Positions 1-64,000 of a stretch of DNA of 64,000 nucleotides are shown piece by piece. Position 1 is the first letter of the stretch. The number at the start of each line of letters is the position of its first letter. Made by a program: the position numbers and the translations under genes. The stretch is from Umezawaea endophytica (GTDB taxonomy: Bacteria; Actinomycetota; Actinomycetes; Mycobacteriales; Pseudonocardiaceae): contig NZ_JANYMP010000010.1 of NCBI RefSeq assembly GCF_025061645.1, forward strand, positions 1-64,000, written 5' to 3'. The notes under the pieces were generated by a model that was not told the DNA's origin, searched no databases, and saw nothing but the letters and a program-made list of their open reading frames with translations.

Positions 1-1
1 G

Positions 2-574
2 GCGCACTGCGAGCAGGGGCTCGGCGTGTGGAGCTGGGCGAGCACCGACACCGAGGGCGACACGGATGTCGTGCTGGCCTGCGCGGGCGACGTGCCGACG
101 CAGGAAACCCTGGCCACTGTGGAAGTCCTGCTCGGTCTCGTGCCCGATCTGCGCGTCCGGGTGGTGAACGTGGTCGACCTGGCCCGGTTGGCGCCCGCCG
201 AGCTGCACCCGCACGGCGTCCCCGACAAGGACTACGAGGAGATCTTCACCGCTACGGCCCCGGTGGTCTTCGCCTACCACGGCTACCCGTGGCTGATCCA
301 CCGCCTGACCTACCGCCGTCCCGGCCACGACCGGATGCACGTGCACGGTTTCCACGAGAACGGCACGACGACCACGCCGTTCGACATGTGCGTGCTCAAC
401 GAGGTCGACCGCTACGCGCTCGCGCTGGCCGCGCTGGAACGGGTGCCGAGGGTCGCGGGCCGGATCGGGCACCTGCGGCAGCACCTGCGGGACCGGCGCG
501 TCGCGCACCACAACCACATCCGCCGCGCCGGCGAGGACCTGCCGGAGGTCCGCGACTGGGTCTGGGGCGGGTGA
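2..574 (+). CDS. xfp: Phosphoketolase, C-terminal part (5' truncated by window edge)
   Basis: Only the last ~190 residues lie in the window. Phosphoketolase is a thiamine-diphosphate enzyme that cleaves xylulose-5-P or fructose-6-P with phosphate, giving acetyl-phosphate. The visible part is the XFP C-terminal domain: VVLACAGDVPT, then HGYPWLIHRLTYRR, then TTTTPFDMCVLNEVDRY are conserved family blocks. The stop (572-574) shares one base with the acetate kinase ATG, so the producer and consumer of acetyl-phosphate are translationally coupled. Its promoter is outside the window. Together they form an ATP-yielding shunt that needs no electron acceptor, fitting the dormancy genes that follow. Confidence 0.93.
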   Translation, partial: AHCEQGLGVWSWASTDTEGDTDVVLACAGDVPTQETLATVEVLLGLVPDLRVRVVNVVDLARLAPAELHPHGVPDKDYEEIFTATAPVVFAYHGYPWLIHRLTYRRPGHDRMHVHGFHENGTTTTPFDMCVLNEVDRYALALAALERVPRVAGRIGHLRQHLRDRRVAHHNHIRRAGEDLPEVRDWVWGG

Positions 575-1665
575 TGCGGACCCTGGTGGTCAACCCCGGT
601 TCGTCCAGCCTGAAGCTGTCCGTCGTGGACGGTGGGGTCCAGGTGGCGTCGAGGACGCTGGACGGCTGGGGCGGCGTCCCGGCCCGGTGGCCGATCCTCG
701 ACGTCCTGGCGGCCTCGGGCCCGGTGGACGCGGTCGGCGTGCGGATCGCGCACGGCGGCGACCGGGACGGTCCGCGCCTGCTGGACGAGGGGGAGCTGCG
801 CGCGCTGGAGGAGTTCGTCCCGCTGGCCCCGCTGCACCAGCCCAGGTCGCTGGCGCTGGCGCGGGTGGTCGTCGAGGTGCTGCCGGACGTCCGGGTGTTC
901 GGGTGCTTCGACACGTCGTTCCACGCCGGGATGCCCGCGCACGCCACGACGTACCCGGTGCCGCGGGAGTGGACCGAGCGGTTCCGGTTGCGCCGCTACG
1001 GTTTCCACGGGCTGTCGTGCGCCTACGCGGTGCGGGCGGCGGCCGGGGCGCTGGGCCGCGACCCGGCCGGGCTGAGCCTGCTCTGCTGCCACGTCGGCTC
1101 CGGTGTGTCGGTGACGGCGGTGCTGGACGGCCGAAGCGTGGACACGTCGATGGGGCTGACGCCGCTGGACGGCGTCGCGATGGCGACCCGCTCGGGCGGC
1201 CTGGACCCCGGTCTCCTGCTGCACGTCCAGCGCACCGGCGGGTTGTCGGCGGGCGAGGTGGAGTCGGCGCTGACCCACCACTCCGGGCTCGCGGGCCTGT
1301 CCGGCACCAGCGGTGACGTGCGGCGGGTGCTGGCGGCCCGCGCGGCGGGCGACGAGCACGCGGACCTGGCCATCCGCGTGTACCTGCACCGGCTGCGCCG
1401 CGAGATCGGCGCCGCCCGCGTGTCGCTGGACCGCCTCGACGCCCTGGTGCTCACCGGAGGGGTCGCCGAGCACGAGCCCGCGTTGGTGGCCGAACTCCTC
1501 GACGGCCTGGCGCACCTGGGGATCGCGGTCGCCCCCGCCGCGCTGGCGGGCACGGGGGACCGGGTGGTCAGCCCGGAGACCGCGCGGACCCGCGTGCTGC
1601 TCGTCGCCGCGGGGGAGGACGTCGAGATCGCCCACCAGGTCGAGCGGGCCGGGTTGGCGGTGTGA
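574..1665 (+). CDS. ackA: Acetate kinase
   Basis: Interconverts acetyl-phosphate + ADP and acetate + ATP in the cytoplasm. Motifs in order: VNPGSSSLKLSV (N-terminal ASKHA phosphate loop), RRYGFHGLS, HVGSGVSVTAV, DTSMGLTPLDG with ATRSGGLDPG, and LTGGVAEHEP near the C-terminus. At 363 residues it is shorter than the usual ~400, and the normal TGGIGEN block reads TGGVAEHE, so it is a divergent actinobacterial form often paired with phosphoketolase. ATG at 574 is chosen because it begins exactly on the phosphoketolase stop and yields the family N-terminus MRTLVVNPG; GTG at 571 is also in frame. Confidence 0.92.
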   Translation: MRTLVVNPGSSSLKLSVVDGGVQVASRTLDGWGGVPARWPILDVLAASGPVDAVGVRIAHGGDRDGPRLLDEGELRALEEFVPLAPLHQPRSLALARVVVEVLPDVRVFGCFDTSFHAGMPAHATTYPVPREWTERFRLRRYGFHGLSCAYAVRAAAGALGRDPAGLSLLCCHVGSGVSVTAVLDGRSVDTSMGLTPLDGVAMATRSGGLDPGLLLHVQRTGGLSAGEVESALTHHSGLAGLSGTSGDVRRVLAARAAGDEHADLAIRVYLHRLRREIGAARVSLDRLDALVLTGGVAEHEPALVAELLDGLAHLGIAVAPAALAGTGDRVVSPETARTRVLLVAAGEDVEIAHQVERAGLAV

Positions 1666-1681
1666 CCCGAGGGAGGCAGCC

Positions 1682-2338
1682 GTGCGCGAACCCACCGTGG
1701 CGTCGGTGATGACGCGGGGCGTCGTCACCGTGGAGCTGCACACCCCCTTCAAGGAGGTGGTGGCGCTGCTGGCGGAGCACGGGATCAGCGCCGTCCCGGT
1801 GCTGGACGGCGGCCGGGTCGCCGGGGTGGTGTCCGAAGTGGACCTGCTGGCCAACCAGGAGTACCGCGGCGGCAGCGCTCCCGTGCCGTCCGCGCACGCG
1901 GACCGGGACCGGTGGCGGAAGGCGACGGGCACCACGGCGAGCCACGTGATGACCAGCCCGGCGATCGTGATCGACCCCGGCGCGCCGCTCGGCGAGGCGA
2001 TGGGGCTCCTCGGCCAGTCGACCGTGCGGCGGCTCTTCGTCGTCGACGGCGACGGCGTGCTGGTCGGCGTCCTGGCCCGCCGGGACCTGCTCAGGACCTA
2101 CCTGCGCGCGGACGGCGACATCCTCGGCGACATCCGGGACCTGGTGCTGCGCGAGGAGTTGTCCCTCGACCCGGACCGGGTGGCGGTCGAGGTCGACGCG
2201 GGGCGCGTGCGGCTCGCGGGGTGGCTGGAGCGGCGGAGCCAGGTCGAGCGGGTGGTCGCGCTGGTGCGGCTGCTGGCCGGTGTGGTCGACGTGCGCTGCG
2301 AGGTCGGCTTCGACGTCGACGACGAGACGCCCCGCTGA
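1682..2338 (+). CDS. CBS-CBS-BON domain protein
   Basis: A 218-residue cytoplasmic protein. Residues ~6-60 and ~82-140 form a CBS pair (VASVMTRGVVTV... and ASHVMTSPAIVI..., each ending in a GV(V/L)...DLL strand-helix), and residues ~145-212 form a BON domain (VEVDAGRVRLAGWLERR). CBS pairs usually sense adenosyl nucleotides; BON may contact membranes or phospholipid. The GTG start follows a GAGGGAGG Shine-Dalgarno, 16 bases after ackA, so it belongs to the same operon. CBS proteins of this type (Hrp1-like) are members of the mycobacterial DosR regulon. The exact ligand is unknown. Confidence 0.85.
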   Translation: MREPTVASVMTRGVVTVELHTPFKEVVALLAEHGISAVPVLDGGRVAGVVSEVDLLANQEYRGGSAPVPSAHADRDRWRKATGTTASHVMTSPAIVIDPGAPLGEAMGLLGQSTVRRLFVVDGDGVLVGVLARRDLLRTYLRADGDILGDIRDLVLREELSLDPDRVAVEVDAGRVRLAGWLERRSQVERVVALVRLLAGVVDVRCEVGFDVDDETPR

Positions 2339-2403
2339 ACGGCGAAGGCCCGGCACACCGGTCGTGGGCGCGGGACTCCACCGTCGGGGGGCGGCGAGGG
2401 ACC

Positions 2404-3330
2404 TCAGCGCGAGGCGTCGACGGGTGTCCGGGGTGCCGGGCCGAGGACCGTCGCGCCGGGACGTTCGACGCGGCCCGCCGTTTCCTGCCGCGGTTCGGGC
2501 ACGTGCGGCCGGTGGACGACGAGGACCGGGCACGGCGCCTGGTGCAGCGCGGTCCTGGTGATCGCCCCGCAGCGGCCGGTCCGGGGCGCCTGCTCGCCCG
2601 CGCCGACCACGAGCAGGTCGCTGTCGGTGCAGCGGGCGACGGCCTCGTGCGGTTGACCGTGCAGCAGGACGACGGTGTGGATCGGCCGCCGGTCGAGCTT
2701 CTCCAGCAGCCGGGCCGCGCGGTCGAGCACGAACTGGTGGTCGGCGGCCAGCGCGTCCCTGTTCATCGGCAGCGGGAGCGCGTGCACCACGCGCAGGGCG
2801 GCGCGGTGGTCGAGCGCCATGGCGGCGGCCCTCACGACCACCAGGTCGTCGTCCTCGCCACCGCTGATCAGCGCCGTGACCCGCCGGTTGTCCCCGCGCA
2901 CCGCGGATGGCCTGCCGCGGACGACGACGGTGTCGCACGTCGCGCGGCGGACCAGCGGCAGCACGTTGCCGCCGAGGGTGAAGGAGCTCGCCGAGTGGCC
3001 CCGGTAGCCGACCACGACCAGGCCGGACGCGCGTCCGGCGGTCTCCAGGTCCCGCACGGGGTCGGGGCCGGACTCGTGCACCCGCACCCGCAGCATGGGG
3101 AGGCTGCTGGTCACGTAGTTCAACCCGCCGTTGCGGGGCACGGTGTCCGGCACGTCGGACATCCGGTCCCACAGCCAGACGTCGAGCACCGCTCCCGTGC
3201 GCCACGCGTGCTCGGCGGCCCACCGCAGCGCCGCCTGGCCCCAGAGCGATCCGTCGTTGCCGACGACCACCGGGAGCGGCGACCGGCCCGTCGCCTCGGA
3301 ACGGCTTGGATGACGCGGCACCTGGTTCAT
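2404..3330 (-). CDS. Tandem universal stress protein
   Basis: A 308-residue protein with two Usp domains, the size and layout of mycobacterial Rv2623-type proteins. Domain 1 (~15-150) opens with PVVVGNDGSLWGQAALRWA and ends with the ATP-binding style motif GYRGHSASSFTLGG; domain 2 (~155-290) is more degenerate (VTALISGGEDDDLVVV... and VVGAGEQ). ATG at 3330 is preferred over an upstream in-frame start because ACGGGAG lies six bases before it. A near-perfect DosR-type box lies ~90 bases upstream (3420-3433). Likely an ATP-binding stress/dormancy protein; its target is unknown. Confidence 0.88.
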   Translation of the reverse strand: MNQVPRHPSRSEATGRSPLPVVVGNDGSLWGQAALRWAAEHAWRTGAVLDVWLWDRMSDVPDTVPRNGGLNYVTSSLPMLRVRVHESGPDPVRDLETAGRASGLVVVGYRGHSASSFTLGGNVLPLVRRATCDTVVVRGRPSAVRGDNRRVTALISGGEDDDLVVVRAAAMALDHRAALRVVHALPLPMNRDALAADHQFVLDRAARLLEKLDRRPIHTVVLLHGQPHEAVARCTDSDLLVVGAGEQAPRTGRCGAITRTALHQAPCPVLVVHRPHVPEPRQETAGRVERPGATVLGPAPRTPVDASR

Positions 3331-3419
3331 GAGCGCTCCCGTGTTGGTCCGACCCCCGACACCCACCACGGTCGCGTGGTCGAGCGCGCGGCGGCAGTGC
3401 ACACGGGACCCCGGCCGGA

Positions 3420-3433
3420 GGGACGAAAGTCCC
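3420..3433 (-). promoter_or_regulatory. DosR/DevR-type box upstream of the tandem Usp gene
   Basis: Read toward the Usp gene the site is GGGACTTTCGTCCC, a perfect 5+5 inverted repeat (GGGAC/GTCCC, four-base centre). It differs at one of 14 positions from the DosR core GGGACTTTAGTCCC known from mycobacteria. It lies ~90 bases before the start codon, a position suitable for activation. The match is seen directly; binding by the regulator encoded at 6355-7011 is inference. Confidence 0.75.
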
Positions 3434-3453
3434 ATGCCACCCGGGATCGGACC

Positions 3454-4464
3454 TCACGCGCCCGAGTCGGCGGAGCACGACTCCAGGACCAGTTCCTCCA
3501 CCGGAACGCGCGGTGTCGGCGGGACGGGGGTGCCGAAACCGACCCGCAGCACCGTTTGCGGGAACAGGGAACCGCCGAGCACCCGGCGCAGGTTCTCCCG
3601 CGCCCCGCGGACCTCGACCACCTGCGACAGGAACGAGGCGGACAGGCCGAGCGTGGTCGCCACCAGCAGGACGCGCTGCAACGCCTGTCCCGCTTGGAGT
3701 TCGGCCAGCGCGCCGTCGTAGAACGAGCAGAGCACGACGACGAACGGGTCCGGCTCGTAGTCCTTGCCCGCCTGCCGGGTCACCGGTTCCCCCGGCGAGA
3801 AGTCGCGCAGGGCCCATTCGTCCTGTGGCGCGGGCGTGGGACCGGCCGAGTCCGACGGCACGCCGCGCCCCCGGTGCGCCCGACTTCCCGTCCAGTCCAC
3901 CAGTTCCGCCCGCACGCCGGGATCCGCGAGTTGTTCGTGGTGCGCCTTGACGAGCAGGTCCCGCAGCCGCGCTTTCTCCTCGCGGGTGCCGACGACGTGC
4001 AGCCACGACCGCTCCAGTTCCGCGGCCCGCACCAGGCGCTGCCGGTGCGCGGCGGGCACCGGGCTGTCGAAGAACGGGTGGCGGTTGGTCCTGCGGTGTT
4101 CCACCGCGGCCAGCAGGGAACGGGACTCCTCGGTCGGCGTGAACCGCCCACCGCGCCGGACGACCGCGAGCGGGCCGCCTGCTCCCCGGCCGGGCAGCAG
4201 CGTGACGAGGGGCTTGATGCCGAGCCCTTGGAGGGCGAGCCGCGTGTTCAGCAGCGCGGCGCCGCAGGACAGCCTCAGCTCACGGGACTCCGGGTCGGTG
4301 GCGAACAGCCGCCTGGCCGGGTCGAAGTGCAGTTCGACCCGGTCCGGGCGCAGCGCGAACCGCCACGGTTGGCTGTTGTGCAGGGAAGGGGCCAGCGAGG
4401 CGGCCTCGAGCACGCCGCTGACGTCGTCCTCGGCCAGACCCAAGGCCGGTACCACCGCGCTCAT
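3454..4464 (-). CDS. Acg-type nitroreductase-fold protein
   Basis: A 336-residue protein of the Acg (Rv2032) family, a two-lobed nitroreductase fold thought to sequester or bind flavin rather than reduce nitro groups. Visible family blocks: EAASLAPSLHNSQPWRF near the N-terminus, RELRLSCGAALLN, HRRTNRHPF, and LLVATTLGLSASFLSQ near the C-terminus. ATG at 4464 is chosen with GAGGTGAG six bases upstream; an adjacent in-frame GTG at 4467 is possible. acg is a classic DosR-regulon member, and a partial DosR-like half site lies ~75 bases upstream. It precedes the Usp gene on the same strand across a 123-base gap. Confidence 0.86.
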   Translation of the reverse strand: MSAVVPALGLAEDDVSGVLEAASLAPSLHNSQPWRFALRPDRVELHFDPARRLFATDPESRELRLSCGAALLNTRLALQGLGIKPLVTLLPGRGAGGPLAVVRRGGRFTPTEESRSLLAAVEHRRTNRHPFFDSPVPAAHRQRLVRAAELERSWLHVVGTREEKARLRDLLVKAHHEQLADPGVRAELVDWTGSRAHRGRGVPSDSAGPTPAPQDEWALRDFSPGEPVTRQAGKDYEPDPFVVVLCSFYDGALAELQAGQALQRVLLVATTLGLSASFLSQVVEVRGARENLRRVLGGSLFPQTVLRVGFGTPVPPTPRVPVEELVLESCSADSGA

Positions 4465-4536
4465 CACATCTCACCTCGTCGAACCGTGATCGCTCCGGAC
4501 TCCTCCCACTGTCGTTCGTCCCGATCGCCGCGCACA

Positions 4537-4550
4537 CCATCGAAAGTCCT
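4537..4550 (-). promoter_or_regulatory. Weak DosR-box half site upstream of the Acg-type gene
   Basis: On the minus strand AGGACTTTCGATGG keeps the GGACTTTCG half shared with the better boxes in this island, but the second half is lost (8 of 14 against the mycobacterial core). It lies in the 193-base divergent gap between the Acg-type gene and the sensor kinase, so it could serve either promoter. A GGGACGTCC palindrome follows at about 4560. Confidence 0.4.
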
Positions 4551-4603
4551 CGGACGGCAGGGACGTCCGCCGCGGGCCGACGCCGACCTGGTTCAGCGGG
4601 TGA

Positions 4604-6352
<1,749 letters not shown>

Positions 6353-6354
6353 GG

Positions 6355-7011
6355 TCAGTCCTCGGTGGTGCCCTGCCCCGGTTTCCGCAGTTGGCTGGCG
6401 AGGATCGCGGCCTGGGTGCGGCGTTGCATGCCCAGCTTCGCGAGCAGGTGCGACACGTAGTTCTTGATGGTCTTCTCGGCCAGGAACATCCGGTCGGCGA
6501 TCTGCCGGTTGGTCAGGCCCTCGCCGATGAGGTCGAGCACCGTGCGCTCCTGCTCGGTCAGCGTCCGCAGCGGGTCGCCGGTGTCGCGCTCGCGGCGGAT
6601 CCGGTTCAGCAGCGCCGACGTCGTCCTCGCGTCGAGCAGCGACTGGCCCCCGCCGACCGTGCGCACCGCGTTCACCAGGTCGCCGCCGAGGATCTGCTTG
6701 AGCACGAAACCCGACGCCCCGGCCATGATCGCGTCGAACAGCGCCTCGTCGTCGGCGAACGACGTCAGCATGAGCACCTTCAGGTCGGGCAGTTGGGAGC
6801 GCAGGTCGCGGCACAGCTCGATCCCGTTGCCGTCCGGCAGCCGGATGTCCAGCACGGCCACGTCGGCGCCGCTGGGCGGGACCCTGGTGAGCGCCTCGGT
6901 CACCGACGAGGCCTCGCCGATGACCTCCAGGTCACCCTCCTCACCGAGCAGTTCCGCCACGCCCCTGCGCACGATCTCGTGGTCGTCCACCAGGAAGATC
7001 CTCGTGGGCAC
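6355..7011 (-). CDS. devR: DosR/DevR-like NarL-family response regulator
   Basis: A 218-residue regulator: receiver domain ([10 protein letters not shown]; acidic pair D9-D10; phospho-acceptor D55 in VAVLDIRLP; switch T/S and K in FVLKQILGG) and a LuxR-type helix-turn-helix ([20 protein letters not shown], then [15 protein letters not shown]). The recognition segment [22 protein letters not shown] is almost that of mycobacterial DosR, consistent with the DosR-like boxes around it. GTG 7011 fits GGAGGTGG eight bases upstream; TTG 7026 is an alternative. It is encoded opposite the kinase, so the two are not co-transcribed. Confidence 0.9.
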
Positions 7012-7158
7012 CCCCACCACCTCCAAGAAGCAAGCCGGAACCCGCCGTCACGCGATCGGGCCGGCGCACGGTACTCCGTTGGTGGAGACGGTGCCGGTCC
7101 CGGCCGCGGTCGAACAGGGTCCAAGGACTCTGCCGGGAACCGTTGCGGCGCCTCGTGG

Positions 7159-7653
7159 TCAGCGGGACTCCCGCGCCGATCCGGGCGTCACCGCTCCCGC
7201 CGCCTCGACCGCCGCGAACGGGATCACCGTGACCGGGCACCGCGCGTGCCGGAGGCAGTGCGCCGCCACCGAGCCGACCACCGCGAGGCCCGTCCTGCGG
7301 TACCCGTGTCCGCCCAGGACGAGCGCGTCGGCGTCGGCCGACAGCTCCGCGAGCACCCTGCCGGGTTCGCCGGTGGGCACGAACTGGTCGACCACGACCC
7401 CCTCGGCCTCCTGGTCGACGGCCTGCACCGCCGTCCGCAGGTGGTGGACGTGCCGCTCGCGGACCGGGTCGGCGCCCGTCGGCCGGGTGATCGGCATCGG
7501 CGTGCTGGACGGCGGTTTGGCGTCGAGCCCGCGCACCGACACGGCCAGCACCGACCGCCCGGTGAGCCTCGCCTGCCGCACCGCCCAGCGCAGGGCCGCC
7601 GTGCTCGCGGGTGATCCGTCGATGCCGACGATGATCCGCTGGGCCGTCTCCAT
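7159..7653 (-). CDS. Universal stress protein, single domain
   Basis: A 164-residue protein with one Usp domain: RIIVGIDGSPASTAALRWAV at the N-terminus, LVLGGHGYRRTGLAVVGSVA as the nucleotide-binding G-2X-G-9X-G(S) motif, and CPVTVIP at the end. The last ~10 residues (AVTPGSARESR) are an unstructured tail. The start is fixed by GAGGAG eight bases before ATG 7653. A DosR-like box at 7714-7727 lies ~60 bases upstream. Probably ATP-binding and induced with the rest of the island. Confidence 0.9.
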   Translation of the reverse strand: METAQRIIVGIDGSPASTAALRWAVRQARLTGRSVLAVSVRGLDAKPPSSTPMPITRPTGADPVRERHVHHLRTAVQAVDQEAEGVVVDQFVPTGEPGRVLAELSADADALVLGGHGYRRTGLAVVGSVAAHCLRHARCPVTVIPFAAVEAAGAVTPGSARESR

Positions 7654-7713
7654 GGTGATCCACTCCTCGTTGGTCGTCCCCCCGATGGTCTTGGGCGCGC
7701 GGCGTCCGGACGA

Positions 7714-7727
7714 GGGGCGAACGACCC
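7714..7727 (-). promoter_or_regulatory. DosR-type box upstream of the single-domain Usp gene
   Basis: Read toward the Usp gene the site is GGGTCGTTCGCCCC, matching 10 of 14 positions of GGGACTTTAGTCCC. It lies about 60 bases before the Usp start in the divergent gap with the 65-residue protein gene. The match is weaker than at 3420-3433. Confidence 0.5.
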
Positions 7728-7801
7728 GATCCGGCCGGGCCCATCGCCGACGGTCCCGTCGCCGACGGTCCCGTCGCGCTCCGCCGGATGCCGCGCCGCA
7801 C

Positions 7802-7836
7802 GGGACTTTCGCCCCTGACGGACGGACTTTGGCCAC
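7802..7836 (+). promoter_or_regulatory. Tandem DosR-type boxes upstream of the 65-residue protein
   Basis: GGGACTTTCGCCCC (7802-7815, 12 of 14 against the mycobacterial core) is followed 21 bases later by CGGACTTTGGCCAC (7823-7836, 10 of 14). The 21-bp phasing equals two helical turns, as expected for cooperative dimers, and DosR boxes commonly occur in pairs. They end 74 bases before the ATG at 7911. Confidence 0.68.
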
Positions 7837-7910
7837 TTCGCCCGGCGGCCCGCGTGGTCGAGGCTGAGGGGGAACTCGTCGACAGCCCCGACCCGAGGAG
7901 GCCGTGCGTC

Positions 7911-8108
7911 ATGGCGACACGCGAGAGCACCGTCGGCGGTCCGGTGGAGCACGACGTCCACCACGTGGTGGTCAAGGACCACGACGGCTACCCGGTCGTC
8001 GAGGTGTCGATGCCGCCCGGCGTGCTCGCCGCGGTGGTGACGCCCCTGGTCGCGGCGGCGGGCGCGGTGGCGGCGCTGGCGGTCGACTGGACCGTCGAGG
8101 TCGACTGA
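7911..8108 (+). CDS. 65-residue conserved-looking hypothetical protein
   Basis: Not assigned to a named family. Polar first half with two His-rich strands (EHDVHHVVVKDHDGYPVVEVSMPPG) followed by a hydrophobic, Ala/Val-rich segment (~38-58, VTPLVAAAGAVAALAVDW) that could be one membrane helix or a packed strand-helix. ATG 7911 has GAGGAGG nine bases upstream; the frame is well biased. It is preceded by tandem DosR-type boxes and followed 35 bases later by the DUF1918 gene, so it is probably the first gene of a hypoxia-induced operon. Function unknown. Confidence 0.75.
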   Translation: MATRESTVGGPVEHDVHHVVVKDHDGYPVVEVSMPPGVLAAVVTPLVAAAGAVAALAVDWTVEVD

Positions 8109-8143
8109 GCGGGCAGGACTTCCGGAGATCCGAGGAGACGGCG

Positions 8144-8404
8144 ATGCGCGCGGAAACAGGTGACTGGCTGCTGGTCGAACAGTCCAGTGTGGACAGGTCT
8201 GCTCGGCGGGGGAGGATCGTCGGCGTGCGCGGGGCCGACGGCGGTCCGCCCTACGTGGTGCACTGGGTCGACAGCGACCACGAGGCGCTGGTGTACCCCG
8301 GACCCGACGCGCACGTGGTCACGGCGGCGGAACTGGCCGAGGCCGACGCCCGCGCCGGGGAACGGGCGGACGCCGGGCGGCGGAGCGCCTTCGGCCACGG
8401 GTGA
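8144..8404 (+). CDS. DUF1918 small protein
   Basis: An 86-residue protein matching DUF1918: MRAETGDWLLVE at the start, then GRIVGVRGADGGPPYVVHW and DHEALVYPGPDAHVV, an SH3-like barrel of unknown function common in actinobacteria and often near stress genes. The final ~25 residues are Ala/Arg-rich and probably flexible. GAGGAG lies six bases before ATG 8144. It sits 35 bases downstream of the 65-residue ORF and is likely co-transcribed with it from the tandem-box promoter. Confidence 0.85.
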   Translation: MRAETGDWLLVEQSSVDRSARRGRIVGVRGADGGPPYVVHWVDSDHEALVYPGPDAHVVTAAELAEADARAGERADAGRRSAFGHG

Positions 8405-8460
8405 CAGCCGTCGTGGGCGGATCCCCGTCGCCGTGCCAGAGCACAGGGCCTCGACCGCCA

Positions 8461-8474
8461 GTGACTTTGTGCCC
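8461..8474 (+). promoter_or_regulatory. DosR-like box upstream of the PPOX-fold gene
   Basis: GTGACTTTGTGCCC matches 10 of 14 positions of the DosR core. It lies ~175 bases before the PPOX-fold start, further than the other sites, with a strong hairpin (8504-8536) in between, so its function is less certain. Confidence 0.4.
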
Positions 8475-8503
8475 TGCTGGGCCGGAATAGGTCGACCGAC
8501 AAT

Positions 8504-8536
8504 GGTCTTCTCCGCGCGCGGGACGCGGGGAAGACC
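8504..8536. terminator. Strong hairpin in the 8405-8650 gap
   Basis: Arms GGTCTTCTCCGCG (8504-8516) and CGCGGGGAAGACC (8524-8536) pair over 13 positions with one G-T wobble and a seven-base loop. No T-run follows. It may be a factor-independent actinobacterial terminator for the DUF1918 operon, or an attenuator/operator in the PPOX leader, since it lies ~115 bases before that start codon. Confidence 0.5.
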
Positions 8537-8650
8537 ACGGGGAGTCGAGTTGACCGAGCGCGAGGCGGACCTGGGGACCGTTGGCGAGGGGGAGGGGGCA
8601 CGTCGAGCGGCGCTCGCCGTGCCGGGAGGCGTGCCACCGGGCGGTGAGCG

Positions 8651-9085
8651 ATGAGCAGTGCGCTGGAGGAGGAGCCGGGCGAACTCCTGGAGCTGCCGGA
8701 GGCGACGTCGTTGCGGCTGCTGGCGGGCGTCCCCTTCGGGCGGGTGGTGTTCTCGCGGGACGCGCTGCCCGCGATCCGGCCGGTCAACCACGTCGTCGAC
8801 CGCGGCTCGATCGTCATCCGCGCCCACCTGGGCGCCGCGGTGCTGTCGTCCGTCGGCATGGTGGTGGCCTACGAGGCCGATTCGATCGACCCCGTGACGC
8901 GCCAGGGGTGGAGCGTGATCGTGGTCGGCGTCGCGAAGCGGGTCGACGACCCCGACGAGGTGGCGCGCCTCGACGAGGTGCTGAAGCCGTGGGTGCGCGG
9001 GACCATGGACCACGTGATCCGGATCGTGCCGGAGATGGTGACCGGGTACGAACTGGTCGTGGACGGGCCGACGGCCGGTGGTTGA
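8651..9085 (+). CDS. PPOX-fold (split-barrel) flavin/F420-type protein
   Basis: A 144-residue pyridoxamine-5'-phosphate-oxidase-like protein. Family features: LRLLAGVPFGRVVFSRDALPAI, then RPVNHVVDRGSIVIRAHLG and WSVIVVGVAKRVDDPDE, the typical split-barrel strands that bind FMN or F420. Short proteins of this kind are frequent in DosR-like gene groups. ATG 8651 is preceded by a weak GGGCGGTGAG. The true cofactor and substrate cannot be read from the sequence. Confidence 0.82.
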   Translation: MSSALEEEPGELLELPEATSLRLLAGVPFGRVVFSRDALPAIRPVNHVVDRGSIVIRAHLGAAVLSSVGMVVAYEADSIDPVTRQGWSVIVVGVAKRVDDPDEVARLDEVLKPWVRGTMDHVIRIVPEMVTGYELVVDGPTAGG

Positions 9086-9119
9086 GGAATCAATCAGCTC
9101 GGCGGCGCGTTGCCCGGAC

Positions 9120-10142
9120 GTGAAGAAAATCGGCTTCCTGTCCTTCGGGCACTGGTCGGACGGCCCGCACTCGCGCACGCGGACGGCGTCGGACGCGCTC
9201 CTGCAAGCCATCGACCTCGCGGTGGCCGCGGAGGAGCTCGGCGCGGACGGCGCGTACTTCCGGGTGCACCACTTCGCGCGGCAACTGGCGTCGCCGTTCC
9301 CGCTGCTGGCCGCGATCGGCGCCAAGACCCAGCGCATCGAGATCGGTACCGGCGTGATCGACATGCGGTACGAGAACCCGATGTACATGGTGGAGGACGC
9401 GGGTGCCGCGGACCTCATCTCCGGCGGCAGGCTCCAGCTCGGCATCTCGCGGGGGTCGCCCGAGCAGGTGATCGACGGCTGGCGGTACTTCGGCTACGAG
9501 CCCGGCGAGGGCGACACCGAGGCCGACATGGCCCGCAAGCACGCCGAGGTGCTGCTGACCGTGCTGCGCGGCGAGGGCTTCGCCCGGCCCAACCCGCGGC
9601 CGATGTTCGAGAACCCGCCGGGGCTGCTGCGCGTCGAACCGCACTCGGCCGGGTTGAGGGACCGGATCTGGTGGGGCGCCAGCTCGAACGCCACCGCGGT
9701 CTGGGCGGCTGAGCAGGGCATGCACCTGATGAGCTCGACGCTGAAGAACGACGAGGGCGGGGCGCCGTTCCACGTCCAGCAGGCCGAGCAGATCCGGGCG
9801 TTCCGCAAGGCGTGGTCGGAAGCCGGGTGGCAGCATCAGCCGCGCGTCTCGGTCTCGCGCAGCGTCTTCGCGCTGACCTCCGACCTCGACCGCGCCTACT
9901 TCGGCCACGACCGCGCGAGCGCCGACCACATCGGCTACATCGACGCGAGCACCAAGGCCATCTTCGGCCGCAGCTACACCGCCGAACCGGACGTGCTGGT
10001 CGAGCAGCTCGCGGAGGACGAGGCCATCGCCGAAGCCGACACGCTGCTGCTGACCGTGCCCAACCAGCTCGGCGTCGACTACAACGCGCACGTGATCGAC
10101 AACGTCCTCACCCACGTCGCGCCCGGCCTCGGCTGGCGCTGA
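9120..10142 (+). CDS. LLM-class flavin-dependent oxidoreductase
   Basis: A 340-residue luciferase-like TIM barrel. It opens KKIGFLSFGHWSDG and continues with LQAIDLAVAAEELGADGAYF, RIEIGTGVIDMRYENPMYM, GGRLQLGISRGSPEQVIDGW and IWWGASSNATAVWAAE, all typical of actinobacterial LLM oxidoreductases using FMN or F420. GTG 9120 gives the family N-terminus; GTG 9078 would overlap the PPOX gene and add 14 atypical residues. Substrate unknown. It is only 35 bases from the PPOX-fold gene, so read-through is possible. Confidence 0.88.
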   Translation: MKKIGFLSFGHWSDGPHSRTRTASDALLQAIDLAVAAEELGADGAYFRVHHFARQLASPFPLLAAIGAKTQRIEIGTGVIDMRYENPMYMVEDAGAADLISGGRLQLGISRGSPEQVIDGWRYFGYEPGEGDTEADMARKHAEVLLTVLRGEGFARPNPRPMFENPPGLLRVEPHSAGLRDRIWWGASSNATAVWAAEQGMHLMSSTLKNDEGGAPFHVQQAEQIRAFRKAWSEAGWQHQPRVSVSRSVFALTSDLDRAYFGHDRASADHIGYIDASTKAIFGRSYTAEPDVLVEQLAEDEAIAEADTLLLTVPNQLGVDYNAHVIDNVLTHVAPGLGWR

Positions 10143-10154
10143 CCGACAGCGGGG

Positions 10155-11084
10155 TCACCGGGCCGCCGTCGAGGCTCGCAGGGCCTCGGCGGCGACGGCG
10201 AGGTCCTCCCACGCCATCCCGACCGAGCGGAAGAGCCGCGGTCCCACGTCCGTGACCGGTTCTCCCCGCACCACGTCGGCGAGCGTCCGCAGGTCCGAGC
10301 GGGAGAGGGTGCCCGCGCGGACGGCGGCGGCCACGTCACCCGCTTCGCGGAGCGCGGTGTCGACGTGCTCCACGACCACGGACGACCGCCGCACGGTGGT
10401 GTCGTCCAGTTCGCGCGCGTCCAGCGTGTGCGAGCCCATCGCGACCACCACGGCGTGCGGGGCGAGCCGGGCCCCGTCGAACAGGGGCGTGCTCGACGAC
10501 GTGCAGCAGACCACGAGGTCGGCGTGGTCGACGGCGTCCGGGCCGGCGGGGGACACCGGCACGTCGAACGTGTGGTTCGCGCAGAAGGCCGCGGCGGCCT
10601 CCGGGGTCCGGCCCGCGACCTCCACCCGCTCGATCCGGCGGACGGCCGAGATGGCCCGGACGTGCGCGGCCGCCTGCGGGCCGGTGCCGTGCACGAGCAG
10701 GCGCGGGGTGCTCGCGGGTGCGAGGACGTCGACGGCGAGCGCGGACAGCGCCGACGTCCTGAGCAGGGTGAGCGCGGCGCCGTCGAGCAGGGCGACCGGG
10801 CGCAGCGTCATGGCGTCGTGGAGCAGGTAGGTGCCGGTGACGCGGGGCAGGCCCAGTGCCGGGTTGCCGGGGGCGACCCCGACGACCTTGACGCCCACGA
10901 CGCCGCCACCCTCACCCGGCATGACCAGCAGTTCGCCGTGGGTCAGGGGGACGGCCGAGCGGGGCGGCCCGGCCGCGTCCCAGGCGTCGCCCAGGAGCGC
11001 GTCGCGCAACGCGGAGATCGCGGCGTGGACGGGCACGAGGTCGAGCAGGTCGCGTTCGCCGAGTTGCGGCAGCGGTGGGGTCAC
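10155..11084 (-). CDS. Ornithine cyclodeaminase / mu-crystallin family protein
   Basis: A 309-residue NAD(P)-binding protein of the OCD/mu-crystallin family. Visible: GGGVVGVKVVGVAPGNPALGLP (substrate-side block), LLDGAALTLLRTSALSALA, then the Rossmann segment LLVHGTGPQAAAHVRAIS and ADLVVCCTSSSTPLF, and VVVAMGSHTLDARELDD. Members perform ornithine cyclodeamination, ketimine reduction or alanine dehydrogenation; which one applies here is not clear. The gene starts GTG at 11084 and faces away from the ArsR-type gene across a 92-base gap that holds the 11141-11162 palindrome. Confidence 0.85.
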   Translation of the reverse strand: MTPPLPQLGERDLLDLVPVHAAISALRDALLGDAWDAAGPPRSAVPLTHGELLVMPGEGGGVVGVKVVGVAPGNPALGLPRVTGTYLLHDAMTLRPVALLDGAALTLLRTSALSALAVDVLAPASTPRLLVHGTGPQAAAHVRAISAVRRIERVEVAGRTPEAAAAFCANHTFDVPVSPAGPDAVDHADLVVCCTSSSTPLFDGARLAPHAVVVAMGSHTLDARELDDTTVRRSSVVVEHVDTALREAGDVAAAVRAGTLSRSDLRTLADVVRGEPVTDVGPRLFRSVGMAWEDLAVAAEALRASTAAR

Positions 11085-11140
11085 CCTTGGATTCCAGCAG
11101 ACGCCGCTGCCGGACCGCTCGCCCCGGACAGGTTCTTCCG

Positions 11141-11162
11141 CTTGACAAAAAAAGTTGTCAAG
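11141..11162 (+). promoter_or_regulatory. ArsR-type operator palindrome
   Basis: Perfect inverted repeat: arms CTTGACAA (11141-11148) and TTGTCAAG (11155-11162) around the spacer AAAAAG. The left arm contains TTGACA, usable as a -35 box, and the right arm runs into the Shine-Dalgarno AAGGAGAG, so a bound repressor would block both transcription and the ribosome site of the downstream HTH gene. It probably gives autoregulation of the 11177-12950 operon. Confidence 0.75.
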
Positions 11163-11176
11163 GAGAGGGTGGGGCC

Positions 11177-11770
11177 GTGCACGAGGTGGCGGTGATCGAC
11201 GACCCGGCGGCGGCCGAGGCCGCTCTGGCCCCGGTTCGGTCCAGGCTGCTCGCCGAGCTGTCCGAGCCCGGCTCGGCGACCACGCTGGCGCGGCAGGTCG
11301 GGCTGACCAGGCAGAAGGTCAACTACCACCTGCGCGCGCTGGAGCGGCACGGGCTGGTCGAGCTGGTCGAGGAACGGCGCAAGGGGAACTGGACGGAGCG
11401 GGTGCTGCGGGCGACCGCGGCGTCGTACGTGATCTCGCCGAGCGCACTCGCCGGGGTCGAACCCGATCCGGACCGGTCACCCGACCGGAAGTCCGCGAGC
11501 TGGCTGCTCGCGGTGGCCGCGCGACTGGTGCGCGACGTCGGCGACCTGGTCACCGGCGCGGCCGGGGCGCGCAAGCGGCTCGCGACGTTCGCGGTCGACG
11601 GCGAGGTCCGGTTCGCGTCGGCGGCCGACCGCGCCGCGTTCGCGGAGGAGCTGGCGGTCGCCGTGACGTCGTTGGTGTCGAAGTACCACGACGGGTCCGC
11701 GGCAGGCGGGCGAGCGCACCGGATCGTGGTCGCCGTGCACCCCAAGGTCCGACGAGGAGAAGAGAGCTGA
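11177..11770 (+). CDS. ArsR-like winged-helix transcriptional regulator
   Basis: A 197-residue regulator. Residues ~15-85 are a winged HTH (RSRLLAELSEPGSATTLARQ, LTRQKVNYHLRALERHGLVE, VEERRKGNWTERVLRAT); residues ~95-190 form a helical C-terminal domain that may bind ligand or dimerise. No metal-binding cysteine cluster is visible, so it is not a classic arsenic sensor. GTG 11177 follows AAGGAGAG by nine bases and sits directly behind the 22-bp operator. First gene of an operon with a VOC and an SRPBCC protein. Confidence 0.87.
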   Translation: MHEVAVIDDPAAAEAALAPVRSRLLAELSEPGSATTLARQVGLTRQKVNYHLRALERHGLVELVEERRKGNWTERVLRATAASYVISPSALAGVEPDPDRSPDRKSASWLLAVAARLVRDVGDLVTGAAGARKRLATFAVDGEVRFASAADRAAFAEELAVAVTSLVSKYHDGSAAGGRAHRIVVAVHPKVRRGEES

Positions 11771-11772
11771 CC

Positions 11773-12183
11773 ATGTTCATCCCGGTGACGAGCATCCCGG
11801 TCGACGACCAGGACAAGGCCCTGGCGTTCTACACGGACGTGCTGGGTTTCGTGAAGAAGACCGACATCCCGGTGGGCGACGCCAAGTGGCTGACCGTCGT
11901 CTCGCCCGACGCGCCGGAGGGCGTCGAGCTGCTGCTCGAACCGGACGGCAACCCCGGCATCCGGATCGACGACAAGCCCGCCGCGCAGGTGTACAAGAAG
12001 GTGCTCTACGACGCGGGCGTGCCGTACACCATGCTCGGCAGCAAGGACCTGGACGCCGACTACGCGCGGATGAAGGGGCTCGGGGTCAGGTTCACCCAGG
12101 AGCCGACGAAGACCGACTTCGGCTCGATGGCGGTGTTCGACGACACCTGCGGCAACCTCATCGTCCTCACCCAGCAGGCCTGA
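11773..12183 (+). CDS. VOC (glyoxalase/bleomycin-resistance fold) protein
   Basis: A 136-residue two-module VOC protein: MFIPVTSIPVDDQDKALAFY and TDVLGFVKKTDIPVG in module 1, GVPYTMLGSKDLDADYARMK and FDDTCGNLIVLTQ in module 2. Metal ligand positions look incomplete, as in many VOC proteins of unknown substrate. It starts two bases after the ArsR-type stop and is followed five bases later by the SRPBCC gene. Confidence 0.88.
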   Translation: MFIPVTSIPVDDQDKALAFYTDVLGFVKKTDIPVGDAKWLTVVSPDAPEGVELLLEPDGNPGIRIDDKPAAQVYKKVLYDAGVPYTMLGSKDLDADYARMKGLGVRFTQEPTKTDFGSMAVFDDTCGNLIVLTQQA

Positions 12184-12188
12184 CCGCG

Positions 12189-12950
12189 GTGGACGAGCGC
12201 AGGCGCCTGGCCAAGGAGGTCGAACTCGCCGCCACCCCGGACGAGGTGTGGGAGGCGATCTCCACCCCGGAGGGCATGTCGGTCTGGTTCGTGCCGCACG
12301 AGCGGGTGGACGGCGAGGTCGAGGCCGACTTCGGGGGCGGCAACACGCAGGCGGGCCAGGTGCTGGCGTGGGAGCCGGGCGAGCGGGTCGTCTACGGGGC
12401 GCCCGGCCCGGACGGTGAACCGCCGATGACGCTGGAGTTCCTGGTCGAGGGCAGGGGCGACGGCACCACCGTGCTCCGCCTCGTCCAGAGCGGGTTCTTC
12501 GGCGGCGACGACTGGGAGGCCGAGTACGACGGCTTCGGCAAGGGCTGGGACATGTTCCTGCACAACCTGGCCGAGTACTTCCGGCACTTCTCCGGGCGGC
12601 CGGTGGCGAACGTGGTCGCCACCGCCTCCACGACCAGGCCCGGTGCCGAGGTGTGGGCCGACCTGGTCGCGCGGCTCGGCGCGGACCCGGCGCTCGGCGA
12701 CCGGGTGCGCCTCACCCCGGAGGGCCTCGAACCCGTCGAGGGCGTGGTGGACCTGCACATCGGGTCGGTGCTGCTGGGCGTCCGGACCGAGCAGGGCTTC
12801 TACCGGTTCATGGTCGACGACGCGCACCACATGGTGAACACGATCCAGTACTTCTACGGCGTGCAGGTGGATCGGGAGTCCCGTTCCGCCGCCTGGCAGG
12901 CCTGGGTCGACGACCTCGCCGGGGCACCCGGTCACGGGCGGGGGAGGTAG
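12189..12950 (+). CDS. SRPBCC/AHSA1-type START-fold protein
   Basis: A 253-residue protein. Residues ~1-145 are an AHSA1-like SRPBCC domain (VELAATPDEVWEAISTPEGM, VLAWEPGERVVY, LRLVQSGFF, GWDMFLHNLAEYF), which binds hydrophobic ligands. The remaining ~100 residues (EVWADLVARLGADPALGDRV to HHMVNTIQYFYG) look like a second, weakly similar unit. The GTG start follows the VOC stop by five bases. ArsR + AHSA1 + VOC is a recurrent actinobacterial set; its inducer is not known here. The 3' end overlaps the opposite-strand gene by 19 bases. Confidence 0.85.
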   Translation: MDERRRLAKEVELAATPDEVWEAISTPEGMSVWFVPHERVDGEVEADFGGGNTQAGQVLAWEPGERVVYGAPGPDGEPPMTLEFLVEGRGDGTTVLRLVQSGFFGGDDWEAEYDGFGKGWDMFLHNLAEYFRHFSGRPVANVVATASTTRPGAEVWADLVARLGADPALGDRVRLTPEGLEPVEGVVDLHIGSVLLGVRTEQGFYRFMVDDAHHMVNTIQYFYGVQVDRESRSAAWQAWVDDLAGAPGHGRGR

Positions 12951-13627
12951 GCGGCGACCTCGGCGAGCGCGTCGAGCGCCTCGGGGTCGAACGCGCCGGT
13001 GGCGTTCTCCGCCTCGGCGACGGTGAGCGAGGTCCCCTGGACGTCGGAACCGTAGTAGCGGCCGGTGAACGCGATGTCCGCCAGGCCGAGCAGCGCCGAG
13101 CCGAGCGGGCGGACGTCACCGCTGCCGTCGACGTCGATGACCGACTTGAAGTCGCGCACGTCGGCGGCTCGGCGGAACCCGACCCAGGCGACGGACACGA
13201 CCGCGCTGGTGCCCACGTCGTCGCCGACGGCCACGATGATCCGGTCCAGCGAGGCGCACGGGACGCGGGCCAGGAACTCCCGCACCCGGCCGTGCGACGC
13301 GGTCAGGCACTCGACCTGCCGACGCCCCTCCCGGCGTAGTTCCCGCACGCCCATGCGCCGCCACGCGTCGGCGGAATCGCCCTTGCGCGCGGACTTCTGC
13401 CCCTCGGCCTTGCGGACGCGCAGGTCGACGGCCGGGCTCGCCCCGCCGCCCGCACCGCCGCCCCCTCCGCCGGAGCCCATCAGCGCCCCGCCGCCGCCGT
13501 AGCCCACCATCCCGAGCGCCAGGACACCCGCCACCACGACGGTGCCCCCTCCGCCCTTCTTCTTTTTCTTCTTGCCGCTGAGCGGTCGGACCTTGCCGCT
13601 CTTGTCCGTGAAGAATCCTGCGGGCAC
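12932..13627 (-). CDS. Lys/Gly-rich single-pass membrane protein, unknown function
   Basis: A 231-residue protein not assigned to a family. The N-terminus (MPAGFFTDKSGKVRPLSGKK, with six lysines in a row) is strongly basic, followed by a hydrophobic helix ~28-48 (TVVVAGVLALGMVGY) and a Gly-rich linker (~44-66), then a soluble domain ~68-231. By the positive-inside rule the soluble domain would be outside the membrane. Two cysteines (VECLTASH, VPCASLD) could form a disulfide. GTG 13627 has GGGG nine bases upstream. Its last residues overlap the SRPBCC gene on the other strand. Confidence 0.75.
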   Translation of the reverse strand: MPAGFFTDKSGKVRPLSGKKKKKKGGGGTVVVAGVLALGMVGYGGGGALMGSGGGGGGAGGGASPAVDLRVRKAEGQKSARKGDSADAWRRMGVRELRREGRRQVECLTASHGRVREFLARVPCASLDRIIVAVGDDVGTSAVVSVAWVGFRRAADVRDFKSVIDVDGSGDVRPLGSALLGLADIAFTGRYYGSDVQGTSLTVAEAENATGAFDPEALDALAEVAAYLPRP

Positions 13628-13939
13628 GTGCCGTTCCCCCGGTACCTCGTCGACCCCGACAGCGCGTCGAGCGTGCTACCGGTGCTCACAGGGGTCTACG
13701 CAGAACAGCGGATTCCAGGCTGCTCGGTATGCCGCACGTCGCGGCACCGATCGGCGGGAGGCATGTTCACGCTCACAAACAGGACGTCCGGTTCTAGTTG
13801 AAAGTGCGACTAGAGAGGGAGTCAGCGGCTCTAGTTAGCGTTCACATCCGAGCGTTGACGCGGGTGGTGGGGCCTGCCACAGTGGACGTCAAGGTTGTTC
13901 CGAGGGAAGTGCCGAGTCCGCCGACCTCAGGAGTCCCCC
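13628..13939. promoter_or_regulatory. 312-base gap upstream of GH127, with LacI-like and CTAGT sites
   Basis: No gene is seen. Two LacI-like sites occur: TGTTCACGCTCACA (13764-13777) and AGTTAGCGTTCACA (13833-13846), each 11 of 14 against TGTTAGCGCTAACA, a typical LacI-type operator. Between them CTAGT half sites occur at 13794, 13809 (inverted, ACTAG) and 13831, for example CTAGT-N10-ACTAG and ACTAGAG-N14-CTCTAGT. This looks like a complex sugar-responsive promoter for the GH127 gene; the GNNNN base composition is also less G-rich than the flanks. Confidence 0.5.
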
Positions 13940-16630
13940 ATGTCCCCGCACGACTTCAGCCGTCGGCGCCTGTTCACCGCGGCCGGTGGCACGGCCGTCC
14001 TGGCCGCGCTCGGCACCCCCGGTGCGGCAGGCGCTTCCGCCAGTGCGCTGCCGCCCGTTCGAGCGGACATCGGCGCTCGCGCGTTCGCGTTCGGCCTGGA
14101 CCAGGTGCGGCTGGCGCCCGGCCGCTGGCGCGACAACCTGGACCGGACGCTGGCGTACCTGCGCTTCATCGACGTCGACCGGCTGCTGTACGCGTTCCGC
14201 GCCAACCACCGGCTGGACACCCGCGGCGCCCAGCCCTGCGGTGGCTGGGAATCACCCACCTTCGAGTTCCGCACCCACAGCCAGGGGCACTTCCTGTCGG
14301 CGTGGGCGCAGGCGTGGGTCGTCACGGGGGAGAGCGCGTTCCGCGACAAGGCCGCGTACCTGGTCGCGGAACTGGCGAAGTGCCAGGCGAGCGCGGCCGG
14401 GTTCACCGCGGGCTACCTGTCCGGGTTCCCCGAATCCGACTTCGACACCGTGGAAACGGGCACCCGCAAGGGAGTCCCGTACTACTGCGTGCACAAGACG
14501 TTGGCCGGTCTGCTGGACGTGTGGCGGCTGTTGGGCAACACGCAGGCCCGCGACGTGTTGCTGGCGCTCGCCGGGTGGGTGGACTGGCGGACCGGGCGGC
14601 TGACGTACGAGCAGATGCAGACGACCATGCGGATCGAGTTCGGCGGGATGAACGCCGTGCTCACCGACCTGTACCAGCAGACGGGGGACGCCCGCTGGCT
14701 GCGCGTCGCGCAGCGGTTCGACCACGCGGCCGTCATCGACCCGCTGGCCGCGAACCGGGACCAGCTCAGCGGACTGCACGCCAACACGCAGATCCCCAAG
14801 ATCGTCGGCGCCGCGCGGGAGTACAAGGCGACGGGAACCCAGCGGTACCTGGACGTCGCGAAGAACTTCTGGTCGATCGTCACCGGTGCCCACACCTACG
14901 TGATCGGCGGTAACAGCGTCGGAGAGTTCTTCCGGGAACCCGGCGCCATCGCCCGGTTCCTGACCGACGTGACGTGCGAGAGCTGCAACACCTACAACAT
15001 GCTCAAGCTGACGCGGGAGCTGTTCCTGCTCGACCCGACGAGGGTCGACCTCGTCGACTACTACGAGACCGCGCTGCTGAACCAGTTGCTGGCGCAGCAG
15101 AACCCGAACGACGCGCACGGGCACGTCTGCTACTTCACCCCGCTCAACCCCGGCGGGCGCCGCACCTACAGCAACGACTACGACACGTTCACCTGCTGCC
15201 AGGGCACCGGCCTGGAGACCCAGACCAAGCTCGCGGACTCGATCTACTTCTCCGCCGACCGCGCGCTGTACGTGACCCTGTTCATCGCCTCGACGCTGAC
15301 CTGGAGCGCGCTCGGCGTGACGGTCGAGCAGACCACCACGTTCCCCGAGGGCGACACCACCACGCTGCGGGTCACCGGCACGCCGGGCCGGTGGACGATG
15401 AACATCCGCGTCCCGAGCTGGACCAGCGGCGCGACCGTCCAGGTGAACGGGGTCGCGCAGGACATCGCCACGACACCGGGCACGTACGCGGTGCTGGACC
15501 GCACCTGGGCCTCCGGCGACACGGTGGTGGTCCGGCTGCCGATGCGCGTGGTGCTCAGGCCGACCCCGGACGACCCCGGCGTGCAGGCCGTCACCTACGG
15601 CCCCGTCGTGCTCAGCGGCGCCTACGGTGGCACGAGCCTCGCCGGGCTGCCCGTGCTGGCCACCGCGTCGATCACGCGCGGCAGCGGGCTGCGGTTCACC
15701 GCCACCGCCGACGGCGCCCAGGTGTCGCTGATCCCGTTCCACGACAACCACCTCCAGAACTACACCGTCTACTGGAACGCCGACGGGCGCGCCGTCGACA
15801 CGGCGACCTTCAAGCTGCTCAACGCGGGCAGCGGCCTGGTGCTGGGCGTGCGGGACATGTCCACCGCCGACGGGGCCGACGCGCTCCAGTGGGCGGACAC
15901 CGGCACCCCCGACCACGGCTGGGAACTCGTCGTCTCCGGTTCCGCGCTCAAGCTCCGCAACGGCAACAGCCGCAAGGTGCTCGGCGTGCGGGACATGTCC
16001 ACTTCGGACGGTGCGCGGGTCGTCCAGTGGAGCGACACGGGCACTGCGGACCACCTGTGGACGCCGGTCGACAACGGTGACGGGACGCACGGGATCCGCA
16101 ACGGCCACAGCGGCAAGCTGCTGGGCATCCTCGACGGGTCCACGGCCCAGGGAGCCGTGGCCGTCCAGGACTCCGACAACGGCAGCGCCGACAACCGCTG
16201 GCGCCTGGTCCCCGTCGCGGCGCGGAGGGTGCGGAACGTCCACAGCGGTCTGGTGCTCGGCGTGACCGGCATGTCCACCGCGGACGGGGCGCTCGTCGTC
16301 CAGTGGGGGGACAACGGCACCGCGGACCACCTGTGGACGGCCGAGGTGAGGTCCGGCGGGCACCTGGTGCTGCGCAACCAGCACAGCGGGAAGGTGCTCG
16401 GCGTCGAGAACGCCGGGACGGCCAACGGCGCGCGGATCGCGCAGCGGGCCGACGACGGCACCGGCGGCACCCTGTGGCGGCTCCGGTACGGCGGCAGCGG
16501 CGGCTTCCGCGTGCAGAACCCCGCGAGCGGCCGGGTGCTGGGCGTGACGTCGATGTCCACCGCTGAGGGCGCGCAGGTCGTGCTGTGGGACGACAACGGC
16601 ACCGCTGACCACCTGTGGACGTTCCGCTAG
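13940..16630 (+). CDS. Secreted GH127 (beta-L-arabinofuranosidase-type) enzyme with C-terminal ricin-type repeats
   Basis: An 896-residue Tat substrate: SRRRLFTAAGG then a hydrophobic stretch ending AGASA. Residues ~45-600 are a GH127 barrel plus beta-sandwich; C346, E347 and C349 (CESCNTYN) and the C419-C420 pair (DTFTCCQGTG) match the zinc-thiolate site in which a cysteine is the nucleophile. Residues ~610-896 hold six ~45-residue units (SGxVLGVxxMSTADGAxVVQW..DNGTADHLW), two beta-trefoil lectin domains. GGAG precedes ATG 13940 by six bases. Expected to attack L-arabinofuranosyl residues in plant polymers. Adjacent AraC gene may regulate it. Confidence 0.87.
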   Translation: MSPHDFSRRRLFTAAGGTAVLAALGTPGAAGASASALPPVRADIGARAFAFGLDQVRLAPGRWRDNLDRTLAYLRFIDVDRLLYAFRANHRLDTRGAQPCGGWESPTFEFRTHSQGHFLSAWAQAWVVTGESAFRDKAAYLVAELAKCQASAAGFTAGYLSGFPESDFDTVETGTRKGVPYYCVHKTLAGLLDVWRLLGNTQARDVLLALAGWVDWRTGRLTYEQMQTTMRIEFGGMNAVLTDLYQQTGDARWLRVAQRFDHAAVIDPLAANRDQLSGLHANTQIPKIVGAAREYKATGTQRYLDVAKNFWSIVTGAHTYVIGGNSVGEFFREPGAIARFLTDVTCESCNTYNMLKLTRELFLLDPTRVDLVDYYETALLNQLLAQQNPNDAHGHVCYFTPLNPGGRRTYSNDYDTFTCCQGTGLETQTKLADSIYFSADRALYVTLFIASTLTWSALGVTVEQTTTFPEGDTTTLRVTGTPGRWTMNIRVPSWTSGATVQVNGVAQDIATTPGTYAVLDRTWASGDTVVVRLPMRVVLRPTPDDPGVQAVTYGPVVLSGAYGGTSLAGLPVLATASITRGSGLRFTATADGAQVSLIPFHDNHLQNYTVYWNADGRAVDTATFKLLNAGSGLVLGVRDMSTADGADALQWADTGTPDHGWELVVSGSALKLRNGNSRKVLGVRDMSTSDGARVVQWSDTGTADHLWTPVDNGDGTHGIRNGHSGKLLGILDGSTAQGAVAVQDSDNGSADNRWRLVPVAARRVRNVHSGLVLGVTGMSTADGALVVQWGDNGTADHLWTAEVRSGGHLVLRNQHSGKVLGVENAGTANGARIAQRADDGTGGTLWRLRYGGSGGFRVQNPASGRVLGVTSMSTAEGAQVVLWDDNGTADHLWTFR

Positions 16631-17505
16631 CCCCTGGTGGTGGTGCGGAACGCAACGGGGGACAGGCCGGTGCGCTGGAGGAAGTACTTGCTGAAGTTCG
16701 TGGCGCTGGAGAAGCCGAGCCGGGAGGCGACGCGGGCGGCGGGTTCGTCGCCGTGGGCGAGCAGCCGCTTGGCCTCCAGGACGACGCGGCGGTCGATGAA
16801 CTCCTTCGCCCCGACGCCCGCCGCGGCCTCCGCCGCCCTCGACAGGGTGCGCGGCGAGTAGCCCAGCCGCCGCGCGTAGTCCTCCACCCTCCTGGTCCGG
16901 CCGAAGCCCTCCTCGACCGCGTCGCGGAACCGCAGGAACGCCTCGCCCGGCGGGGGCGCGGGCCTGCCGGTGGGCGCGCCGAGGTGGGTGAGGTGGAGGA
17001 CCAGGACGGACAGCAGGTGGCGCAGCGCCAGGGTGTGCACGGCCAGCGGCAGCCGCCCGAACGCGTGGAACTCGCGGCCCAGGTGGTCGACGGCGGCGCG
17101 CAGCGCGTCGTGGTCCTCGCCCTCCGGGGTGTGCAGGACGGGCGCGTGGGGGTCGTCCAGGCGGGCGGCGGTCGCGGTGGCCGGGTCGAGGAAGTCCTGC
17201 TCGAAGAGGACCAGCGTGCCGTCCACCCGGCCGGGATCGCTCCACTGCTGCACCTGGCCCGGCCGCGTCCACGCCCACGAGCCCGGCCGGAGGGTGTGCT
17301 CGGTGAAGTCGACCGTGTGCCGGAGCGAGCCGCGGGTGAGCGTGAGCAGGTGGTGGAACGTCGGCCGCAGGGGCACGGTGAGCGCGTCGAGCGGTACGCG
17401 TGAGCGCAGGTCGGCGAGCGAGAGCACCTCCACCCCGGACGGCGTGCCCGGCGGGGCCGTGAACGCGATCTCCTGCGGCGTCGCATGTCGGTTTTTGACC
17501 ATCAT
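16627..17505 (-). CDS. AraC-family transcriptional regulator
   Basis: A 292-residue regulator with an N-terminal cupin-like sensing domain (LRPTFHHLLTLTRGSLRHTV, FTEHTLRPGSWAWTRPGQ) and a C-terminal double HTH (VEDYARRLGYSPRTLSRAAE, KEFIDRRVVLEAKRLLAHGD, VASRLGFSSATNFSKYFLQR, GLSPVAFR). ATG 17505 is chosen, with ATG 17502 equally possible; no strong Shine-Dalgarno is seen, and TATCGT eight bases upstream could be a -10 for a near-leaderless transcript. It is convergent with GH127 (four-base overlap) and divergent from the macrodomain gene. Confidence 0.88.
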   Translation of the reverse strand: MMVKNRHATPQEIAFTAPPGTPSGVEVLSLADLRSRVPLDALTVPLRPTFHHLLTLTRGSLRHTVDFTEHTLRPGSWAWTRPGQVQQWSDPGRVDGTLVLFEQDFLDPATATAARLDDPHAPVLHTPEGEDHDALRAAVDHLGREFHAFGRLPLAVHTLALRHLLSVLVLHLTHLGAPTGRPAPPPGEAFLRFRDAVEEGFGRTRRVEDYARRLGYSPRTLSRAAEAAAGVGAKEFIDRRVVLEAKRLLAHGDEPAARVASRLGFSSATNFSKYFLQRTGLSPVAFRTTTRG

Positions 17506-17586
17506 CGGTCCGGACGATACCCGGTTCCCCCCTGGTTTTCGGCTTAGCGTTCTCCGTGTGGGGAAGAAAACGAACAGGGGAGCGAC

Positions 17587-18498
17587 ATGATCGTCAATCC
17601 GGTCGGCGCGCTGCCGTTGAGCGCCTACCGCGACGCGGTCCACCTGGACCAGCCGTTTCGCCTGCCGGGTGCGCCCGTGCCAACCGACGGGCTGGAACCG
17701 CAGGCCCGCACCGCGCTGCGGCTGCTCAGCGGCGACCCGGCGGCGGTTCGGCTCGGTGTGCGCCCGGAGCACGCCGAGCGGCTGGACGCCCACCGCGTCC
17801 GCTGGCTGCTGCGCGCGGTGCTGACCGTGCGGGACCCCGGAGCCCTGCCCGAGGAGACGGCGGCGGCCGTGGACGCGCTGCTGGACGGCGAGCGCCGGGC
17901 CCGGCCCTCCGTCGACCCGCACGGGCTGCCCGAAGCCGCTCCGCGGCTGTCGTCGTGGCGCGGCGACATCACCGAACTGGCCGCCGACGCGATCGTCAAC
18001 GCCGCCAACAGCGCGCTGCTCGGCTGCTTCCGCCCGGACCACCCGTGCGTCGACAACGCCATCCACAGCGCGGCGGGTCCTCGCTTGCGCGACGACTGCC
18101 ACACCATCGCCGTCGCACAGGGAACGCCGGAGCCGACCGGGACCGCCAAGATCACCCGTGGCTACCACCTGCCCGCTCGTCACGTCGTGCACACGGTCGG
18201 CCCGGTGGTCGACGGCCCCGTCCGCCCGGACCACGAGCGGGCGCTCGCCGCCGCCTACCGCTCGTGCCTCGACCTGGCCGCCGAGGTCGAGTCGATCCGC
18301 ACGATCGCGTTCTGCGGCGTCAGCACCGGCGTGTTCGGCTACCCGAAGGCCCCGGCCGCCCGCGTCGCGCTCACCACGACCACCCGCTGGCTCCACGAGC
18401 ACCCCGACCGGTTCGACCGGGTCGTGTTCGTCGCGTTCGCGGCCGACGACCACGACGCGTACCGCCACGCCTTCGCCGCCAGGAGCACCACGTCATGA
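17587..18498 (+). CDS. Zinc-dependent macrodomain protein (ADP-ribosyl hydrolase type)
   Basis: A 303-residue protein. Residues ~1-115 are a helical N-terminal extension typical of the zinc macrodomains; ~120-300 are the macrodomain: WRGDITELAADAIVNAANSA, then GCFRPDHPCVDNAIHSAAG carrying the zinc ligands C147, H152 and C154, HVVHTVGPV, and FCGVSTGVFGYPK. In the described SirTM systems this enzyme removes ADP-ribose added by the partner sirtuin. GGGGAG precedes ATG 17587. The stop overlaps the sirtuin ATG (ATGA), so the two are translationally coupled. Confidence 0.93.
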   Translation: MIVNPVGALPLSAYRDAVHLDQPFRLPGAPVPTDGLEPQARTALRLLSGDPAAVRLGVRPEHAERLDAHRVRWLLRAVLTVRDPGALPEETAAAVDALLDGERRARPSVDPHGLPEAAPRLSSWRGDITELAADAIVNAANSALLGCFRPDHPCVDNAIHSAAGPRLRDDCHTIAVAQGTPEPTGTAKITRGYHLPARHVVHTVGPVVDGPVRPDHERALAAAYRSCLDLAAEVESIRTIAFCGVSTGVFGYPKAPAARVALTTTTRWLHEHPDRFDRVVFVAFAADDHDAYRHAFAARSTTS

Positions 18499-19337
18499 GC
18501 CGCCGCACGTTCCACGACTGGCTTGACGAGTCCGACCGGGTGCTCATCGCCGCGGGCGCGGGCCTGTCCGCCGCCGCGGGCTACGACTACACCGACACCC
18601 GGCGGTTCGCCGAACTGTTCCCCGCCCTGCGCGCCCGTGGGCTCCGGGCCCGCTACCAGCTCATCGGCCTGCCCCTGCCGCCCGCGCTGCTGTGGGGCTA
18701 CTGGGCCACCCACGTCGCCGACATCCGGTTCGACCCCCGGCCCAACCCCGTCTACCGGCGGCTGCGCGACCTGGTGGGGGACAGGGACCACTTCGTCATG
18801 ACGTCCAACGTGGACGCCCTGTTCGCCCGCAACGGCTTCGCCGAGGACCGGGTGTTCACCCCGCAGGGTGACTACGGTCGCTACCAGTGCGAGACACCGT
18901 GCACCCTGGACACGTGGCCCAGCGAACCGGTCGTACGGGCCGCGCTCGCCGCGTACGACCCGGTGACCGGCGAGGTGACCGACCCGAGCGCCGTGCCCGC
19001 GTGCCCGAACTGCGGCGGCGAGGTGTTCCTCAACGTCCGCAAGGGGCCCGAGTTCGTCCAGGACCCCCACCTGCCCACCGGTCGGGCGCTGGCGCGCTGG
19101 CTGGAGGCCACCCCCGCCGAGGCGCGGCTGCTCGTCGTCGAGGTGGGCGCGGGCTTCAACACGCCGGGCGTGATCCGCCTGCCCGCCGAACACCTCGTCC
19201 ACCGCCGCCCCGGCGCCCGCCTGGTGCGGATCAACCGCGACCAGTCGGCTGTGCCCGCCGAACTGGCCGGACGGGCGCTGTCGATCGCGGCCGACGCCCG
19301 GCACGTGTTCACCCGAGACCCCAGGAAGGCGCCATGA
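18495..19337 (+). CDS. SirTM-class (class M) sirtuin, probable protein ADP-ribosyltransferase
   Basis: A 280-residue sirtuin. GAGLSAAAGYDYT is the NAD loop; MTSNVD carries N105 and D107; the usual catalytic His-Gly is replaced by Gln (Q124 in FTPQGDYG), the signature of SirTM enzymes, which ADP-ribosylate rather than deacylate. Zinc ligands are C132/C136 (CETPC) and C170/C173 (CPNC). GAGFNTPGVIRLP is the C-terminal NAD-binding block. ATG 18495 overlaps the macrodomain stop. In known systems the target is a lipoylated GcvH-L; no GcvH-L or lipoate ligase gene lies nearby here. Confidence 0.93.
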   Translation: MSRRTFHDWLDESDRVLIAAGAGLSAAAGYDYTDTRRFAELFPALRARGLRARYQLIGLPLPPALLWGYWATHVADIRFDPRPNPVYRRLRDLVGDRDHFVMTSNVDALFARNGFAEDRVFTPQGDYGRYQCETPCTLDTWPSEPVVRAALAAYDPVTGEVTDPSAVPACPNCGGEVFLNVRKGPEFVQDPHLPTGRALARWLEATPAEARLLVVEVGAGFNTPGVIRLPAEHLVHRRPGARLVRINRDQSAVPAELAGRALSIAADARHVFTRDPRKAP

Positions 19338-20176
19338 CGCCCACGATCGCGATCACCGGCTCCACCGGACGGCTCGGCGGGAGGGTCGCCGGACGGCTGG
19401 CCGCCGCGGGCCTCGCGCAGACGCTGCTGGTCCGCGACCCGTCCCGAGCACCGGCTCTGCCCGGCGCCACCGTGGCGACCGGCGGGTTCGGCGACCACGA
19501 CGCCGTCCGCGGCGCGCTGCGCGGGATCGACCGCGTGCTGATGGTGTCGGCGTCCGAGACGCCGGACCGGATCGCGCTGCACAGGTCCTTCGTGGACGCC
19601 GCGGTGGACGCCGGGGTCGAGCACCTGGTGTACATCTCGTTCTTCGGCGCGGCGCCGAACGCGACGTTCACCCTGGCCCGCGACCACTGGGCCACCGAGG
19701 AGCACGTCCGCGCCAGCGGTCTCGCCTTCACGTTCCTGCGCGACAACCTCTACGCCGACTTCACCCCCGGCCTGGTCGGCGCCGACGGCGTCATCCGCGG
19801 ACCGGCGGGCGAGGGCCGCGCGGCCGTCGTGGCGCAGGACGACATCGCCGACGCGGCCACCGCCGTCCTCACCACCGCCCCCGACCACGCGGGCGCCACC
19901 TACGACCTCACCGGCCCCCGGTCGCTGACGCTGGCCGAGATCGCGGCCGTCCTCGCGGAGGCCGAGGGCAGGCCGGTCGCGTACCGACCGGAGACCGTCG
20001 ACGAGGCGTACCGCTCCCGCGCGTCCTACGGCGCGCCCGACTGGCAGGTGGACGCCTGGGTGTCGACCTACACCGCCATCGCGGCGGGCGAACTCGACGG
20101 TGTCGGCGACGCCGTCGAACACCTCACCGGCCACCCCGCGACCCCGTTGGAGGCCGTGGTCGCCCGGACCCGATAG
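19334..20176 (+). CDS. NmrA-like NAD(P)-binding protein / quinone reductase type
   Basis: A 280-residue SDR-like protein: AITGSTGRLGGRVAGRLAA is the GxxGxxG dinucleotide loop, followed by DRVLMVSAS, HLVYISFFGAAPNATFTLAR, FTFLRDNLYADF and YDLTGPRSLTLAEIA. The layout is that of NAD(P)H:quinone oxidoreductase 2 (QOR2) or NmrA redox sensors. ATG 19334 overlaps the sirtuin stop by four bases (ATGA), so it is the third gene of the macro-SirTM operon. A redox-linked role fits the oxidative-stress role proposed for SirTM systems, by inference. Confidence 0.87.
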   Translation: MTPTIAITGSTGRLGGRVAGRLAAAGLAQTLLVRDPSRAPALPGATVATGGFGDHDAVRGALRGIDRVLMVSASETPDRIALHRSFVDAAVDAGVEHLVYISFFGAAPNATFTLARDHWATEEHVRASGLAFTFLRDNLYADFTPGLVGADGVIRGPAGEGRAAVVAQDDIADAATAVLTTAPDHAGATYDLTGPRSLTLAEIAAVLAEAEGRPVAYRPETVDEAYRSRASYGAPDWQVDAWVSTYTAIAAGELDGVGDAVEHLTGHPATPLEAVVARTR

Positions 20177-20181
20177 AGGCC

Positions 20182-20616
20182 TCAGTCGAGGCAGAACTCG
20201 TTGCCCTCGACGTCCTGCATGACGATGCACGACTCGTTGAAGCCGTCGGCGCTCAGCAGTTGTACGCGGACCGCGCCGAGCGCGATCAGCCGTGCGCACT
20301 CGGCCTCCAAGGTGGCGAGGCGCTCCTCGCCCACGAGACCCGTGCCCGCTCGCACGTCGAGGTGCACCCGGTTCTTGACGACCTTGCCCTCGGGGACGCG
20401 TTGGAAGAACAGGCGCGGGCCAACGCCGGACGGGTCGACGCAGGCGAAGGCCGAACCCTGGCGGTCGGGCGGCAGCGCGCGGTCGAAGTCGGTCCAGGAG
20501 TCGAACCCCGGCGGTGGTGGGGGCACGACGTACCCGAGCACCTCGCACCAGAAGCGGGCGACGCGCTCGGGATCCGCGCAGTCGAAGGTGACCTGGAACT
20601 GCTTGACCGACGCCAT
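20182..20616 (-). CDS. VOC-family protein (glyoxalase-like)
   Basis: A 144-residue protein with VQ(V/F)TFDCADPERVARFWCEV, LGYVVPPPPPGF, KNRVHLDVRAGTG and MQDVEGNEFCLD, a common actinobacterial glyoxalase-like VOC form. It probably lacks a full metal site. ATG 20616 is preceded by TATGGT (20623-20628) with six bases between, so the transcript is probably leaderless. Convergent with the NmrA gene (five bases apart) and divergent from the DinB-like gene. Confidence 0.85.
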   Translation of the reverse strand: MASVKQFQVTFDCADPERVARFWCEVLGYVVPPPPPGFDSWTDFDRALPPDRQGSAFACVDPSGVGPRLFFQRVPEGKVVKNRVHLDVRAGTGLVGEERLATLEAECARLIALGAVRVQLLSADGFNESCIVMQDVEGNEFCLD

Positions 20617-20622
20617 CGGCCC

Positions 20623-20628
20623 ACCATA
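20623..20628 (-). promoter_or_regulatory. -10 element of a leaderless VOC transcript
   Basis: TATGGT on the minus strand ends six bases before ATG 20616, placing the transcription start at or next to the start codon. No Shine-Dalgarno is present. The same arrangement recurs in this window at the GntR, carotenoid-operon, 37828 and 54074 genes. Confidence 0.5.
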
Positions 20629-20682
20629 GTCGGCCGGGATAATCGGTACCCGTCGCCGGAACCGGGGTGGTAGACAGCCGCG

Positions 20683-21456
20683 GTGCACAAGACCCCGGAG
20701 TTCTCCGACCTGCTGCGGCTGATCGACGAGCGGTCCACCGCCTTCCGCGCGGCGGTCGCCTCGGCGCCCGATCTCGACGTGCCGGTGCCGACCTGTCCGG
20801 GGTGGACGGTGTTCGACCTGGTGCGGCACCTTGGCGAGGGGCGCCGCAACTGGGCCGCCACCGTCGCGGCGGGACCGGGGGTGGTGAGCAGGACCATGGC
20901 GGTGGACGTCCCGCCCGCGCCTCGGGAGCGTGAAGCGCTACTGGAGTGGATGGCCGCGTCCACGCGGGAACTGCTGGACGCGCTGAGGGAGGCGGGCCCG
21001 GACCGCGGCTGCTGGGTGGGGTGGGGTGACTCGCAGTCGCCCGCGACCTGCGGCGCCGTCGCCCGGCACCAGGTGCAGGAGATCGCCGTGCACACCTACG
21101 ACGCCCAACTCGCCGCGGGAGCGCCGCGGCCGTTGCCGGAGGAGGTGGCGGTCGACGGCGTCGAGGAGTTCCAGTTCACCTGCTGCGCGACGACGAGCGC
21201 CTGGCCGCACGACCCCGCCGTCGTCGACTACCACGTCACCGAGGGCCGCTCCTGGCGGCTGCGGCTGTCCGCCGACGGCGCGCGGGTCGTCCGCCTCCCC
21301 GCCGCGGACGAGGACCCCGGCGCCGTCGACATGTCCGCCCGAGCCTCGGCCAGCGACCTGGTCCTGGCGTTCTACGGGCGTGTGCCTGCGGACCGCCTGG
21401 AGGTCGAGGGCGACGTGCGCGTCCTCGACCAGCTCGTGGCCTGGGAACCGGAGTAG
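20683..21456 (+). CDS. DinB/maleylpyruvate-isomerase-like (MDMPI) protein
   Basis: A 257-residue protein with an MDMPI_N four-helix bundle: VPTCPGWTVFDLVRHLGEGR near the N-terminus and ARHQVQEIAVHTYDAQLA further on, which supply the His/Glu metal ligands, and a C-terminal ~90-residue MDMPI_C part (VDYHVTEGRSWRLRLSADGA). The family includes mycothiol-dependent enzymes; mycothiol use is plausible in an actinobacterium but not shown. GTG 20683 has no clear Shine-Dalgarno. Confidence 0.84.
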   Translation: MHKTPEFSDLLRLIDERSTAFRAAVASAPDLDVPVPTCPGWTVFDLVRHLGEGRRNWAATVAAGPGVVSRTMAVDVPPAPREREALLEWMAASTRELLDALREAGPDRGCWVGWGDSQSPATCGAVARHQVQEIAVHTYDAQLAAGAPRPLPEEVAVDGVEEFQFTCCATTSAWPHDPAVVDYHVTEGRSWRLRLSADGARVVRLPAADEDPGAVDMSARASASDLVLAFYGRVPADRLEVEGDVRVLDQLVAWEPE

Positions 21457-21463
21457 GCGGCCG

Positions 21464-22369
21464 TCAGCCGGGAACGGTGAGCACGACCTTGCCCCGTCGA
21501 GGCCCGTGCTCGACGAGCGCGTGAGCGCGATCCGCTCGGGCGAGCGGGAACACCTCGCGCAGCGGGACGTGGAAGCGGCCCTCCTCGGCGAGGGTGGCCG
21601 CGACCGCGAGGCCGTGGCGTCCGTCCGGCTCGCCGCCGAGCGCGCCGGTCGAGAGCCGGACGCCGGACGTCGGGCCGGTGAAGTCGGAGAGCGTCACGAC
21701 CGACGCCGCCGACCCGGTGAGCGAGACGAGGTCGGGCAGCGAACCCCGGCCCGCGACGTCGAGCACGAGGTCGACTCCCCGGACGTGCTCGCCGTAGGCG
21801 GCCGGGACCGCACCCAGCCCGGCGATGAAGTCGTGGTTCTCCGGGCTGCCCGTCCCGACCACGCGGGCGCCTCGCGCGATGGCCAACGGCACGACGAGGG
21901 AACCGACACCACCCGCGGCGCCGTCGATCAGGAGCGTCGCGCCGTCCCGCACGTCCAGCAGGTCGAGCGCGCGGGTCGCCGTCTCGACGCCGGTCCCGGC
22001 ACCGCCCGCCTCCTCCCACGACAGCGACCCCGGCCTGGCCGCCCAGAACGCGAGGACGGCGAACTCGGCGCTCGCCCCGCCGAGCAGCGCGACGTCGACG
22101 GCGCCGAACACCTCGTCGCCGACCGCGACCCCCGACACGTCGGCGCCGACCTCGTCGACGACCCCGGCGGCGTCGACCCCCGGAACGTGCGGCAGGACGA
22201 TCCGCTCGCCGAACGACGACCGCCCCGAGCGGACCAGGACGTCCACCGGGGACACCCCGGCGGCCCTGACCCGCACGCGCACCTGCCCCGGTCCCGCGTG
22301 CGGCTCGGGCGACGAACCGACGGACAGCACCTCGGGGGGACCGAACCTGGTGAACCGGATCGCGAACAC
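21464..22369 (-). CDS. Medium-chain (zinc-less) NADP-dependent quinone reductase-like oxidoreductase
   Basis: A 301-residue MDR protein: FAIRFTRFGPPEVLSVG, HAGPGQVRVRVRAAGVSPVD, then LPHVPGVDAAGVVDEVGADV, and the Rossmann loop LLIDGAAGGVGSLVVPLAIA. Structural zinc cysteines are absent, as in quinone oxidoreductases. GTG 22369 is chosen because AGGAGG ends five bases upstream; GTG 22375 is in frame but lies inside the ribosome site. It diverges from a TetR gene 85 bases away, its probable repressor; the gap contains CTACCGTAG, a short palindrome. Confidence 0.88.
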   Translation of the reverse strand: MFAIRFTRFGPPEVLSVGSSPEPHAGPGQVRVRVRAAGVSPVDVLVRSGRSSFGERIVLPHVPGVDAAGVVDEVGADVSGVAVGDEVFGAVDVALLGGASAEFAVLAFWAARPGSLSWEEAGGAGTGVETATRALDLLDVRDGATLLIDGAAGGVGSLVVPLAIARGARVVGTGSPENHDFIAGLGAVPAAYGEHVRGVDLVLDVAGRGSLPDLVSLTGSAASVVTLSDFTGPTSGVRLSTGALGGEPDGRHGLAVAATLAEEGRFHVPLREVFPLARADRAHALVEHGPRRGKVVLTVPG

Positions 22370-22454
22370 GACCACCTCCTGGACGACGGGAACGCGGTCT
22401 ACCGTAGGAACGGTCCACACCGGACCCCTCGAAGTGAGAAGCGCGGAGGTCGAG

Positions 22455-22994
22455 TTGACCCGGAAACGCCGGGCTGACGCCGAGAACAACCGGCAGCACG
22501 TCGTGGACGTCGCGCGGGTGGCGTTCGGCGCCGAAGGGCTCGACCTGCCGGTGCGGGAGGTGGCGCGGCGCGCGGGCGTCGCGGTCGCCACGGTGTACCG
22601 GCACTTCCCGTCACGGCAGGACCTCGTGACCGCCGTCCTGGAGGACCAGGTGGCCCGGTGCGCGGCGGACCTCCGGGCCGCCCTCGCCGACCCGGACTCC
22701 CGGCGGGCGCTGAGCACCGCCGTGCGCTTCTTCGGCGAGTCGCAGGTGCGCGACCGCGGCCTCGTCGAGGCGCTGCGCGGGCCGCGCACGGCGTTCGCCG
22801 AGGAGCGCCGGGCGCACGCCGAGGCGTTCGCCCACCTGGTGCGGCGGGCGCACGACGACGGTGTGCTGCGCGGGGACCTGACGGTCGCGGACGCGCGCGT
22901 CGCGTTGGCGGCCATCGCGTCCGCCCGCTCGCTCCCGGCGCCGGCCGTGCGGAAGCTGACCGACCTGCTGCTCGCGGGCGTGTTGCGGGACTGA
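22455..22994 (+). CDS. TetR-family regulator
   Basis: A 179-residue regulator with the HTH segment LDLPVREVARRAGVAVATVY followed by RHFPSRQDLVTAVLEDQVAR, and a C-terminal ligand/dimer domain. TTG 22455 is chosen since GGAGG lies five bases upstream; GTG 22434 would also be in frame. Divergent from the MDR oxidoreductase, which it most likely represses. Confidence 0.86.
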   Translation: MTRKRRADAENNRQHVVDVARVAFGAEGLDLPVREVARRAGVAVATVYRHFPSRQDLVTAVLEDQVARCAADLRAALADPDSRRALSTAVRFFGESQVRDRGLVEALRGPRTAFAEERRAHAEAFAHLVRRAHDDGVLRGDLTVADARVALAAIASARSLPAPAVRKLTDLLLAGVLRD

Positions 22995-23000
22995 CCGGTG

Positions 23001-23726
23001 TCAGGGGCGTCCCGGCGCCTCTCGCTCTCGTTCTCGCCGGTAGCCCGTGAGCATCCGGCCCCCGGCGCGGTCGAGGACCGCGGTGGCGGCTTGGCGCAGC
23101 GGCGTCGCGTCCCCCTCGGTCACCAGTCGCCGGTAGCCGCTGACCAGGTCTTCGCAGGTCTGGGGGTCGGCGTCGCGGAGGTGGCGGGCCAGCCACTTGC
23201 CGTGGCCCTGCCAACGCTGCCTCAGGGCGAGGTCCAGTTCGCCGACCGCCGTCAGCAGGCGGGTGGCGATGAAGAGTGACTCGTCGGGGTCGGACGAGCC
23301 TTCGAGGTCGTCGAGCAGGTCGGTGACGACGTAGCGCCGATCCTCCGACTCGACCGCGGACAACGGCGGCGGCCCGGCCCGGAACCGCGCCAACGACTCC
23401 TCCTGAAGCTTGCGCCCGACACCGTCCCGGTCGACCAGCAGCACGCTCTCGCCGACCATGTGCAGCAGCGGGGAACGACGGGCCGCGGTCTCGCGGTCGA
23501 CGGTCGCCGCGAACGACTCGACGGTGTTGCAGAACAACTCCACGACCCAGCCGTCGTGCTCGGTCGTCTCGCGGAAGGTCGTGGTCGGGCCGTTGAGGAT
23601 GACGACGATGTCGAGGTCCGACAGCGGGGTCCGACGCTCGGTCCACGCACTGCCGCCGAGCACGGCGGCGCGCGCGTCGGGGAACCGGGCGACGACGAGG
23701 TCACGGGCGGCGCGGACGGCGTTCAC
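23001..23726 (-). CDS. Nucleotidyltransferase-domain protein
   Basis: A 241-residue protein with the minimal nucleotidyltransferase motif GGSAWTERRTPLSDLDIVVI (GS...DxD; catalytic D37, D39) at the N-terminus and a helical C-terminal part. The layout resembles aminoglycoside-adenylyltransferase-like or toxin-type nucleotidyltransferases without a HEPN partner; no antitoxin gene is adjacent. GTG 23726 follows AGG closely. Substrate unknown. The stop faces the TetR stop six bases away. Confidence 0.8.
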   Translation of the reverse strand: MNAVRAARDLVVARFPDARAAVLGGSAWTERRTPLSDLDIVVILNGPTTTFRETTEHDGWVVELFCNTVESFAATVDRETAARRSPLLHMVGESVLLVDRDGVGRKLQEESLARFRAGPPPLSAVESEDRRYVVTDLLDDLEGSSDPDESLFIATRLLTAVGELDLALRQRWQGHGKWLARHLRDADPQTCEDLVSGYRRLVTEGDATPLRQAATAVLDRAGGRMLTGYRREREREAPGRP

Positions 23727-23849
23727 CTGATCAGTTTGCTCTGGTGAGGGGGCGGTGGGGTGGGGATTTTGGCTCGCATGGCGATCAGCCGCCGTGGTGC
23801 GGGGGTGAGCGGGGCGGCGGTGGTGGCGCTGAGGTGTTCGGGTGGCGTG

Positions 23850-24539
23850 CTAGGTGGTAGTTGGGTGTGGTGGCGTTGGCCTGCCGGGTGAGGTGAGGGC
23901 GGCGGCTGTGGTGCCCAGGTGTTCGGCTAGCGCGGCGGCGGCAGCGTCGCCTTGGCGGCTCAGTGCCAGTTGTTCGAGCCGCAGGTGTTCGGCGTCGGCG
24001 TCGCGGGTGGGGGTTTTGGCGGCTGACCAGCGGCGGGAGAGTTCGCTGGCGGTCCACATCCGTTCGAAAACGTCCAGCAGGACGTCGTTGCCGCACGCTT
24101 CGAGCAGTGCCCGGTGGAACTCGTGGTGGGCGGCGGCCCACGCGTCCGAGTAGTGGACGTCGTCGTGCTCGTATGGCGGTGTGCCCGCGAGCCGGTGGTG
24201 GGCGGCGCGGACGCGCGTCTCCCACTCCAGGTCGCCGCGGCCGATCGCCATGCGCAGCATGGTCGGCTCGACCGCCGCCCGCGCCTCGGCGATCACCTGC
24301 CACCGCGCGTCGCCCGCGGCGGGGACCACGAAGCCCCGGTTCGGCAACCGCTCGGCCAGCCCCTCGCCGACCAGACGCAGCAGGCACTCCCGGATCACCG
24401 CGAGGCTCACCACCTGCTCGTTGGCGATCTCCTGCGGCTTCAACGCCTGCCCAGGGCGGAACCGGCCCCGGAGAACCTCCGCCCGCAGCGCCTCGTAAGC
24501 CCGCGCCGACGGCCCGGCGTCATCCCCTCGTTCTCGCAT
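23850..24539 (-). CDS. GntR-family (FCD) regulator
   Basis: A 229-residue regulator: winged HTH (YEALRAEVLRGRFRPGQALK, SLAVIRECLLRLVGEGLAER, NRGFVV) plus an all-helical FCD ligand domain (EARAAVEPTMLRMAIGRGDL, AHHEFHRALLEACGN). ATG 24539 has TAGTAT seven bases upstream and no Shine-Dalgarno, so it is probably leaderless. Divergent from the PEBP gene with a shared 16-bp palindrome between them. Confidence 0.86.
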   Translation of the reverse strand: MRERGDDAGPSARAYEALRAEVLRGRFRPGQALKPQEIANEQVVSLAVIRECLLRLVGEGLAERLPNRGFVVPAAGDARWQVIAEARAAVEPTMLRMAIGRGDLEWETRVRAAHHRLAGTPPYEHDDVHYSDAWAAAHHEFHRALLEACGNDVLLDVFERMWTASELSRRWSAAKTPTRDADAEHLRLEQLALSRQGDAAAAALAEHLGTTAAALTSPGRPTPPHPTTT

Positions 24540-24546
24540 AAAGTCG

Positions 24547-24552
24547 ATACTA
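24547..24552 (-). promoter_or_regulatory. -10 element of the leaderless GntR transcript
   Basis: TAGTAT on the minus strand ends seven bases before ATG 24539. The operator 24557-24572 lies directly upstream, between the -10 and the expected -35, so binding there would block RNA polymerase. Confidence 0.45.
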
Positions 24553-24556
24553 GCGC

Positions 24557-24572
24557 CGATAATCGATTATCG
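24557..24572. promoter_or_regulatory. 16-bp operator palindrome between GntR and PEBP genes
   Basis: CGATAATCGATTATCG is a perfect 16-bp palindrome, strikingly AT-rich for this genome. It lies 17 bases from the GntR start and 43 bases from the PEBP start, so one repressor dimer could control both. Additional ATCGAT copies flank it (24543 region GTCGAT; 24580-24586 AATCGAT). Confidence 0.7.
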
Positions 24573-24614
24573 CTACCGTAATCGATGAAACCGCCACCAT
24601 CGAGGAGTCATCAG

Positions 24615-25157
24615 ATGACGATCAACGATCCGTTCGCGCGCCTGCCGGAGGTGCCGAGCTTCACCGTGACCAGCACCAGCGTGGAGGACGGGAAGCCGCT
24701 GCTGCCCGCGCAGCTCTCGGGCTTGTTCGGCGTTCCGGGCGGTCAGGACGCGAGCCCGCAACTGTCCTGGTCCGGCGCCCCGGACGGCACGAAGGGCTAC
24801 GCCGTCACCGTCTACGACCCGGACGCGCCCACCATGTCCGGCTTCTGGCACTGGGCGGTCGCCAACATCCCGGCGACCGCCACGTCCCTGCCGGAAGGAG
24901 CGGGCGACGACACCGGCTCGGGCCTGCCGACCCCGGCGTTCCAACTCCCCAACGACGCCCGCGCCCCCCGCTTCATCGGCGCGGCCCCGCCGGCAGGGCA
25001 CGGCGAGCACCGCTACGTCATCACCGTCCACGCCCTCGACGTCGAGGACATCGGCATCCCGACCGACAGCACGCCCGCACTGCTCGGATTCACCATGACC
25101 ACTCACATCCTGGCCCGAGCCACCCTCACCGCGACCGCCGAAACCCCGGCGGCTTGA
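24615..25157 (+). CDS. YbhB/PEBP-family protein
   Basis: A 180-residue cytoplasmic phosphatidylethanolamine-binding-like protein: DASPQLSWSGAPDGTKGYAV, TVYDPDAPTMSGFWHWAVAN, then AAPPAGHGEHRYVITVHALD, the conserved DPDAP...HW and GxHRY ligand pocket. Bacterial homologues bind small anions or affect secondary metabolism; the ligand is unknown. GAGGAG precedes ATG 24615 by seven bases. Shares a divergent promoter region with the GntR gene. Confidence 0.9.
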   Translation: MTINDPFARLPEVPSFTVTSTSVEDGKPLLPAQLSGLFGVPGGQDASPQLSWSGAPDGTKGYAVTVYDPDAPTMSGFWHWAVANIPATATSLPEGAGDDTGSGLPTPAFQLPNDARAPRFIGAAPPAGHGEHRYVITVHALDVEDIGIPTDSTPALLGFTMTTHILARATLTATAETPAA

Positions 25158-25226
25158 GGACCGGCTTGGTGAACTCGCGAGCCGTGGCGGGGGAAGTGCT
25201 CGCCGTGGCCGCCGAAACTCCGGTGG
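25135..25226 (+). repeat. Imperfect direct repeat at the PEBP 3' end
   Basis: CCGCCGAAACCCCGGCGG (25135-25152, a six-base stem over an AAACCC loop, spanning the last codons) recurs as CCGCCGAAACTCCGGTGG (25209-25226) 74 bases on, with some similarity continuing after each. The first copy could act as a terminator hairpin. The rest of the 25158-25340 gap shows nothing else. Confidence 0.35.
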
Positions 25227-25340
25227 TGTGGGGGCCGGGTGGCGGGCGTTCAGCCGCTTGGCCCGGTGACCGCCGAGCCCCCCAAGCCCAACCGCCGGGG
25301 TGAGCCGGGCGGCGCGTGATCGGTCGCCCGGCTCAGCGGG

Positions 25341-27362
25341 TCAGCCGACGGTGAACGTGGTCGTGGTGCCGGTGAACGCGGTGATCCGGCCGGTCCAGCC
25401 GCTCTTCCAGTCGCCGTTGTGCACGATCCGGTACGTCCCCGCCGGGGTCCCCACCGGGATCGTCCACGTGATCGTGGCCTCCGAGTTGGCCACGCCGGAG
25501 CGGCGCCACTGGTAGCGCGTCGACCAGTCGCCGTCGTCGGCGTGCCGGGTCCACTGGCCGTTCACCTGGCGCTGCACCTCCAGGAAGGTCCCGTTGCGCC
25601 GCAGGTTGTTCTTCGGGTGGCCGGTCACGAACACCGACGTGACCGTCTGCCCGCTCGTGTACGACGCGGCGGGCTGGGTGAGGACCTGGCCGAAGGTCTG
25701 GCCCGGTGCCGTGTCGTCGAACACCACGCCGGTTTGCAGGTTCAGGTCGGTGAACGGCGGCTTCGTCGGCGTCGGGCCTGCCGCCGCCGGGGTGCCCGCG
25801 CGCATCGACGCGGCGAGCGCGGCGAACTCCTGCTGGTACGCGGGGGTCGTGTTGCGGCCGAACAGGGTCGAGCCGCCCTCGTACTGCTGGAGGTCGTACT
25901 CCTCCGGCGTGGTGACGTACTGGCTGTAGTCGTTGGCGTACCCCTGGATGAGGACGGCGTCCAGGGGTACGCCCAGCTCGGCGGCGACGGTACGACGGAT
26001 CCGCAGGCCCGCCGTGATCGTCACCTCGCCCGGCACGGCCACCAGGTGGAGCTGGCCGATGCGGACGATCTGGAGCGGCACGACGTTCGGCGTCGCCTGC
26101 ACGAGACCGGTCGGGACCAGGGACGCCTTCGGGTACTGGCAGTCCTTGAGCCACTGCGGGACCGGGATGTTCAACGGTTCCAGCAGGGTCTTGATCGGGC
26201 TCTGCATGCCCTCGGTGAAGCCGGGGAGCGCCGGGCCGTCCTCGACGCTGCCCGCGAGCGTGGACGCGCCGACGACGCCGGAGCACGTGGTGCCGGGCTG
26301 CCCGTCGGTGGTGAAGCGGCCGTCGACCGCGACCGCGCCCATGTCGACGAAGCGCGTGCGGGAGTCGACGCCGCCGGTCACCTCGGTCTGCGGGCCGGAG
26401 AAGATCTGCTGCGCCTTGCGGTTCTGCCGTTCGCCGATGATCCGGGTGTTCTCGACGTAGTCCTCGGTCGGGCCGGAACCGGGGCGCAGGTTCAGGTTCG
26501 GCGACATGTCGCCCGCGTTGGTGTTCGGGAACGCGGCGACGAAGCCGGAGCCCTCGTCCAGGTAGCGCACGCCGGAGTCGTCGTGCTCCCACTGGTAGGA
26601 CGCGTAACCCTTGTTGTCCGGGCTGATCAGCGTGTTCTCGCCGACCATGGACGTGTTGTGGGTCGCGAACCAGCTCACCGCGCCGACGTCGGCGGTGCCC
26701 TGCCTGAACTTCAGCACGGTCATCGCGGGGTCGATCGCGGCGGGGAAGAACGCTTTGTCCGCCGCGGGGTTCCGCTCGAACGCCACCCGCGAACGGTTGA
26801 CGCTCGCGTTCGTCAGCTCACCTCGCCCGAGCGACAGCGATCCGGGCTTGAGGTCGTCGTGGGCCTCGACGATCGACTCGACGATGCCGCTGGTGATCGC
26901 CTCCAGCGTCTGCGGCTGCATGCCGAGGATCGACAGGTTGTAGGCGAGGTTGTGCGAGTAGCCGCCGGGGCCCGCGTGGGTGTGCGTCGCGGACAGCAGC
27001 AGGTTCTCCCGCGTGTACAGGTCGCCGTAGCGCGCCTGGAGCTTGCCCAGCACGCCCTCCTGCACGGCGCGGAAGATCATCGCCAGGTCGGCGTTGACGT
27101 ACGCGACCCGCTTGCCGTTGGCCCGGTCCACCACGACGTAGGCGCGGGAGCGCTGGCGCTGGTGGATGCCGGTCGTCTTCTGGTCGAAGTCCGAGTACCC
27201 CATCATGCCGTTCTCGGCGGCCGGGCCGGTCACGTCGGAGATGCCCCGGCCGACGAGGTAGGGCTCCGGACCCGCCTGCGCGGCGGGCTGACCGGCGAGC
27301 ACCAGCAGCCCCGCGATCGTGGTCATCACCGTCAGAACGGCTGAACGCCGCGTGGCTCGCAC
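25341..27362 (-). CDS. Secreted neutral/alkaline ceramidase
   Basis: A 673-residue enzyme hydrolysing the amide bond of ceramide outside the cell. Sec signal ~1-30 (VMTTIAGLLVLAGQPAAQA). Catalytic domain: GRGISDVTGPAAENGMMGYS, zinc ligands in SATHTHAGPGG (H127, H129), FATHNTSMVGENTLISPDNK, and the nucleophile motif GDMSPN with S287. The last ~130 residues form the immunoglobulin-like C-terminal domain of the family. Length is normal. GTG 27362 has GGGGAG six bases upstream. Likely used to take up lipids or act on host/soil eukaryotic membranes. Confidence 0.92.
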   Translation of the reverse strand: MRATRRSAVLTVMTTIAGLLVLAGQPAAQAGPEPYLVGRGISDVTGPAAENGMMGYSDFDQKTTGIHQRQRSRAYVVVDRANGKRVAYVNADLAMIFRAVQEGVLGKLQARYGDLYTRENLLLSATHTHAGPGGYSHNLAYNLSILGMQPQTLEAITSGIVESIVEAHDDLKPGSLSLGRGELTNASVNRSRVAFERNPAADKAFFPAAIDPAMTVLKFRQGTADVGAVSWFATHNTSMVGENTLISPDNKGYASYQWEHDDSGVRYLDEGSGFVAAFPNTNAGDMSPNLNLRPGSGPTEDYVENTRIIGERQNRKAQQIFSGPQTEVTGGVDSRTRFVDMGAVAVDGRFTTDGQPGTTCSGVVGASTLAGSVEDGPALPGFTEGMQSPIKTLLEPLNIPVPQWLKDCQYPKASLVPTGLVQATPNVVPLQIVRIGQLHLVAVPGEVTITAGLRIRRTVAAELGVPLDAVLIQGYANDYSQYVTTPEEYDLQQYEGGSTLFGRNTTPAYQQEFAALAASMRAGTPAAAGPTPTKPPFTDLNLQTGVVFDDTAPGQTFGQVLTQPAASYTSGQTVTSVFVTGHPKNNLRRNGTFLEVQRQVNGQWTRHADDGDWSTRYQWRRSGVANSEATITWTIPVGTPAGTYRIVHNGDWKSGWTGRITAFTGTTTTFTVG

Positions 27363-27578
27363 AACTCACTCCCCGAGGTACGTGAAGCAGATTCATGTTA
27401 TTCGGACCGTAGGTGATCCACGACACCCCGGCAAGCGCTGGAGCCCGGCGACCGGGTGAAACGGCGGATCGGTCCCGTCGGTCCGCCCGGATCCGTACTT
27501 CCGCCGGACTTGCCCCCTCCTCCTTGTCACGGGCGCCGTGCGGCGGTTCCCTGGCACACGGTCCCGTCGGAGGTGGGA

Positions 27579-30500
27579 GTGCGGATTCACCTGCTGGGCC
27601 CGCTGCGGGTCTGGCGGAACGGACTCGAACTCGACCTGGGACCGCCCGGTCGACGGGCGGTGCTCGGGCTGCTGGTGCTCGCCTCGGGCGGGCAGGTGTC
27701 CAGGGCCGACCTCACGGCCGCGCTGTGGGGCGACCACCCGCCCGCGAGCGCGACGAACGTGCTCCAGACGCACGTCAAGCACCTGCGGCGGCTGCTGGAG
27801 CCGGACCGCGAGGCGCGCGGCCGCAGTGAGGTCCTGCCCTACGTGAACGGCGGCTACGCGGTGCGGGTGGACGCCGTCGACGTCGACCTCGACGGCTTCC
27901 GGAGGCTCGTCGGCGAGGCGGCGGAGGCTGACCGGGCGGACGATCCCGCGAGCGTGGCCGCGCTGCTGGGCGAAGCCCTGTCCCTCTGGCAGGGGCCGCC
28001 GCTGGCCGACCTCACCATCCTCGCCGAGCACCCCGGCGTGGTGGCGCTGGCCCAGGAACGGCGGACGGCCGTCGTCAGGTACGCCGAGGCGGTCATCGCG
28101 GTCGGGCGGGCGGAGGAGGCGCTGCCGGTGCTCACCCGTGCCGCCGCAGAACACCCGCTGGACGAGCACCTGCACGCGTGGCTGATCCGCGCCCACCGCG
28201 CGGCCGGACGCCGGGCGACGGCGTTCGAGGTCCACCGCCGCATCCGCGAACGGCTCGTCGAGGAACTGGGGGTGGAGCCGGACCCGGAGCTGACCGTCGC
28301 CCACCTGGAACTGCTGAAGGACGACGACCCGCCTGATCCCGACCGCGCGCAGGCGCGCCGGTCCGCCCCGTCGCAACTGCCCGCCGACGTGGTCGGCTTC
28401 ACCGGGAGGACCACCGAGCTGTCCAGGTTGGACGGTCTGCCGACCGCGCCGGGCTCTCCCGCGGTGGTGATCTCCGGGACGGCGGGCGTCGGCAAGACCG
28501 CGCTGGCGCTGCGGTGGGCGCACCGCGTGCGCGACCGCTTCCCGGACGGCGTGCTCTACGCGAACCTGCGCGGCCACAGCACCGAACCGCCCGTGCGGCC
28601 CATCACCGTCCTCGCCCACTTCCTGGTGTCGCTCGGCACGTCCGCCGACCAGGTGCCGGTCGACCCGGAGTCCGCCGCGGCGCTGTTCCGGACGGAACTG
28701 GCCGACCGCGAGGTGCTGCTGGTGCTGGACAACGCGGCGAGCGCGGACCAGGTCCGCCCGCTGCTGCCCGGCGCGGACGGCTGCCTGGTGGTCGTGACCA
28801 GCCGGGACCGCATGGTGGGCCTGGTCGCCACGAACGGCGCCCAGCAGGTGCCACTCGACGTGCTGCCGCCCGAGGACTCCCTCCGGCTGGTGGCCACCCT
28901 GCTGGGGCGGGAGCGGGTCGAGGCCGAACAGGCCGCCGCCGCGGAGTTCGTCCGGCTGTGCGCGCACCTCCCGCTCGCGCTGCGGATCGCGGCCGCCAAG
29001 CTCGCCGACCACCCGCGCCGCGCCATCGCCGACCACGTCGCCGAACTGCGGGCGGGCGACCCCTTGGCCGCGCTGGAGGTGCCGGGCGACGAGCAGGCCG
29101 CCGTGCGCACCGCGTTCCACCTCTCCTACGCGGCGCTGCCCGAGCGGGCGCAGGGGCTGTTCCGCTCGCTGGGCCTGGTGCCGGGCGCGGACGTCAGCGG
29201 CGCGGCGGTCGCGGCGCTCCTCGGCGTCGACGGCCACGAGGCCGCGCCGTGGCTGGACTTCCTCACCAGGGCGCACCTCGTCGAGGAGCACCTGCCCGGC
29301 CGCTACCGGTTCCACGACCTGCTGCGGCACTACGCGGTCGAACTGGGCCTCCTGCGGGACGACCCGGCCGACCGCGACCTGGCGGTGGGGCGGCTGCACG
29401 ACTGGTACCTGCGCGAGGTGGACGCGGCGGCCCGCGTGCTCTACCCGCACATGCTCCGGCTGCCGGGCGAGCACGTCGGCGCCGTGGCCGAACTGGACAC
29501 GGCGGCGAACGCGAGGAAGTGGCTGGACGTGGAGCGCGGCAACCTCGTGGCGGCCATCCGGCACGCGGCCGACCACGGGCCGCGGCGGACCGCGTGGCTG
29601 CTCGCCGACTCGCTGCGCGGCTACTTCTGGCAGTCGCAGCACAGCGTGGACTGGGCCGCCACCGGCGGTGCCGCCCTCAAGGCCGCCCACGCGGACGGCG
29701 AGGCCCGCGCGGAGGCCGCGGCGCTGCTGAGCCTCGCCGACCTGGACTTCCGGCTCAGCCACTACCGGTCCGCCGTCGAGCACTACACCCGAGCGCTGGT
29801 GCTGGCCAGGCGGACGGGGTGGAGCGAGGGCCACGCCGCCGTGCTCGGCAACCTCGGGTGCGTGTACTGGCAGTACGGGCTGCTGCCGAAGGCCGTCGTG
29901 CACCTGGACCGCGCGCTGGAGCTCAGCCGGACGGCCGGTCAGCAGGCGGGCCAGGCCGTCGCCGTCGGCAACCTCGGCCTGGTGCACTGGCAGTGGGGGA
30001 GGCTGGAGCGGGCGGCGGACCACTACTCCAGGGCGCTCGACCTGTACCGCCGGATCGGGTCCCGCTACGGCGAGTCGATCAACCTCGGCAACCTGGGCCA
30101 GGTCCGCCACGCCCAGGGTCGGACGGCGGAGGCGGTGAGCCTGCTGCGCTCGGCACTGGCCATGCACAGCGAGGCGAGCGCGCGGTACGGCGAGACCGAG
30201 TCGCACAACCACCTCGCCGCCGTCCTGAGCGACACCGGCCACGACGGGGAAGCACTCGACCACGCCCGGACGGCACTCGACTGCGCCTACGCCATCAGGG
30301 ACCCCCGCGCCGAAGCCGAGGCCCTGATCACGCTCGGCGACATCCGCCACCGGCTCGGCGACCGCGCCGAAGCCGTTCGCCACCACCGCCGCGCGCTGGA
30401 ACTGGTCCGCCGCACCGGCGACCGCTACCCCCAGTTGGACGCCCTGCTCGGCTTAGCGGTCGCCGGTGCGGACCTGACCACCGCACGGGAGGTGCTCGCG

Positions 30501-30827
30501 CTGGCCGAGCAGGCGCGCTACCGGGCGATCGTGGGCAGGGCGCTGACCACCATCGCGGATCTCCTGCTGACGAGAGGAGATCCCGGCGCCGCCGTGGAAC
30601 AAGCGCGCGCCGCCATCACCGTGCAGCGTGGGACGGGCCACCGCGTGAGCGAGGCCCGCGCTCAGGTGGTGCTCGGCCGCGCCCTGCGGGCGACGGCGGG
30701 CACCGGGGTTCGGACGGCGTGGGGTGAGGCGCTCGCCGTCTTCGACAGCGCCGGGATGCCGGAGGTCGAGGAAGTCCGCGACCTGCTCGCCGATCAGCGG
30801 ACGGATCGCGTCCGCGCTACCCGGTGA
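27579..30827 (+). CDS. AfsR/SARP-type regulator with NB-ARC and TPR domains
   Basis: A 1082-residue regulator. Order: OmpR-like winged HTH (~1-90, MRIHLLGPLRVWRNGLELDL-type start, TNVLQTHVKHLRRLL), BTAD (~95-245, PLDEHLHAWLIRAHRAAGRR), NB-ARC ATPase (~270-550; Walker A GTAGVGKT, VLLVLDNAAS as Walker B), a winged-helix segment (HDLLRHYAVELGLL) and C-terminal TPR repeats from ~680 (LGNLGCVYWQYG, VGNLGLVHWQWG, LGNLGQVRHAQG). GTG 27579 is chosen with GGAGG five bases upstream. AfsR relatives integrate phosphorylation and ATP binding to switch on secondary metabolism. Converges on the 30976 gene. Confidence 0.9.
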   Translation: MRIHLLGPLRVWRNGLELDLGPPGRRAVLGLLVLASGGQVSRADLTAALWGDHPPASATNVLQTHVKHLRRLLEPDREARGRSEVLPYVNGGYAVRVDAVDVDLDGFRRLVGEAAEADRADDPASVAALLGEALSLWQGPPLADLTILAEHPGVVALAQERRTAVVRYAEAVIAVGRAEEALPVLTRAAAEHPLDEHLHAWLIRAHRAAGRRATAFEVHRRIRERLVEELGVEPDPELTVAHLELLKDDDPPDPDRAQARRSAPSQLPADVVGFTGRTTELSRLDGLPTAPGSPAVVISGTAGVGKTALALRWAHRVRDRFPDGVLYANLRGHSTEPPVRPITVLAHFLVSLGTSADQVPVDPESAAALFRTELADREVLLVLDNAASADQVRPLLPGADGCLVVVTSRDRMVGLVATNGAQQVPLDVLPPEDSLRLVATLLGRERVEAEQAAAAEFVRLCAHLPLALRIAAAKLADHPRRAIADHVAELRAGDPLAALEVPGDEQAAVRTAFHLSYAALPERAQGLFRSLGLVPGADVSGAAVAALLGVDGHEAAPWLDFLTRAHLVEEHLPGRYRFHDLLRHYAVELGLLRDDPADRDLAVGRLHDWYLREVDAAARVLYPHMLRLPGEHVGAVAELDTAANARKWLDVERGNLVAAIRHAADHGPRRTAWLLADSLRGYFWQSQHSVDWAATGGAALKAAHADGEARAEAAALLSLADLDFRLSHYRSAVEHYTRALVLARRTGWSEGHAAVLGNLGCVYWQYGLLPKAVVHLDRALELSRTAGQQAGQAVAVGNLGLVHWQWGRLERAADHYSRALDLYRRIGSRYGESINLGNLGQVRHAQGRTAEAVSLLRSALAMHSEASARYGETESHNHLAAVLSDTGHDGEALDHARTALDCAYAIRDPRAEAEALITLGDIRHRLGDRAEAVRHHRRALELVRRTGDRYPQLDALLGLAVAGADLTTAREVLALAEQARYRAIVGRALTTIADLLLTRGDPGAAVEQARAAITVQRGTGHRVSEARAQVVLGRALRATAGTGVRTAWGEALAVFDSAGMPEVEEVRDLLADQRTDRVRATR

Positions 30828-30902
30828 AGAGGTGGGCCGGGATTCGGTGAGCTTTCGGGTGAGGGGCCGACCGCGGTGGTCGACCTCCGGCATCTCGGGT
30901 CG

Positions 30903-30929
30903 CAGCGGTGGACCGGCCGGTCACCGCTG
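30903..30929. terminator. Bidirectional hairpin terminator between AfsR-like and secreted-protein genes
   Basis: CAGCGGTGGACCGG pairs with CCGGTC-ACCGCTG (one bulged base), an almost perfect 27-base palindrome in the gap of two convergent genes. A second stem, GGCCCCG (30937-30943) with CGGGGCC (30961-30967), follows. Neither has a T-run, common in GC-rich actinobacteria. Confidence 0.6.
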
Positions 30930-30975
30930 AGCTGTCGGCCCCGATCCGGCGGTGGGGGACCGGGGCCGGGTGGCA

Positions 30976-31392
30976 CTACGGCTCGATCCCCACCGTGCCG
31001 CTGTCCACCTCGTGGTCGCCGTTCGGGTGAACGACGACCACCGCCCACGGGTTCACGTGGCGGACCTCGACCTCCTTGGCGCGGCAGGCGAAGTCGCCCA
31101 TGCTGAAGGTCTCCCACGAGCCGTCGCCGCGAGGCGTCCGGGTCTCCTGCGCGCCCTGCCACGTGCACGTGCCGTCCAGGGCGGTGCCCTCGGCCCGCTG
31201 CGTCAGGGAGGTGACGGTCGTCCCGTCACCGCACCAGGACACCGTGTGGAGGTAGGTCCACGGGTGCTGGCCCGCGGTGACCCGCGCCGACGTCGTCCAG
31301 CACTTCGCTCGCGCGTCGGCGGTGTCGCCCGCCGCCTGCGCCGCGGGCGCCGTCGCCGCGAGCACCGCCAGTGCCGCGATCGTCCGTCTCAT
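30976..31392 (-). CDS. Small secreted cysteine-containing protein
   Basis: A 138-residue protein of no recognised family. Signal peptide RRTIAALAVLAATAPAAQA then mature ~118 residues with four cysteines (AKCWTT, SWCGDG, GTCTWQ, FACRAK), suggesting two disulfides outside the cell. ATG 31392 has GAGAGG six bases upstream and overlaps the stop of an upstream 74-residue ORF (ATGA), implying translational coupling. Function unknown; position next to the AfsR-like gene may be chance. Confidence 0.75.
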   Translation of the reverse strand: MRRTIAALAVLAATAPAAQAAGDTADARAKCWTTSARVTAGQHPWTYLHTVSWCGDGTTVTSLTQRAEGTALDGTCTWQGAQETRTPRGDGSWETFSMGDFACRAKEVEVRHVNPWAVVVVHPNGDHEVDSGTVGIEP

Positions 31393-31613
31393 GTGCTGCC
31401 TCTCCTCACATCGCTGGTGGGACGCGGGCCGGAGCCGCGTGCGACCCCGGCTCCGACCCGCGAGACCGTGGGGCCGGTCGACTTCCACCGCGACGCGGAA
31501 CCCGTCGGGATGGACCGGGTCGCCGTCCGGGTCGCACCCGCTCCGGCCTGCTCGGGGACCACGGGCGCCGAGGCCGTCAGCACAGCGATCATCCTGTCCT
31601 TGGGGTTCGCCAC
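31389..31613 (-). CDS. 74-residue ORF coupled to the secreted protein
   Basis: A small peptide gene. GTG 31613 follows AAGGAG by five bases, and its TGA overlaps the next ATG as ATGA. Third codon positions are almost all G/C across the first 50 codons, as in real genes here. The start VANPKDRMIAVLTASAPVV is a mixed charged/hydrophobic helix-like segment; the remainder is Gly/Arg/Pro/Ser/Thr-rich and probably disordered. No cysteine, so no lanthipeptide features. It could be a regulatory small protein or a leader ORF. GAAC repeats 20 bases apart (31652, 31672) lie upstream. Confidence 0.5.
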   Translation of the reverse strand: MANPKDRMIAVLTASAPVVPEQAGAGATRTATRSIPTGSASRWKSTGPTVSRVGAGVARGSGPRPTSDVRRGST

Positions 31614-31710
31614 GACCGCTCCTTCGGGAAGGTGTTCTCGGTGTACCCGGAGAACGTTAGGGAGCCGGGTTGAACAGGCACTGGACGTCGACTGGACGCC
31701 CGCGCGGGTG

Positions 31711-33612
31711 CTACCCGGCGCGGTCCCGCACCAGGACGGTGGTCGCCGCCAGCACGAACAGGCCCACCGCCAGGAAGCTCAGCGACGGCACGAGGTAGTG
31801 GTACAGGACTTCCCCAGGGTGGTCGAACCTCAACGGGAGGACCGCGGCGACCGCCGCCGTCGTCACCCACGACGCCGCGATCCCCAGGCCGAGCCCGACC
31901 CGACCCCGGACGAGGACCAGGAGCAGGGCCACCGCCAGCCCGGCCGCCGTGGCCAGCAGCACGTCGACCCGCTGCTGGGCGACGACGGTGTCGAGGGTGG
32001 CGGGCCCCACGAGCCACAGCCGCGGCCCCGCCACCAGCGCGACGGCCGCGGCGGTCACGGCGAGCAGGCGCAGTCGGACACCCCCGCTCCACCACCAGAT
32101 CCCGGCGGCGACGGCGAACTGGCCTGCCAGGAGCACCCAGGAGGGCACCAGCAGCACGTACTCCAGGACGACGTCCCAGCCCGCGACGCCGAGGAGCGCC
32201 ACGTACCTCTGGAGCGGGGTGATGGCGCCGATGAACAGGACCGCGACCAGCGGCCCCGTCCACCGGGGTGCCGGTCCGCCGCGGTGCCGCCCGTGCGCGG
32301 CGGACGCGCCCGCGCACAGGCCCGCCGTGCCGACGAGCGCGACCGGGAGGATGAGCCACCACGAGGCGGCTGAGACGCCCTCCCACGGGACGCCGCCCCC
32401 GGTCAGTGCGAGGGCGAGGCCCAGCAGCGCCCCCAGCGGCAACCCGAGCGCGGCCACCAGGCGGGAGCGCCACGGGCGGTCGTCGCCCACCCCGGCCGCC
32501 TGCCAGACCGTTGTGCCCCAGGCGTAGCCGAGCAGCGCGCCAGGCACCAGCGCGACCGCCACGTCGGCCAGGTGGACGGCCAGGACGGGATCGGGGACCG
32601 CGGTGAACAGCGGCGCGACGAAGTACACCCCGACCAGCAGGACGTTGCCCGCCAACGCCCCGAAGGCGAGGCCCTCGACGCCGCGGGCGTGCCCGCCGCG
32701 CCCGTCCTCGTCCAGCGCGGTGAGCCGCCGCGCGGAGGTGGGGTGCAGGGCCGTCAGCCCGCGCACCCGCGACACCGCCGCGTCACGTCCGCGCCCCAGG
32801 AGCGCGGCGAGCGCGGCGCGGTCACCGCCCTGGCGGGTCGAGAGCAGGTCCGCTTCGTGCTCGCGGGACCGCAACACGTCGCGGGACACGAACCACACCA
32901 ACGCCATCAGCAGCACGGACCGGATCACGTAGTCGCGGTTGGCCGCGCTCCACAGGTAGTGGTCGGCACCGGGGTCCCGTGCCGTCAGGCCCAGCGCCAG
33001 GTCGACCACCAGCGGCAGGACGAGGATCACCGGGGTCGCCCACCACACGCCCCTGGTGAGCCAGACCCGGCCGACGTCACCGGCGACCACGTGGGCGCAC
33101 TCGTGGCGCAGCAGCGCGTTCGCCTCGGCCGCCGGGAGCGCCAGCACCCCGTTGGGCAGCACGACCCTGGTCCGGCCGCGGACCCGCACGGTGAACGCCT
33201 CGCGGGTCGCCGAGGCGAACTCGACCAGCGGCACGTCCCGGCCACCCATGGACCGCACCGCGTCGGCCGCCGCGCGCTGCCAGTGGTCACCCGCACGGCG
33301 GACCCGACCGACCCGGCCGTGCAGCCGCGCGGGCAGCACGCGCAGCAGCACCGCCCCGACGAGCACCGCGACCAGGCCGACACCCGCCGACCAACCGATC
33401 CGCAGCCGCTCGGCGGGCGCCATGCAGAGGTCGAGGCGCTGGGCGTCCGCCACCTCGGACCGGCAGGCCCGCGCGGCCGTGAACCACCCGTCGTCGACCT
33501 GGAAGTAGAGCTGGGTCCCGGCGTAGACCGCGGCCATGACCGGCACCCCGATCAGCAGCGCGTAGCGCGCGCGGGTCGACCCCACCGCGCGGGGTAACGC
33601 GGGGTCGTTCAC
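31711..33612 (-). CDS. Polytopic membrane M48-type metalloprotease
   Basis: A 633-residue protein. TM ~17-37 and ~74-92, then a cytoplasmic-type M48 catalytic domain: HECAH (170-174) zinc motif and E251 in REHEAD as third ligand, followed by SARRLTALDEDGR. The C-terminal ~300 residues contain about ten further hydrophobic helices (from GLAFGALAGNVLLVGVYF onward), an extension beyond HtpX-size enzymes. GTG 33612 overlaps the upstream stop (GTGA), coupling it to the 165-residue protein. Probable role: membrane protein quality control or regulated proteolysis; the target is unknown. Confidence 0.85.
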   Translation of the reverse strand: MNDPALPRAVGSTRARYALLIGVPVMAAVYAGTQLYFQVDDGWFTAARACRSEVADAQRLDLCMAPAERLRIGWSAGVGLVAVLVGAVLLRVLPARLHGRVGRVRRAGDHWQRAAADAVRSMGGRDVPLVEFASATREAFTVRVRGRTRVVLPNGVLALPAAEANALLRHECAHVVAGDVGRVWLTRGVWWATPVILVLPLVVDLALGLTARDPGADHYLWSAANRDYVIRSVLLMALVWFVSRDVLRSREHEADLLSTRQGGDRAALAALLGRGRDAAVSRVRGLTALHPTSARRLTALDEDGRGGHARGVEGLAFGALAGNVLLVGVYFVAPLFTAVPDPVLAVHLADVAVALVPGALLGYAWGTTVWQAAGVGDDRPWRSRLVAALGLPLGALLGLALALTGGGVPWEGVSAASWWLILPVALVGTAGLCAGASAAHGRHRGGPAPRWTGPLVAVLFIGAITPLQRYVALLGVAGWDVVLEYVLLVPSWVLLAGQFAVAAGIWWWSGGVRLRLLAVTAAAVALVAGPRLWLVGPATLDTVVAQQRVDVLLATAAGLAVALLLVLVRGRVGLGLGIAASWVTTAAVAAVLPLRFDHPGEVLYHYLVPSLSFLAVGLFVLAATTVLVRDRAG

Positions 33613-34106
33613 TCCGGTCGGCCGATCTCCCGGTGGCCGCCCTCGGCCAGTTCCGCCACCACGTGCCGGGCCACCGTCCGGGCGGTCTGCTCGTCGGCGC
33701 CCAGGACGACGAGGTTGACGGTGATCGTCGTGACGACCCGCTCGCCCTCGGGGTCGGCCGCGCTCACCGGGTCCTCGCCGCCGCGACGGCGGGCCCACGC
33801 CTGTTTCAGCCACCGCTGCACGGAGTCGACCGCGCTGTCGGCCGCCTTCTCCACCACCACCCCGGCGACCACACCCGCGGCCGTCAGCACGTACGGGGTG
33901 ATCGCCGCCAGCTCGATCCCGATGCCCACCGGCGCGTCCAACCGGACGCCGCGCACCGTGCCGTCCGGGTCGGCCTCGTAGTCGAGCAGGATGTCGTCGA
34001 ACGCCTCGGACTCGGAGTCGAAGTGCTGCCGCACCACCGCGCGCGCCACGTCCACCGCCTCGCTCGGCAGCGGCACCGGGGGAGCGGTCGGGTTTCGCTC
34101 GGGCAT
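33609..34106 (-). CDS. 165-residue hypothetical protein coupled to the M48 protease
   Basis: Not recognised as a named family. An acidic N-terminal half (VDVARAVVRQHFDSESEAFD, DILLDYEADPDG), a hydrophobic segment ~67-90 (LAAITPYVLTAAGVVAGVVV) that may be one membrane helix, a basic helix (VDSVQRWLKQAWARRRGG) and a C-terminal beta-type region (VTTITVNLVVLGADEQTART). ATG 34106 has GGAGG-like GGAGGACGTCG upstream. Four-base overlap with the protease gene suggests a partner, substrate or regulator of it. Confidence 0.75.
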   Translation of the reverse strand: MPERNPTAPPVPLPSEAVDVARAVVRQHFDSESEAFDDILLDYEADPDGTVRGVRLDAPVGIGIELAAITPYVLTAAGVVAGVVVEKAADSAVDSVQRWLKQAWARRRGGEDPVSAADPEGERVVTTITVNLVVLGADEQTARTVARHVVAELAEGGHREIGRPE

Positions 34107-34232
34107 CGACGTCCTCCAACGGGTCGGGGGAGCGCGGAGCGCCCCGCGTCAACCCGATAGGTCGTCGGAGATCACCGATTCGTTAGTCCTCACCGGTGGG
34201 GCGCCTGCGCCGGTGATGTCCACTTCGGACGG

Positions 34233-34835
34233 TCAGTCGCGGTCGGCTGGAGGGAGGAACGCGTCGATCATGGCCGCCGCGCGCTTGGCCGAGTCGAAGA
34301 TCGCGGCGCCCTTCGACCGGTCGCCGTCCAGGTGCGCCAGCATCTCCAGGCCGAGGTAGAAGGCGAGGATGGTCATGGCCACCTCCCGCTTGGGGATGAA
34401 CAGCGCCAGCGGGGTGCCGTCGAGGAACCGGCCGATGAGCTGCTCGGTGAACTCCTCCCACCGGTCGATCTCCGCGCGCACGCCCTCCGCCAGACCGCTC
34501 GACCGCGCCGCGCCCGCGACGAGCTGCTGCACCGCGGCTATGTGCCCGGTGGCGATGTCCTCCTCGTACAGCTCGCGCAGCGTCTGCAACATCTCCGCCG
34601 CCTGGTCGAGGTGGTCGGTGCGTTCGAGGTAGCGCGCCATGCGGAGGTCGCTGCTGTGCCGCATCGCGGCGAGGAACAGGTCGTCCAGGTCGTCGAAGTG
34701 GTAGTAGATGACGCCCGGCGCGAAGCCGCCCGTCGTGGCGATGGCGCGCGCGGTGGTGGCGGGGAAGCCCTGTGCGGCCAGGGTGTCGATGACGGCGCGC
34801 AGGATGCGGTCGCGCGCCTCGGCTTTGCGGGTCAT
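34233..34835 (-). CDS. TetR-family regulator of the carotenoid-type operon
   Basis: A 200-residue regulator: HTH in GFPATTARAIATTGGFAPGV followed by IYYHFDDLDDLFLAAMRHS, with a helical ligand domain. ATG 34835 (MTRKAEARDRIL) is taken; TTG 34844 is an alternative. It lies 21 bases behind the desaturase on the same strand, so it is the third gene of the operon and likely autoregulated through the nested operator at 37187-37215. Confidence 0.86.
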   Translation of the reverse strand: MTRKAEARDRILRAVIDTLAAQGFPATTARAIATTGGFAPGVIYYHFDDLDDLFLAAMRHSSDLRMARYLERTDHLDQAAEMLQTLRELYEEDIATGHIAAVQQLVAGAARSSGLAEGVRAEIDRWEEFTEQLIGRFLDGTPLALFIPKREVAMTILAFYLGLEMLAHLDGDRSKGAAIFDSAKRAAAMIDAFLPPADRD

Positions 34836-34856
34836 TGCCGCCAACCTTAAGGGGCC

Positions 34857-35666
34857 TCACGGCACCCTGCGGGGCCGGACTCCCTCACTGGCCAGTAACG
34901 GGTCGAGCCTGCGGCCCAGCTCCGCGAGGTGGTGGCTGGGAACCGCCGGGTACAGGTGGTGTTCGAGGTGGTAGGTCAGCTCGAGGAACACCGCCGGGAT
35001 GATCCGGCCGCGCAGGGTGCGCGTCTGGGTGAGCGGGGTGTCGCCGAAGTCGTGGTGCGGCAGGTACACCGTCAGCAGCGGGTACACCCAGCTCCCGACG
35101 ATCGCCATCGCCGCGTAGACCAGCACCGCGGGCGTCGTCTCCCAGAGCGCCACGCCCGCCGCCAGCGTGAGGACCGGACCGCTCGCCTCGACGACGAGCC
35201 AGGCGCGCTGGGCGCGGTCGCCCGCCGCCCGGCGGAATGCCCAGCGCCACAGGCCGACCAGGAACACCGGCCCGTAGAACACGGCGCCCAGGAACGACAG
35301 GTGCGCCGGGTAGCCCTCCGGGTCGTCCTCGTGCGGGAAGATCCGGTGGTGCTGCACGTGCGTCGCGCGGTAGGCGTGGCCGCTCTCCAGCAGCACCAGC
35401 CCGCAGAGGAACAGCGCCCACTCGGTGCCCCTCGGGCCGAGGCCGATCGACCGGTGCACGACGTCGTGGGTCACGGTCACCACCGCGACGAAGATGCCGA
35501 ACATGACGACCGGGGTCAGCCACCACACCCACGGCGACGAGTGCGCCCACCACGCCGTGAGCGCGAAGAGCGCGACGCCGACCGGCGGTCGGGCCAGCGC
35601 CAGCACCCGCCTGCGCCGGTTCGTGACGAGCAGGTCCGGGCCCAGCTCGGTCAGGGACGGTTTCAC
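34857..35666 (-). CDS. Membrane fatty-acid-desaturase-fold protein (carotenoid modification?)
   Basis: A 269-residue integral membrane di-iron enzyme. Histidine boxes: HDVVH (67-71), HVQHH (103-107), HLEHH (233-237), the FA_desaturase pattern; four or more hydrophobic helices lie between them. GTG 35666 has GAGG five bases upstream and overlaps the oxidoreductase stop (GTGA). Next to a CrtI-like enzyme, it may be a carotenoid ketolase/hydroxylase or an acyl desaturase; the sequence alone does not decide. Confidence 0.85.
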   Translation of the reverse strand: MKPSLTELGPDLLVTNRRRRVLALARPPVGVALFALTAWWAHSSPWVWWLTPVVMFGIFVAVVTVTHDVVHRSIGLGPRGTEWALFLCGLVLLESGHAYRATHVQHHRIFPHEDDPEGYPAHLSFLGAVFYGPVFLVGLWRWAFRRAAGDRAQRAWLVVEASGPVLTLAAGVALWETTPAVLVYAAMAIVGSWVYPLLTVYLPHHDFGDTPLTQTRTLRGRIIPAVFLELTYHLEHHLYPAVPSHHLAELGRRLDPLLASEGVRPRRVP

Positions 35667-37207
35667 GACGACCTCACCTTCGACCGGCGGGCGGTCCGCG
35701 CGACCCCGTCGGCGACGATTCGACTGCCCAGCACGCAGGCCACGGTGCCGAGTCCCGGCCACGTCGAGTCGCCGACCAGCCAGAAGCCGGGGACGCCCAG
35801 GTCGTGCGGAACAGCGTGCTGGTTGCTGTTGGCGGGGGACTGGCGGACACCGCCGACCGCGCCGCGCGGCCGGGAGGTGAACCTCTCGTACGTGCGGGGC
35901 GTGCCGACCTCGCGCACCACGGCGGCTTCCGCGAGGCGCGGGTACGCGCGCCGGGCCTCGGCGACCAGCAGGTCGCCGAGCGCGTCGCGGCGGCGGGCGT
36001 GCTCGACGTCGTCGAGGCCTTCCCAGTCCGCCAGTTCGGTGTGGGTCGACAGCATGACCGTCCGGAACCCCGCTGGCGCGCTGGCGGTGTCGCCGGGCGC
36101 CGACACGGACACGAACATGTTGTTCCCGTCGCCCAGCCCGGTCCGGTACGACCGCAGGAGTTGGTGGTGGGTCAGGGTCTGGTCGGCGACCTCGGACTCC
36201 GGCACGCCGAGGCAGACGACCACGGCGCCACCGAGGTCGCCCGCGTCGCGGCGCAGGAACGGGTGCAGCGCGGCCCGGACCCCGGCCACGTCGCTGAGGT
36301 CCGCCGTCGTGGAGGCTGGCAGGGCACTGACGACCTGGCCCGCGCGCACGGTCCCCCGTCCACTGTGGACGACGAAGTCGTCGCGGGAGCCGGTGATCCG
36401 CTCGACCCGCCACCCGGCGCGCAGGTCGCCGCCGAGTGACCGGTAGTGCGCGACGACGGCCTTCCAGAAGCCGTGCATCCCGCCCGTCGCCCTGGTGAGC
36501 CCGGCGCCCCTGATGGTGATGCCCAGCGCGGCGTTCACCAGCGGGGCCCGGTCGACGGTGCTGTGCACGGTGTCCTCGACGAGCATCGACAGCAGGCCGA
36601 CCAGCGCGTCGTCGTCCCGCAGGCCGTGCCTGCGCAGAGCGCCGCCGAGCGTCTCGCCGACGTGCCGGGCCAGCGGCAGGTCCAGCGGGCGCAGGGCGCG
36701 GGCGTTGTGCAGGACGTCGCCGAGGGTGCGCATCGGCATCCGCACGCCCGCGCGGCTGGCCTGCCAGAACGTGCCCGCCAGCCGGTCGAGCAGCGCCCAG
36801 AACGCGCGGTGGCGCTCGGTGTCGCCGAACGCCCGCAGCCGCTCGGCGTGCCAGTCCCGCTGGTCGCGGTGCAGCACGACCGTGCGGTCGGGCAGCCAGG
36901 CGACGTAGCCGGGCAGGCTCTCGCCGTCCAGCGGTGGCATGCCGACGGTCTCGAAGAGCTCGGCCCCGACGCCGCCCGGCTCGAAGTCGACCAGGGTGGT
37001 CGCGCCGACGTCGAAGCTGAACCCGCGACGGCGGTAGTAGCCCGCGCACCCGCCCGCGTGGCCGTGCGCCTCCAGCACGACGGTCGACAGGCCGCGCGCT
37101 TGCAGCCGCAGCGCCGTCGCCAGTCCCGCCAGCCCACCGCCGACGACCGCGACGTCGTACTCGCGCCCGTCCAGCGGCGCCCGTCGTTGAACGCTCGTTC
37201 TGAACAT
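35663..37207 (-). CDS. CrtI/CrtO-like FAD-dependent desaturase/oxidase
   Basis: A 514-residue phytoene-dehydrogenase-like protein. N-terminal FAD loop VAVVGGGLAGLATALRLQAR, then EAHGHAGGCAGYYRRRGFSF with the typical redox block, and a C-terminal FAD-binding tail (PGFWLVGDSTWPGLGTVACV). Closest by eye to CrtI-like 'NAD(P)/FAD oxidoreductases' of the carotenoid isomerase/desaturase group. ATG 37207 lies inside the TetR operator and directly after TAGTTT (six bases), so the transcript is likely leaderless. No phytoene synthase or prenyl transferase is in the window, so the substrate is open. Confidence 0.85.
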   Translation of the reverse strand: MFRTSVQRRAPLDGREYDVAVVGGGLAGLATALRLQARGLSTVVLEAHGHAGGCAGYYRRRGFSFDVGATTLVDFEPGGVGAELFETVGMPPLDGESLPGYVAWLPDRTVVLHRDQRDWHAERLRAFGDTERHRAFWALLDRLAGTFWQASRAGVRMPMRTLGDVLHNARALRPLDLPLARHVGETLGGALRRHGLRDDDALVGLLSMLVEDTVHSTVDRAPLVNAALGITIRGAGLTRATGGMHGFWKAVVAHYRSLGGDLRAGWRVERITGSRDDFVVHSGRGTVRAGQVVSALPASTTADLSDVAGVRAALHPFLRRDAGDLGGAVVVCLGVPESEVADQTLTHHQLLRSYRTGLGDGNNMFVSVSAPGDTASAPAGFRTVMLSTHTELADWEGLDDVEHARRRDALGDLLVAEARRAYPRLAEAAVVREVGTPRTYERFTSRPRGAVGGVRQSPANSNQHAVPHDLGVPGFWLVGDSTWPGLGTVACVLGSRIVADGVARTARRSKVRSS

Positions 37208-37215
37208 TCGTTCAA
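37187..37215. promoter_or_regulatory. Nested TetR-type operator over the carotenoid-operon start
   Basis: Two adjacent repeats: GAACGCTCGTTC (37189-37200) and GAACATTCGTTC (37202-37213), inside outer arms TTGAACG (37187) and CGTTCAA (37215). The overall block is a near-symmetric double site spaced 13 bp, typical of TetR dimers binding as a pair. It covers the ATG (37205-37207) and the -10 TAGTTT (37214-37219), so bound repressor would fully block initiation. The TetR encoded at the operon end is the obvious candidate. Confidence 0.78.
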
Positions 37216-37258
37216 ACTAGCGGGCGGCCGGGGATCGGGCAATGGCGAGGACGTGCCA

Positions 37259-37630
37259 TCAGGCGGTGTACCGCGCGGCGATCAGGTACGACAGGCCGCC
37301 GAGCAGCGTCGTGGTCAGCCACAGCGGGAGCGGGACGGGTATGACCAACCCGCTCACCATGAGGACGATCCAGCCGGTCAACGAGAACACGACGCTCCCG
37401 ATCCCGGCGGCGACGCCCGGCTTCTCGACGCCGAGCCAGAGCAGCACCGGCCACGGCAGCAGCCAGCTCACCACCGGCACCAGGGGCAGCACGAGGATCC
37501 AGCCGAGGTCGCAGAAGGGGAGAGTCCCATCGCACCCGCTCGTGGCCGCCTGGAAGGCGGACCACCAGCCGAACCCCAGGGCCGCCCCCACCGCCGTGAT
37601 CCAGACGTAGCGCCACTCTTCTCGCTCCAT
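37259..37630 (-). CDS. Small four-helix membrane protein
   Basis: A 123-residue hydrophobic protein of no recognised family. Probable helices at ~7-24 (YVWITAVGAALGFGWW), ~42-64 (GWILVLPLVPVVSWLLPWPV), ~75-98 (VAAGIGSVVFSLTGWIVLMV) and ~100-118 (PLPLWLTTTLLGGLSYLIAA). Two cysteines (GCDGTLPFCD) in the first loop could pair. ATG 37630 is taken; the Shine-Dalgarno is weak. Single gene between the carotenoid operon and the 37828 operon. Confidence 0.7.
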   Translation of the reverse strand: MEREEWRYVWITAVGAALGFGWWSAFQAATSGCDGTLPFCDLGWILVLPLVPVVSWLLPWPVLLWLGVEKPGVAAGIGSVVFSLTGWIVLMVSGLVIPVPLPLWLTTTLLGGLSYLIAARYTA

Positions 37631-37790
37631 GACCGGAGTTTCTTGGACCACGAGGTGGTGGAACTTCGGTACTACTACTCAAATCGGGGCCGGGCCGCGC
37701 GGATGGGGAGCACGGACCCCCGGTCGGCCCCGTTCCGCGCCGGTCCGGCCGCCGAAGGCGGGGTGTACCACCCGAACGCCCGGTCCAGGG

Positions 37791-37821
37791 TTGATCAAGT
37801 TCGGTGGATCGCGCGTAACCT
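37791..37821 (+). promoter_or_regulatory. Putative sigma-70-type promoter of the 37828 operon
   Basis: TTGATC (37791-37796) and TAACCT (37816-37821) are 19 bases apart, and the -10 ends six bases before GTG 37828. The transcription start would coincide with the start codon (leaderless). Confidence 0.5.
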
Positions 37822-37827
37822 GGTCGG

Positions 37828-38460
37828 GTGCCGGACATTCGGGGGGCGCGCTCGGTGGGGCGCGCGGACGACGTAGACCTGCTCGACCTGCTGTGGCGGA
37901 CCTGGCACGGGGCGGGCCTCGCGCTCACGCCCGAGCAGTGGGCCGCGCCGTCGGGTCTCGGCGACTGGACGGTGCGCGAGCTGTACGCGCACGTCGTCCG
38001 AGGGGTGGCGACGACGGCCCAGCTCGTGCCGGTGGAGGCGGAACCCGACCTGCCGGACGCCGCCGCTTACTTCCTCGCGCTGCGGGCCCTCGGCGGCAAG
38101 GGCGCCGAACAGGTCGCCACGGCCGCGCGCGACTGGTCCGACGCACGGGACCTGGACACGCTCGTCGCCGACTTCGGCGAGCCCGCCGCGGCGACCCTGG
38201 CCGCCGCCCGCGCCACCGGGACCGGTGCGGTCAAGACGATCGCGGGAGCCATGCGGCTCAGCGACTACGTGCTGACGCGCGTCCTGGAGGCGACCGTGCA
38301 CCTGCTCGACCTCGTCGCCGCCGTTCCCGGCGCCGCCGAGGTCCCGGAGCCCGCCCTGCGGCGCACGGTCGACGTGCTGGCGGACCTCACGCCGCCCGCC
38401 GAGTTCATCGCATTGGCCACGGGGCGCGCGTCGACCGGCGTGTTCCCGGTTCTGACCTGA
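37828..38460 (+). CDS. DinB/MDMPI-like protein
   Basis: A 210-residue four-helix-bundle protein of the maleylpyruvate isomerase / TIGR03083 type: PSGLGDWTVRELYAHVVRGV carries the first metal histidine and YVLTRVLEATVHLLDLVAAV the later E/H pair. Related to the 20683 gene but shorter and lacking the MDMPI_C part. First gene of an operon: 10 bases to the cupin gene. Likely thiol-dependent or metal-dependent; the substrate is unknown. Confidence 0.82.
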   Translation: MPDIRGARSVGRADDVDLLDLLWRTWHGAGLALTPEQWAAPSGLGDWTVRELYAHVVRGVATTAQLVPVEAEPDLPDAAAYFLALRALGGKGAEQVATAARDWSDARDLDTLVADFGEPAAATLAAARATGTGAVKTIAGAMRLSDYVLTRVLEATVHLLDLVAAVPGAAEVPEPALRRTVDVLADLTPPAEFIALATGRASTGVFPVLT

Positions 38461-38470
38461 GGGGGTCCGA

Positions 38471-39577
38471 ATGTCCTTGTACCCGGCGGGTTCCGGCACC
38501 GAGGAGCTGTCCGAACGGGCGCGCTGGCACCTCGGTGGCCTGCTCACGATCAGGATGGCCGGAGCGGACAGCAACGGCTCGATCGGCGTGGTCGAGGAGC
38601 GGGCCCTGCGCGGGTACGCCACGCCCGCGCACGTGCACGGCCGCGAGGACGAGACGCTGTTCGTCATCGAGGGGGAGTTGGAGTACTCCGTCGACGGGAG
38701 GCCCGGCATCGCCACGGCGGGCGAGGCGGTCTTCCTGCCGAGGGGCCTGGCCCACAACTTCCGGGTGGTCTCCGCCGAGGCGCACTTCCTGGTGATCATC
38801 ACGCCGGGCGGGTTCGAGGAGTTCTTCCAGGAGGTCAGCCCGCCCGCGACGGCGGCGGGCCTGCCCGGTCCCGACGACCACCCGCACACCGACCCGGCGT
38901 TGATGACCACCGCCGCCGCCGACCGGGGGACGACCGTGTTCCGCGGCGCGGAACCGGTGGTCGCCGCCGCCCGGACCGTGACCGCGTCGGACGACCCGGT
39001 CGAGGTGGCCCGCGCGTACCGGGCCGTCGAGGACGCCGTGGCGGGCCCGGTGCCCGCACCCCTCGACACGCTCGTCGGCCCGCTGCTCGAAGCCGCCGGG
39101 CTGGTGGGGGCGAACCCCGCCCACGCCAGGGCGCTGATCCTGCTCGGCATCCTCGTCGAGCGCGGCGACCCGGCGGACCGGCGGGTGCACGAGGCGGTGC
39201 CGGACCTGCTCGGGCTGCTCCGGCCCGACGCGCCCCGCGCCGTGGTCCTCGCGTTCACCTACTTCCTGGCGCACTTCCCCGAGCACGCCGACGCCGTCCG
39301 CGCGGCCGTCGACCCGCTCGGGCTGTCCGACGCGGACCTGGGGCGCCTGCTGCGCTGCCTGGCCGCGCCGGACGCCGCGCGGATCGGCCGCGTGTGGCCG
39401 ACGCCGACGGTCTGGGAGCTGGACGCCGCCGAGCGCGAGGTCGACCGGGCGTGGCGGGCGACGCTGCGGCTCGACGACGCCGAGACCCTGACCCTGTGGG
39501 AATCCGAGACGACCGCCCTGCTCGCCTACCTCGGCGCGCGGGCCGAGAACGCCGTGACCGGGAGCGACCGTGCTTGA
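38471..39577 (+). CDS. Cupin protein with a C-terminal helical domain
   Basis: A 368-residue protein. Cupin ~20-130: TPAHVHGREDETLFVIEGEL gives the HxH-x3-E ligand set and VFLPRGLAHNFRV the late His. After a linker (~135-155) the ~210-residue C-terminus is helical, with HEAT-like helix pairs (PHARALILLGILVERGDPAD-like, VLAFTYFLAHFPEHADAVRA, LGRLLRCLAAPDAARIGRVW). It lies between a DinB-like enzyme and a methyltransferase and overlaps the latter by eight bases. Small-molecule binding or sensing is inferred. Confidence 0.8.
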   Translation: MSLYPAGSGTEELSERARWHLGGLLTIRMAGADSNGSIGVVEERALRGYATPAHVHGREDETLFVIEGELEYSVDGRPGIATAGEAVFLPRGLAHNFRVVSAEAHFLVIITPGGFEEFFQEVSPPATAAGLPGPDDHPHTDPALMTTAAADRGTTVFRGAEPVVAAARTVTASDDPVEVARAYRAVEDAVAGPVPAPLDTLVGPLLEAAGLVGANPAHARALILLGILVERGDPADRRVHEAVPDLLGLLRPDAPRAVVLAFTYFLAHFPEHADAVRAAVDPLGLSDADLGRLLRCLAAPDAARIGRVWPTPTVWELDAAEREVDRAWRATLRLDDAETLTLWESETTALLAYLGARAENAVTGSDRA

Positions 39578-40370
39578 CCTGCTCGAAACCTTCGCCTGTC
39601 CGTTCTGCCACGGCGCGCTGACGACCGGGGCGGACGGCCTGCGCTGCCCGGCGTGCGCCGCCGACTACCCGTCCGCCGCCGGGTACGTCGACTTCGCGCC
39701 CGCGATCACCATGAAGCCGGGGCTCGGCCCGTTCTACCTCCAGGACCCCCTGCACGTCACCAGGTACGAGCGCGCCACCCGCGACGCGTTCCTGGAGATC
39801 ATGGGCGAGAACTGGGACCGCGACCTCACCCCGGACCGCGAGGACGACTACCTGCGGACCGCGCTCGACGCGGCCGACGGGCTCGTGCTCGACCTCGCGT
39901 GCGGGTCCGGCCGGTGGACCCGCACGCTGGTGGAGCACCTCGGCGGCGCCAGGGTCGTCGGCCTCGACCTCAGCGTCCCGATGATCGACCTGATCCGCGC
40001 CTCCCTGCCCGACCTGTGCGTGGTGCGGGGGACCGCGCTGCGGCTGCCGTTCGCCGACCGCTCGCTCGGCGCCGTCAACTGCTCGAACGCGCTGCAACTG
40101 CTGCCCGACCCGCGTTCCGTGCTGCGCGAGGCCGGGCGCTGCCTGCGGCCCGGCGGCCTCTTCACCGCGTTCACGTTCCGCCGCGCCGACCGCCCCGCCT
40201 ACCGGTACTTCCAGAGCAGGCACGAGCGGACGTTCAACGTGCGGGCCTTCCGCACGACCGAACTGGTCACCTGGCTGGCGTCCGCCGGGCTGGAACTGGT
40301 CGACCTGCGCACCCCGGCGGGCATGCTGCTGTTCACCGCCCGCCGGACGACCGAGCCGCACCCGGACTGA
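39570..40370 (+). CDS. Zn-ribbon class I SAM methyltransferase
   Basis: A 266-residue protein: N-terminal zinc ribbon (CPFC at 10-13, CPAC at 27-30; Trm112-like) and a Rossmann methyltransferase (VLDLACGSGRWTRTL motif I, GLDLSVPMID motif II, VNCSNALQLLPDP, LRPGGLFTAFTF). GTG 39570 lies eight bases inside the cupin gene. Substrate unknown; operon partners suggest a small thiol or secondary metabolite rather than rRNA. The stop faces the GH78 stop seven bases away. Confidence 0.88.
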   Translation: MLDLLETFACPFCHGALTTGADGLRCPACAADYPSAAGYVDFAPAITMKPGLGPFYLQDPLHVTRYERATRDAFLEIMGENWDRDLTPDREDDYLRTALDAADGLVLDLACGSGRWTRTLVEHLGGARVVGLDLSVPMIDLIRASLPDLCVVRGTALRLPFADRSLGAVNCSNALQLLPDPRSVLREAGRCLRPGGLFTAFTFRRADRPAYRYFQSRHERTFNVRAFRTTELVTWLASAGLELVDLRTPAGMLLFTARRTTEPHPD

Positions 40371-40377
40371 TCCGGGC

Positions 40378-43300
40378 TCACGGCGTCAGCTCCGCGATCC
40401 GGCTGTGGGCGTTGCGGGCGCCGGTGACGGTCACGCGCACCCGCGTGGTCGTCACCGGCGAGGCGAACGGGATCCAGCGGTTCACCTCGGTGTTGCCCCT
40501 GACCTCCGCCCGCACTGCCCAGTTCGCGCCGTCCCAGGTCTCGACGGTGAAGTCGGTGACGACACCGTCCTGGTGCGACACGAGCCCGGTACCGGTGAGG
40601 GGGGTCGGCGCGGGGGCCGTGACGGTCAGCGAGTCGGGGTAGGCGTCGGCCGTGTCGTCGTTCCAGAACGTCGCCGGGTCGCGGTCGACGGCGTTCGCCG
40701 CCACGTAGGTGCGCACGGCGCCGTTGACGGTGTTGGGCGCGTGCTCGGTGGAGCCCGCCGCCGTGACGCCCGCCTGCCACGACCCGAACACCGCGAGGGT
40801 GACGGTGGTCCGCGTCGGCGGGGAGTTCGGGGCCTTGGCCGTCACGGTGACCGGGTAGAGGCCGCTCTTGGCCCCGGCGGGCACGGTGACCCGGACAGCG
40901 GTGGTGGTGGACGACGTGGCCGGGGTGAGGGCGACGTTCGCCGTGGTCGCGGTCCAGCCCGCGGGCACCTCGGCGGTCACGGCGACCTTGCCGTCCACAG
41001 TGGACCGACCCCGGACGGCGACCGGGACGTCGCCCGCGCCACCGGAGGTGATGGGGTTCGTGCCACCCGCGGTGACGGACGTGGTGGTGAACGGCGTGCG
41101 CGGCGGGGTGACGGTGAAGGTGTATTCGCCGGAGCCCGCGGTCAGGGTGAGCGCCTCGTCGTCGACGGCCCCGGTGCGCAGGCCGGGCACGCGCTGCACC
41201 GGGTGGCCCGCGGTGAAGATGGTGCGGTTGCCCTCGCGGACCGTCGACTTCCGGCCGCCCAGCAGCGGCAGGCGGATGGTCGCCTTGCTGCCGACGGGAA
41301 CCGTGGCGCGGTAGGTGAGCGTGCTGCCGGTGCGCTCCCACGAGCTCTTGATGGTGCCGCGCACCGTCTTCTGCTCGGCGGACGCGCGGGTCAGGTTCCC
41401 GACGACGCTGGGCGCGAGCGTGAAGGAGCTGTACGCGGCGCCGTCGGACGGCTGGATGCCCGCGAGGTGTTGGTAGAACCACTGGCCCACCGCGCCGCCC
41501 ATCCCGATGTGGTCCTTCGACGAGGTGCCGTCCGGCGCGGACGAGTTGTCCCACTTCTCCCAGATGGTTCCCGGCCCGTTCTCCAGCATGTAGCCGAAGC
41601 TGGGGTAGTCGGTGCGCTGCGCGACGGCCAGCGCGACGTCGCTCCGGTCGTGCTTGCCGAGGGCCTGGAACACCAGTTCGGTACCGACGAAGCCGGTCGT
41701 GAGGTGGTCGCCCCGAGCCGCGATGTCCGCCACGAGCTTGTCCAGAGTGGACTTCACCCGGTCCTGCGGGACCATGTCGAACGCGAGCGGCAGGGCGTAC
41801 GAGAGCTGCGTGCCGGTCGCGTACACCCCGGTGCCCGTGTCGAGGAAGCGCTTGGTGAAGCCCGCCAGGACCTCCTTCGCGAGCGCGCCGTACCGCTGGG
41901 CGTCGGCGGTGTTCCCCGTGGCCGCGGCCATCTTCGCCAGCAGCGTCGCGTCGAGGTAGTAGAAACCGGTGTGGAAGTACTGGTGCGGCGTGCTGACGAT
42001 CGAGACCCAGTCGTCGCCCCACGTCATCGGCGCGTTGACGACCACGTGGTCGGCGTCGCTGATCGTGGCCAGGTAGTCCACCCACGCCTTGACCTTCGCG
42101 TAGTGGGTGGTGAGGACCTCCTTGTTCCCGTACTGGGTGTAGGAGTTCCAGATGATCTGCGGGTACGCCGTCGCCCACGCGGGGTCGGGCCGCCACCCGT
42201 TGTCGCCGTTGATCGGCGCCACCGAGGGGATGCTGCCGTCGGCGTAGGCGCTCGTGGCGACGTCACCGAGCCACTTGGCGTAGAAGGACTGCATGTCGAA
42301 GTTGCTCATCGCCTCCTGGTCGGTGTCGCCCGCGTCACCGAGCCAGCCGTGCTTCTCCCTGGTGGGGCAGTCGAGCGGCATCGACACGAGGTTGTTGAGC
42401 TGGGTCTGCGCCACCGCGCCCTGGATCCGGTTCAGCAGCGGGTCGGACGTGCTGAACGAGCCGGTGGTCGGCACGTCGTTGTGGATCTCCTGCGCGGTCA
42501 CGGACACCGAGGCGTCGTCCGGCAGGCCGGTCAGCTCGGCGTAGCGGAACCCGGCGTAGTTGAAGTGCGGCGCGTAGGTCTCGGAACCGGTGCCCTTGAA
42601 CGTGTAGCGGTCGGTCTGCCGGGGCGGCTCACCCGGCCCGAAGCTGATGTTCGCGGTGGTGACGCGGCCGTCCGGGTCGAGGATCTCGCCCTTCTTCACC
42701 GCAGCCGTCGTGCCCGCCGGCTGCGACGCGGTCAGCGTCACCTGGCCGGTGCGGTTCTGGCCGAAGTCGTACACCCGGACCCCCGGTGCGGGACGGGTCT
42801 CCCGAACGGGTGCCGTCGTGCCGACGACCCGGACCGGTGGGGTGGAGTCGGCCTCCAGCCTCGTGAGTCCGCTGTGGACGATCGTGGGCTTCTCGCCGTG
42901 GACGCCGATCTCGGCCAGCCGCAGCGAACAGCCCGCGCCGGTGCAGGAGAGCTTCGTGGCGGTCACCCGGACGTACCGGCCGGTGACGTCGGCGGGCAGG
43001 TCGACGTGCCCGGTGCCGGGGTTGGGCTGGTCGGCGCCGGTCCGGTCGGCGACCGTGGTGGAGGTGGCGAACGACGGGTCGTCGCCGACCTGGACCCGGT
43101 AGCGCACCGGGAACCCGGCCCCGACGATGTCGCCCGCCGTGTCGTTGGTCGGCCGCGCGGGGAACAGCGACACGGAGCGGATCCGCTGGGAGGAGCCCAG
43201 GTCCGCCTGGACCCACTTGGTGGTGTCCGGGTTCGGGTCGAGGGCCGAGTGGTAGCCCTCGGACGTGTCGGACGACCCGTCGACGCCGTCGGTCGCGGCG

Positions 43301-44307
43301 GCGGGGGACCAGCCGCAGCAGGTGATCGTGTCCAGCGCGGTGACGGGCTTGCCCTGCGCGAGGCTCTGCCGGTGCGACGCCGGGGCCACGGTGCGGACCG
43401 CCGACCAGGTGCTCGAGTCGAGGCCGACCGCGTCCCAGCCCGCGACCTCCTGGCGGGCGTCGTAGGTCTCGCCGTAGTAGAAGTCGGTGCCCACCACCGG
43501 TCCCGCGTGGGTCTTCCAGTCCGGGTTGGTGCCGAAGGTCGCCGTCGAGCCGTCGGTGTAGGTCGTCGTGAGCTGGGCGACGAACACCGGCCTGCTCGCG
43601 AACTGGCCGCGGTCCGCCAGGAACGCCAGCGTGTTGCGGCCCGTTCTCACCAGGCTCGTCACGTCCAGCTCGCGGTAGAGCACGCGGGCCGCGTAGTCCG
43701 TGACGGACGAGTCGAGCACCTGGTCCGGCTCGACGCGGACGCCGTTCAGGTGGGGTTCGACGATGCCCTGCGCGCCGAAGTACAGGCGGGCCCTGGCGAC
43801 CTGCTTGGTCACGTCGAAGTCGCCCCGCACCAGGGAACCGTCCTCGACCTGCGTCCACCACGCCGACCAGTCGGACGGGGCGAGCAGGCCGGTGTCGAAC
43901 CGCGCGGGCGCCGACCACGGGGACCGCGAGCCCCGGCTGTTCCAGGTGCGCACGGACCACGTGTAGGTGCGGTCGCTCACGAGCGGGGGACCGGTGTAGG
44001 CGACGTCGACGGAGTTCGACGACGGCACCCGGCCGGAACTCCAGTGGCCGCGCGGACCGTCGACGGCGATCTCGTACGCCGTCTGGGCCTCCGACCGGCC
44101 GGAGTCGTTGACCGCCCAGGCCAGCGCCAGTGGGGCGCCGCCGACCAGGACGTCCGCCGCCTGGCCGTTGGCGCGCAACGAGGTCGGCGCCAACGCGCCA
44201 CCTCGGGAGTCGGCCGACGCCGGGGCCGGGACCGTCGCCGCGACGAGCGCCACGGCGATCAGCGTGATCCGGCGTGCCAGCCGGGCTGTGCTTCGGAACC
44301 GGTCCAT
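40378..44307 (-). CDS. Secreted GH78 alpha-L-rhamnosidase with discoidin domains
   Basis: A 1309-residue secreted enzyme (Sec signal ~1-32, RITLIAVALVAATVPAPASA) releasing terminal L-rhamnose from glycans or flavonoids. Fn3-like N-terminus (~45-140), Bac_rhamnosid_N (~150-300), an inserted F5/8-type C domain (~310-470, CGWSPAAATDGVDGS... WVQADLGSSQRIRSVSLFP), then the catalytic (alpha/alpha)6 domain with DCPTREKHGWLGD starting D646. C-terminal NPCBM/NEW3-like and a second discoidin domain end the protein. GGGAG precedes ATG 44307. Divergent from the GH43-like gene through two LacI-type operators. Confidence 0.91.
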   Translation of the reverse strand: MDRFRSTARLARRITLIAVALVAATVPAPASADSRGGALAPTSLRANGQAADVLVGGAPLALAWAVNDSGRSEAQTAYEIAVDGPRGHWSSGRVPSSNSVDVAYTGPPLVSDRTYTWSVRTWNSRGSRSPWSAPARFDTGLLAPSDWSAWWTQVEDGSLVRGDFDVTKQVARARLYFGAQGIVEPHLNGVRVEPDQVLDSSVTDYAARVLYRELDVTSLVRTGRNTLAFLADRGQFASRPVFVAQLTTTYTDGSTATFGTNPDWKTHAGPVVGTDFYYGETYDARQEVAGWDAVGLDSSTWSAVRTVAPASHRQSLAQGKPVTALDTITCCGWSPAAATDGVDGSSDTSEGYHSALDPNPDTTKWVQADLGSSQRIRSVSLFPARPTNDTAGDIVGAGFPVRYRVQVGDDPSFATSTTVADRTGADQPNPGTGHVDLPADVTGRYVRVTATKLSCTGAGCSLRLAEIGVHGEKPTIVHSGLTRLEADSTPPVRVVGTTAPVRETRPAPGVRVYDFGQNRTGQVTLTASQPAGTTAAVKKGEILDPDGRVTTANISFGPGEPPRQTDRYTFKGTGSETYAPHFNYAGFRYAELTGLPDDASVSVTAQEIHNDVPTTGSFSTSDPLLNRIQGAVAQTQLNNLVSMPLDCPTREKHGWLGDAGDTDQEAMSNFDMQSFYAKWLGDVATSAYADGSIPSVAPINGDNGWRPDPAWATAYPQIIWNSYTQYGNKEVLTTHYAKVKAWVDYLATISDADHVVVNAPMTWGDDWVSIVSTPHQYFHTGFYYLDATLLAKMAAATGNTADAQRYGALAKEVLAGFTKRFLDTGTGVYATGTQLSYALPLAFDMVPQDRVKSTLDKLVADIAARGDHLTTGFVGTELVFQALGKHDRSDVALAVAQRTDYPSFGYMLENGPGTIWEKWDNSSAPDGTSSKDHIGMGGAVGQWFYQHLAGIQPSDGAAYSSFTLAPSVVGNLTRASAEQKTVRGTIKSSWERTGSTLTYRATVPVGSKATIRLPLLGGRKSTVREGNRTIFTAGHPVQRVPGLRTGAVDDEALTLTAGSGEYTFTVTPPRTPFTTTSVTAGGTNPITSGGAGDVPVAVRGRSTVDGKVAVTAEVPAGWTATTANVALTPATSSTTTAVRVTVPAGAKSGLYPVTVTAKAPNSPPTRTTVTLAVFGSWQAGVTAAGSTEHAPNTVNGAVRTYVAANAVDRDPATFWNDDTADAYPDSLTVTAPAPTPLTGTGLVSHQDGVVTDFTVETWDGANWAVRAEVRGNTEVNRWIPFASPVTTTRVRVTVTGARNAHSRIAELTP

Positions 44308-44325
44308 GGAGGTCTCCCGAGGCTG

Positions 44326-44337
44326 TGAAACGTTTCA
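44326..44337. promoter_or_regulatory. LacI-type operator upstream of GH78
   Basis: TGAAACGTTTCA, a perfect 12-bp palindrome (CcpA/LacI-like), 19 bases before the GH78 ATG. It is identical to the site at 44478-44489 upstream of the GH43-like gene. Confidence 0.8.
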
Positions 44338-44477
44338 AGAATTAAACGTGGTTTTTACCTCCGTCCTCGCCGGTAGGCAAGGGGCCAGCGGGGCAACTGG
44401 CCAAGTTCGGCCAGAGGACCTGGACTCATGGTCCGAATGGCGGCGTTGACGGCGGAGGTGGTCCGGTCCTACGTTTC

Positions 44478-44489
44478 TGAAACGTTTCA
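44478..44489. promoter_or_regulatory. LacI-type operator upstream of the GH43-like gene
   Basis: Second identical TGAAACGTTTCA copy, 23 bases before GTG 44512, with an extra ACGTTTC half site just upstream (44471). The copies are 152 bp apart in one intergenic region, so a tetrameric LacI-family repressor could loop the DNA and control both glycosidase genes. The repressor gene is not in the window. Confidence 0.8.
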
Positions 44490-44511
44490 TGCTGAGGCGA
44501 GGAGGCCATCG

Positions 44512-46647
44512 GTGAAACGCCTGGTGCCCATCCTCGTGCTGCTCCTGTGCGCCGTGGTCAGCCCCGTCTCGCGGGCCGCCACGACGTCGACCATCGTCAA
44601 CTCCGACGCGTCCGGTGGCCAGATCAGCCGGTTCGACGTCGACGGCAACGCGCTCGACGCGCACGACGGCTCCCTGCTCCAGGTCGGCGACGTGTTCTAC
44701 CTGTACGGCACCAGCTACGCCTGCGGGTACCGCTACCGGGAGAACGGCGACTTCTGCGGGTTCAAGGTCTACAGCTCGCCGGACCTGGTGCACTGGACTG
44801 ACCGCGGCTACGTCACCGCGCCCGGCGCCTGCGGGTACTGCTTCCGGCCGCACGTGATCCACAACGCCGCCACCGGCCGGTACGTGATGTGGGCCGACGC
44901 GGGCGGGCGCTACCTGGTCGCCACCAGCCCCACGCCCACCGGGATCTTCACCCCCGCGCCGGATCCGGCGCTCGCGGTCGGCGGCGCGGTCGACGAGTCG
45001 CTGTTCGTCGACGACGACGGCACCGGCTACCTGATCCACAACACCACGCAGGTCGAGGCGGGGCTGACCGCCGACATGGTGGTGGAGCGGCTCACCCCCG
45101 ACTACCTCTCCACCACCGGGCAGCACGTCCGCCTCGGCCTCGGCGACGTGGAGGCGTTCACCGTCGTCAAGCGCGGCGGCGTCTACCACGCGCTGATGTC
45201 GGACCCGTCGTGCGCGTACTGCTCCGGCGCCACCGGGGAGATGACCGCGACCTCGATGCTCGGCCCGTGGTCGGGCGCCTGGTACGACCCGAACGGCGTG
45301 CACCAGAGCGGACGCCCGGAACCGCGGTGGCGGGCCAGGATCGTCAACGCCGACAACTGCGGCGGGCAGCCGCTGGCGGCGTTCCCGCTCGTCGCCGCCG
45401 ACGGGTCGACCGGCTACTACTTCCTGTCCGACCGCTGGAACGACCGCGCTCCCAACGAGTCCCTGGCCAACTTCTTCCTCGGCCCGCTGTCGTTCGACGC
45501 CGCCGGGACGCTGCGAACCATCGAGTGCGTCCCCCGCTTCACCCTGTCCCTGCCCGGAAGCCCCGGCGCCTACCGGAGTCCACCCGACCTGGACCAGCGC
45601 AGCGGCTTCGACGGGTTCCGGCACCACTGCGACGTCGCCGGGACCGTGGTGCGGCAGCAGGGTTTCACGCCCTCGCGCACCGGGACGCTCAGCGCCGCCT
45701 CGATCACCACCTTCCGGAACGGCACCCCGAACGCGCCCGTCGTGCTGGAGGTCGTCGACACGGCCACCGGGACCACGTTGAGCCGCAACGAGTTCCCCGT
45801 CGGCGCCGTGCCCTGGGCGCCGAACGCCCTGACCGCGCGGCCGGGGATCGCCGTGGTCGCGGGCCACCAGTACCTGCTGCGGCTGCGCTCCACGACGACC
45901 ACCGGCTGCTACGGCTGGGAGTACGGCGACGCCGACCCCTACCCGTCCGGGGTCGAGTCCTACAGCACCGACGGCGGCCGGACGTTCACCGCCGAACCGG
46001 GGCGGGACCTCAAGTTCACCACCGACGTCAGCGCGATCCCGCTCTTCACACCACCCGGTCCGCCGGCAGGCTCCACCCGGTGCGCGGGCGAGGGCGAGCG
46101 GTGCTCGTTCGCCGGGACCCGCGTCGTCCACTACGGCGCGGGCACGTCCTACCGCTCCGTCGTCGCGACCGACGGCGTCGACTGCCGGATCGCGGCGTTC
46201 GGCGGCGACCCGCTGGTCGGGACGCTCAAGTCGTGCCACGTCGCCCCGGCGGGCGGTCCGGCGGGCTCCACGTTCTGCGCCGCCGAGGACGGGACCTGCG
46301 CGGTCGACGGGCCCGCGGTCGTCGCCTACGGCGCGGGCGGCTTGTTCGCGCACAGGCTGGTGCGCGACGGGCGGACGGCGTGCACCAACGCCGCGTTCGG
46401 CGGCGACCCGGCCTTCGGCGTCGTCAAGGCGTGCCACCGGGCCCCGGAGGGCGGTCCGCCGGGCTGGACGGCGTGCGCGCCGGAGAACGGCACCTGCGCG
46501 CCCGCGTCTGCCAGGACCGTCGCCTACGGCGCGAGGGGCGCGTTCGTCACGAGGTGGGTGACAGGGCCGGTGAGCTGCACCAACGCCGCGTTCGGCACCG
46601 ACCCGATCCCCGGTGTCGTCAAGGCCTGCTACCTCGCGGGGGTGTAG
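44512..46647 (+). CDS. Secreted GH43-like glycosidase with three C-terminal Cys-rich repeats
   Basis: A 711-residue Sec-secreted protein (KRLVPILVLLLCAVVSPVSRA). Residues ~40-370 are a five-bladed GH43-like propeller: GNALDAHDGSLLQVGDVFYL, SSPDLVHWTDRGYV, RPHVIHN, GDVEAFTVVKRGGVYHALMS, resembling exo-beta-1,3-galactanase-type members. Then a beta-domain (~375-510) and three ~65-residue repeats (~513-711; pattern CA.E.G.C...G...V.YGA...F...C.NAAFG.DP..GV.K.C), likely sugar-binding with conserved disulfides. GTG 44512 has GGAGG six bases upstream. Co-regulated with GH78. Confidence 0.83.
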   Translation: MKRLVPILVLLLCAVVSPVSRAATTSTIVNSDASGGQISRFDVDGNALDAHDGSLLQVGDVFYLYGTSYACGYRYRENGDFCGFKVYSSPDLVHWTDRGYVTAPGACGYCFRPHVIHNAATGRYVMWADAGGRYLVATSPTPTGIFTPAPDPALAVGGAVDESLFVDDDGTGYLIHNTTQVEAGLTADMVVERLTPDYLSTTGQHVRLGLGDVEAFTVVKRGGVYHALMSDPSCAYCSGATGEMTATSMLGPWSGAWYDPNGVHQSGRPEPRWRARIVNADNCGGQPLAAFPLVAADGSTGYYFLSDRWNDRAPNESLANFFLGPLSFDAAGTLRTIECVPRFTLSLPGSPGAYRSPPDLDQRSGFDGFRHHCDVAGTVVRQQGFTPSRTGTLSAASITTFRNGTPNAPVVLEVVDTATGTTLSRNEFPVGAVPWAPNALTARPGIAVVAGHQYLLRLRSTTTTGCYGWEYGDADPYPSGVESYSTDGGRTFTAEPGRDLKFTTDVSAIPLFTPPGPPAGSTRCAGEGERCSFAGTRVVHYGAGTSYRSVVATDGVDCRIAAFGGDPLVGTLKSCHVAPAGGPAGSTFCAAEDGTCAVDGPAVVAYGAGGLFAHRLVRDGRTACTNAAFGGDPAFGVVKACHRAPEGGPPGWTACAPENGTCAPASARTVAYGARGAFVTRWVTGPVSCTNAAFGTDPIPGVVKACYLAGV

Positions 46648-47615
46648 CGCCAGAGCGCGTCGGCTTCGCCGTCGGCGACCCAGAGCGCGCCGTCGGGCGC
46701 CGCGCCGATGCCGGTGAGGCGCTTCGCGCCCTCGACCGGGTGCAGGGTGATCTCGCCGTTCGTCGTGATCCGGCCGATGGCGGGCCGGTCGGTGGAGAAC
46801 CACAGCGCGCCGTCGTACCCGGCGGTGATGTCGAACGGCCTGCCGCCGCCGGGCAGCGGGAACTCCGAGAGCGCGCCGTCGACGGCGATCCGGCCGATCG
46901 CGCCGGAGAGCAGGGTGAACCAGAGGGCGCCGTCCGGCCCGGTCGTGATGCGGTGGGGCCCGGAACCACTGCCGGACAGGGGAAACCGCGTGTACGCGCC
47001 GTCGACCGCCATGCGGCCGACGGCCTGCGCCGCTCCGGGGGCCGTGGAGTTCTCGGTGAACCAGAGGGCGTGATCCGGGCCGGCGGTGATGCCGGGCAGG
47101 TCCAGGAGTCCGTCGGTGGTCGGGATCTCGTGGTCGGTGATCGTGCCCGCCGCGGTGATCCGGCTGATCGCGGGAGGGGTTTTCTCGTTGGTGTACCAGA
47201 TCGCTCCGTCGGGGCCCGCGGTCAGCGCGTTGGGCAGTCCGACCCGAGGTCCGCCCTTCTCGTCGCGCCAGCCGCCGAGGTCGCCGTCGGGGGAGATCCG
47301 GCCGACCAGCAGCAGACCGGTGAACCACGCCGCCCCGCCGGGATCGGTGGTCACGTCCGCCAGGCCGTTGGACTCACCGGGGACGCGGAAGTGGTCGAGG
47401 TCGCCGTTCCGGTCGAGGCGGGCGATCGACTCGCCGGAGTTCTCGACGCACCACACCACGCCGTCCGCGGACACCGTGAGGAACCGGGGGAACGCGCCCT
47501 CCGGCAGCCGCACCGCCGTGGGACGGTCCGCCGTGGGCGCGGGGGAGGGGCCGGTACCGGTGGTGCAGCCGATCAGCAGCGCTCCCACCACCAGCACGAT
47601 CGACGCTCGGACCAC
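46629..47615 (-). CDS. NHL/Vgb-like beta-propeller lipoprotein
   Basis: A 328-residue lipoprotein (lipobox LLIGC, C17) with about seven Vgb/NHL-type blades: repeated units of the form GxIxxFPLPG...PxxITAGPDGALWFT (for example ITAGPDHALWFTENSTAPGA, ITTGPDGALWFTLLSG). Similar to virginiamycin-B-lyase-like propellers, but it lacks a clear lyase context, so binding rather than catalysis is as likely. GTG 47615. Overlaps the GH43-like 3' end by 19 bases and diverges from the TIR-WD40 gene. Confidence 0.85.
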   Translation of the reverse strand: MVRASIVLVVGALLIGCTTGTGPSPAPTADRPTAVRLPEGAFPRFLTVSADGVVWCVENSGESIARLDRNGDLDHFRVPGESNGLADVTTDPGGAAWFTGLLLVGRISPDGDLGGWRDEKGGPRVGLPNALTAGPDGAIWYTNEKTPPAISRITAAGTITDHEIPTTDGLLDLPGITAGPDHALWFTENSTAPGAAQAVGRMAVDGAYTRFPLSGSGSGPHRITTGPDGALWFTLLSGAIGRIAVDGALSEFPLPGGGRPFDITAGYDGALWFSTDRPAIGRITTNGEITLHPVEGAKRLTGIGAAPDGALWVADGEADALWRYTPAR

Positions 47616-47657
47616 GACGGCCTCCCTGCTACCGGGAGTCGGGCCGTCCCACGACTT

Positions 47658-47672
47658 CGTTACGGCGTAACG
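47658..47672. promoter_or_regulatory. Inverted repeat between NHL lipoprotein and TIR-WD40 genes
   Basis: CGTTAC-GGC-GTAACG, six-base arms around three bases, AT-richer than the flanks, midway between the divergent starts (47615 and 47723). It is a plausible shared operator; the protein is unknown. Confidence 0.5.
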
Positions 47673-47722
47673 CGATCACGGTCCGGGACGACGGAACCAG
47701 CAGACGCCGAGAACGGATCCGG

Positions 47723-50497
47723 GTGCCGGTGGGAGACGAGCGGAACTTCGACGCCTTCCTGTCCTACAGCCACAGCGCCGACGAGGAGGACTCCGCGCCG
47801 AAGCTGCAACGGCTGATCCGACGGGTCGGCCGCCCGTGGTACCGGCGCGGTTCGCTGCTGATCTTCCGCGACCGCACCGACCTGCTCATGTCCGCCAGCC
47901 TGTGGGGCACGATCGAGGACGCGCTGCGCCGCTCGCACCACTTCATCCTGCTGGCCTCGCCCGGTGCCGCCGCGTCGCCGTGGGTGCGGCGCGAGGTCGA
48001 GCACTGGCTGGAGCACCACGGGCCGGACACGATGATCATTGTGCACACCGCGGGCGACATCGAGTGGGACGAGGTCGGGCACGACTTCCGCTGGGACCGC
48101 ACGACCGCGCTGCCCAGGGTGCTGGCCGGTCGGTTCCCGGACGTGCCGAACTGGGGGTCCGTCGCGGCCCGGCCGGGCGACCGCCGCCGGGACCGCGAGG
48201 ACCGGTTCCGGGACGTTGCCCGCACCATCGCCGCCAGGCTGTACGACGTCCCGAAGAGCACGCTGGACGGCGAGGACGAGCGGGAGCTGCGCCGCGCCCG
48301 GCGCACCCGCCGGGGCGGGATCGCCGCACTGGCCCTGCTCGCCGTGATCGCGGTCGTGGCGGGTGTGCTGGCCGTGGTCCGGGGTGGCGAGGCCACGGCA
48401 CAGGCGACGATCGCGCTGTCCCGCGAACTCGCCGCCGCCTCCGACGAGCAGCTCGCCACGAACGTCGACGTGGCGAACCTGGTGGCGGTGCGGGCCTTCC
48501 GCACCGACCGGAACCCGCAGACCCGTGCCGCGCTGTTCCGCGCGGTCACCGCGAGCGGACCGCTGGTGCGCTACCTGCCGTTCGACGCGACGGTCGTGCG
48601 GCTCGCCGGGAGCGGGGACGGGACCGCCGTCGTGGTCGGCCTCCAGGACGGCCGGGTCCTCCGGTGGCGGCTCGCGGCCCCCGCGCCGGAGGAGGTGTTC
48701 CGCCTGCCCTCACCGGCGGTGAGCCTCTCGGTGAGCGACCGGGGCGACCTCGTCGCCGCCTCCGACCGCGCCACCACGCTGATCGCCCGCGCCGGGCGGG
48801 AACCGGCGTCGGTGTCCCCGCCGGACGGGGGCCACGTCGACGCCGTGGCGGTGTCGCCGTCCGGTCGCACCACCGTGATCACCGGGTCCGACGACGAACT
48901 GGTGGAGCGGCGGTTCACCAGCCTCTTCACCGAGGACCTGACGAGGACGGACCACGGGGGCCTGTCCGAGCGGGCGGACACCGTGGTCACCACGGACGAC
49001 CACGTGCTCCTCCTGGACGGCGCGCACGGCGAGTGGGAGCGCAGGAGCGTGGCCGACTGGTCGCTGCTCGCCGGGTCGCGGATCGGTTTCGGCGTCTCGA
49101 ACCACGGCCACGCGGTGTCGGCGGACGGCGGATTCCTCACCTACACCAACGGTTCCGGCACGATCCCCGTCTGGGGCGCCGACCGACCGTCCGACCACGA
49201 CACCCCGCCGCGGACCGCGCGGGCCCCGATCGCCGAGCCCCTGGCCATCACGCTGAACGCCGACGCCACCCGGCTCGCCGTCGCGGAGGACGCCACGATC
49301 TTCGTGTCACGGGTGCGGGAGGCCGGTGCCGTGCCCGAGGACCCCGTTCGGCTCACCGGCGCCGACCACGTGAACACCGACGGCCTGCGGTTCCTCGGCA
49401 CCGGTGGACAGAAGCTCGTGTCGGCTGCCGGCAGCCGGGTCGTGCTGTGGGACCTCGACCAGACCGACCGGATCGGGCGCGCCGCACCGGTCCCGGTGTC
49501 GGCCGGGTGCTCCGGGTGCGGTCCGCCGACGCTCGCCGTATCCCCGGACGGCGCGCGGCTCGTGGCGTTCGACGGCGCGGGGGTCGCCGGGGTCGCCGGC
49601 CCGCTGGACGCCGTGGGGAGACTGCCCGCGCTCACCTTCTCCGGGCGCTACGGTCCGGCGGTGTGGGACCGGGACGGACGCCGGGTGACGGTCCTGGTCG
49701 TGCCACCGGCCGGGGGCACGACGGCGCCCGTGCCCGCGGGCCTGCCGGACTTCGTGCGCGCTGTGTCTGCCGGTGAGCGCTCGTCCGAGGTGCTGGACGC
49801 CGCGCTGAGTTCCGACGGTGCCCACGTGGTCGCCGTGCAGCAGGACGGCGGGATCGATGTGGTCGACCTGGCCACGGGCACCGTTCAAGCCGTCACCGAG
49901 CCGCCGACCGCGCCCAAACCGCCCGACGTCGCGGTCGCCGCCGCGGGGCCGGACCTCGTCGCCGTGGTCGCCGGTGACGCGGTCGTGGTCCGGGAAGCGT
50001 TGACGGGCCAGGAGGTCGGGCGGCTCGCGGCCACCGACGTCGGCTTCCTGGAGTTCGCCCCCGGCAGGCTGCTGGTGCAGCGGACGTCCGGCGAGCTGGA
50101 GGTCTGGGACGACCGGCTCACCGAGCGCCGCCAGGTGATCGCGGGTGACCCCGGCTTCGTCCGACCACCGGTGGCGAACGCCGACGGCACGCTCGTCGCG
50201 CGCGTTCGGGCCGACGGCACCGTCGTGCTGGTGGACCTGGAGACCGGCACGCCGGTCGCGTCCCTCGCCGCGGGCCCGCCCGGCCGCCGCGTGGGCGTCG
50301 GGTTCTCGGCCGACGGGGACCACCTGGTCACCGTGACCGAGGGCGACGGCCTCGACCTCGGGTCGGCGGTGTCCCGCACGCTGTCCGCCGAGGCGATGGT
50401 GCTCGCGGCGTGCCGGACGGCAGGACGTGACCTCACCCCGACCGAGTGGCGCGCCCTCGTGGACGCGGAGCCGCCGGACGACCTGCGCTGCCGCTGA
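47723..50497 (+). CDS. TIR-transmembrane-WD40 protein
   Basis: A 924-residue protein. TIR domain ~6-170: NFDAFLSYSHSADEEDSAP, RRGSLLIFRDRTDLL, LRRSHHFILLASP, then SPWVRREVEHW with E91 in the position of the NADase glutamate. A single transmembrane helix lies at ~199-219 (GIAALALLAVIAVVAGVLAV). Residues ~260-890 are WD40-like propeller blades, and the end (DLTPTEWRALV) is the motif common to bacterial WD40/STAND proteins. Cytosolic TIR, external or membrane-apposed propeller is inferred. GTG 47723; GTG 47729 is equally possible. No Thoeris partner is adjacent. Confidence 0.85.
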   Translation: MPVGDERNFDAFLSYSHSADEEDSAPKLQRLIRRVGRPWYRRGSLLIFRDRTDLLMSASLWGTIEDALRRSHHFILLASPGAAASPWVRREVEHWLEHHGPDTMIIVHTAGDIEWDEVGHDFRWDRTTALPRVLAGRFPDVPNWGSVAARPGDRRRDREDRFRDVARTIAARLYDVPKSTLDGEDERELRRARRTRRGGIAALALLAVIAVVAGVLAVVRGGEATAQATIALSRELAAASDEQLATNVDVANLVAVRAFRTDRNPQTRAALFRAVTASGPLVRYLPFDATVVRLAGSGDGTAVVVGLQDGRVLRWRLAAPAPEEVFRLPSPAVSLSVSDRGDLVAASDRATTLIARAGREPASVSPPDGGHVDAVAVSPSGRTTVITGSDDELVERRFTSLFTEDLTRTDHGGLSERADTVVTTDDHVLLLDGAHGEWERRSVADWSLLAGSRIGFGVSNHGHAVSADGGFLTYTNGSGTIPVWGADRPSDHDTPPRTARAPIAEPLAITLNADATRLAVAEDATIFVSRVREAGAVPEDPVRLTGADHVNTDGLRFLGTGGQKLVSAAGSRVVLWDLDQTDRIGRAAPVPVSAGCSGCGPPTLAVSPDGARLVAFDGAGVAGVAGPLDAVGRLPALTFSGRYGPAVWDRDGRRVTVLVVPPAGGTTAPVPAGLPDFVRAVSAGERSSEVLDAALSSDGAHVVAVQQDGGIDVVDLATGTVQAVTEPPTAPKPPDVAVAAAGPDLVAVVAGDAVVVREALTGQEVGRLAATDVGFLEFAPGRLLVQRTSGELEVWDDRLTERRQVIAGDPGFVRPPVANADGTLVARVRADGTVVLVDLETGTPVASLAAGPPGRRVGVGFSADGDHLVTVTEGDGLDLGSAVSRTLSAEAMVLAACRTAGRDLTPTEWRALVDAEPPDDLRCR

Positions 50498-50567
50498 GAC
50501 CGGTACCTGAGGAGGAGGCGGATTCGGGTATCGCGGGGGAGGTGCCCGGTGGTGGGCCGCGGTCACG

Positions 50568-51542
50568 ATGGGCGGCATGGCGGCGACCGAGGAACCCACC
50601 CCCACCCGTTCCCGCATCGAGGCGCTGGACGCGCTGCGCGGGTTCGCCCTGTGCGGCATCGTGTTCATCAACATCCCACAGACGATGTCCATGACCACCG
50701 ACCTGTCCGCGGTGCCGGACGGGCTGCGGCTGTTCGTGCTCGGGAAGTTCTACCCGATCTTCTACCTGCTGTTCGGCGTGGGCTTCGGGTTGTTCCTGCG
50801 GTCGGCGGCGCGGCGGGTGCCGATGGTGCGGAGGCTGCTGGCGCTGGCGGTGTTCGGGGCGCTGCACCACCTGCTCCAGCCGGGGGAGGTGCTGCTGCCG
50901 TTCGCGGTGACCGGGCTGCTGGTGCTGCTGCCGCTGAGCTTCGTGCCCGCACGGGTGAACCTCGTGGTGGGGGTGGTACTCACGGTGGTGGGGGTGCTGA
51001 TCGGGGTCGGCGGGTTCGGGGTGCTGCCGGGGTTGTTCGTGCTCGGGTTCGCGCTCGCGCGGGTCGGGGCGCTGGAACACCGCACGAGGGCGCTCGTGGT
51101 GGCGGCGGTCGGGTTCGCGGTGACGGCGGGCGTCGCGTACCTGCTGGCGGTCGCGGGGCTGGGCGAGCTGGTCGACCGGTGGTTCGGCCTGCTGTTCTCG
51201 ATGTCCGTGGCGGGCGCGTACGCCGCGGTGTTCCTGGCGCTGCTGCGGACCCCGGTCGGTCCGGCGCTGTCGACGGTGCTCGCGCCGCTGGGGCGGATGG
51301 CGTTGACGAACTACCTCACGGCCACGCTGCTGTTCGTCCCGCTGGGCCGCGCGCTCGGGCTGGAGGGCTCGGCCGACTGGGCCACCGCGGCCCTGCTCGG
51401 CGCCGGAATCCTGGTGGCGCAGGCGTTGTGGAGCCACTGGTGGCTGCGCCGGTTCGGCTATGGTCCGCTGGAGTGGGTGTGGCGCACGATCACCTACTGG
51501 CGGTCGATCCCGCTCCGACGGCCCGCGGTCACGCACTCCTGA
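50568..51542 (+). CDS. DUF418-family membrane protein
   Basis: A 324-residue polytopic protein with about eight hydrophobic helices. The N-terminal RIEALDALRGFALCGIVFIN and LGKFYPIFYLLFGVGFGLFL blocks, and MALTNYLTATLLF with FGYGPLEWVWRTITYW at the C-terminus, are DUF418 signatures. Function is not established; the family is sometimes grouped with acyltransferase-3-like proteins. ATG 50568 or 50577. It is 14 bases upstream of the sensor kinase, likely one operon. Confidence 0.86.
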   Translation: MGGMAATEEPTPTRSRIEALDALRGFALCGIVFINIPQTMSMTTDLSAVPDGLRLFVLGKFYPIFYLLFGVGFGLFLRSAARRVPMVRRLLALAVFGALHHLLQPGEVLLPFAVTGLLVLLPLSFVPARVNLVVGVVLTVVGVLIGVGGFGVLPGLFVLGFALARVGALEHRTRALVVAAVGFAVTAGVAYLLAVAGLGELVDRWFGLLFSMSVAGAYAAVFLALLRTPVGPALSTVLAPLGRMALTNYLTATLLFVPLGRALGLEGSADWATAALLGAGILVAQALWSHWWLRRFGYGPLEWVWRTITYWRSIPLRRPAVTHS

Positions 51543-51556
51543 GAGGACGTTCGGCG

Positions 51557-52756
51557 GTGAGGTTCACCCAGACCGGCCGCGACGCGGTCGTGGCCGCGGT
51601 GCTCGCCGTGCTGGGACTGCTGAGGCTGCCGTTGGCGCTGCTCCTCAACGACGGGGTGTTCCCGCAGCCGGGGTGGGTGATCGCCTGCGCGACCGCGGCC
51701 TCCACGGCGGACGTCGCCACGCTGGCCCTGCGCCGCAGGGCCCCGCGCACCGCGCTCGCGCTGGCCACCGCGGTGGTGCTGGCGGCGACGGCGCTGCCCG
51801 CCGCGTTCCTGCCGACGGGCATCGGCGTGCCGGTGTGCGCGTACACCGCCGCCACCCTGCTGCCGCGTCGAACCACGCTGATCACCTTGTCGGCCGGGGC
51901 TTTCGCGCACGCGGCGGGCGGGATCGCGTCGGTGGCGCTGGGCGGCACGGTCCACACCGTGGTCACGTTCTGGGCCAACGACGGCAGTGACCCGGTGGAC
52001 CTCGTGCTGGCCTCGGTCGGGTCCTTCGCCGTGCCGGGACTGGTCGGGCTGTACGTGCGGACCACTCGCGCGTACACCGCCGAGCTGGCGGCCAAGGTGC
52101 GGCACCTGGAGGTCGAGCGCGAGCTGCGCGCGGAAGCCGCGGCGGCCGAGGAGCGCGTCCGGATCGCCCGCGAGCTGCACGACATCGCGGCGCACGACCT
52201 GTCCGCGATCGTCGTGCAGGCGGGCGCGGCGGATCGCCTGGTGGAGCGCGATCCGGTGGCCGCGCGGGCGGCGCTGCTCGGCATCCGGGAGCAGGGGAGG
52301 CGGACGCTCATCGCGTTGCGCGGGCTGGTGGGGATCATGCGGGCCGCGGAGGACAGGCCCGTGCTGGCCCGCGTGACCGACCTCGTCGACTCCGCCCGCG
52401 ACACCGGCATGGACGTCTCGCTGACCGTGGAGGGTGACGACCGGACCGTGGCGCCCGCGACCGGTGTGGCCGCCTACCGGCTCGTCCAGGAGGCGCTGAC
52501 CAACGCCCGGCAGCACGCCCGGGGCGCGCCGGTCGTGGTGGACGTCGAGTACCGGGCCGCGCACGTGCGGGTGGCGGTGCGCAACGGCGCGGGCCGTCCG
52601 GGGCCGGGTCCGGGCGGCGGGCACGGGGTGCTCGGCATGGGCGAACGGGTCCGGCACACCGGGGGTGACCTCACCGTCGGCCCCACCCCCGACGGCGGGT
52701 GGCTGGTCGACGCCCGCTTCCCGCGGGGCAGCGACGTGACGGCCGGGGCGTCGTGA
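51557..52756 (+). CDS. NarL/DesK-type sensor histidine kinase
   Basis: A 399-residue kinase: five or more transmembrane helices (~10-170), coiled coil (~175-200), HisKA_3 with H208 in RIARELHDIAAHDLSAIV, and HATPase (YRLVQEALTNARQHARGAPV, GVLGMGERVRHTGGDL). GTG 51557 has GAGAGG upstream. Its TGA overlaps the regulator GTG (GTGA), so kinase and regulator are coupled. Preceded by DUF418, a possible signal source or transport output. Confidence 0.9.
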   Translation: MRFTQTGRDAVVAAVLAVLGLLRLPLALLLNDGVFPQPGWVIACATAASTADVATLALRRRAPRTALALATAVVLAATALPAAFLPTGIGVPVCAYTAATLLPRRTTLITLSAGAFAHAAGGIASVALGGTVHTVVTFWANDGSDPVDLVLASVGSFAVPGLVGLYVRTTRAYTAELAAKVRHLEVERELRAEAAAAEERVRIARELHDIAAHDLSAIVVQAGAADRLVERDPVAARAALLGIREQGRRTLIALRGLVGIMRAAEDRPVLARVTDLVDSARDTGMDVSLTVEGDDRTVAPATGVAAYRLVQEALTNARQHARGAPVVVDVEYRAAHVRVAVRNGAGRPGPGPGGGHGVLGMGERVRHTGGDLTVGPTPDGGWLVDARFPRGSDVTAGAS

Positions 52757-53418
52757 CGATCCGGGTCGTCGTGGTGGACGACCAAGCGGTGGTGCGGGCC
52801 GGGTTCCGGGTGGTGCTGGGGTCCGAGCCGGACATCGAGGTCGTGGGCGAGGCGGCCGACGGTGAGGAGGCGGTGGCCGTGGCCCGCCGCACCCGCCCGG
52901 ACGTGGTGCTGATGGACGTGCGGATGCCCCGCGTGGACGGGATCGCCGCCACCGCGCGGTTGGCCGCGCCCGGTGTCGCCGATCCGGTGGCGGTGCTGGT
53001 GGTGACGACGTTCGACCTGGACGAGTACGTGTTCGCCGCGCTGCGAGCGGGGGCGAGCGGGTTCGTGCTCAAGGACGTCGAACCCGACGAGCTGGTCGCG
53101 GCGGTGCGGGTCGTGGCGGCGGGGGACGGCCTGGTCGCGCCCGGCGTGACGCGGCGACTGATCGCCGAGTTCGCCCGCACGTCCGCGCCGCGTCCGACCG
53201 GCCCGCTGCCGGACCTCACCGAGCGCGAGCGCGAGGCGTGGCTGCTGGTCGCCCGCGGGCTGTCCAACACCGAGATCGCCGCAGCGCTCGTGCTGAGCCC
53301 GTCCACGGTCAAGACGCACGTCGGCAACTTGCTGGCGAAGCTCGGCTGCCGGGACCGCGTGCAGGCGGTCGTGCTCGCCTACGAACGCGGTGTGGTGCGG
53401 CCGGGATCAGGTCGCTGA
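52753..53418 (+). CDS. NarL-family response regulator
   Basis: A 221-residue regulator with receiver (VVVVDDQAVVRAG, acidic pair D9-D10, phospho-acceptor D55 in VVLMDVRMP, FVLKDVEP lysine) and LuxR HTH (LTEREREAWLLVARGLSNTE, STVKTHVGNLLAKLGCRDRV). GTG 52753 overlaps the kinase stop. Partner of the kinase just upstream; converges on the TetR gene two bases away. Confidence 0.91.
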   Translation: MTIRVVVVDDQAVVRAGFRVVLGSEPDIEVVGEAADGEEAVAVARRTRPDVVLMDVRMPRVDGIAATARLAAPGVADPVAVLVVTTFDLDEYVFAALRAGASGFVLKDVEPDELVAAVRVVAAGDGLVAPGVTRRLIAEFARTSAPRPTGPLPDLTEREREAWLLVARGLSNTEIAAALVLSPSTVKTHVGNLLAKLGCRDRVQAVVLAYERGVVRPGSGR

Positions 53419-53420
53419 GG

Positions 53421-54011
53421 TCAGCGGGGGAGGGAGCCCGCGACCACCGAGTCGACCATCCGCCGGACGGCGTCGCGATCCGGCGGCGGGCCCGTCCGGT
53501 CGGCGAACAGCAGGTGCCCGGTCCCGATCAGCGTGGGCGCCAGCCCTTCGACGACGGCGTCCGCGGTGAGCCTGCCCAGGTCGCGCTCCGCGGCGAGGTA
53601 GGTGGCGATCATCGAGGCGGCGTCGGTCAGCACCGGGACGCCGACGGGCCACGTCTCGCGCAACCGGGCGCGCAGGTCGTCGCGGAAGGTGATCAGGGCG
53701 ACGACCGCCACGGCCACCGAGCCGAACACGGCGGTCAGCGCGTCGGTCAGGTTGTCGACGACCGTGCCCGTCCCCGCCGACTCGCGCAGCGCGGCGGCCC
53801 GCGCGTCCATCCGGTCGACCCGGTCCAGCACGAACTCGGCGAGGAACGCGTCGAAGTCCGGGAAGTGCCGGTGCACGACCCCCTTCGAGACCCCCGCCTC
53901 CGCCGTGACCGCGCGGCTGGTCAGCGCCGCGGGCCCGTCCCGGAGCAGGACGCGGTCGGCGGCGTCGAAGAGCTGCTCGCGCACGTCGCGCAGGGCCACC
54001 CCGGTCGGCAC
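53421..54011 (-). CDS. TetR-family regulator
   Basis: A 196-residue regulator with HTH GPAALTSRAVTAEAGVSKGV and VHRHFPDFDAFLAEFV, and a helical ligand domain. GTG 54011 has GAGGAG nine bases upstream. It diverges from the methyltransferase gene, and two inverted repeats between them are its probable operators. Confidence 0.87.
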   Translation of the reverse strand: MPTGVALRDVREQLFDAADRVLLRDGPAALTSRAVTAEAGVSKGVVHRHFPDFDAFLAEFVLDRVDRMDARAAALRESAGTGTVVDNLTDALTAVFGSVAVAVVALITFRDDLRARLRETWPVGVPVLTDAASMIATYLAAERDLGRLTADAVVEGLAPTLIGTGHLLFADRTGPPPDRDAVRRMVDSVVAGSLPR

Positions 54012-54043
54012 GGTGCTTCGCTCCTCACTGCGCCCTGTTGACG

Positions 54044-54080
54044 AGTGGGCGCTTGCCCACTATTACTGGGCACATGCCCA
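54044..54080. promoter_or_regulatory. Twin operators between TetR and methyltransferase genes
   Basis: AGTGGGC-GCTT-GCCCACT (54044-54061) and TGGGCA-CA-TGCCCA (54067-54080), centres 21 bp apart. The second contains the methyltransferase ATG (54074) and the gap between them carries TATTAC(T), the -10 of that gene. Binding would silence both divergent genes. Confidence 0.75.
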
Positions 54081-54889
54081 CTCTACCGCCCGAAGATCGC
54101 CGAGAGGCCCACCAGGCCCGTGAGGTCGCCGAGTCGTTCGGCATCGACCCCGAGCGCTACGACCGCGCCCGCCCCCGTTACCCCGAGGCTCTCGTCCACG
54201 CGGTCGTGGCCGCCGCGCCCGGCCCCGACGTGCTGGACGTCGGCACCGGCACCGGCATCGCGGCCCGCCAGTTCCAGGCCGCGGGGTGCACCGTGTCCGG
54301 GGTGGAGGTGGACCCCCGGATGGCCGAGTTCGCCCGACGGCACCTCGACGTGGACGTGTCGGCGTTCGAGACCTGGAACGCGGCGGGCCGCACCTTCGAC
54401 GCCGTGGTGTCCGGCCAGACCTGGCACTGGATCGACCCGGTCGCCGGGGCCGCGAAGGCGGCCGAGGTGCTGCGCCCCGGCGGCCTGCTGGCCGTGTTCT
54501 GGAACGTGGGCCAACCGCCGCCGGAGCTGGGCGCGGCCTTCGCCGAGGTGTACCGCCGCGTGGTGCCCGACTCGCTGGCCGCCCGCTGGGCGAGCACCGA
54601 CCCCGGCGGGTACTCGATCCTGAGCGCCAAGGCGACCGAAGCGCTGCGCGACTCGGGAGCCTTCGCCGAACCCGAGCTGACGAGCTACGCCTGGGAACGC
54701 GCGTACACCAGGGACGAGTGGCTCGACGAACTCCCCACGACCGGGGCCCACACCCGCTTCCCGCCCGACGCGCTGGCGAAGATCCTCGCGGGCATCGGTG
54801 AGGCCGTCGACGCCGCGGGCGGCGGTTTCACCATGGCCTACACCGCCGTCGCGGTGACCGCCGTCAGGCTAGGACCCCGTCCGGGGTGA
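54074..54889 (+). CDS. Class I SAM-dependent methyltransferase
   Basis: A 271-residue Rossmann methyltransferase: VLDVGTGTGIAARQFQAAGC (motif I), GVEVDPRMAEFA, FDAVVSGQTWHWIDP, LRPGGLLAVFWN. N-terminal extension typical of the methyltransferase-11/25 group. ATG 54074 is taken; no Shine-Dalgarno, and TATTAC lies seven bases upstream, so the mRNA is probably leaderless. The 3' end overlaps the ABC ATPase by 26 bases on the other strand. Likely controlled by the divergent TetR. Confidence 0.87.
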   Translation: MPTLPPEDRREAHQAREVAESFGIDPERYDRARPRYPEALVHAVVAAAPGPDVLDVGTGTGIAARQFQAAGCTVSGVEVDPRMAEFARRHLDVDVSAFETWNAAGRTFDAVVSGQTWHWIDPVAGAAKAAEVLRPGGLLAVFWNVGQPPPELGAAFAEVYRRVVPDSLAARWASTDPGGYSILSAKATEALRDSGAFAEPELTSYAWERAYTRDEWLDELPTTGAHTRFPPDALAKILAGIGEAVDAAGGGFTMAYTAVAVTAVRLGPRPG

Positions 54890-55532
54890 GGTGGACCGTG
54901 TCGTCCGCCCAGCGGCGCAGCAGGACCGCGTCGTGGGAGATGGCCAGCACGCCCGCGCCGGTGCGGCCCTGGTAGTCGCGGATGAGGCCGACGAGCGCGG
55001 CCGTGGTGGACGCGTCCAGCATGGTCGTCATCTCGTCGCAGACCAGGTAGTCCGGGCTCAGCGCGAGGGTCCTCGCCAGGCAGGCGCGCTGGAGCTGGCC
55101 GTCGCTGACCTCGTGCGCGCGCCGGGAGAGCAGGTCCGGCGTGAGCATCACCAGGTCGGCCAGCTCGGCCACGCGCTCGGCCTGCCGGGGCGCGCGGGTG
55201 GCGAGCAGCGGTTCGGTGATCGCCGCGCGCAGCGTCAGCCGCGGGTCGACGGACAGCCTCGGCTGCTGGAACAGCACCCCGATCCGGACGCGCTGCGCGT
55301 GCGGCGTCCGGTGCCGGTACCCGGTCACGGGCTCGCCGTCCAGGTGGACCGTTCCCGAGAAGGGCGCGTGCAGCAGCCCGAGCACCCGCGCCAGCGTCGA
55401 CTTCCCGCTGCCGCTCGGCCCGGCCAGCCCGACGGTCCGCCCCGGCGGCACGGTCAGGTCGACCCGGTCGAGCACCGGGCGGCGGGGGTCGTAGCCCGCG
55501 ACGACCGCCTCCGCGCGCAGCCCGGTCAGCAC
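54864..55532 (-). CDS. Oligopeptide/nickel-type ABC transporter ATPase (DppF-like)
   Basis: A 222-residue ATPase: Walker A GPSGSGKST, Q-loop LFQQPRLSVDP, signature VSDGQLQRACLA, Walker B YLVCDEMTTMLD, H-loop AISHD. It lacks the C-terminal oligopeptide-binding tail, as DppF-like subunits do. GTG 55532 overlaps the DppD-like stop by seven bases; GTG 55544 is in frame too. Last gene of a five-gene ABC operon on the minus strand. Confidence 0.89.
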   Translation of the reverse strand: MLTGLRAEAVVAGYDPRRPVLDRVDLTVPPGRTVGLAGPSGSGKSTLARVLGLLHAPFSGTVHLDGEPVTGYRHRTPHAQRVRIGVLFQQPRLSVDPRLTLRAAITEPLLATRAPRQAERVAELADLVMLTPDLLSRRAHEVSDGQLQRACLARTLALSPDYLVCDEMTTMLDASTTAALVGLIRDYQGRTGAGVLAISHDAVLLRRWADDTVHLTPDGVLA

Positions 55533-56467
55533 GGGCGGTGGCACGCGACGGCGTGCTCGGCGTCGGCGGCCAGCGTCGGGAGTTCGGCGCACTCGGGCCC
55601 GACCCGGTCGCAGCGCGGCGCGAACGAGCACCCCGGCGGCAGGTCGGTGAGCAGCGGCGGCATCCCCGGCACGGCGGTGAACGCGCGGTCCGGCAGCGCG
55701 TCGCCGAGGCCGCGGGTGTACGGGTGGCCGGGCGCGTCGAGCACGGTGCTCGGCGGCCCGATCTCGATCAGCCTCCCGGCGTACATGACGGCGATCCGGT
55801 CGGCGACGCGCTGCGCGGCCGCCAGGTCGTGGGTGATCAGCAGGACGGCGTGCCCGTCGGCGACGAGCCTGCGGAACTCCTCCAGCAGCCCCTCCACGAG
55901 GTGGTGGTCCAGGCCGGTCGTCGGCTCGTCGGCGATGAGCAGCCACGGGTCCCCGACCAGCGCGAGCGCGGTGGCGACGCGCTGGGCCATCCCGCCGGAC
56001 AGCTCGTGCGGGTAGTGGTCGAGGTCCGCAGGGCTCAGGCCGGCACGGGCGGCCACGCCGTTCGCGCGCCCCCGCGGGTCCGGCTCGGCGGGGTGGTGCG
56101 CGCGGACGACCTCCTCGAGCTGCGCGCGGGCCGTGCGGACCGGGGTGAGGTGGGAGGCCGGACTCTGCGGGATGAGACCGATCCGCCGCCCCCGCACGCT
56201 CGTCGCGAGCTGCTGGTCGGTCGCGCTGAGCAGGTCGAGCGTCGGGCCGCGGTCGTCGCTCAGGGTGGCGCTGCCGGACACCTGGGCGTTGCCCGGCAGG
56301 AACCCGAGCAGCGCGCTGGCCAGCACGGTCTTGCCGCAGCCGCTCTCGCCGACCAGCGCCAGGCACTGGCCGGGCCGCAGCCGCAGCGACACGTCGGCGA
56401 CCGCCGCGACCGTGGCGCCGGGCAGGTCGAAGCGCACCGACACGTGGTCGACGGCCAGTTCGGTCAC
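55526..56467 (-). CDS. Oligopeptide/nickel-type ABC transporter ATPase (DppD-like)
   Basis: A 313-residue ATPase with Walker A GESGCGKT, PQSPASHLTPV, signature LSGGMAQRVA, Walker B LLIADEPTTGLD and the C-terminal OppD-type tail PGCSFAPRCDRVGPEC with cysteines that may bind an iron-sulfur cluster or metal. GTG 56467 overlaps the permease stop (GTGA). Confidence 0.9.
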   Translation of the reverse strand: MTELAVDHVSVRFDLPGATVAAVADVSLRLRPGQCLALVGESGCGKTVLASALLGFLPGNAQVSGSATLSDDRGPTLDLLSATDQQLATSVRGRRIGLIPQSPASHLTPVRTARAQLEEVVRAHHPAEPDPRGRANGVAARAGLSPADLDHYPHELSGGMAQRVATALALVGDPWLLIADEPTTGLDHHLVEGLLEEFRRLVADGHAVLLITHDLAAAQRVADRIAVMYAGRLIEIGPPSTVLDAPGHPYTRGLGDALPDRAFTAVPGMPPLLTDLPPGCSFAPRCDRVGPECAELPTLAADAEHAVACHRPC

Positions 56468-57351
56468 CACGTCAGCTCCGAGCGGCGTCGGGGGTTGAGC
56501 CGGTCTCGCCAGACGCCGCTGAGTCCGGAGATGGCCAGTGTGACGACGATCAGCGCCAGACCGGGCGCGAGGGACATCCACCAGCCGCCGGTGAGCAGCG
56601 ACCGCTGGGCGTCGTTGATCATGTTGCCGACGCTGGCCTCGTGCGGCGGCAGGCCGAGACCGAGGAACGACAGCGCGGTCTCGTGCCACACGGCGTGCGG
56701 GATCATCAGCGTGGTGGACAGCAGCACCTGCGGCGTCACGTTCGGCAGCAGGTGCCGCACGAGGATCCGCCCGCGCGACGAGCCGCCGACGATCGCGGCG
56801 TCCACGAACGGGCGGCTCCGCAGCGAGAGCACCTCCGACCGCACGATCCGGGCGGACGTCAGCCAGTGCGTGAGCCCGATGGAGATGATGACGGCGGTCA
56901 GGCTGGGCCGCAGGATCGCGACGATCACGATGCCCAGCAGCAGGTGCGGCACGGACGCGACCGCGTCGACCAGCCGCATGAGCAGCCGGTCCACCCAGCC
57001 GCCGACCGAGCCCGCGAGCGCGCCGACCGCCGTGCCGACGGCGGACGACACCAGCGCGGCCACCAGCCCCACGGTCAGCGACACGCGCAGGGCGTAGACG
57101 CACCGCAGCAGCACGTCGCGGCCGAGTTCGTCGGTGCCGAACGGGTGCGCCGCGTCGGGTGGGCGGTTGGCCGACGCCAGGTCGACGAGCTGCTGGTCGA
57201 GGTCGACCACCAGCGGCACCACCAGCACCGCGAGCACGACCACGCCGAGGACGACGGCCGACGGGATCAGCCGCCACCGCGGCGGGAGCCGGGTGCTCGC
57301 GGCGGCGATCCGGGAGCGGGGGACCGGCCGCCACGTCCGCTGGTCACCCAT
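56464..57351 (-). CDS. ABC transporter permease (DppC-like)
   Basis: A 295-residue BPD_transp_1 permease with about six helices, DDuF-type TDELGRDVLLRCVYALRVSL, and the EAA-like ILVRHLLPNVTPQVLLST. ATG 57351 overlaps the DppB-like 3' end by eight bases. Partner of the DppB-like permease. Confidence 0.9.
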   Translation of the reverse strand: MGDQRTWRPVPRSRIAAASTRLPPRWRLIPSAVVLGVVVLAVLVVPLVVDLDQQLVDLASANRPPDAAHPFGTDELGRDVLLRCVYALRVSLTVGLVAALVSSAVGTAVGALAGSVGGWVDRLLMRLVDAVASVPHLLLGIVIVAILRPSLTAVIISIGLTHWLTSARIVRSEVLSLRSRPFVDAAIVGGSSRGRILVRHLLPNVTPQVLLSTTLMIPHAVWHETALSFLGLGLPPHEASVGNMINDAQRSLLTGGWWMSLAPGLALIVVTLAISGLSGVWRDRLNPRRRSELTW

Positions 57352-58342
57352 CGAGACCCACCCTCGGATCGGCGAGCGCGTACAGGACGTCGGCGATCAG
57401 GTTGCCCAGCAGCACGACGGCCGTCGCCAGCACGGTGAGCGCACCCATCAGGGCAAAGTCCACGTTGAGGGCGGCGTCGACGGTGGCCCTGGCGATGCCG
57501 GGCCAGGAGAACACGGTCTCCACCAGCAGCGCGCCGGTGATCAGCTCGGGCAGGCGGGCGCCGACCAGCGTGAGGAACGGCAGCAGCGAGGTGCGCAGCG
57601 CGTGGCCGAGCACGACCCGGCGGTCCGACAGCCCGCGCGAACGGGCGCCGACCACGTGGTCCTGGCTGAACGACTCCAGCAGGTTCTGCCGCACGAACAG
57701 CACGAACCACGGCGCCTGCGAGATCGCCAACACGGACATGGGCAGCACGATGTGCGTCGCGACCTGCCCGACGCCCAACGCCTCCCCGGCGTCGGTGAGG
57801 CCGCCGCCGGGCAGCCAGCGGAGCTGGAGCGCGAACACGTACAGCGCGGCCAGCCCCAGCCAGAACACCGGTGCGGCCTCGAGGGTGTAGGAGGTGGCCG
57901 TGATCGCCCGGTCCAGCCACCCGCCCGCGAACCACGCCGCCACCGTGCCCAGCAGCAGGCCGAGCAGCAGCGCCAGCGCGAACCCCGCCGAGACGAGCAG
58001 GACCGTCCACCCCATGCGGTCGCCGATCACCTCCGAAACGGGCTGCCGCAACGAGAGCGAGTCGCCGAAGTCGCCTGCGACGGCGTGCCGCAGCCACGCG
58101 AGGTACTGCTCGACCACCGGTCGGTCGACGCCCCAGTTCTCCCGGATCCGCGCGATCCGCTCGGGGCTCGCGCCGATGATCCGCACCCCGAAGTACCGCT
58201 CGATCGGGTCGAACGGCGAGGCCTTGGCGAGGGCGAACAGCGCGAAGCTCACCAGCAGCAGCACCGGGACGGCGAAACCCAGGCGCCGCAGTGCGAGCAG
58301 CCCGATCGCCCGGCCCCGACGCCGCCGCGCGGGAGCCGTCAC
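57344..58342 (-). CDS. ABC transporter permease (DppB-like)
   Basis: A 332-residue inner-membrane permease of the DppB type: FALFALAKASPFDP near the first helix, WGVDRPVVEQYLAWLRHAVA, FGDSLSLRQPVSEVI, then SRRLSDRRV-like GARSRGLSDRRVVLGHALRT as the EAA loop. GTG 58342 overlaps the solute-binding protein stop (GTGA). Confidence 0.9.
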   Translation of the reverse strand: MTAPARRRRGRAIGLLALRRLGFAVPVLLLVSFALFALAKASPFDPIERYFGVRIIGASPERIARIRENWGVDRPVVEQYLAWLRHAVAGDFGDSLSLRQPVSEVIGDRMGWTVLLVSAGFALALLLGLLLGTVAAWFAGGWLDRAITATSYTLEAAPVFWLGLAALYVFALQLRWLPGGGLTDAGEALGVGQVATHIVLPMSVLAISQAPWFVLFVRQNLLESFSQDHVVGARSRGLSDRRVVLGHALRTSLLPFLTLVGARLPELITGALLVETVFSWPGIARATVDAALNVDFALMGALTVLATAVVLLGNLIADVLYALADPRVGLDG

Positions 58343-59928
58343 GGCTTGGGCGTCCAGCGTTCGAGGTTCCACCAGACCGCGTGCACCAGGCCGTGGTCGT
58401 GCGGCTCGACCTGCTGCTCCTGGCCGGTCCACCGGTCCCGCAGGACGTAGGTGTGGTCGAGGAACACCAGGAACACCCAGCCGGGATCGGCGGTGTAGGC
58501 CCGCTGGAAGTCCGCGTAGGCCTGCTTGCGGGTGGCGGTGTCGAGGCTGCGGCGGCCGGTGTCCAGCGCCGCGTCGACGGTGGGGTTGCGGTACAGCGAC
58601 ATGTTCACGTAGCCGGACTGGCCCGCGTAGCGGGAGTGCAGCAGCGTGTACGCGGCGGTGTCCGGGTCGTACGGGTCGCCGCCGCCCCAGACGCTCGCGG
58701 CCTCCCGCTGCCGCTGGAGCATCACCTCGAACGTCGTCGCCTCGACCGGCGCGTCGATGCCGAGCCGCGCGATGTCGCTCGCGGTCGCCAGCGCCAGTTC
58801 CTTGCGCAGCACGTCGGGCGCCGGGTACAGCACCGGCAGCCGTGCGGCCTGGCCGTCGCGGGACCGCTTGCCGTCCGCGCCCGCCCGCCACCCGGCCTCG
58901 TCCAGCAGCCGCGCCGCTTCGGCGGGGTCGTGCCGGAACACCGCGCCCTGCTCGTACCAGTCGGCGAGGTGGGGCGAGATCGGTGTGGCCGCGGGCTTCC
59001 CGGCCCCCGCGAGCACGGTGTCGATCATCGCCTGCCGGTCGACGCCGAGGTTGATCGCCAGCCGCACCCGCGGGTCGGACGTGAGCGGCAGCTCGGACGG
59101 GAGGCCGAGACCGCGGTAGTCCGCCGACGGGTTGCGCACCAGTCGGTAGCCGTCCCTGTCCCGGTAGGCGTTGGCGAGCTTGGGCGGCAGCACCGTGCCG
59201 TCGAACTCGCCCGCCGCCATCCGCGTGGCCCGCGCGTTGTCGTCGGCGACGAACACGACGGTCACGGTCTTCACCGCGGGCGCCCCGCCCCAGTAGGACT
59301 CGTTGGCCTTCAACACCATCCGGTCGCCCTTGCGCCACTCGGCGACCGTGTACGGGCCGGTCCCGATCGGCGCGGAGTTGAACGGCGCCGAGTTCACGTC
59401 GACCCCGTCGAACGCCTTGCGCGGCACGACACCCAGCGCCAGTTGCTGCGCGAACGGCGCGTACGGGTGGCGCAGCCGGAACTCCACCGTCCGGTCGTCG
59501 GGAGCGGTCACGTCGGCGAGCGCGTCCAGCCGTGAAGCGATCGTGGAGTTGGTTCCAGGGTCGAGCACGGACTTGAACGTGAACACGACGTCCTGGGCGG
59601 ACAGCGTTGTCCCGTCGGAGAACCTGGTGCCCTCGCGCAGCTTCGCCGTCCACACGAGACCGTCGGCCGACGCCGTGGGCACCTGCTCGGCCAGCGCGGG
59701 CACGAGCTGGAGCTTCGCGTCCCGCGCGACCAGCCCGTCGAAGACCTTGGCCGCCCCGTCGGGCGCGTACCCGAGGATCGGGTTCAGGTTCTCCGGCTCG
59801 CTGCCCGCGCCGATGACGATGGACTCGCCGGTCCGCGCCGAGCCCCCACCGCCGTCCGGCGAGGTGCACCCGACGACCAGCAGCCCCACCGCCGCGAGAA
59901 CGATCTTCGGCCCATGGCGCACGCGCAT
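58339..59928 (-). CDS. ABC solute-binding lipoprotein (family 5)
   Basis: A 529-residue SBP_bac_5 lipoprotein (lipobox LLVVGC, C21) with IGAGSEPENLNPILGYAPD, LREGTRFSDGTTLSAQDVVF, GTGPYTVAEWRKGDRMVLKA and DHTYVLRDRWTGQEQ. The family binds di/oligopeptides, or metals such as nickel; the sequence ends VHAVWWNLERWTPKP. First gene of the five-gene importer. A repeat-rich AT-richer promoter region lies just upstream. Confidence 0.9.
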   Translation of the reverse strand: MRVRHGPKIVLAAVGLLVVGCTSPDGGGGSARTGESIVIGAGSEPENLNPILGYAPDGAAKVFDGLVARDAKLQLVPALAEQVPTASADGLVWTAKLREGTRFSDGTTLSAQDVVFTFKSVLDPGTNSTIASRLDALADVTAPDDRTVEFRLRHPYAPFAQQLALGVVPRKAFDGVDVNSAPFNSAPIGTGPYTVAEWRKGDRMVLKANESYWGGAPAVKTVTVVFVADDNARATRMAAGEFDGTVLPPKLANAYRDRDGYRLVRNPSADYRGLGLPSELPLTSDPRVRLAINLGVDRQAMIDTVLAGAGKPAATPISPHLADWYEQGAVFRHDPAEAARLLDEAGWRAGADGKRSRDGQAARLPVLYPAPDVLRKELALATASDIARLGIDAPVEATTFEVMLQRQREAASVWGGGDPYDPDTAAYTLLHSRYAGQSGYVNMSLYRNPTVDAALDTGRRSLDTATRKQAYADFQRAYTADPGWVFLVFLDHTYVLRDRWTGQEQQVEPHDHGLVHAVWWNLERWTPKP

Positions 59929-59950
59929 CCCCCCGTACGTGGTGGTCCAC

Positions 59951-59988
59951 TGTTGCCGGCTGATGCTAACAGCAAATTGCTGGCAACA
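59951..59988. promoter_or_regulatory. Inverted-repeat region upstream of the ABC importer
   Basis: TGTTGCC (59951-59957) and GGCAACA (59982-59988) are complementary outer arms; inside lies CAGCAAATTGCTG (59970-59982), palindromic around a central A, plus GCTAAC/AGC. TTGC/GCAA half sites repeat. It is AT-rich against the genome and looks like a metal- or nutrient-sensor operator; the actinobacterial Nur and Zur consensus sequences do not fit cleanly. Confidence 0.5.
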
Positions 59989-60060
59989 AGAAGGCCTCCG
60001 TGGGGCAGCCCGGTGAATAGCGGGGGAGCGTTCAGCGCTGTCCCCTCGTCCTCGTTCCGG

Positions 60061-61008
60061 TCAGCCCGTGACCGCGGGGGACGCGGCGTTCTCGACCAGC
60101 AGGCGCGGGCCGCCGGTGCCGTCGGCAGGGACCGACCACACGCCGTCGTCGAGTCCGTACAGGATGGTCGAGCCGTCCTGCCACAGCGCCTGGTCGTCGA
60201 CGCTCCGCGACTCGGCCAGTTCGGTCTCCACCATGCTCGCCAGGTCGAGGACGGCCAGCCGCCAGACGCCGTCGGACACCTCCTTCTTGAACGCGACCCG
60301 CGTGCCGTCCGGCGACAGCGACGGGCACTCGACGTTCTCGCGGAGCACCTTCCCCTGGTAGCGCCCGTAGTCCGCCTCGACCAGGCGGGTCGTGCCCCGG
60401 CTGCCGAGGGTGGCGTAGAAGCGGTTGCCGTCGGCGGCGAAGGTGATGCCCCAGTAGTTCACGTCCGCGGCGAAGTAGCGGCGGTCGGCGGTGAACACCG
60501 GGAGCTCCTCGATCGTCTTGACGAGCCTCCCGGTCTCGACCTCGTACAGCCCGGCCCTGGTCGAGAAGCCCGTCGCCGCGTAGGAGTCGCCGGTGACGAA
60601 CAGCGTCCAGGCGACGACCTTCCCGTCCGGGGACACCCGTGCCCGGCTCGGGGTGCCCGGCAGGGCCTCCCGGTGGCGCACGGCGAGCGTCGAGTCCAGC
60701 ACCAGCACGTCCGTGACGGCGGGCAGCGCGCCGGGGCGGGCGGCCAGGCACACCGCGGTCCGCCGGGCCGCGGCGAACCGGTCGCACACCAGGGCACTCG
60801 ACCGGCGGGCGCCGCCGGGGTCGGTCGGCGACACCGAGCTGACGCGGCCGGTGCCGGTGTCGCGGAACAGGAGTTGGCCCGGTTCCAGCGTGAGCTGCTC
60901 GGCGGCCGGTCCGTCCTGGGCGACGCTTTGGCGCGCCTGCACCGTGAAGGCGACCGCGGCGCCGATCAGCAGCACCGATCCGAGCAGTGCGAACAACAGC
61001 CGCCTCAT
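60061..61008 (-). CDS. TolB-like PD40 beta-propeller protein with N-terminal anchor
   Basis: A 315-residue protein with an N-terminal membrane anchor (RRLLFALLGSVLLIGAAVAF) and PD40/WD40-like blades (RARVSPDGKVVAWTLFVTGD, GITFAADGNRFYATLGSRGT, CPSLSPDGTRVAFKKEV, VDDQALWQDGSTILYGLDDG). Usually a periplasmic-side scaffold. ATG 61008 overlaps the MFS stop (ATGA). Confidence 0.85.
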   Translation of the reverse strand: MRRLLFALLGSVLLIGAAVAFTVQARQSVAQDGPAAEQLTLEPGQLLFRDTGTGRVSSVSPTDPGGARRSSALVCDRFAAARRTAVCLAARPGALPAVTDVLVLDSTLAVRHREALPGTPSRARVSPDGKVVAWTLFVTGDSYAATGFSTRAGLYEVETGRLVKTIEELPVFTADRRYFAADVNYWGITFAADGNRFYATLGSRGTTRLVEADYGRYQGKVLRENVECPSLSPDGTRVAFKKEVSDGVWRLAVLDLASMVETELAESRSVDDQALWQDGSTILYGLDDGVWSVPADGTGGPRLLVENAASPAVTG

Positions 61009-62234
61009 GGGCGCACCGGCCTGGCGACCGCGGCGGCGAGAACGACGACCGCGAGCAGCCCCGCGGCGGCGAACACCGCGGGGCGGAGCCCCCAGAGCGT
61101 CCACGCCAGTCCGAAGAGGATGGACGACGACATCCGGGCCACCGCCTGTCCTGTTTGGACGACGGCGAAGCCGGTGGACCTCAGCTCCGGCGGGACCATC
61201 GGTCCGGCCGCCGCCATCAGGACGCCGTCCGTGGCCGCGTAGAACACGCCGTGCAGCGCGAGCGCCAGCACGGCGAGCCCCGGCCCGGCCGTGGGACCGC
61301 ACACGACGACCAGAGCCACGCCGAGCGCGGCGTGCCCGCCGAGGAACACCGGCCAACGGCCGACCCGGTCGGCGAGCCTGCCGACCGGCACGGCCAGCAG
61401 CAGGTAGACCGCGGCCGTGCCCAGCGGCAGGAGCGGGAAGTACGCCACGGGGACGTCCCAGCGCCGTTGCAGCACCAGGTAGAGGAACGCGTCCCCGACC
61501 GTGACCAGCCCGAGCGCCGCCGCCCAGAGCGTGACCCGGCGGAAGTCGCGGCGCCGCAACAGGTCCAGCGCGGCCCGCGACGACACCGCCACTCGGTCGA
61601 CGGCCCCCGGCCGGTCCCGCACGAACAGGACCAGCAGCAGCACCCCGACCGCCGCGACGCAGAAGCTGGTGACGAACACCGACGGGTAGCTGCCGAGGCT
61701 GACGGCCAGCACGCCCATCGCGGCCACAGGGCCGAGCAGCGCGCCGACCGTGTCCAGCGCCCGGTGCACGCCGAACGACCGGCCGAGCGCGGCGGGATCG
61801 CTGCTCAACGAGATCAGCGCGTCGCGCGGCCCGGTGCGCAGGCCCTTCCCGGTGCGGTCGGCGGCGAGCACGACGCCGATGGCCGCCACCGAGGAGCCCG
61901 CCGCCAGCAGGCCGAGCTTGCACACCGCGGACAAGCCGTACCCGAACCCGGCGACCGCCTTGAGGCGTCCCCACCGGTCCGCCAGGTGCCCGCCGAGGAC
62001 GCGGACGACGGCGGTGGCGCCCGTGTAGAGCCCGTCGAGCAGCCCGAACTGCAACGGGTTCAGGCCGAGGCCCAGCACCAGGTACAGCGGGAGCACGGCG
62101 GTGACCATCTCCGACGAGACGTCGGTGACGAGGCTGACCACGCCGAGCGCCACCACGTTCGCGGGCACGCGCCGGGGCAGTGCGCGCGGGTCGGTGGTCG
62201 TGAGGTCGGGAGAACGGCTTGCCGCGATGTACAT
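61005..62234 (-). CDS. MFS transporter
   Basis: A 409-residue permease of 12 predicted helices with GGHLADRWGRLKAVAGFGYG (motif A), the RTGPRDALISLSS loop, and a second motif A-like VGRLADRVGRWPVFLGGHAA. ATG 62234 lies nine bases after the phosphoesterase stop with GGGGG upstream. Probably exports or imports small molecules; substrate unknown. Confidence 0.89.
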   Translation of the reverse strand: MYIAASRSPDLTTTDPRALPRRVPANVVALGVVSLVTDVSSEMVTAVLPLYLVLGLGLNPLQFGLLDGLYTGATAVVRVLGGHLADRWGRLKAVAGFGYGLSAVCKLGLLAAGSSVAAIGVVLAADRTGKGLRTGPRDALISLSSDPAALGRSFGVHRALDTVGALLGPVAAMGVLAVSLGSYPSVFVTSFCVAAVGVLLLVLFVRDRPGAVDRVAVSSRAALDLLRRRDFRRVTLWAAALGLVTVGDAFLYLVLQRRWDVPVAYFPLLPLGTAAVYLLLAVPVGRLADRVGRWPVFLGGHAALGVALVVVCGPTAGPGLAVLALALHGVFYAATDGVLMAAAGPMVPPELRSTGFAVVQTGQAVARMSSSILFGLAWTLWGLRPAVFAAAGLLAVVVLAAAVARPVRP

Positions 62235-62243
62235 GCTCGCCCC

Positions 62244-63839
62244 CTAGTGGCAGGTGTAGGTCGGGCTGCTGTCCAGCACGGCCCGGTCGAGGCCGATGAG
62301 CTGCGTCGAGAACGAGGTGTCCGTCATCGACAGCTTGACCACGCCGAACGCCTGCAACAGCTTCGCCGTGGTCGGGTGCGCCGCGTGCACGTCGTAGAGC
62401 GGTGCCCCGCCCATGCCGCCGAGGATCTGCACCGGGCCGTTCGCGTCGGCCCTGCCCGCCGCGTTCTGCGGCACGAACCGCTCGTAGTGGTGGTCGTGGC
62501 CGTTGAGCACCAGGTCCACCTTGTTGTCGACCAGGACCTGCCATAGCGCGGCGCTGTCCGGGTTGTCACCGTGGTCACCGGAGCTGAACCTCGGGTGGTG
62601 GTAGTACGCGGCCACGCAGCCCTTGGTGTTCGCGGCGAGGTCCTGCTTCAGCCAGGCGACCTGCGCGGGCTCCGCGAAGTCGTGCGTGGTGAAGTCGTTG
62701 GAGTCCAGGGCGATGAAGTGCCAGTTCCCCATCTCCCACGAGTAGTAGTTCTTGCCCTGAGGGGTGGCGATCGGGCCGAAGTAGTCCCGGTAGCCCTTGA
62801 ACGGCGTGTCGTCGTAGGTCTCGTGGTTGCCGGGGACGGGGTGGGTGATGCCCTTGAACTTCCCCCACGTCTTGTCGTAGTAGTTCCGGAAGTCTGAGAG
62901 GTGGGCGTCGTCGTACTGGTTGTCGCCCATGGTGATCACGGCCGCCGGGTTGATCGCCTCGACGAGCTTCGCGGTCTTCGGGTGCACGCAGTTCGAGTCG
63001 CTCGCGGTGCACCGGTCGGCGATGTCGCCCGCCGCGGCCAGCACGAAGGACCCGCCGCCACCCGGTTTCGTCCGGGCGGTGACGGCCGTGCCCACCGCGG
63101 AGGTGTTCCCGGCGGCGTCGCGGGCGCGGACGGCGTAGGCGTAGTCCGTGTCCGCGGTGAGACCGGTGTCGTTGAACGAGGTCGTCGCGCTGGTCGCGAC
63201 CACCTGCCCGCCGCGCAGGACGTCGTAGCCGGTCACGCCGACGTTGTCGGTCGACGGCGACCACGTCAGCGCGACGCTGCTCGCCGTGGTCGTCCCCGCC
63301 GCCAGCCCGGTGGGAGTGCTCGGGGCCTGGGTGTCACCCGTGGAGTCCGCGGTGCCGTACGCCTGGACCTCCCAGAGGGAGTAGCCGTACTTCGTGGCGC
63401 GGGTGGTGCCGACGACGCGCAGGTACCGCCCGTGCCCGGACAGGCCCGACAGGTCGTCGGTCTTGCCGTCGCCGTTGTCGACGGTGGCGACCGTGGTGAA
63501 GGTGACGCCGTCGTCGGAGACCTCCAGCCGGTACTTTTTGGCGTAGGCGGCTTCCCAGGTCAGCTTGACCCTGTTCACCGTGGACGGTTGGCCCAGGTCC
63601 ACGCGCAGCCACTGCGGATCGGCGCTGACGGCGCTGGCCCAGCGGGTGGTGCCGACGCCGTCGACCGCCTTGTCACCACCGAGCGAGCTGCTCTCCGTGG
63701 TGGACGCCACGACCGGTTTCCCTTGGGAGAGAAGGACATCGGCCGCGTTGGCCGGGACGGCGACGGCCGAGGACAGTGCCAGGGCCGTCGCGGTGACGGC
63801 CGCGACCCTGGACAGGGTTCGACGTGGTGGTGGGTGCAC
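62244..63839 (-). CDS. Secreted metallophosphoesterase with discoidin and Fn3 domains
   Basis: A 531-residue secreted protein (Sec signal ~1-33, RVAAVTATALALSSAVAVPA). F5/8-type C domain (~34-165, LSQGKPVVASTTESSSLGGD, WLRVDLGQPSTVNRVKLTWE), Fn3 (~175-260), then a purple-acid-phosphatase-like catalytic domain: GDIADRC, MGDNQYDD, VPGNHETYDD, YHHPRFSSGDHGDN and LNGHDHHYERF, the metal-binding GD..., GDNQ, GNHE and GHDH set. GTG 63839 has AAGGAG six bases upstream. First gene of an operon with the MFS and PD40 genes. Confidence 0.9.
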   Translation of the reverse strand: MHPPPRRTLSRVAAVTATALALSSAVAVPANAADVLLSQGKPVVASTTESSSLGGDKAVDGVGTTRWASAVSADPQWLRVDLGQPSTVNRVKLTWEAAYAKKYRLEVSDDGVTFTTVATVDNGDGKTDDLSGLSGHGRYLRVVGTTRATKYGYSLWEVQAYGTADSTGDTQAPSTPTGLAAGTTTASSVALTWSPSTDNVGVTGYDVLRGGQVVATSATTSFNDTGLTADTDYAYAVRARDAAGNTSAVGTAVTARTKPGGGGSFVLAAAGDIADRCTASDSNCVHPKTAKLVEAINPAAVITMGDNQYDDAHLSDFRNYYDKTWGKFKGITHPVPGNHETYDDTPFKGYRDYFGPIATPQGKNYYSWEMGNWHFIALDSNDFTTHDFAEPAQVAWLKQDLAANTKGCVAAYYHHPRFSSGDHGDNPDSAALWQVLVDNKVDLVLNGHDHHYERFVPQNAAGRADANGPVQILGGMGGAPLYDVHAAHPTTAKLLQAFGVVKLSMTDTSFSTQLIGLDRAVLDSSPTYTCH

Positions 63840-63884
63840 GTGGCGCTCCTTCGAGCCTGGCGCGGCGGGAACGAGGCAGAGATA

Positions 63885-63903
63885 GTTAGGAAACTTTCCT
63901 AAC
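63885..63903. promoter_or_regulatory. 19-bp operator upstream of the phosphoesterase operon
   Basis: GTTAGGAAA-C-TTTCCTAAC, a perfect inverted repeat with nine-base arms, 45 bases before GTG 63839. It is strongly AT-rich for this genome. It resembles operators I associate with ROK/MarR-type repressors of secreted hydrolases in actinobacteria. The region to 64000 shows no gene. Confidence 0.72.
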
Positions 63904-64000
63904 AGACTCTAGTGTCGCGTTTCTCCGCTGGGCAAGCGGCGGAAGTCGGTTGAACGATCCAGTCACCACCGAAGTCCACCGGTCGAGCGCACCGCGCCAC

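Follow-up and report, generated by a model that had tools for sequence, protein, structure and literature searches.

The first 9,085 nucleotides of the window, that is, of the whole 64,000-nucleotide stretch of Umezawaea endophytica DNA analyzed here, form a genuine DosR/DevR-type locus as judged from gene families, key residues and promoter boxes. Taken jointly, it is very likely that a Pseudonocardiaceae-type genome here carries two paralogous DosS-DosR islands, of which this locus is one, and that, as the best explanation of the data as a whole, the duplicated island drives stress genes together with a phosphoketolase-acetate kinase pair. We infer a mechanism in which the heme-GAF kinase DosS would sense the loss of O2 (or NO/CO) and then phosphorylate DosR, which would bind palindromic GGGAC-TTTC-GNCCC boxes. 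DosR would thereby turn on two universal stress proteins (Usp), DUF4342, DUF1918/PPOX and Acg-type flavoprotein genes, as well as a phosphoketolase-acetate kinase operon, whose products may convert sugar phosphates to acetyl phosphate and then to ATP and acetate, without oxygen. Gene families, key residues and boxes can be read in the DNA itself, as can the recurrence of the boxes before the same families, phosphoketolase included, in other genomes. The features of the island are as follows, box scores being those of the matrix described below.

2..574, + strand: phosphoketolase (XFP), C-terminal part (Pfam XFP_C 1.2e-80); 5' part lost at the contig end
574..1665, + strand: acetate kinase (Pfam Acetate_kinase 4.1e-89; TIGR00016 289.8 bits, slightly below the 293.4 cut-off)
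1682..2338, + strand: CBS-BON domain protein (Pfam CBS 3.7e-27, BON 7.7e-08)
2404..3330, - strand: universal stress protein (Pfam Usp 5.1e-17; aligned with the copy on contig C36)
3420..3433, - strand: DosR-type box GGGACTTTCGTCCC (exact core; score 17.7; ~90 bp before the start proposed for Usp)
3454..4467, - strand: Acg-family FMN-binding nitroreductase-like protein (NCBIfam Rv3131_FMN_oxido 301.6 bits, cut-off 199; PDB match 2ymv, 1.2e-24)
4697..6352, + strand: DosS/DevS-type heme-GAF histidine kinase (PDB and Pfam matches; longest open reading frame from 4619)
6355..7026, - strand: DosR/DevR-type response regulator (PDB 3c3w), tail to tail with dosS
7117..7130, no strand assigned: candidate box (score 13.7), upstream of dosR
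7159..7653, - strand: universal stress protein (Pfam Usp 2.6e-23; top PDB match "hypothetical protein TB31.7")
7714..7727, - strand: DosR-type box (upstream of the 7159-7653 Usp; score 14.5; core with 2 mismatches)
7802..7815, + strand: DosR-type box GGGACTTTCGCCCC (exact core; score 16.2; between Usp (-) and DUF4342 (+))
7911..8108, + strand: DUF4342 protein (Pfam 1.3e-06)
8144..8404, + strand: DUF1918 protein (Pfam DUF1918 9.3e-26; sole PDB match M. tuberculosis Rv2302, 2a7y, 8.7e-20)
8651..9085, + strand: pyridoxamine-5'-phosphate-oxidase-like (PPOX-type) flavoprotein (Pfam Pyridox_ox_2 2.9e-23)

An earlier sequence-only reading of this DNA had described linked genes of DosR-regulon families (CBS, Usp, Acg, DosS, DosR, PPOX) sharing five boxes with one core. 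Profile and PDB matches agree on the families, whereas the common core of five boxes does not hold, so that the observation stands in part. The DUF1918 gene (8144-8404) goes unnamed in that reading. The first Usp start is proposed at 3330 because the longer open reading frame, to 3435, would overlap the 3420 box.

Among solved structures, the regulator is closest to DevR (PDB 3c3w, 286 bits over residues 9-220), and VraR follows with 142 bits. Alignment to DevR reveals that the equivalents of D54, K179, K182 and N183 are all kept, T205 being replaced by a serine; we take Asp54 of DevR to be the phospho-acceptor, and Lys179, Lys182 and Asn183 to be DNA-contact residues. Both the closest relative and these residues assign the protein, at the sequence level, to the DosR/DevR family. 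The kinase exhibits a tandem GAF, HisKA_3 and HATPase architecture in Pfam, and its GAF-A domain returns PDB 2vzw (5.4e-57), followed by four DevS sequences (1.3e-51 to 1.7e-50). The histidine of its HPPM motif aligns with that of the DevS chains, hence the equivalent of DevS His149 in GAF-A is kept, a residue presumed to be the heme ligand, with a DevS numbering offset that is likewise assumed. Domains and putative heme ligand place it among the DosS/DevS/DosT kinases. A generic NarL/VraR-type two-component system lying by chance among stress genes, with palindromes that are GC-rich noise, could draw on the 148 matches to the regulator in its own genome (E <= 0.001). Yet DevR scores well ahead of VraR, and identity falls to 61% and 54% in the paralogues ranking after the C36 copy, on contigs C22 and C12; together with the distribution of the boxes described below, this makes a chance assemblage extremely improbable.

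Across 80 dosS loci from other genomes, matches to the published DosR consensus number 74 in intergenic and 3 in coding DNA, and six control patterns built in the same way give 0-9 intergenic occurrences each. The 74 sites, none of them from the own genome, served to build the scoring matrix. Four sites scoring at least 13 are found in positions 1-9085 (mean 0.034, maximum 2 in 500 Markov shuffles), and the scan of 12-64 kb reports no site at this level, with a top score of 9.1. The boxes at 3420, 7714 and 7802 are intergenic and precede Usp genes, as expected of a DosR regulon. Among the five listed by the sequence-only reading, these three hold up (17.7, 14.5 and 16.2), 3420 and 7802 being exact matches to the core GGGACTTTCGNCCC and 7714 having two mismatches, and those at 7823 and 8461 are discarded (2.3 and 5.2, with three mismatches each). 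Sites with three mismatches carry no weight because the window contains 23 with up to three mismatches versus 40 expected from shuffles. The 3420 box recurs at the equal place in the C36 copy, within a diverged spacer. The 7117 candidate, overlooked by that reading, is not conserved in the paralogue, its C36 counterpart scoring -2.5. The Acg-dosS spacer of the window contains no box scoring above 4.8, and sites at 2458 (11.3) and 8999 (8.7) lie within the Usp and PPOX genes, respectively, and are not promoter boxes.

In the 11.02 Mb genome, the exact core occurs five times, at 3420 and 7802 of the window, C36:5552, C53:6223 and C53:13729, all on three contigs bearing genes of the DosR-island kind; like the 74 intergenic versus 3 coding sites, this speaks against noise. 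The chance assemblage would be favored by the loose consensus, which is hardly enriched genome-wide (29+32, or 61 sites, versus 25+24, or 49, for the reversed pattern). The count with up to two mismatches likewise shows little excess (118+117 versus 107+93 reversed), and such loose scans are uninformative because true and reversed patterns count alike. Nearest solved relative, heme histidine, DNA-contact residues, box and gene content all agree, and the DosR-like nature that had been proposed for the island is supported.

The boxes also recur before the same families in the 80 related loci, many of which belong to close kin (Lentzea). Counting a score of at least 8 within 300 nt upstream as a box, the rates are 7/11 for PPOX, 27/47 for Acg, 35/63 for DosR, 36/87 for Usp, 4/11 for XFP, 23/74 for DosS, 5/30 for CBS and 3/20 for P-type ATPase, versus 87/830 for unlabelled genes; it is the contrast between families that counts and not the overall rate, because the matrix derives from those 80 loci. 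No box was found in these loci before AckA (0/8), ADH (0/6), PPDK (0/5), the acyl-CoA-ligase fusion (0/10), PPK2 (0/2), PFL (0/1) or the NarL-type control regulator (0/2). Lack of enrichment upstream of island genes in related genomes had been named in advance as evidence against the island, and the outcome, for instance for PPOX against unlabelled genes, is favorable to it.

That the window starts inside the phosphoketolase gene is due to a contig break at a gene present in duplicate. Two phosphoketolase 5' halves are located on other contigs, C1 and C53, either of which may belong to the window gene, and each is preceded at ~120 bp by a near-perfect box (scores 22.1 and 21.4). Also on C53, pyruvate phosphate dikinase was considered as a target; a match with two mismatches 84 bp upstream is not among the matrix sites scoring at least 6, and the assignment is unsupported.

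In a first sample, comprising 30 scored loci out of 42 listed matches, a box precedes the phosphoketolase in 9 of 13 cases near dosS and in 2 of 17 otherwise (Fisher p = 0.002), where "near" means the same contig within about 45 kb, the own genome being treated as linked in spite of the contig break, and where the near set was defined when some of the scores had already been obtained. The p value becomes 0.009 if G002, a single-contig genome of the same genus, is counted as not near, 0.0045 if the own genome is omitted, and 0.025 at a score of 13 (6/13 versus 1/17). The 13 include the phosphoketolase of G027, ~25 kb from a dosS and devoid of a box, and the gene of locus L207, at a contig end, scores 4.5 and counts as having no box. 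A second sample of 26 fresh loci, the best matches among the 132 genomes with a match out of 200, was treated by the same rules and gives 10/12 near dosS versus 0/6 not near (p = 0.0015), with eight loci whose dosS place is not listed omitted from the test (two of them have a box). Stretches within genes, used as a control, contain no box (0/26). Leaving out G131 and G168, whose unlisted dosS copies make "not near" uncertain, yields 10/12 versus 0/4 (p = 0.008). Since the genomes of both samples are related, the tests overstate independence; counted by genus, the second sample still gives 6/7 near versus 0/4 not near (p = 0.015).

These data bear on an alternative in which DosR would control the stress genes only, the phosphoketolase-acetate kinase pair being a neighbor under sugar- or phosphate-responsive control. 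In its favor, of the 15 named loci whose fetched stretch contains phosphoketolase, only 4, all Lentzea, have a box directly before the gene; three further named loci have a weak box (8.1-9.7) at the head of an apparent operon, and in L134 the box is closer to dosS. The dosS-free genomes of the first sample (box 0/4) also retain the phosphoketolase, which suggests that the enzyme is useful outside the DosR program. The boxes before both own copies and the linked proportions of both samples nevertheless render this alternative rather improbable. The absence of AckA boxes noted above fits DosR control only if AckA is transcribed from an upstream promoter. Putative DosR control of phosphoketolase is thus supported by boxes in the own genome and before dosS-linked genes elsewhere, and what had been guessed from mere gene presence, that phosphoketolase-acetate kinase belongs to the same program, gains substance.

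The second, diverged island copy (C36/C53) has a pyruvate formate-lyase nearby. In the own genome this gene is rejected as a direct target, since no site before the C36 gene scores above 1.5; out of nine strong pyruvate formate-lyase matches (own included), three have a site of at least 8 (8.9, 13.7 and 16.6). If the second island were not a paralogue but foreign sequence that had entered the assembly from a related strain, the listed contamination of 4.78% and the breaking of contigs C36 and C10 at one gene would be accounted for. Against this, 6 kb of C36 outside the island have no full-length second copy (partial matches up to ~950 bases), the single-contig G002 (listed contamination 4) carries three dosS copies, and two or more copies are present in 17 of the 38 dosS-bearing genomes, own included; a foreign origin is very unlikely. 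Returning to paralogous islands, the G002 copies are 88-89% identical to the own dosS in GAF-A. Third-position runs are significant in G002 dosS (168, null maximum 60) and in G018, both for dosS (132, null maximum 129) and dosR (126, null maximum 69). Between the dosS copies of these two single-contig relatives there are thus gene-conversion tracts, which cover the heme-sensor domain. In the own genome, the C10/C36 dosS run is not significant (p = 0.14), and the dosR run (p = 0.006) is weak, as p values down to 0.025 were seen in the orthologue controls. For seven Lentzea pairs, p lies at 0.017-0.75.

The DosS-DosR system is of a known kind, represented by DosR and by Streptomyces OsdR. It resembles M. 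tuberculosis DosR-DosS/DosT (DevR-DevS) in the closest solved regulator and sensor, the heme histidine, the DNA-contact residues and the box, and the M. tuberculosis regulon likewise contains Usp, Acg, Rv2302-type and PPOX-type genes. Mycobacterial dosR-dosS form one operon; here, in contrast, dosS and dosR lie tail to tail, phosphoketolase has boxes and the island is duplicated. The box centre is TTTC here, whereas that of the mycobacterial consensus, as we assume, ends in A. The S. coelicolor OsdK-OsdR system employs the same box type, its SCO0167 and SCO0216 sites containing GGGACCTTCGGCCC, and an OsdR site printed in the same paper, AGGGACCTTCGGCCCC, is one base away from the C53 phosphoketolase box AGGGACCTTCGGCCCT (PMC5069765). 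The predicted OsdR targets include Usp, nitroreductase, PPOX and alcohol dehydrogenase genes; the published consensus differs in its centre (CGATCG), and the main text names neither phosphoketolase nor acetate kinase (PMC5069765). In Rhodococcus equi, putative DosR boxes and an unexpected phosphoketolase are reported in one actinomycete, although the main-text passages on the two do not link them (PMC2947987). Passages of PMC3388012 on DosR sites deal with mycobacterial motifs. Phosphoketolase under putative box control and duplicated islands look new.

More broadly, and as a tentative proposal to which we give somewhat less than an even chance, the DosR switch of the Pseudonocardiaceae may directly drive enzymes of anaerobic energy supply, namely phosphoketolase-acetate kinase and, in some genomes, the oxygen-sensitive pyruvate formate-lyase, on a duplicated island in which conversion keeps the sensor domains alike in some species. 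At stake is how actinomycetes deemed aerobes supply ATP when oxygen is lacking. The phosphoketolase box tied to the vicinity of dosS would provide a specific and readily tested answer for one large family, leading from oxygen loss to acetate-forming fermentation. The duplicated islands and their conversion tracts would constitute a natural experiment on how the match between a sensor and its regulator is maintained or gives way to divergence. If the proposal is true, "dormancy" in soil bacteria would include active acetate-forming fermentation, beyond shutdown alone.

The opening 9.1 kb of the window encode, in this order:
2-574, phosphoketolase, C-terminal part only, truncated at the contig start
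acetate kinase
CBS-BON protein
Usp
Acg-family flavoprotein
4697-6352, + strand, DosS-type kinase
6355-7026, - strand, DosR-type regulator
7159-7653, second Usp
DUF4342 protein
DUF1918 protein
PPOX-type flavoprotein

The sequence-only reading of this stretch as a DosR-like island is borne out by the closest relatives of its proteins, by conserved residues and by recurrent boxes (DosR-type palindromes). The nearest solved relative of the regulator is M. tuberculosis DevR (286 bits; VraR is next with 142), while the kinase GAF-A domain returns 2vzw ("probable histidine kinase response regulator") as its top match, followed by four DevS sequences. In the alignments, the kinase retains the histidine of DevS position 149, and the regulator retains all of DevR D54, K179, K182 and N183; the roles of these residues and the DevS numbering offset are those we take to hold for the mycobacterial proteins. 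The Acg-family protein matches PDB 2ymv, the DUF1918 protein Rv2302, and the Usp at 7159-7653 TB31.7. The dosS and dosR genes lie tail to tail, their ends at most 3 bases apart, an arrangement also present in the Saccharothrix carnea locus L097. Beyond the island, positions 12935-13627 (- strand) encode a protein that lacks a Pfam match and has, near its start, a lysine run and then glycines; 13940-16630 (+ strand) encode a GH127 beta-L-arabinofuranosidase-like enzyme that carries several ricin-type lectin repeats.

Since the window boxes should not be judged by themselves, 80 dosS loci of other, named genomes served as the reference, a sample from which records very near this genome may be missing. 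There, the published consensus GGGHCNWWNGNCCC, the core of one printed in a passage of PMC2947987, has 74 intergenic occurrences against 3 in coding sequence; six control patterns built in the same form reach 0-9 intergenic matches. The symmetric matrix built from the 74 intergenic sites scores 17.7 at window position 3420, 16.2 at 7802, 14.5 at 7714 and 13.7 at 7117, against a maximum of 9.1 over 12-64 kb, and 500 Markov shuffles of 1-9085 yield on average 0.034 sites scoring at least 13 (maximum 2). Five boxes had been proposed to share one core: GGGACTTTCGNCCC is exact in the window at 3420 and 7802 only and 7714 scores well, but 7823 (2.3) and 8461 (5.2) fail. In the whole 11.02 Mb genome, GGGACTTTCGNCCC is exact five times, at these two positions and at C36:5552, C53:6223 and C53:13729 on two other contigs. 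Counting against the DosR-box reading, a genome-wide scan at loose thresholds gives little excess over the reversed pattern. The relative G009 is probably in both collections of genomes used here, so that its loci (L226, L227) are counted in both sets. Sequence comparison establishes the sensor and regulator families, their key residues and the recurrence of boxes ahead of Usp, Acg, PPOX, dosR and phosphoketolase genes.

The proposed membership of phosphoketolase and acetate kinase in the same program also gains support. Two phosphoketolase 5' halves are found, at the starts of contigs C1 and C53, each with a box ~120 bp upstream (C1:1371, 22.1; C53:1373, 21.4). Either may be the half preceding the window gene. 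A search of the assembly for the middle of the gene (profile positions 411-604) returned no match, which is consistent with a near-identical stretch having been collapsed. Among 60 genomes, this one included, 38 carry the DosS GAF-A and 35 this phosphoketolase. With a box called at a score of at least 8 within 400 nt upstream, 9/13 of the 30 scored loci that lie near dosS have one vs 2/17 others (p = 0.002), the near set, G027 included, having been fixed after some scores were known; genomes without dosS give 0/4. Because the near set had been chosen so late, 200 family genomes were sampled as a second set, with 26 fresh loci: a box precedes 10 of the 12 near dosS vs none of the 6 not near (p = 0.0015; by genus 6/7 vs 0/4, p = 0.015) and 2 of the 8 of unlisted position, whereas 26 control stretches taken within the gene give none. 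Counting against membership, only 4 of the 15 named loci scored, out of 16 with this part of the gene in the fetched stretch, have a box directly upstream, all in Lentzea. In two Amycolatopsis loci (L119, L124) and one of Pseudonocardia (L142), phosphoketolase belongs to an apparent operon in which it lies downstream of a Usp, CBS or unlabelled first gene that has a weak box (8.1-9.7). Streptoalloteichus L134 has a box of 8.3 ahead of CBS-phosphoketolase, yet this box is nearer to dosS.

Elsewhere in this genome, outside the window, further boxes precede genes that are likely additional members of the program:
C53:6223 (16.5), upstream of glyceraldehyde-3-phosphate dehydrogenase
C53:13729 (20.6) and 13770 (15.4), upstream of a Usp, then a GNAT/acyl-CoA-ligase-type fusion and a P-type ATPase
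C53:17027 (17.3), before an unlabelled gene
C36:16767 (16.0), before a CBS-BON gene

Counterparts of the acyl-CoA-ligase fusion in the 80 loci have their own box in 0/10 cases. On C53, a polyphosphate kinase 2, another possible ATP-supply gene, adjoins a CBS protein (L038:4228-5501).

Contig C36 carries a second DosR, 92% identical to that of the window. C36:1-20000 mirrors the window, likewise beginning inside phosphoketolase, with acetate kinase, Acg, DosS, DosR, CBS and PPOX genes and matching blocks of 70-87% DNA identity. The two islands have an identical box between Acg and Usp (window 3420, C36:5552), in a spacer that has otherwise diverged. The C36 Usp copy adjoining this box (L037:5001-5487) appears broken, with matches in two reading frames and a stop in the direct translation. 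Contamination as the source of C36 is unlikely, because a search with 6 kb of C36 outside the island found no full-length second copy, and because the same-genus genome G002, a single contig with listed contamination 4, has four dosS GAF-A matches. One G002 copy of the regulator forms a clade with that of the window and its C36 counterpart (97/98); the island duplication therefore appears to postdate the split from Lentzea. Dispersed dosS-dosR copies also occur in single-contig relatives, G002 (L223/L224) and G018 (L229/L230). Third positions of two G002 dosS copies are 98-100% alike over the first 160 codons, the GAF-A part, and 62-88% elsewhere (run of 168 vs a null maximum of 60), and G018 dosS and dosR alternate blocks of 95-100% with 57-88%. 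This mosaic identity suggests the pattern left by ectopic gene conversion. The G002 pair also shares one exact 855-base match outside dosS-dosR. The same test is not significant for the C10/C36 dosS pair of this genome (p = 0.14), and seven Lentzea pairs give nothing clear.

Pyruvate formate-lyase and its radical-SAM activase are oxygen-sensitive enzymes, and the host family is usually regarded as aerobic. Both genes lie at C36:18.7-21.7 kb (L037:18683-19408, L235:2405-4651), ~12 kb from dosS, and are oriented divergently to a dehydrogenase-like gene. Strong matches occur in 9/60 genomes (own included), all of which have dosS; in four of them a dosS copy lies no more than 50 kb away. A tenth match is weak and comes from a genome that lacks dosS. 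Since an upstream box of at least 8 is present in 3/9, this genome not among them, we regard pyruvate formate-lyase as a neighbour and not as a demonstrated DosR target.

A DosR-type regulon outside mycobacteria has already been shown for OsdR, as passages of PMC5069765 report, with binding sites of the same type as the window boxes and predicted targets including Usp, nitroreductase, PPOX and alcohol dehydrogenase genes; the word phosphoketolase is absent from its main text. Main-text passages of PMC2947987 treat DosR boxes and phosphoketolase apart, and the titles and abstract beginnings of the papers listed for phosphoketolase with DosR, DevR or hypoxia revealed no link. The regulon type is thus known, and phosphoketolase under DosR-type boxes is, within these sources, judged a new variant.

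Taken together, these 9.1 kb are best explained, with good confidence, as one of two paralogous DosS-DosR islands whose boxes would drive stress genes and phosphoketolase-acetate kinase. By analogy with the mycobacterial and Streptomyces systems, the DosS heme would sense O2, NO or CO, DosS would transfer phosphate to DosR, and activation would take place at the boxes; from known enzymology, phosphoketolase and acetate kinase would then provide acetate and ATP without oxygen.
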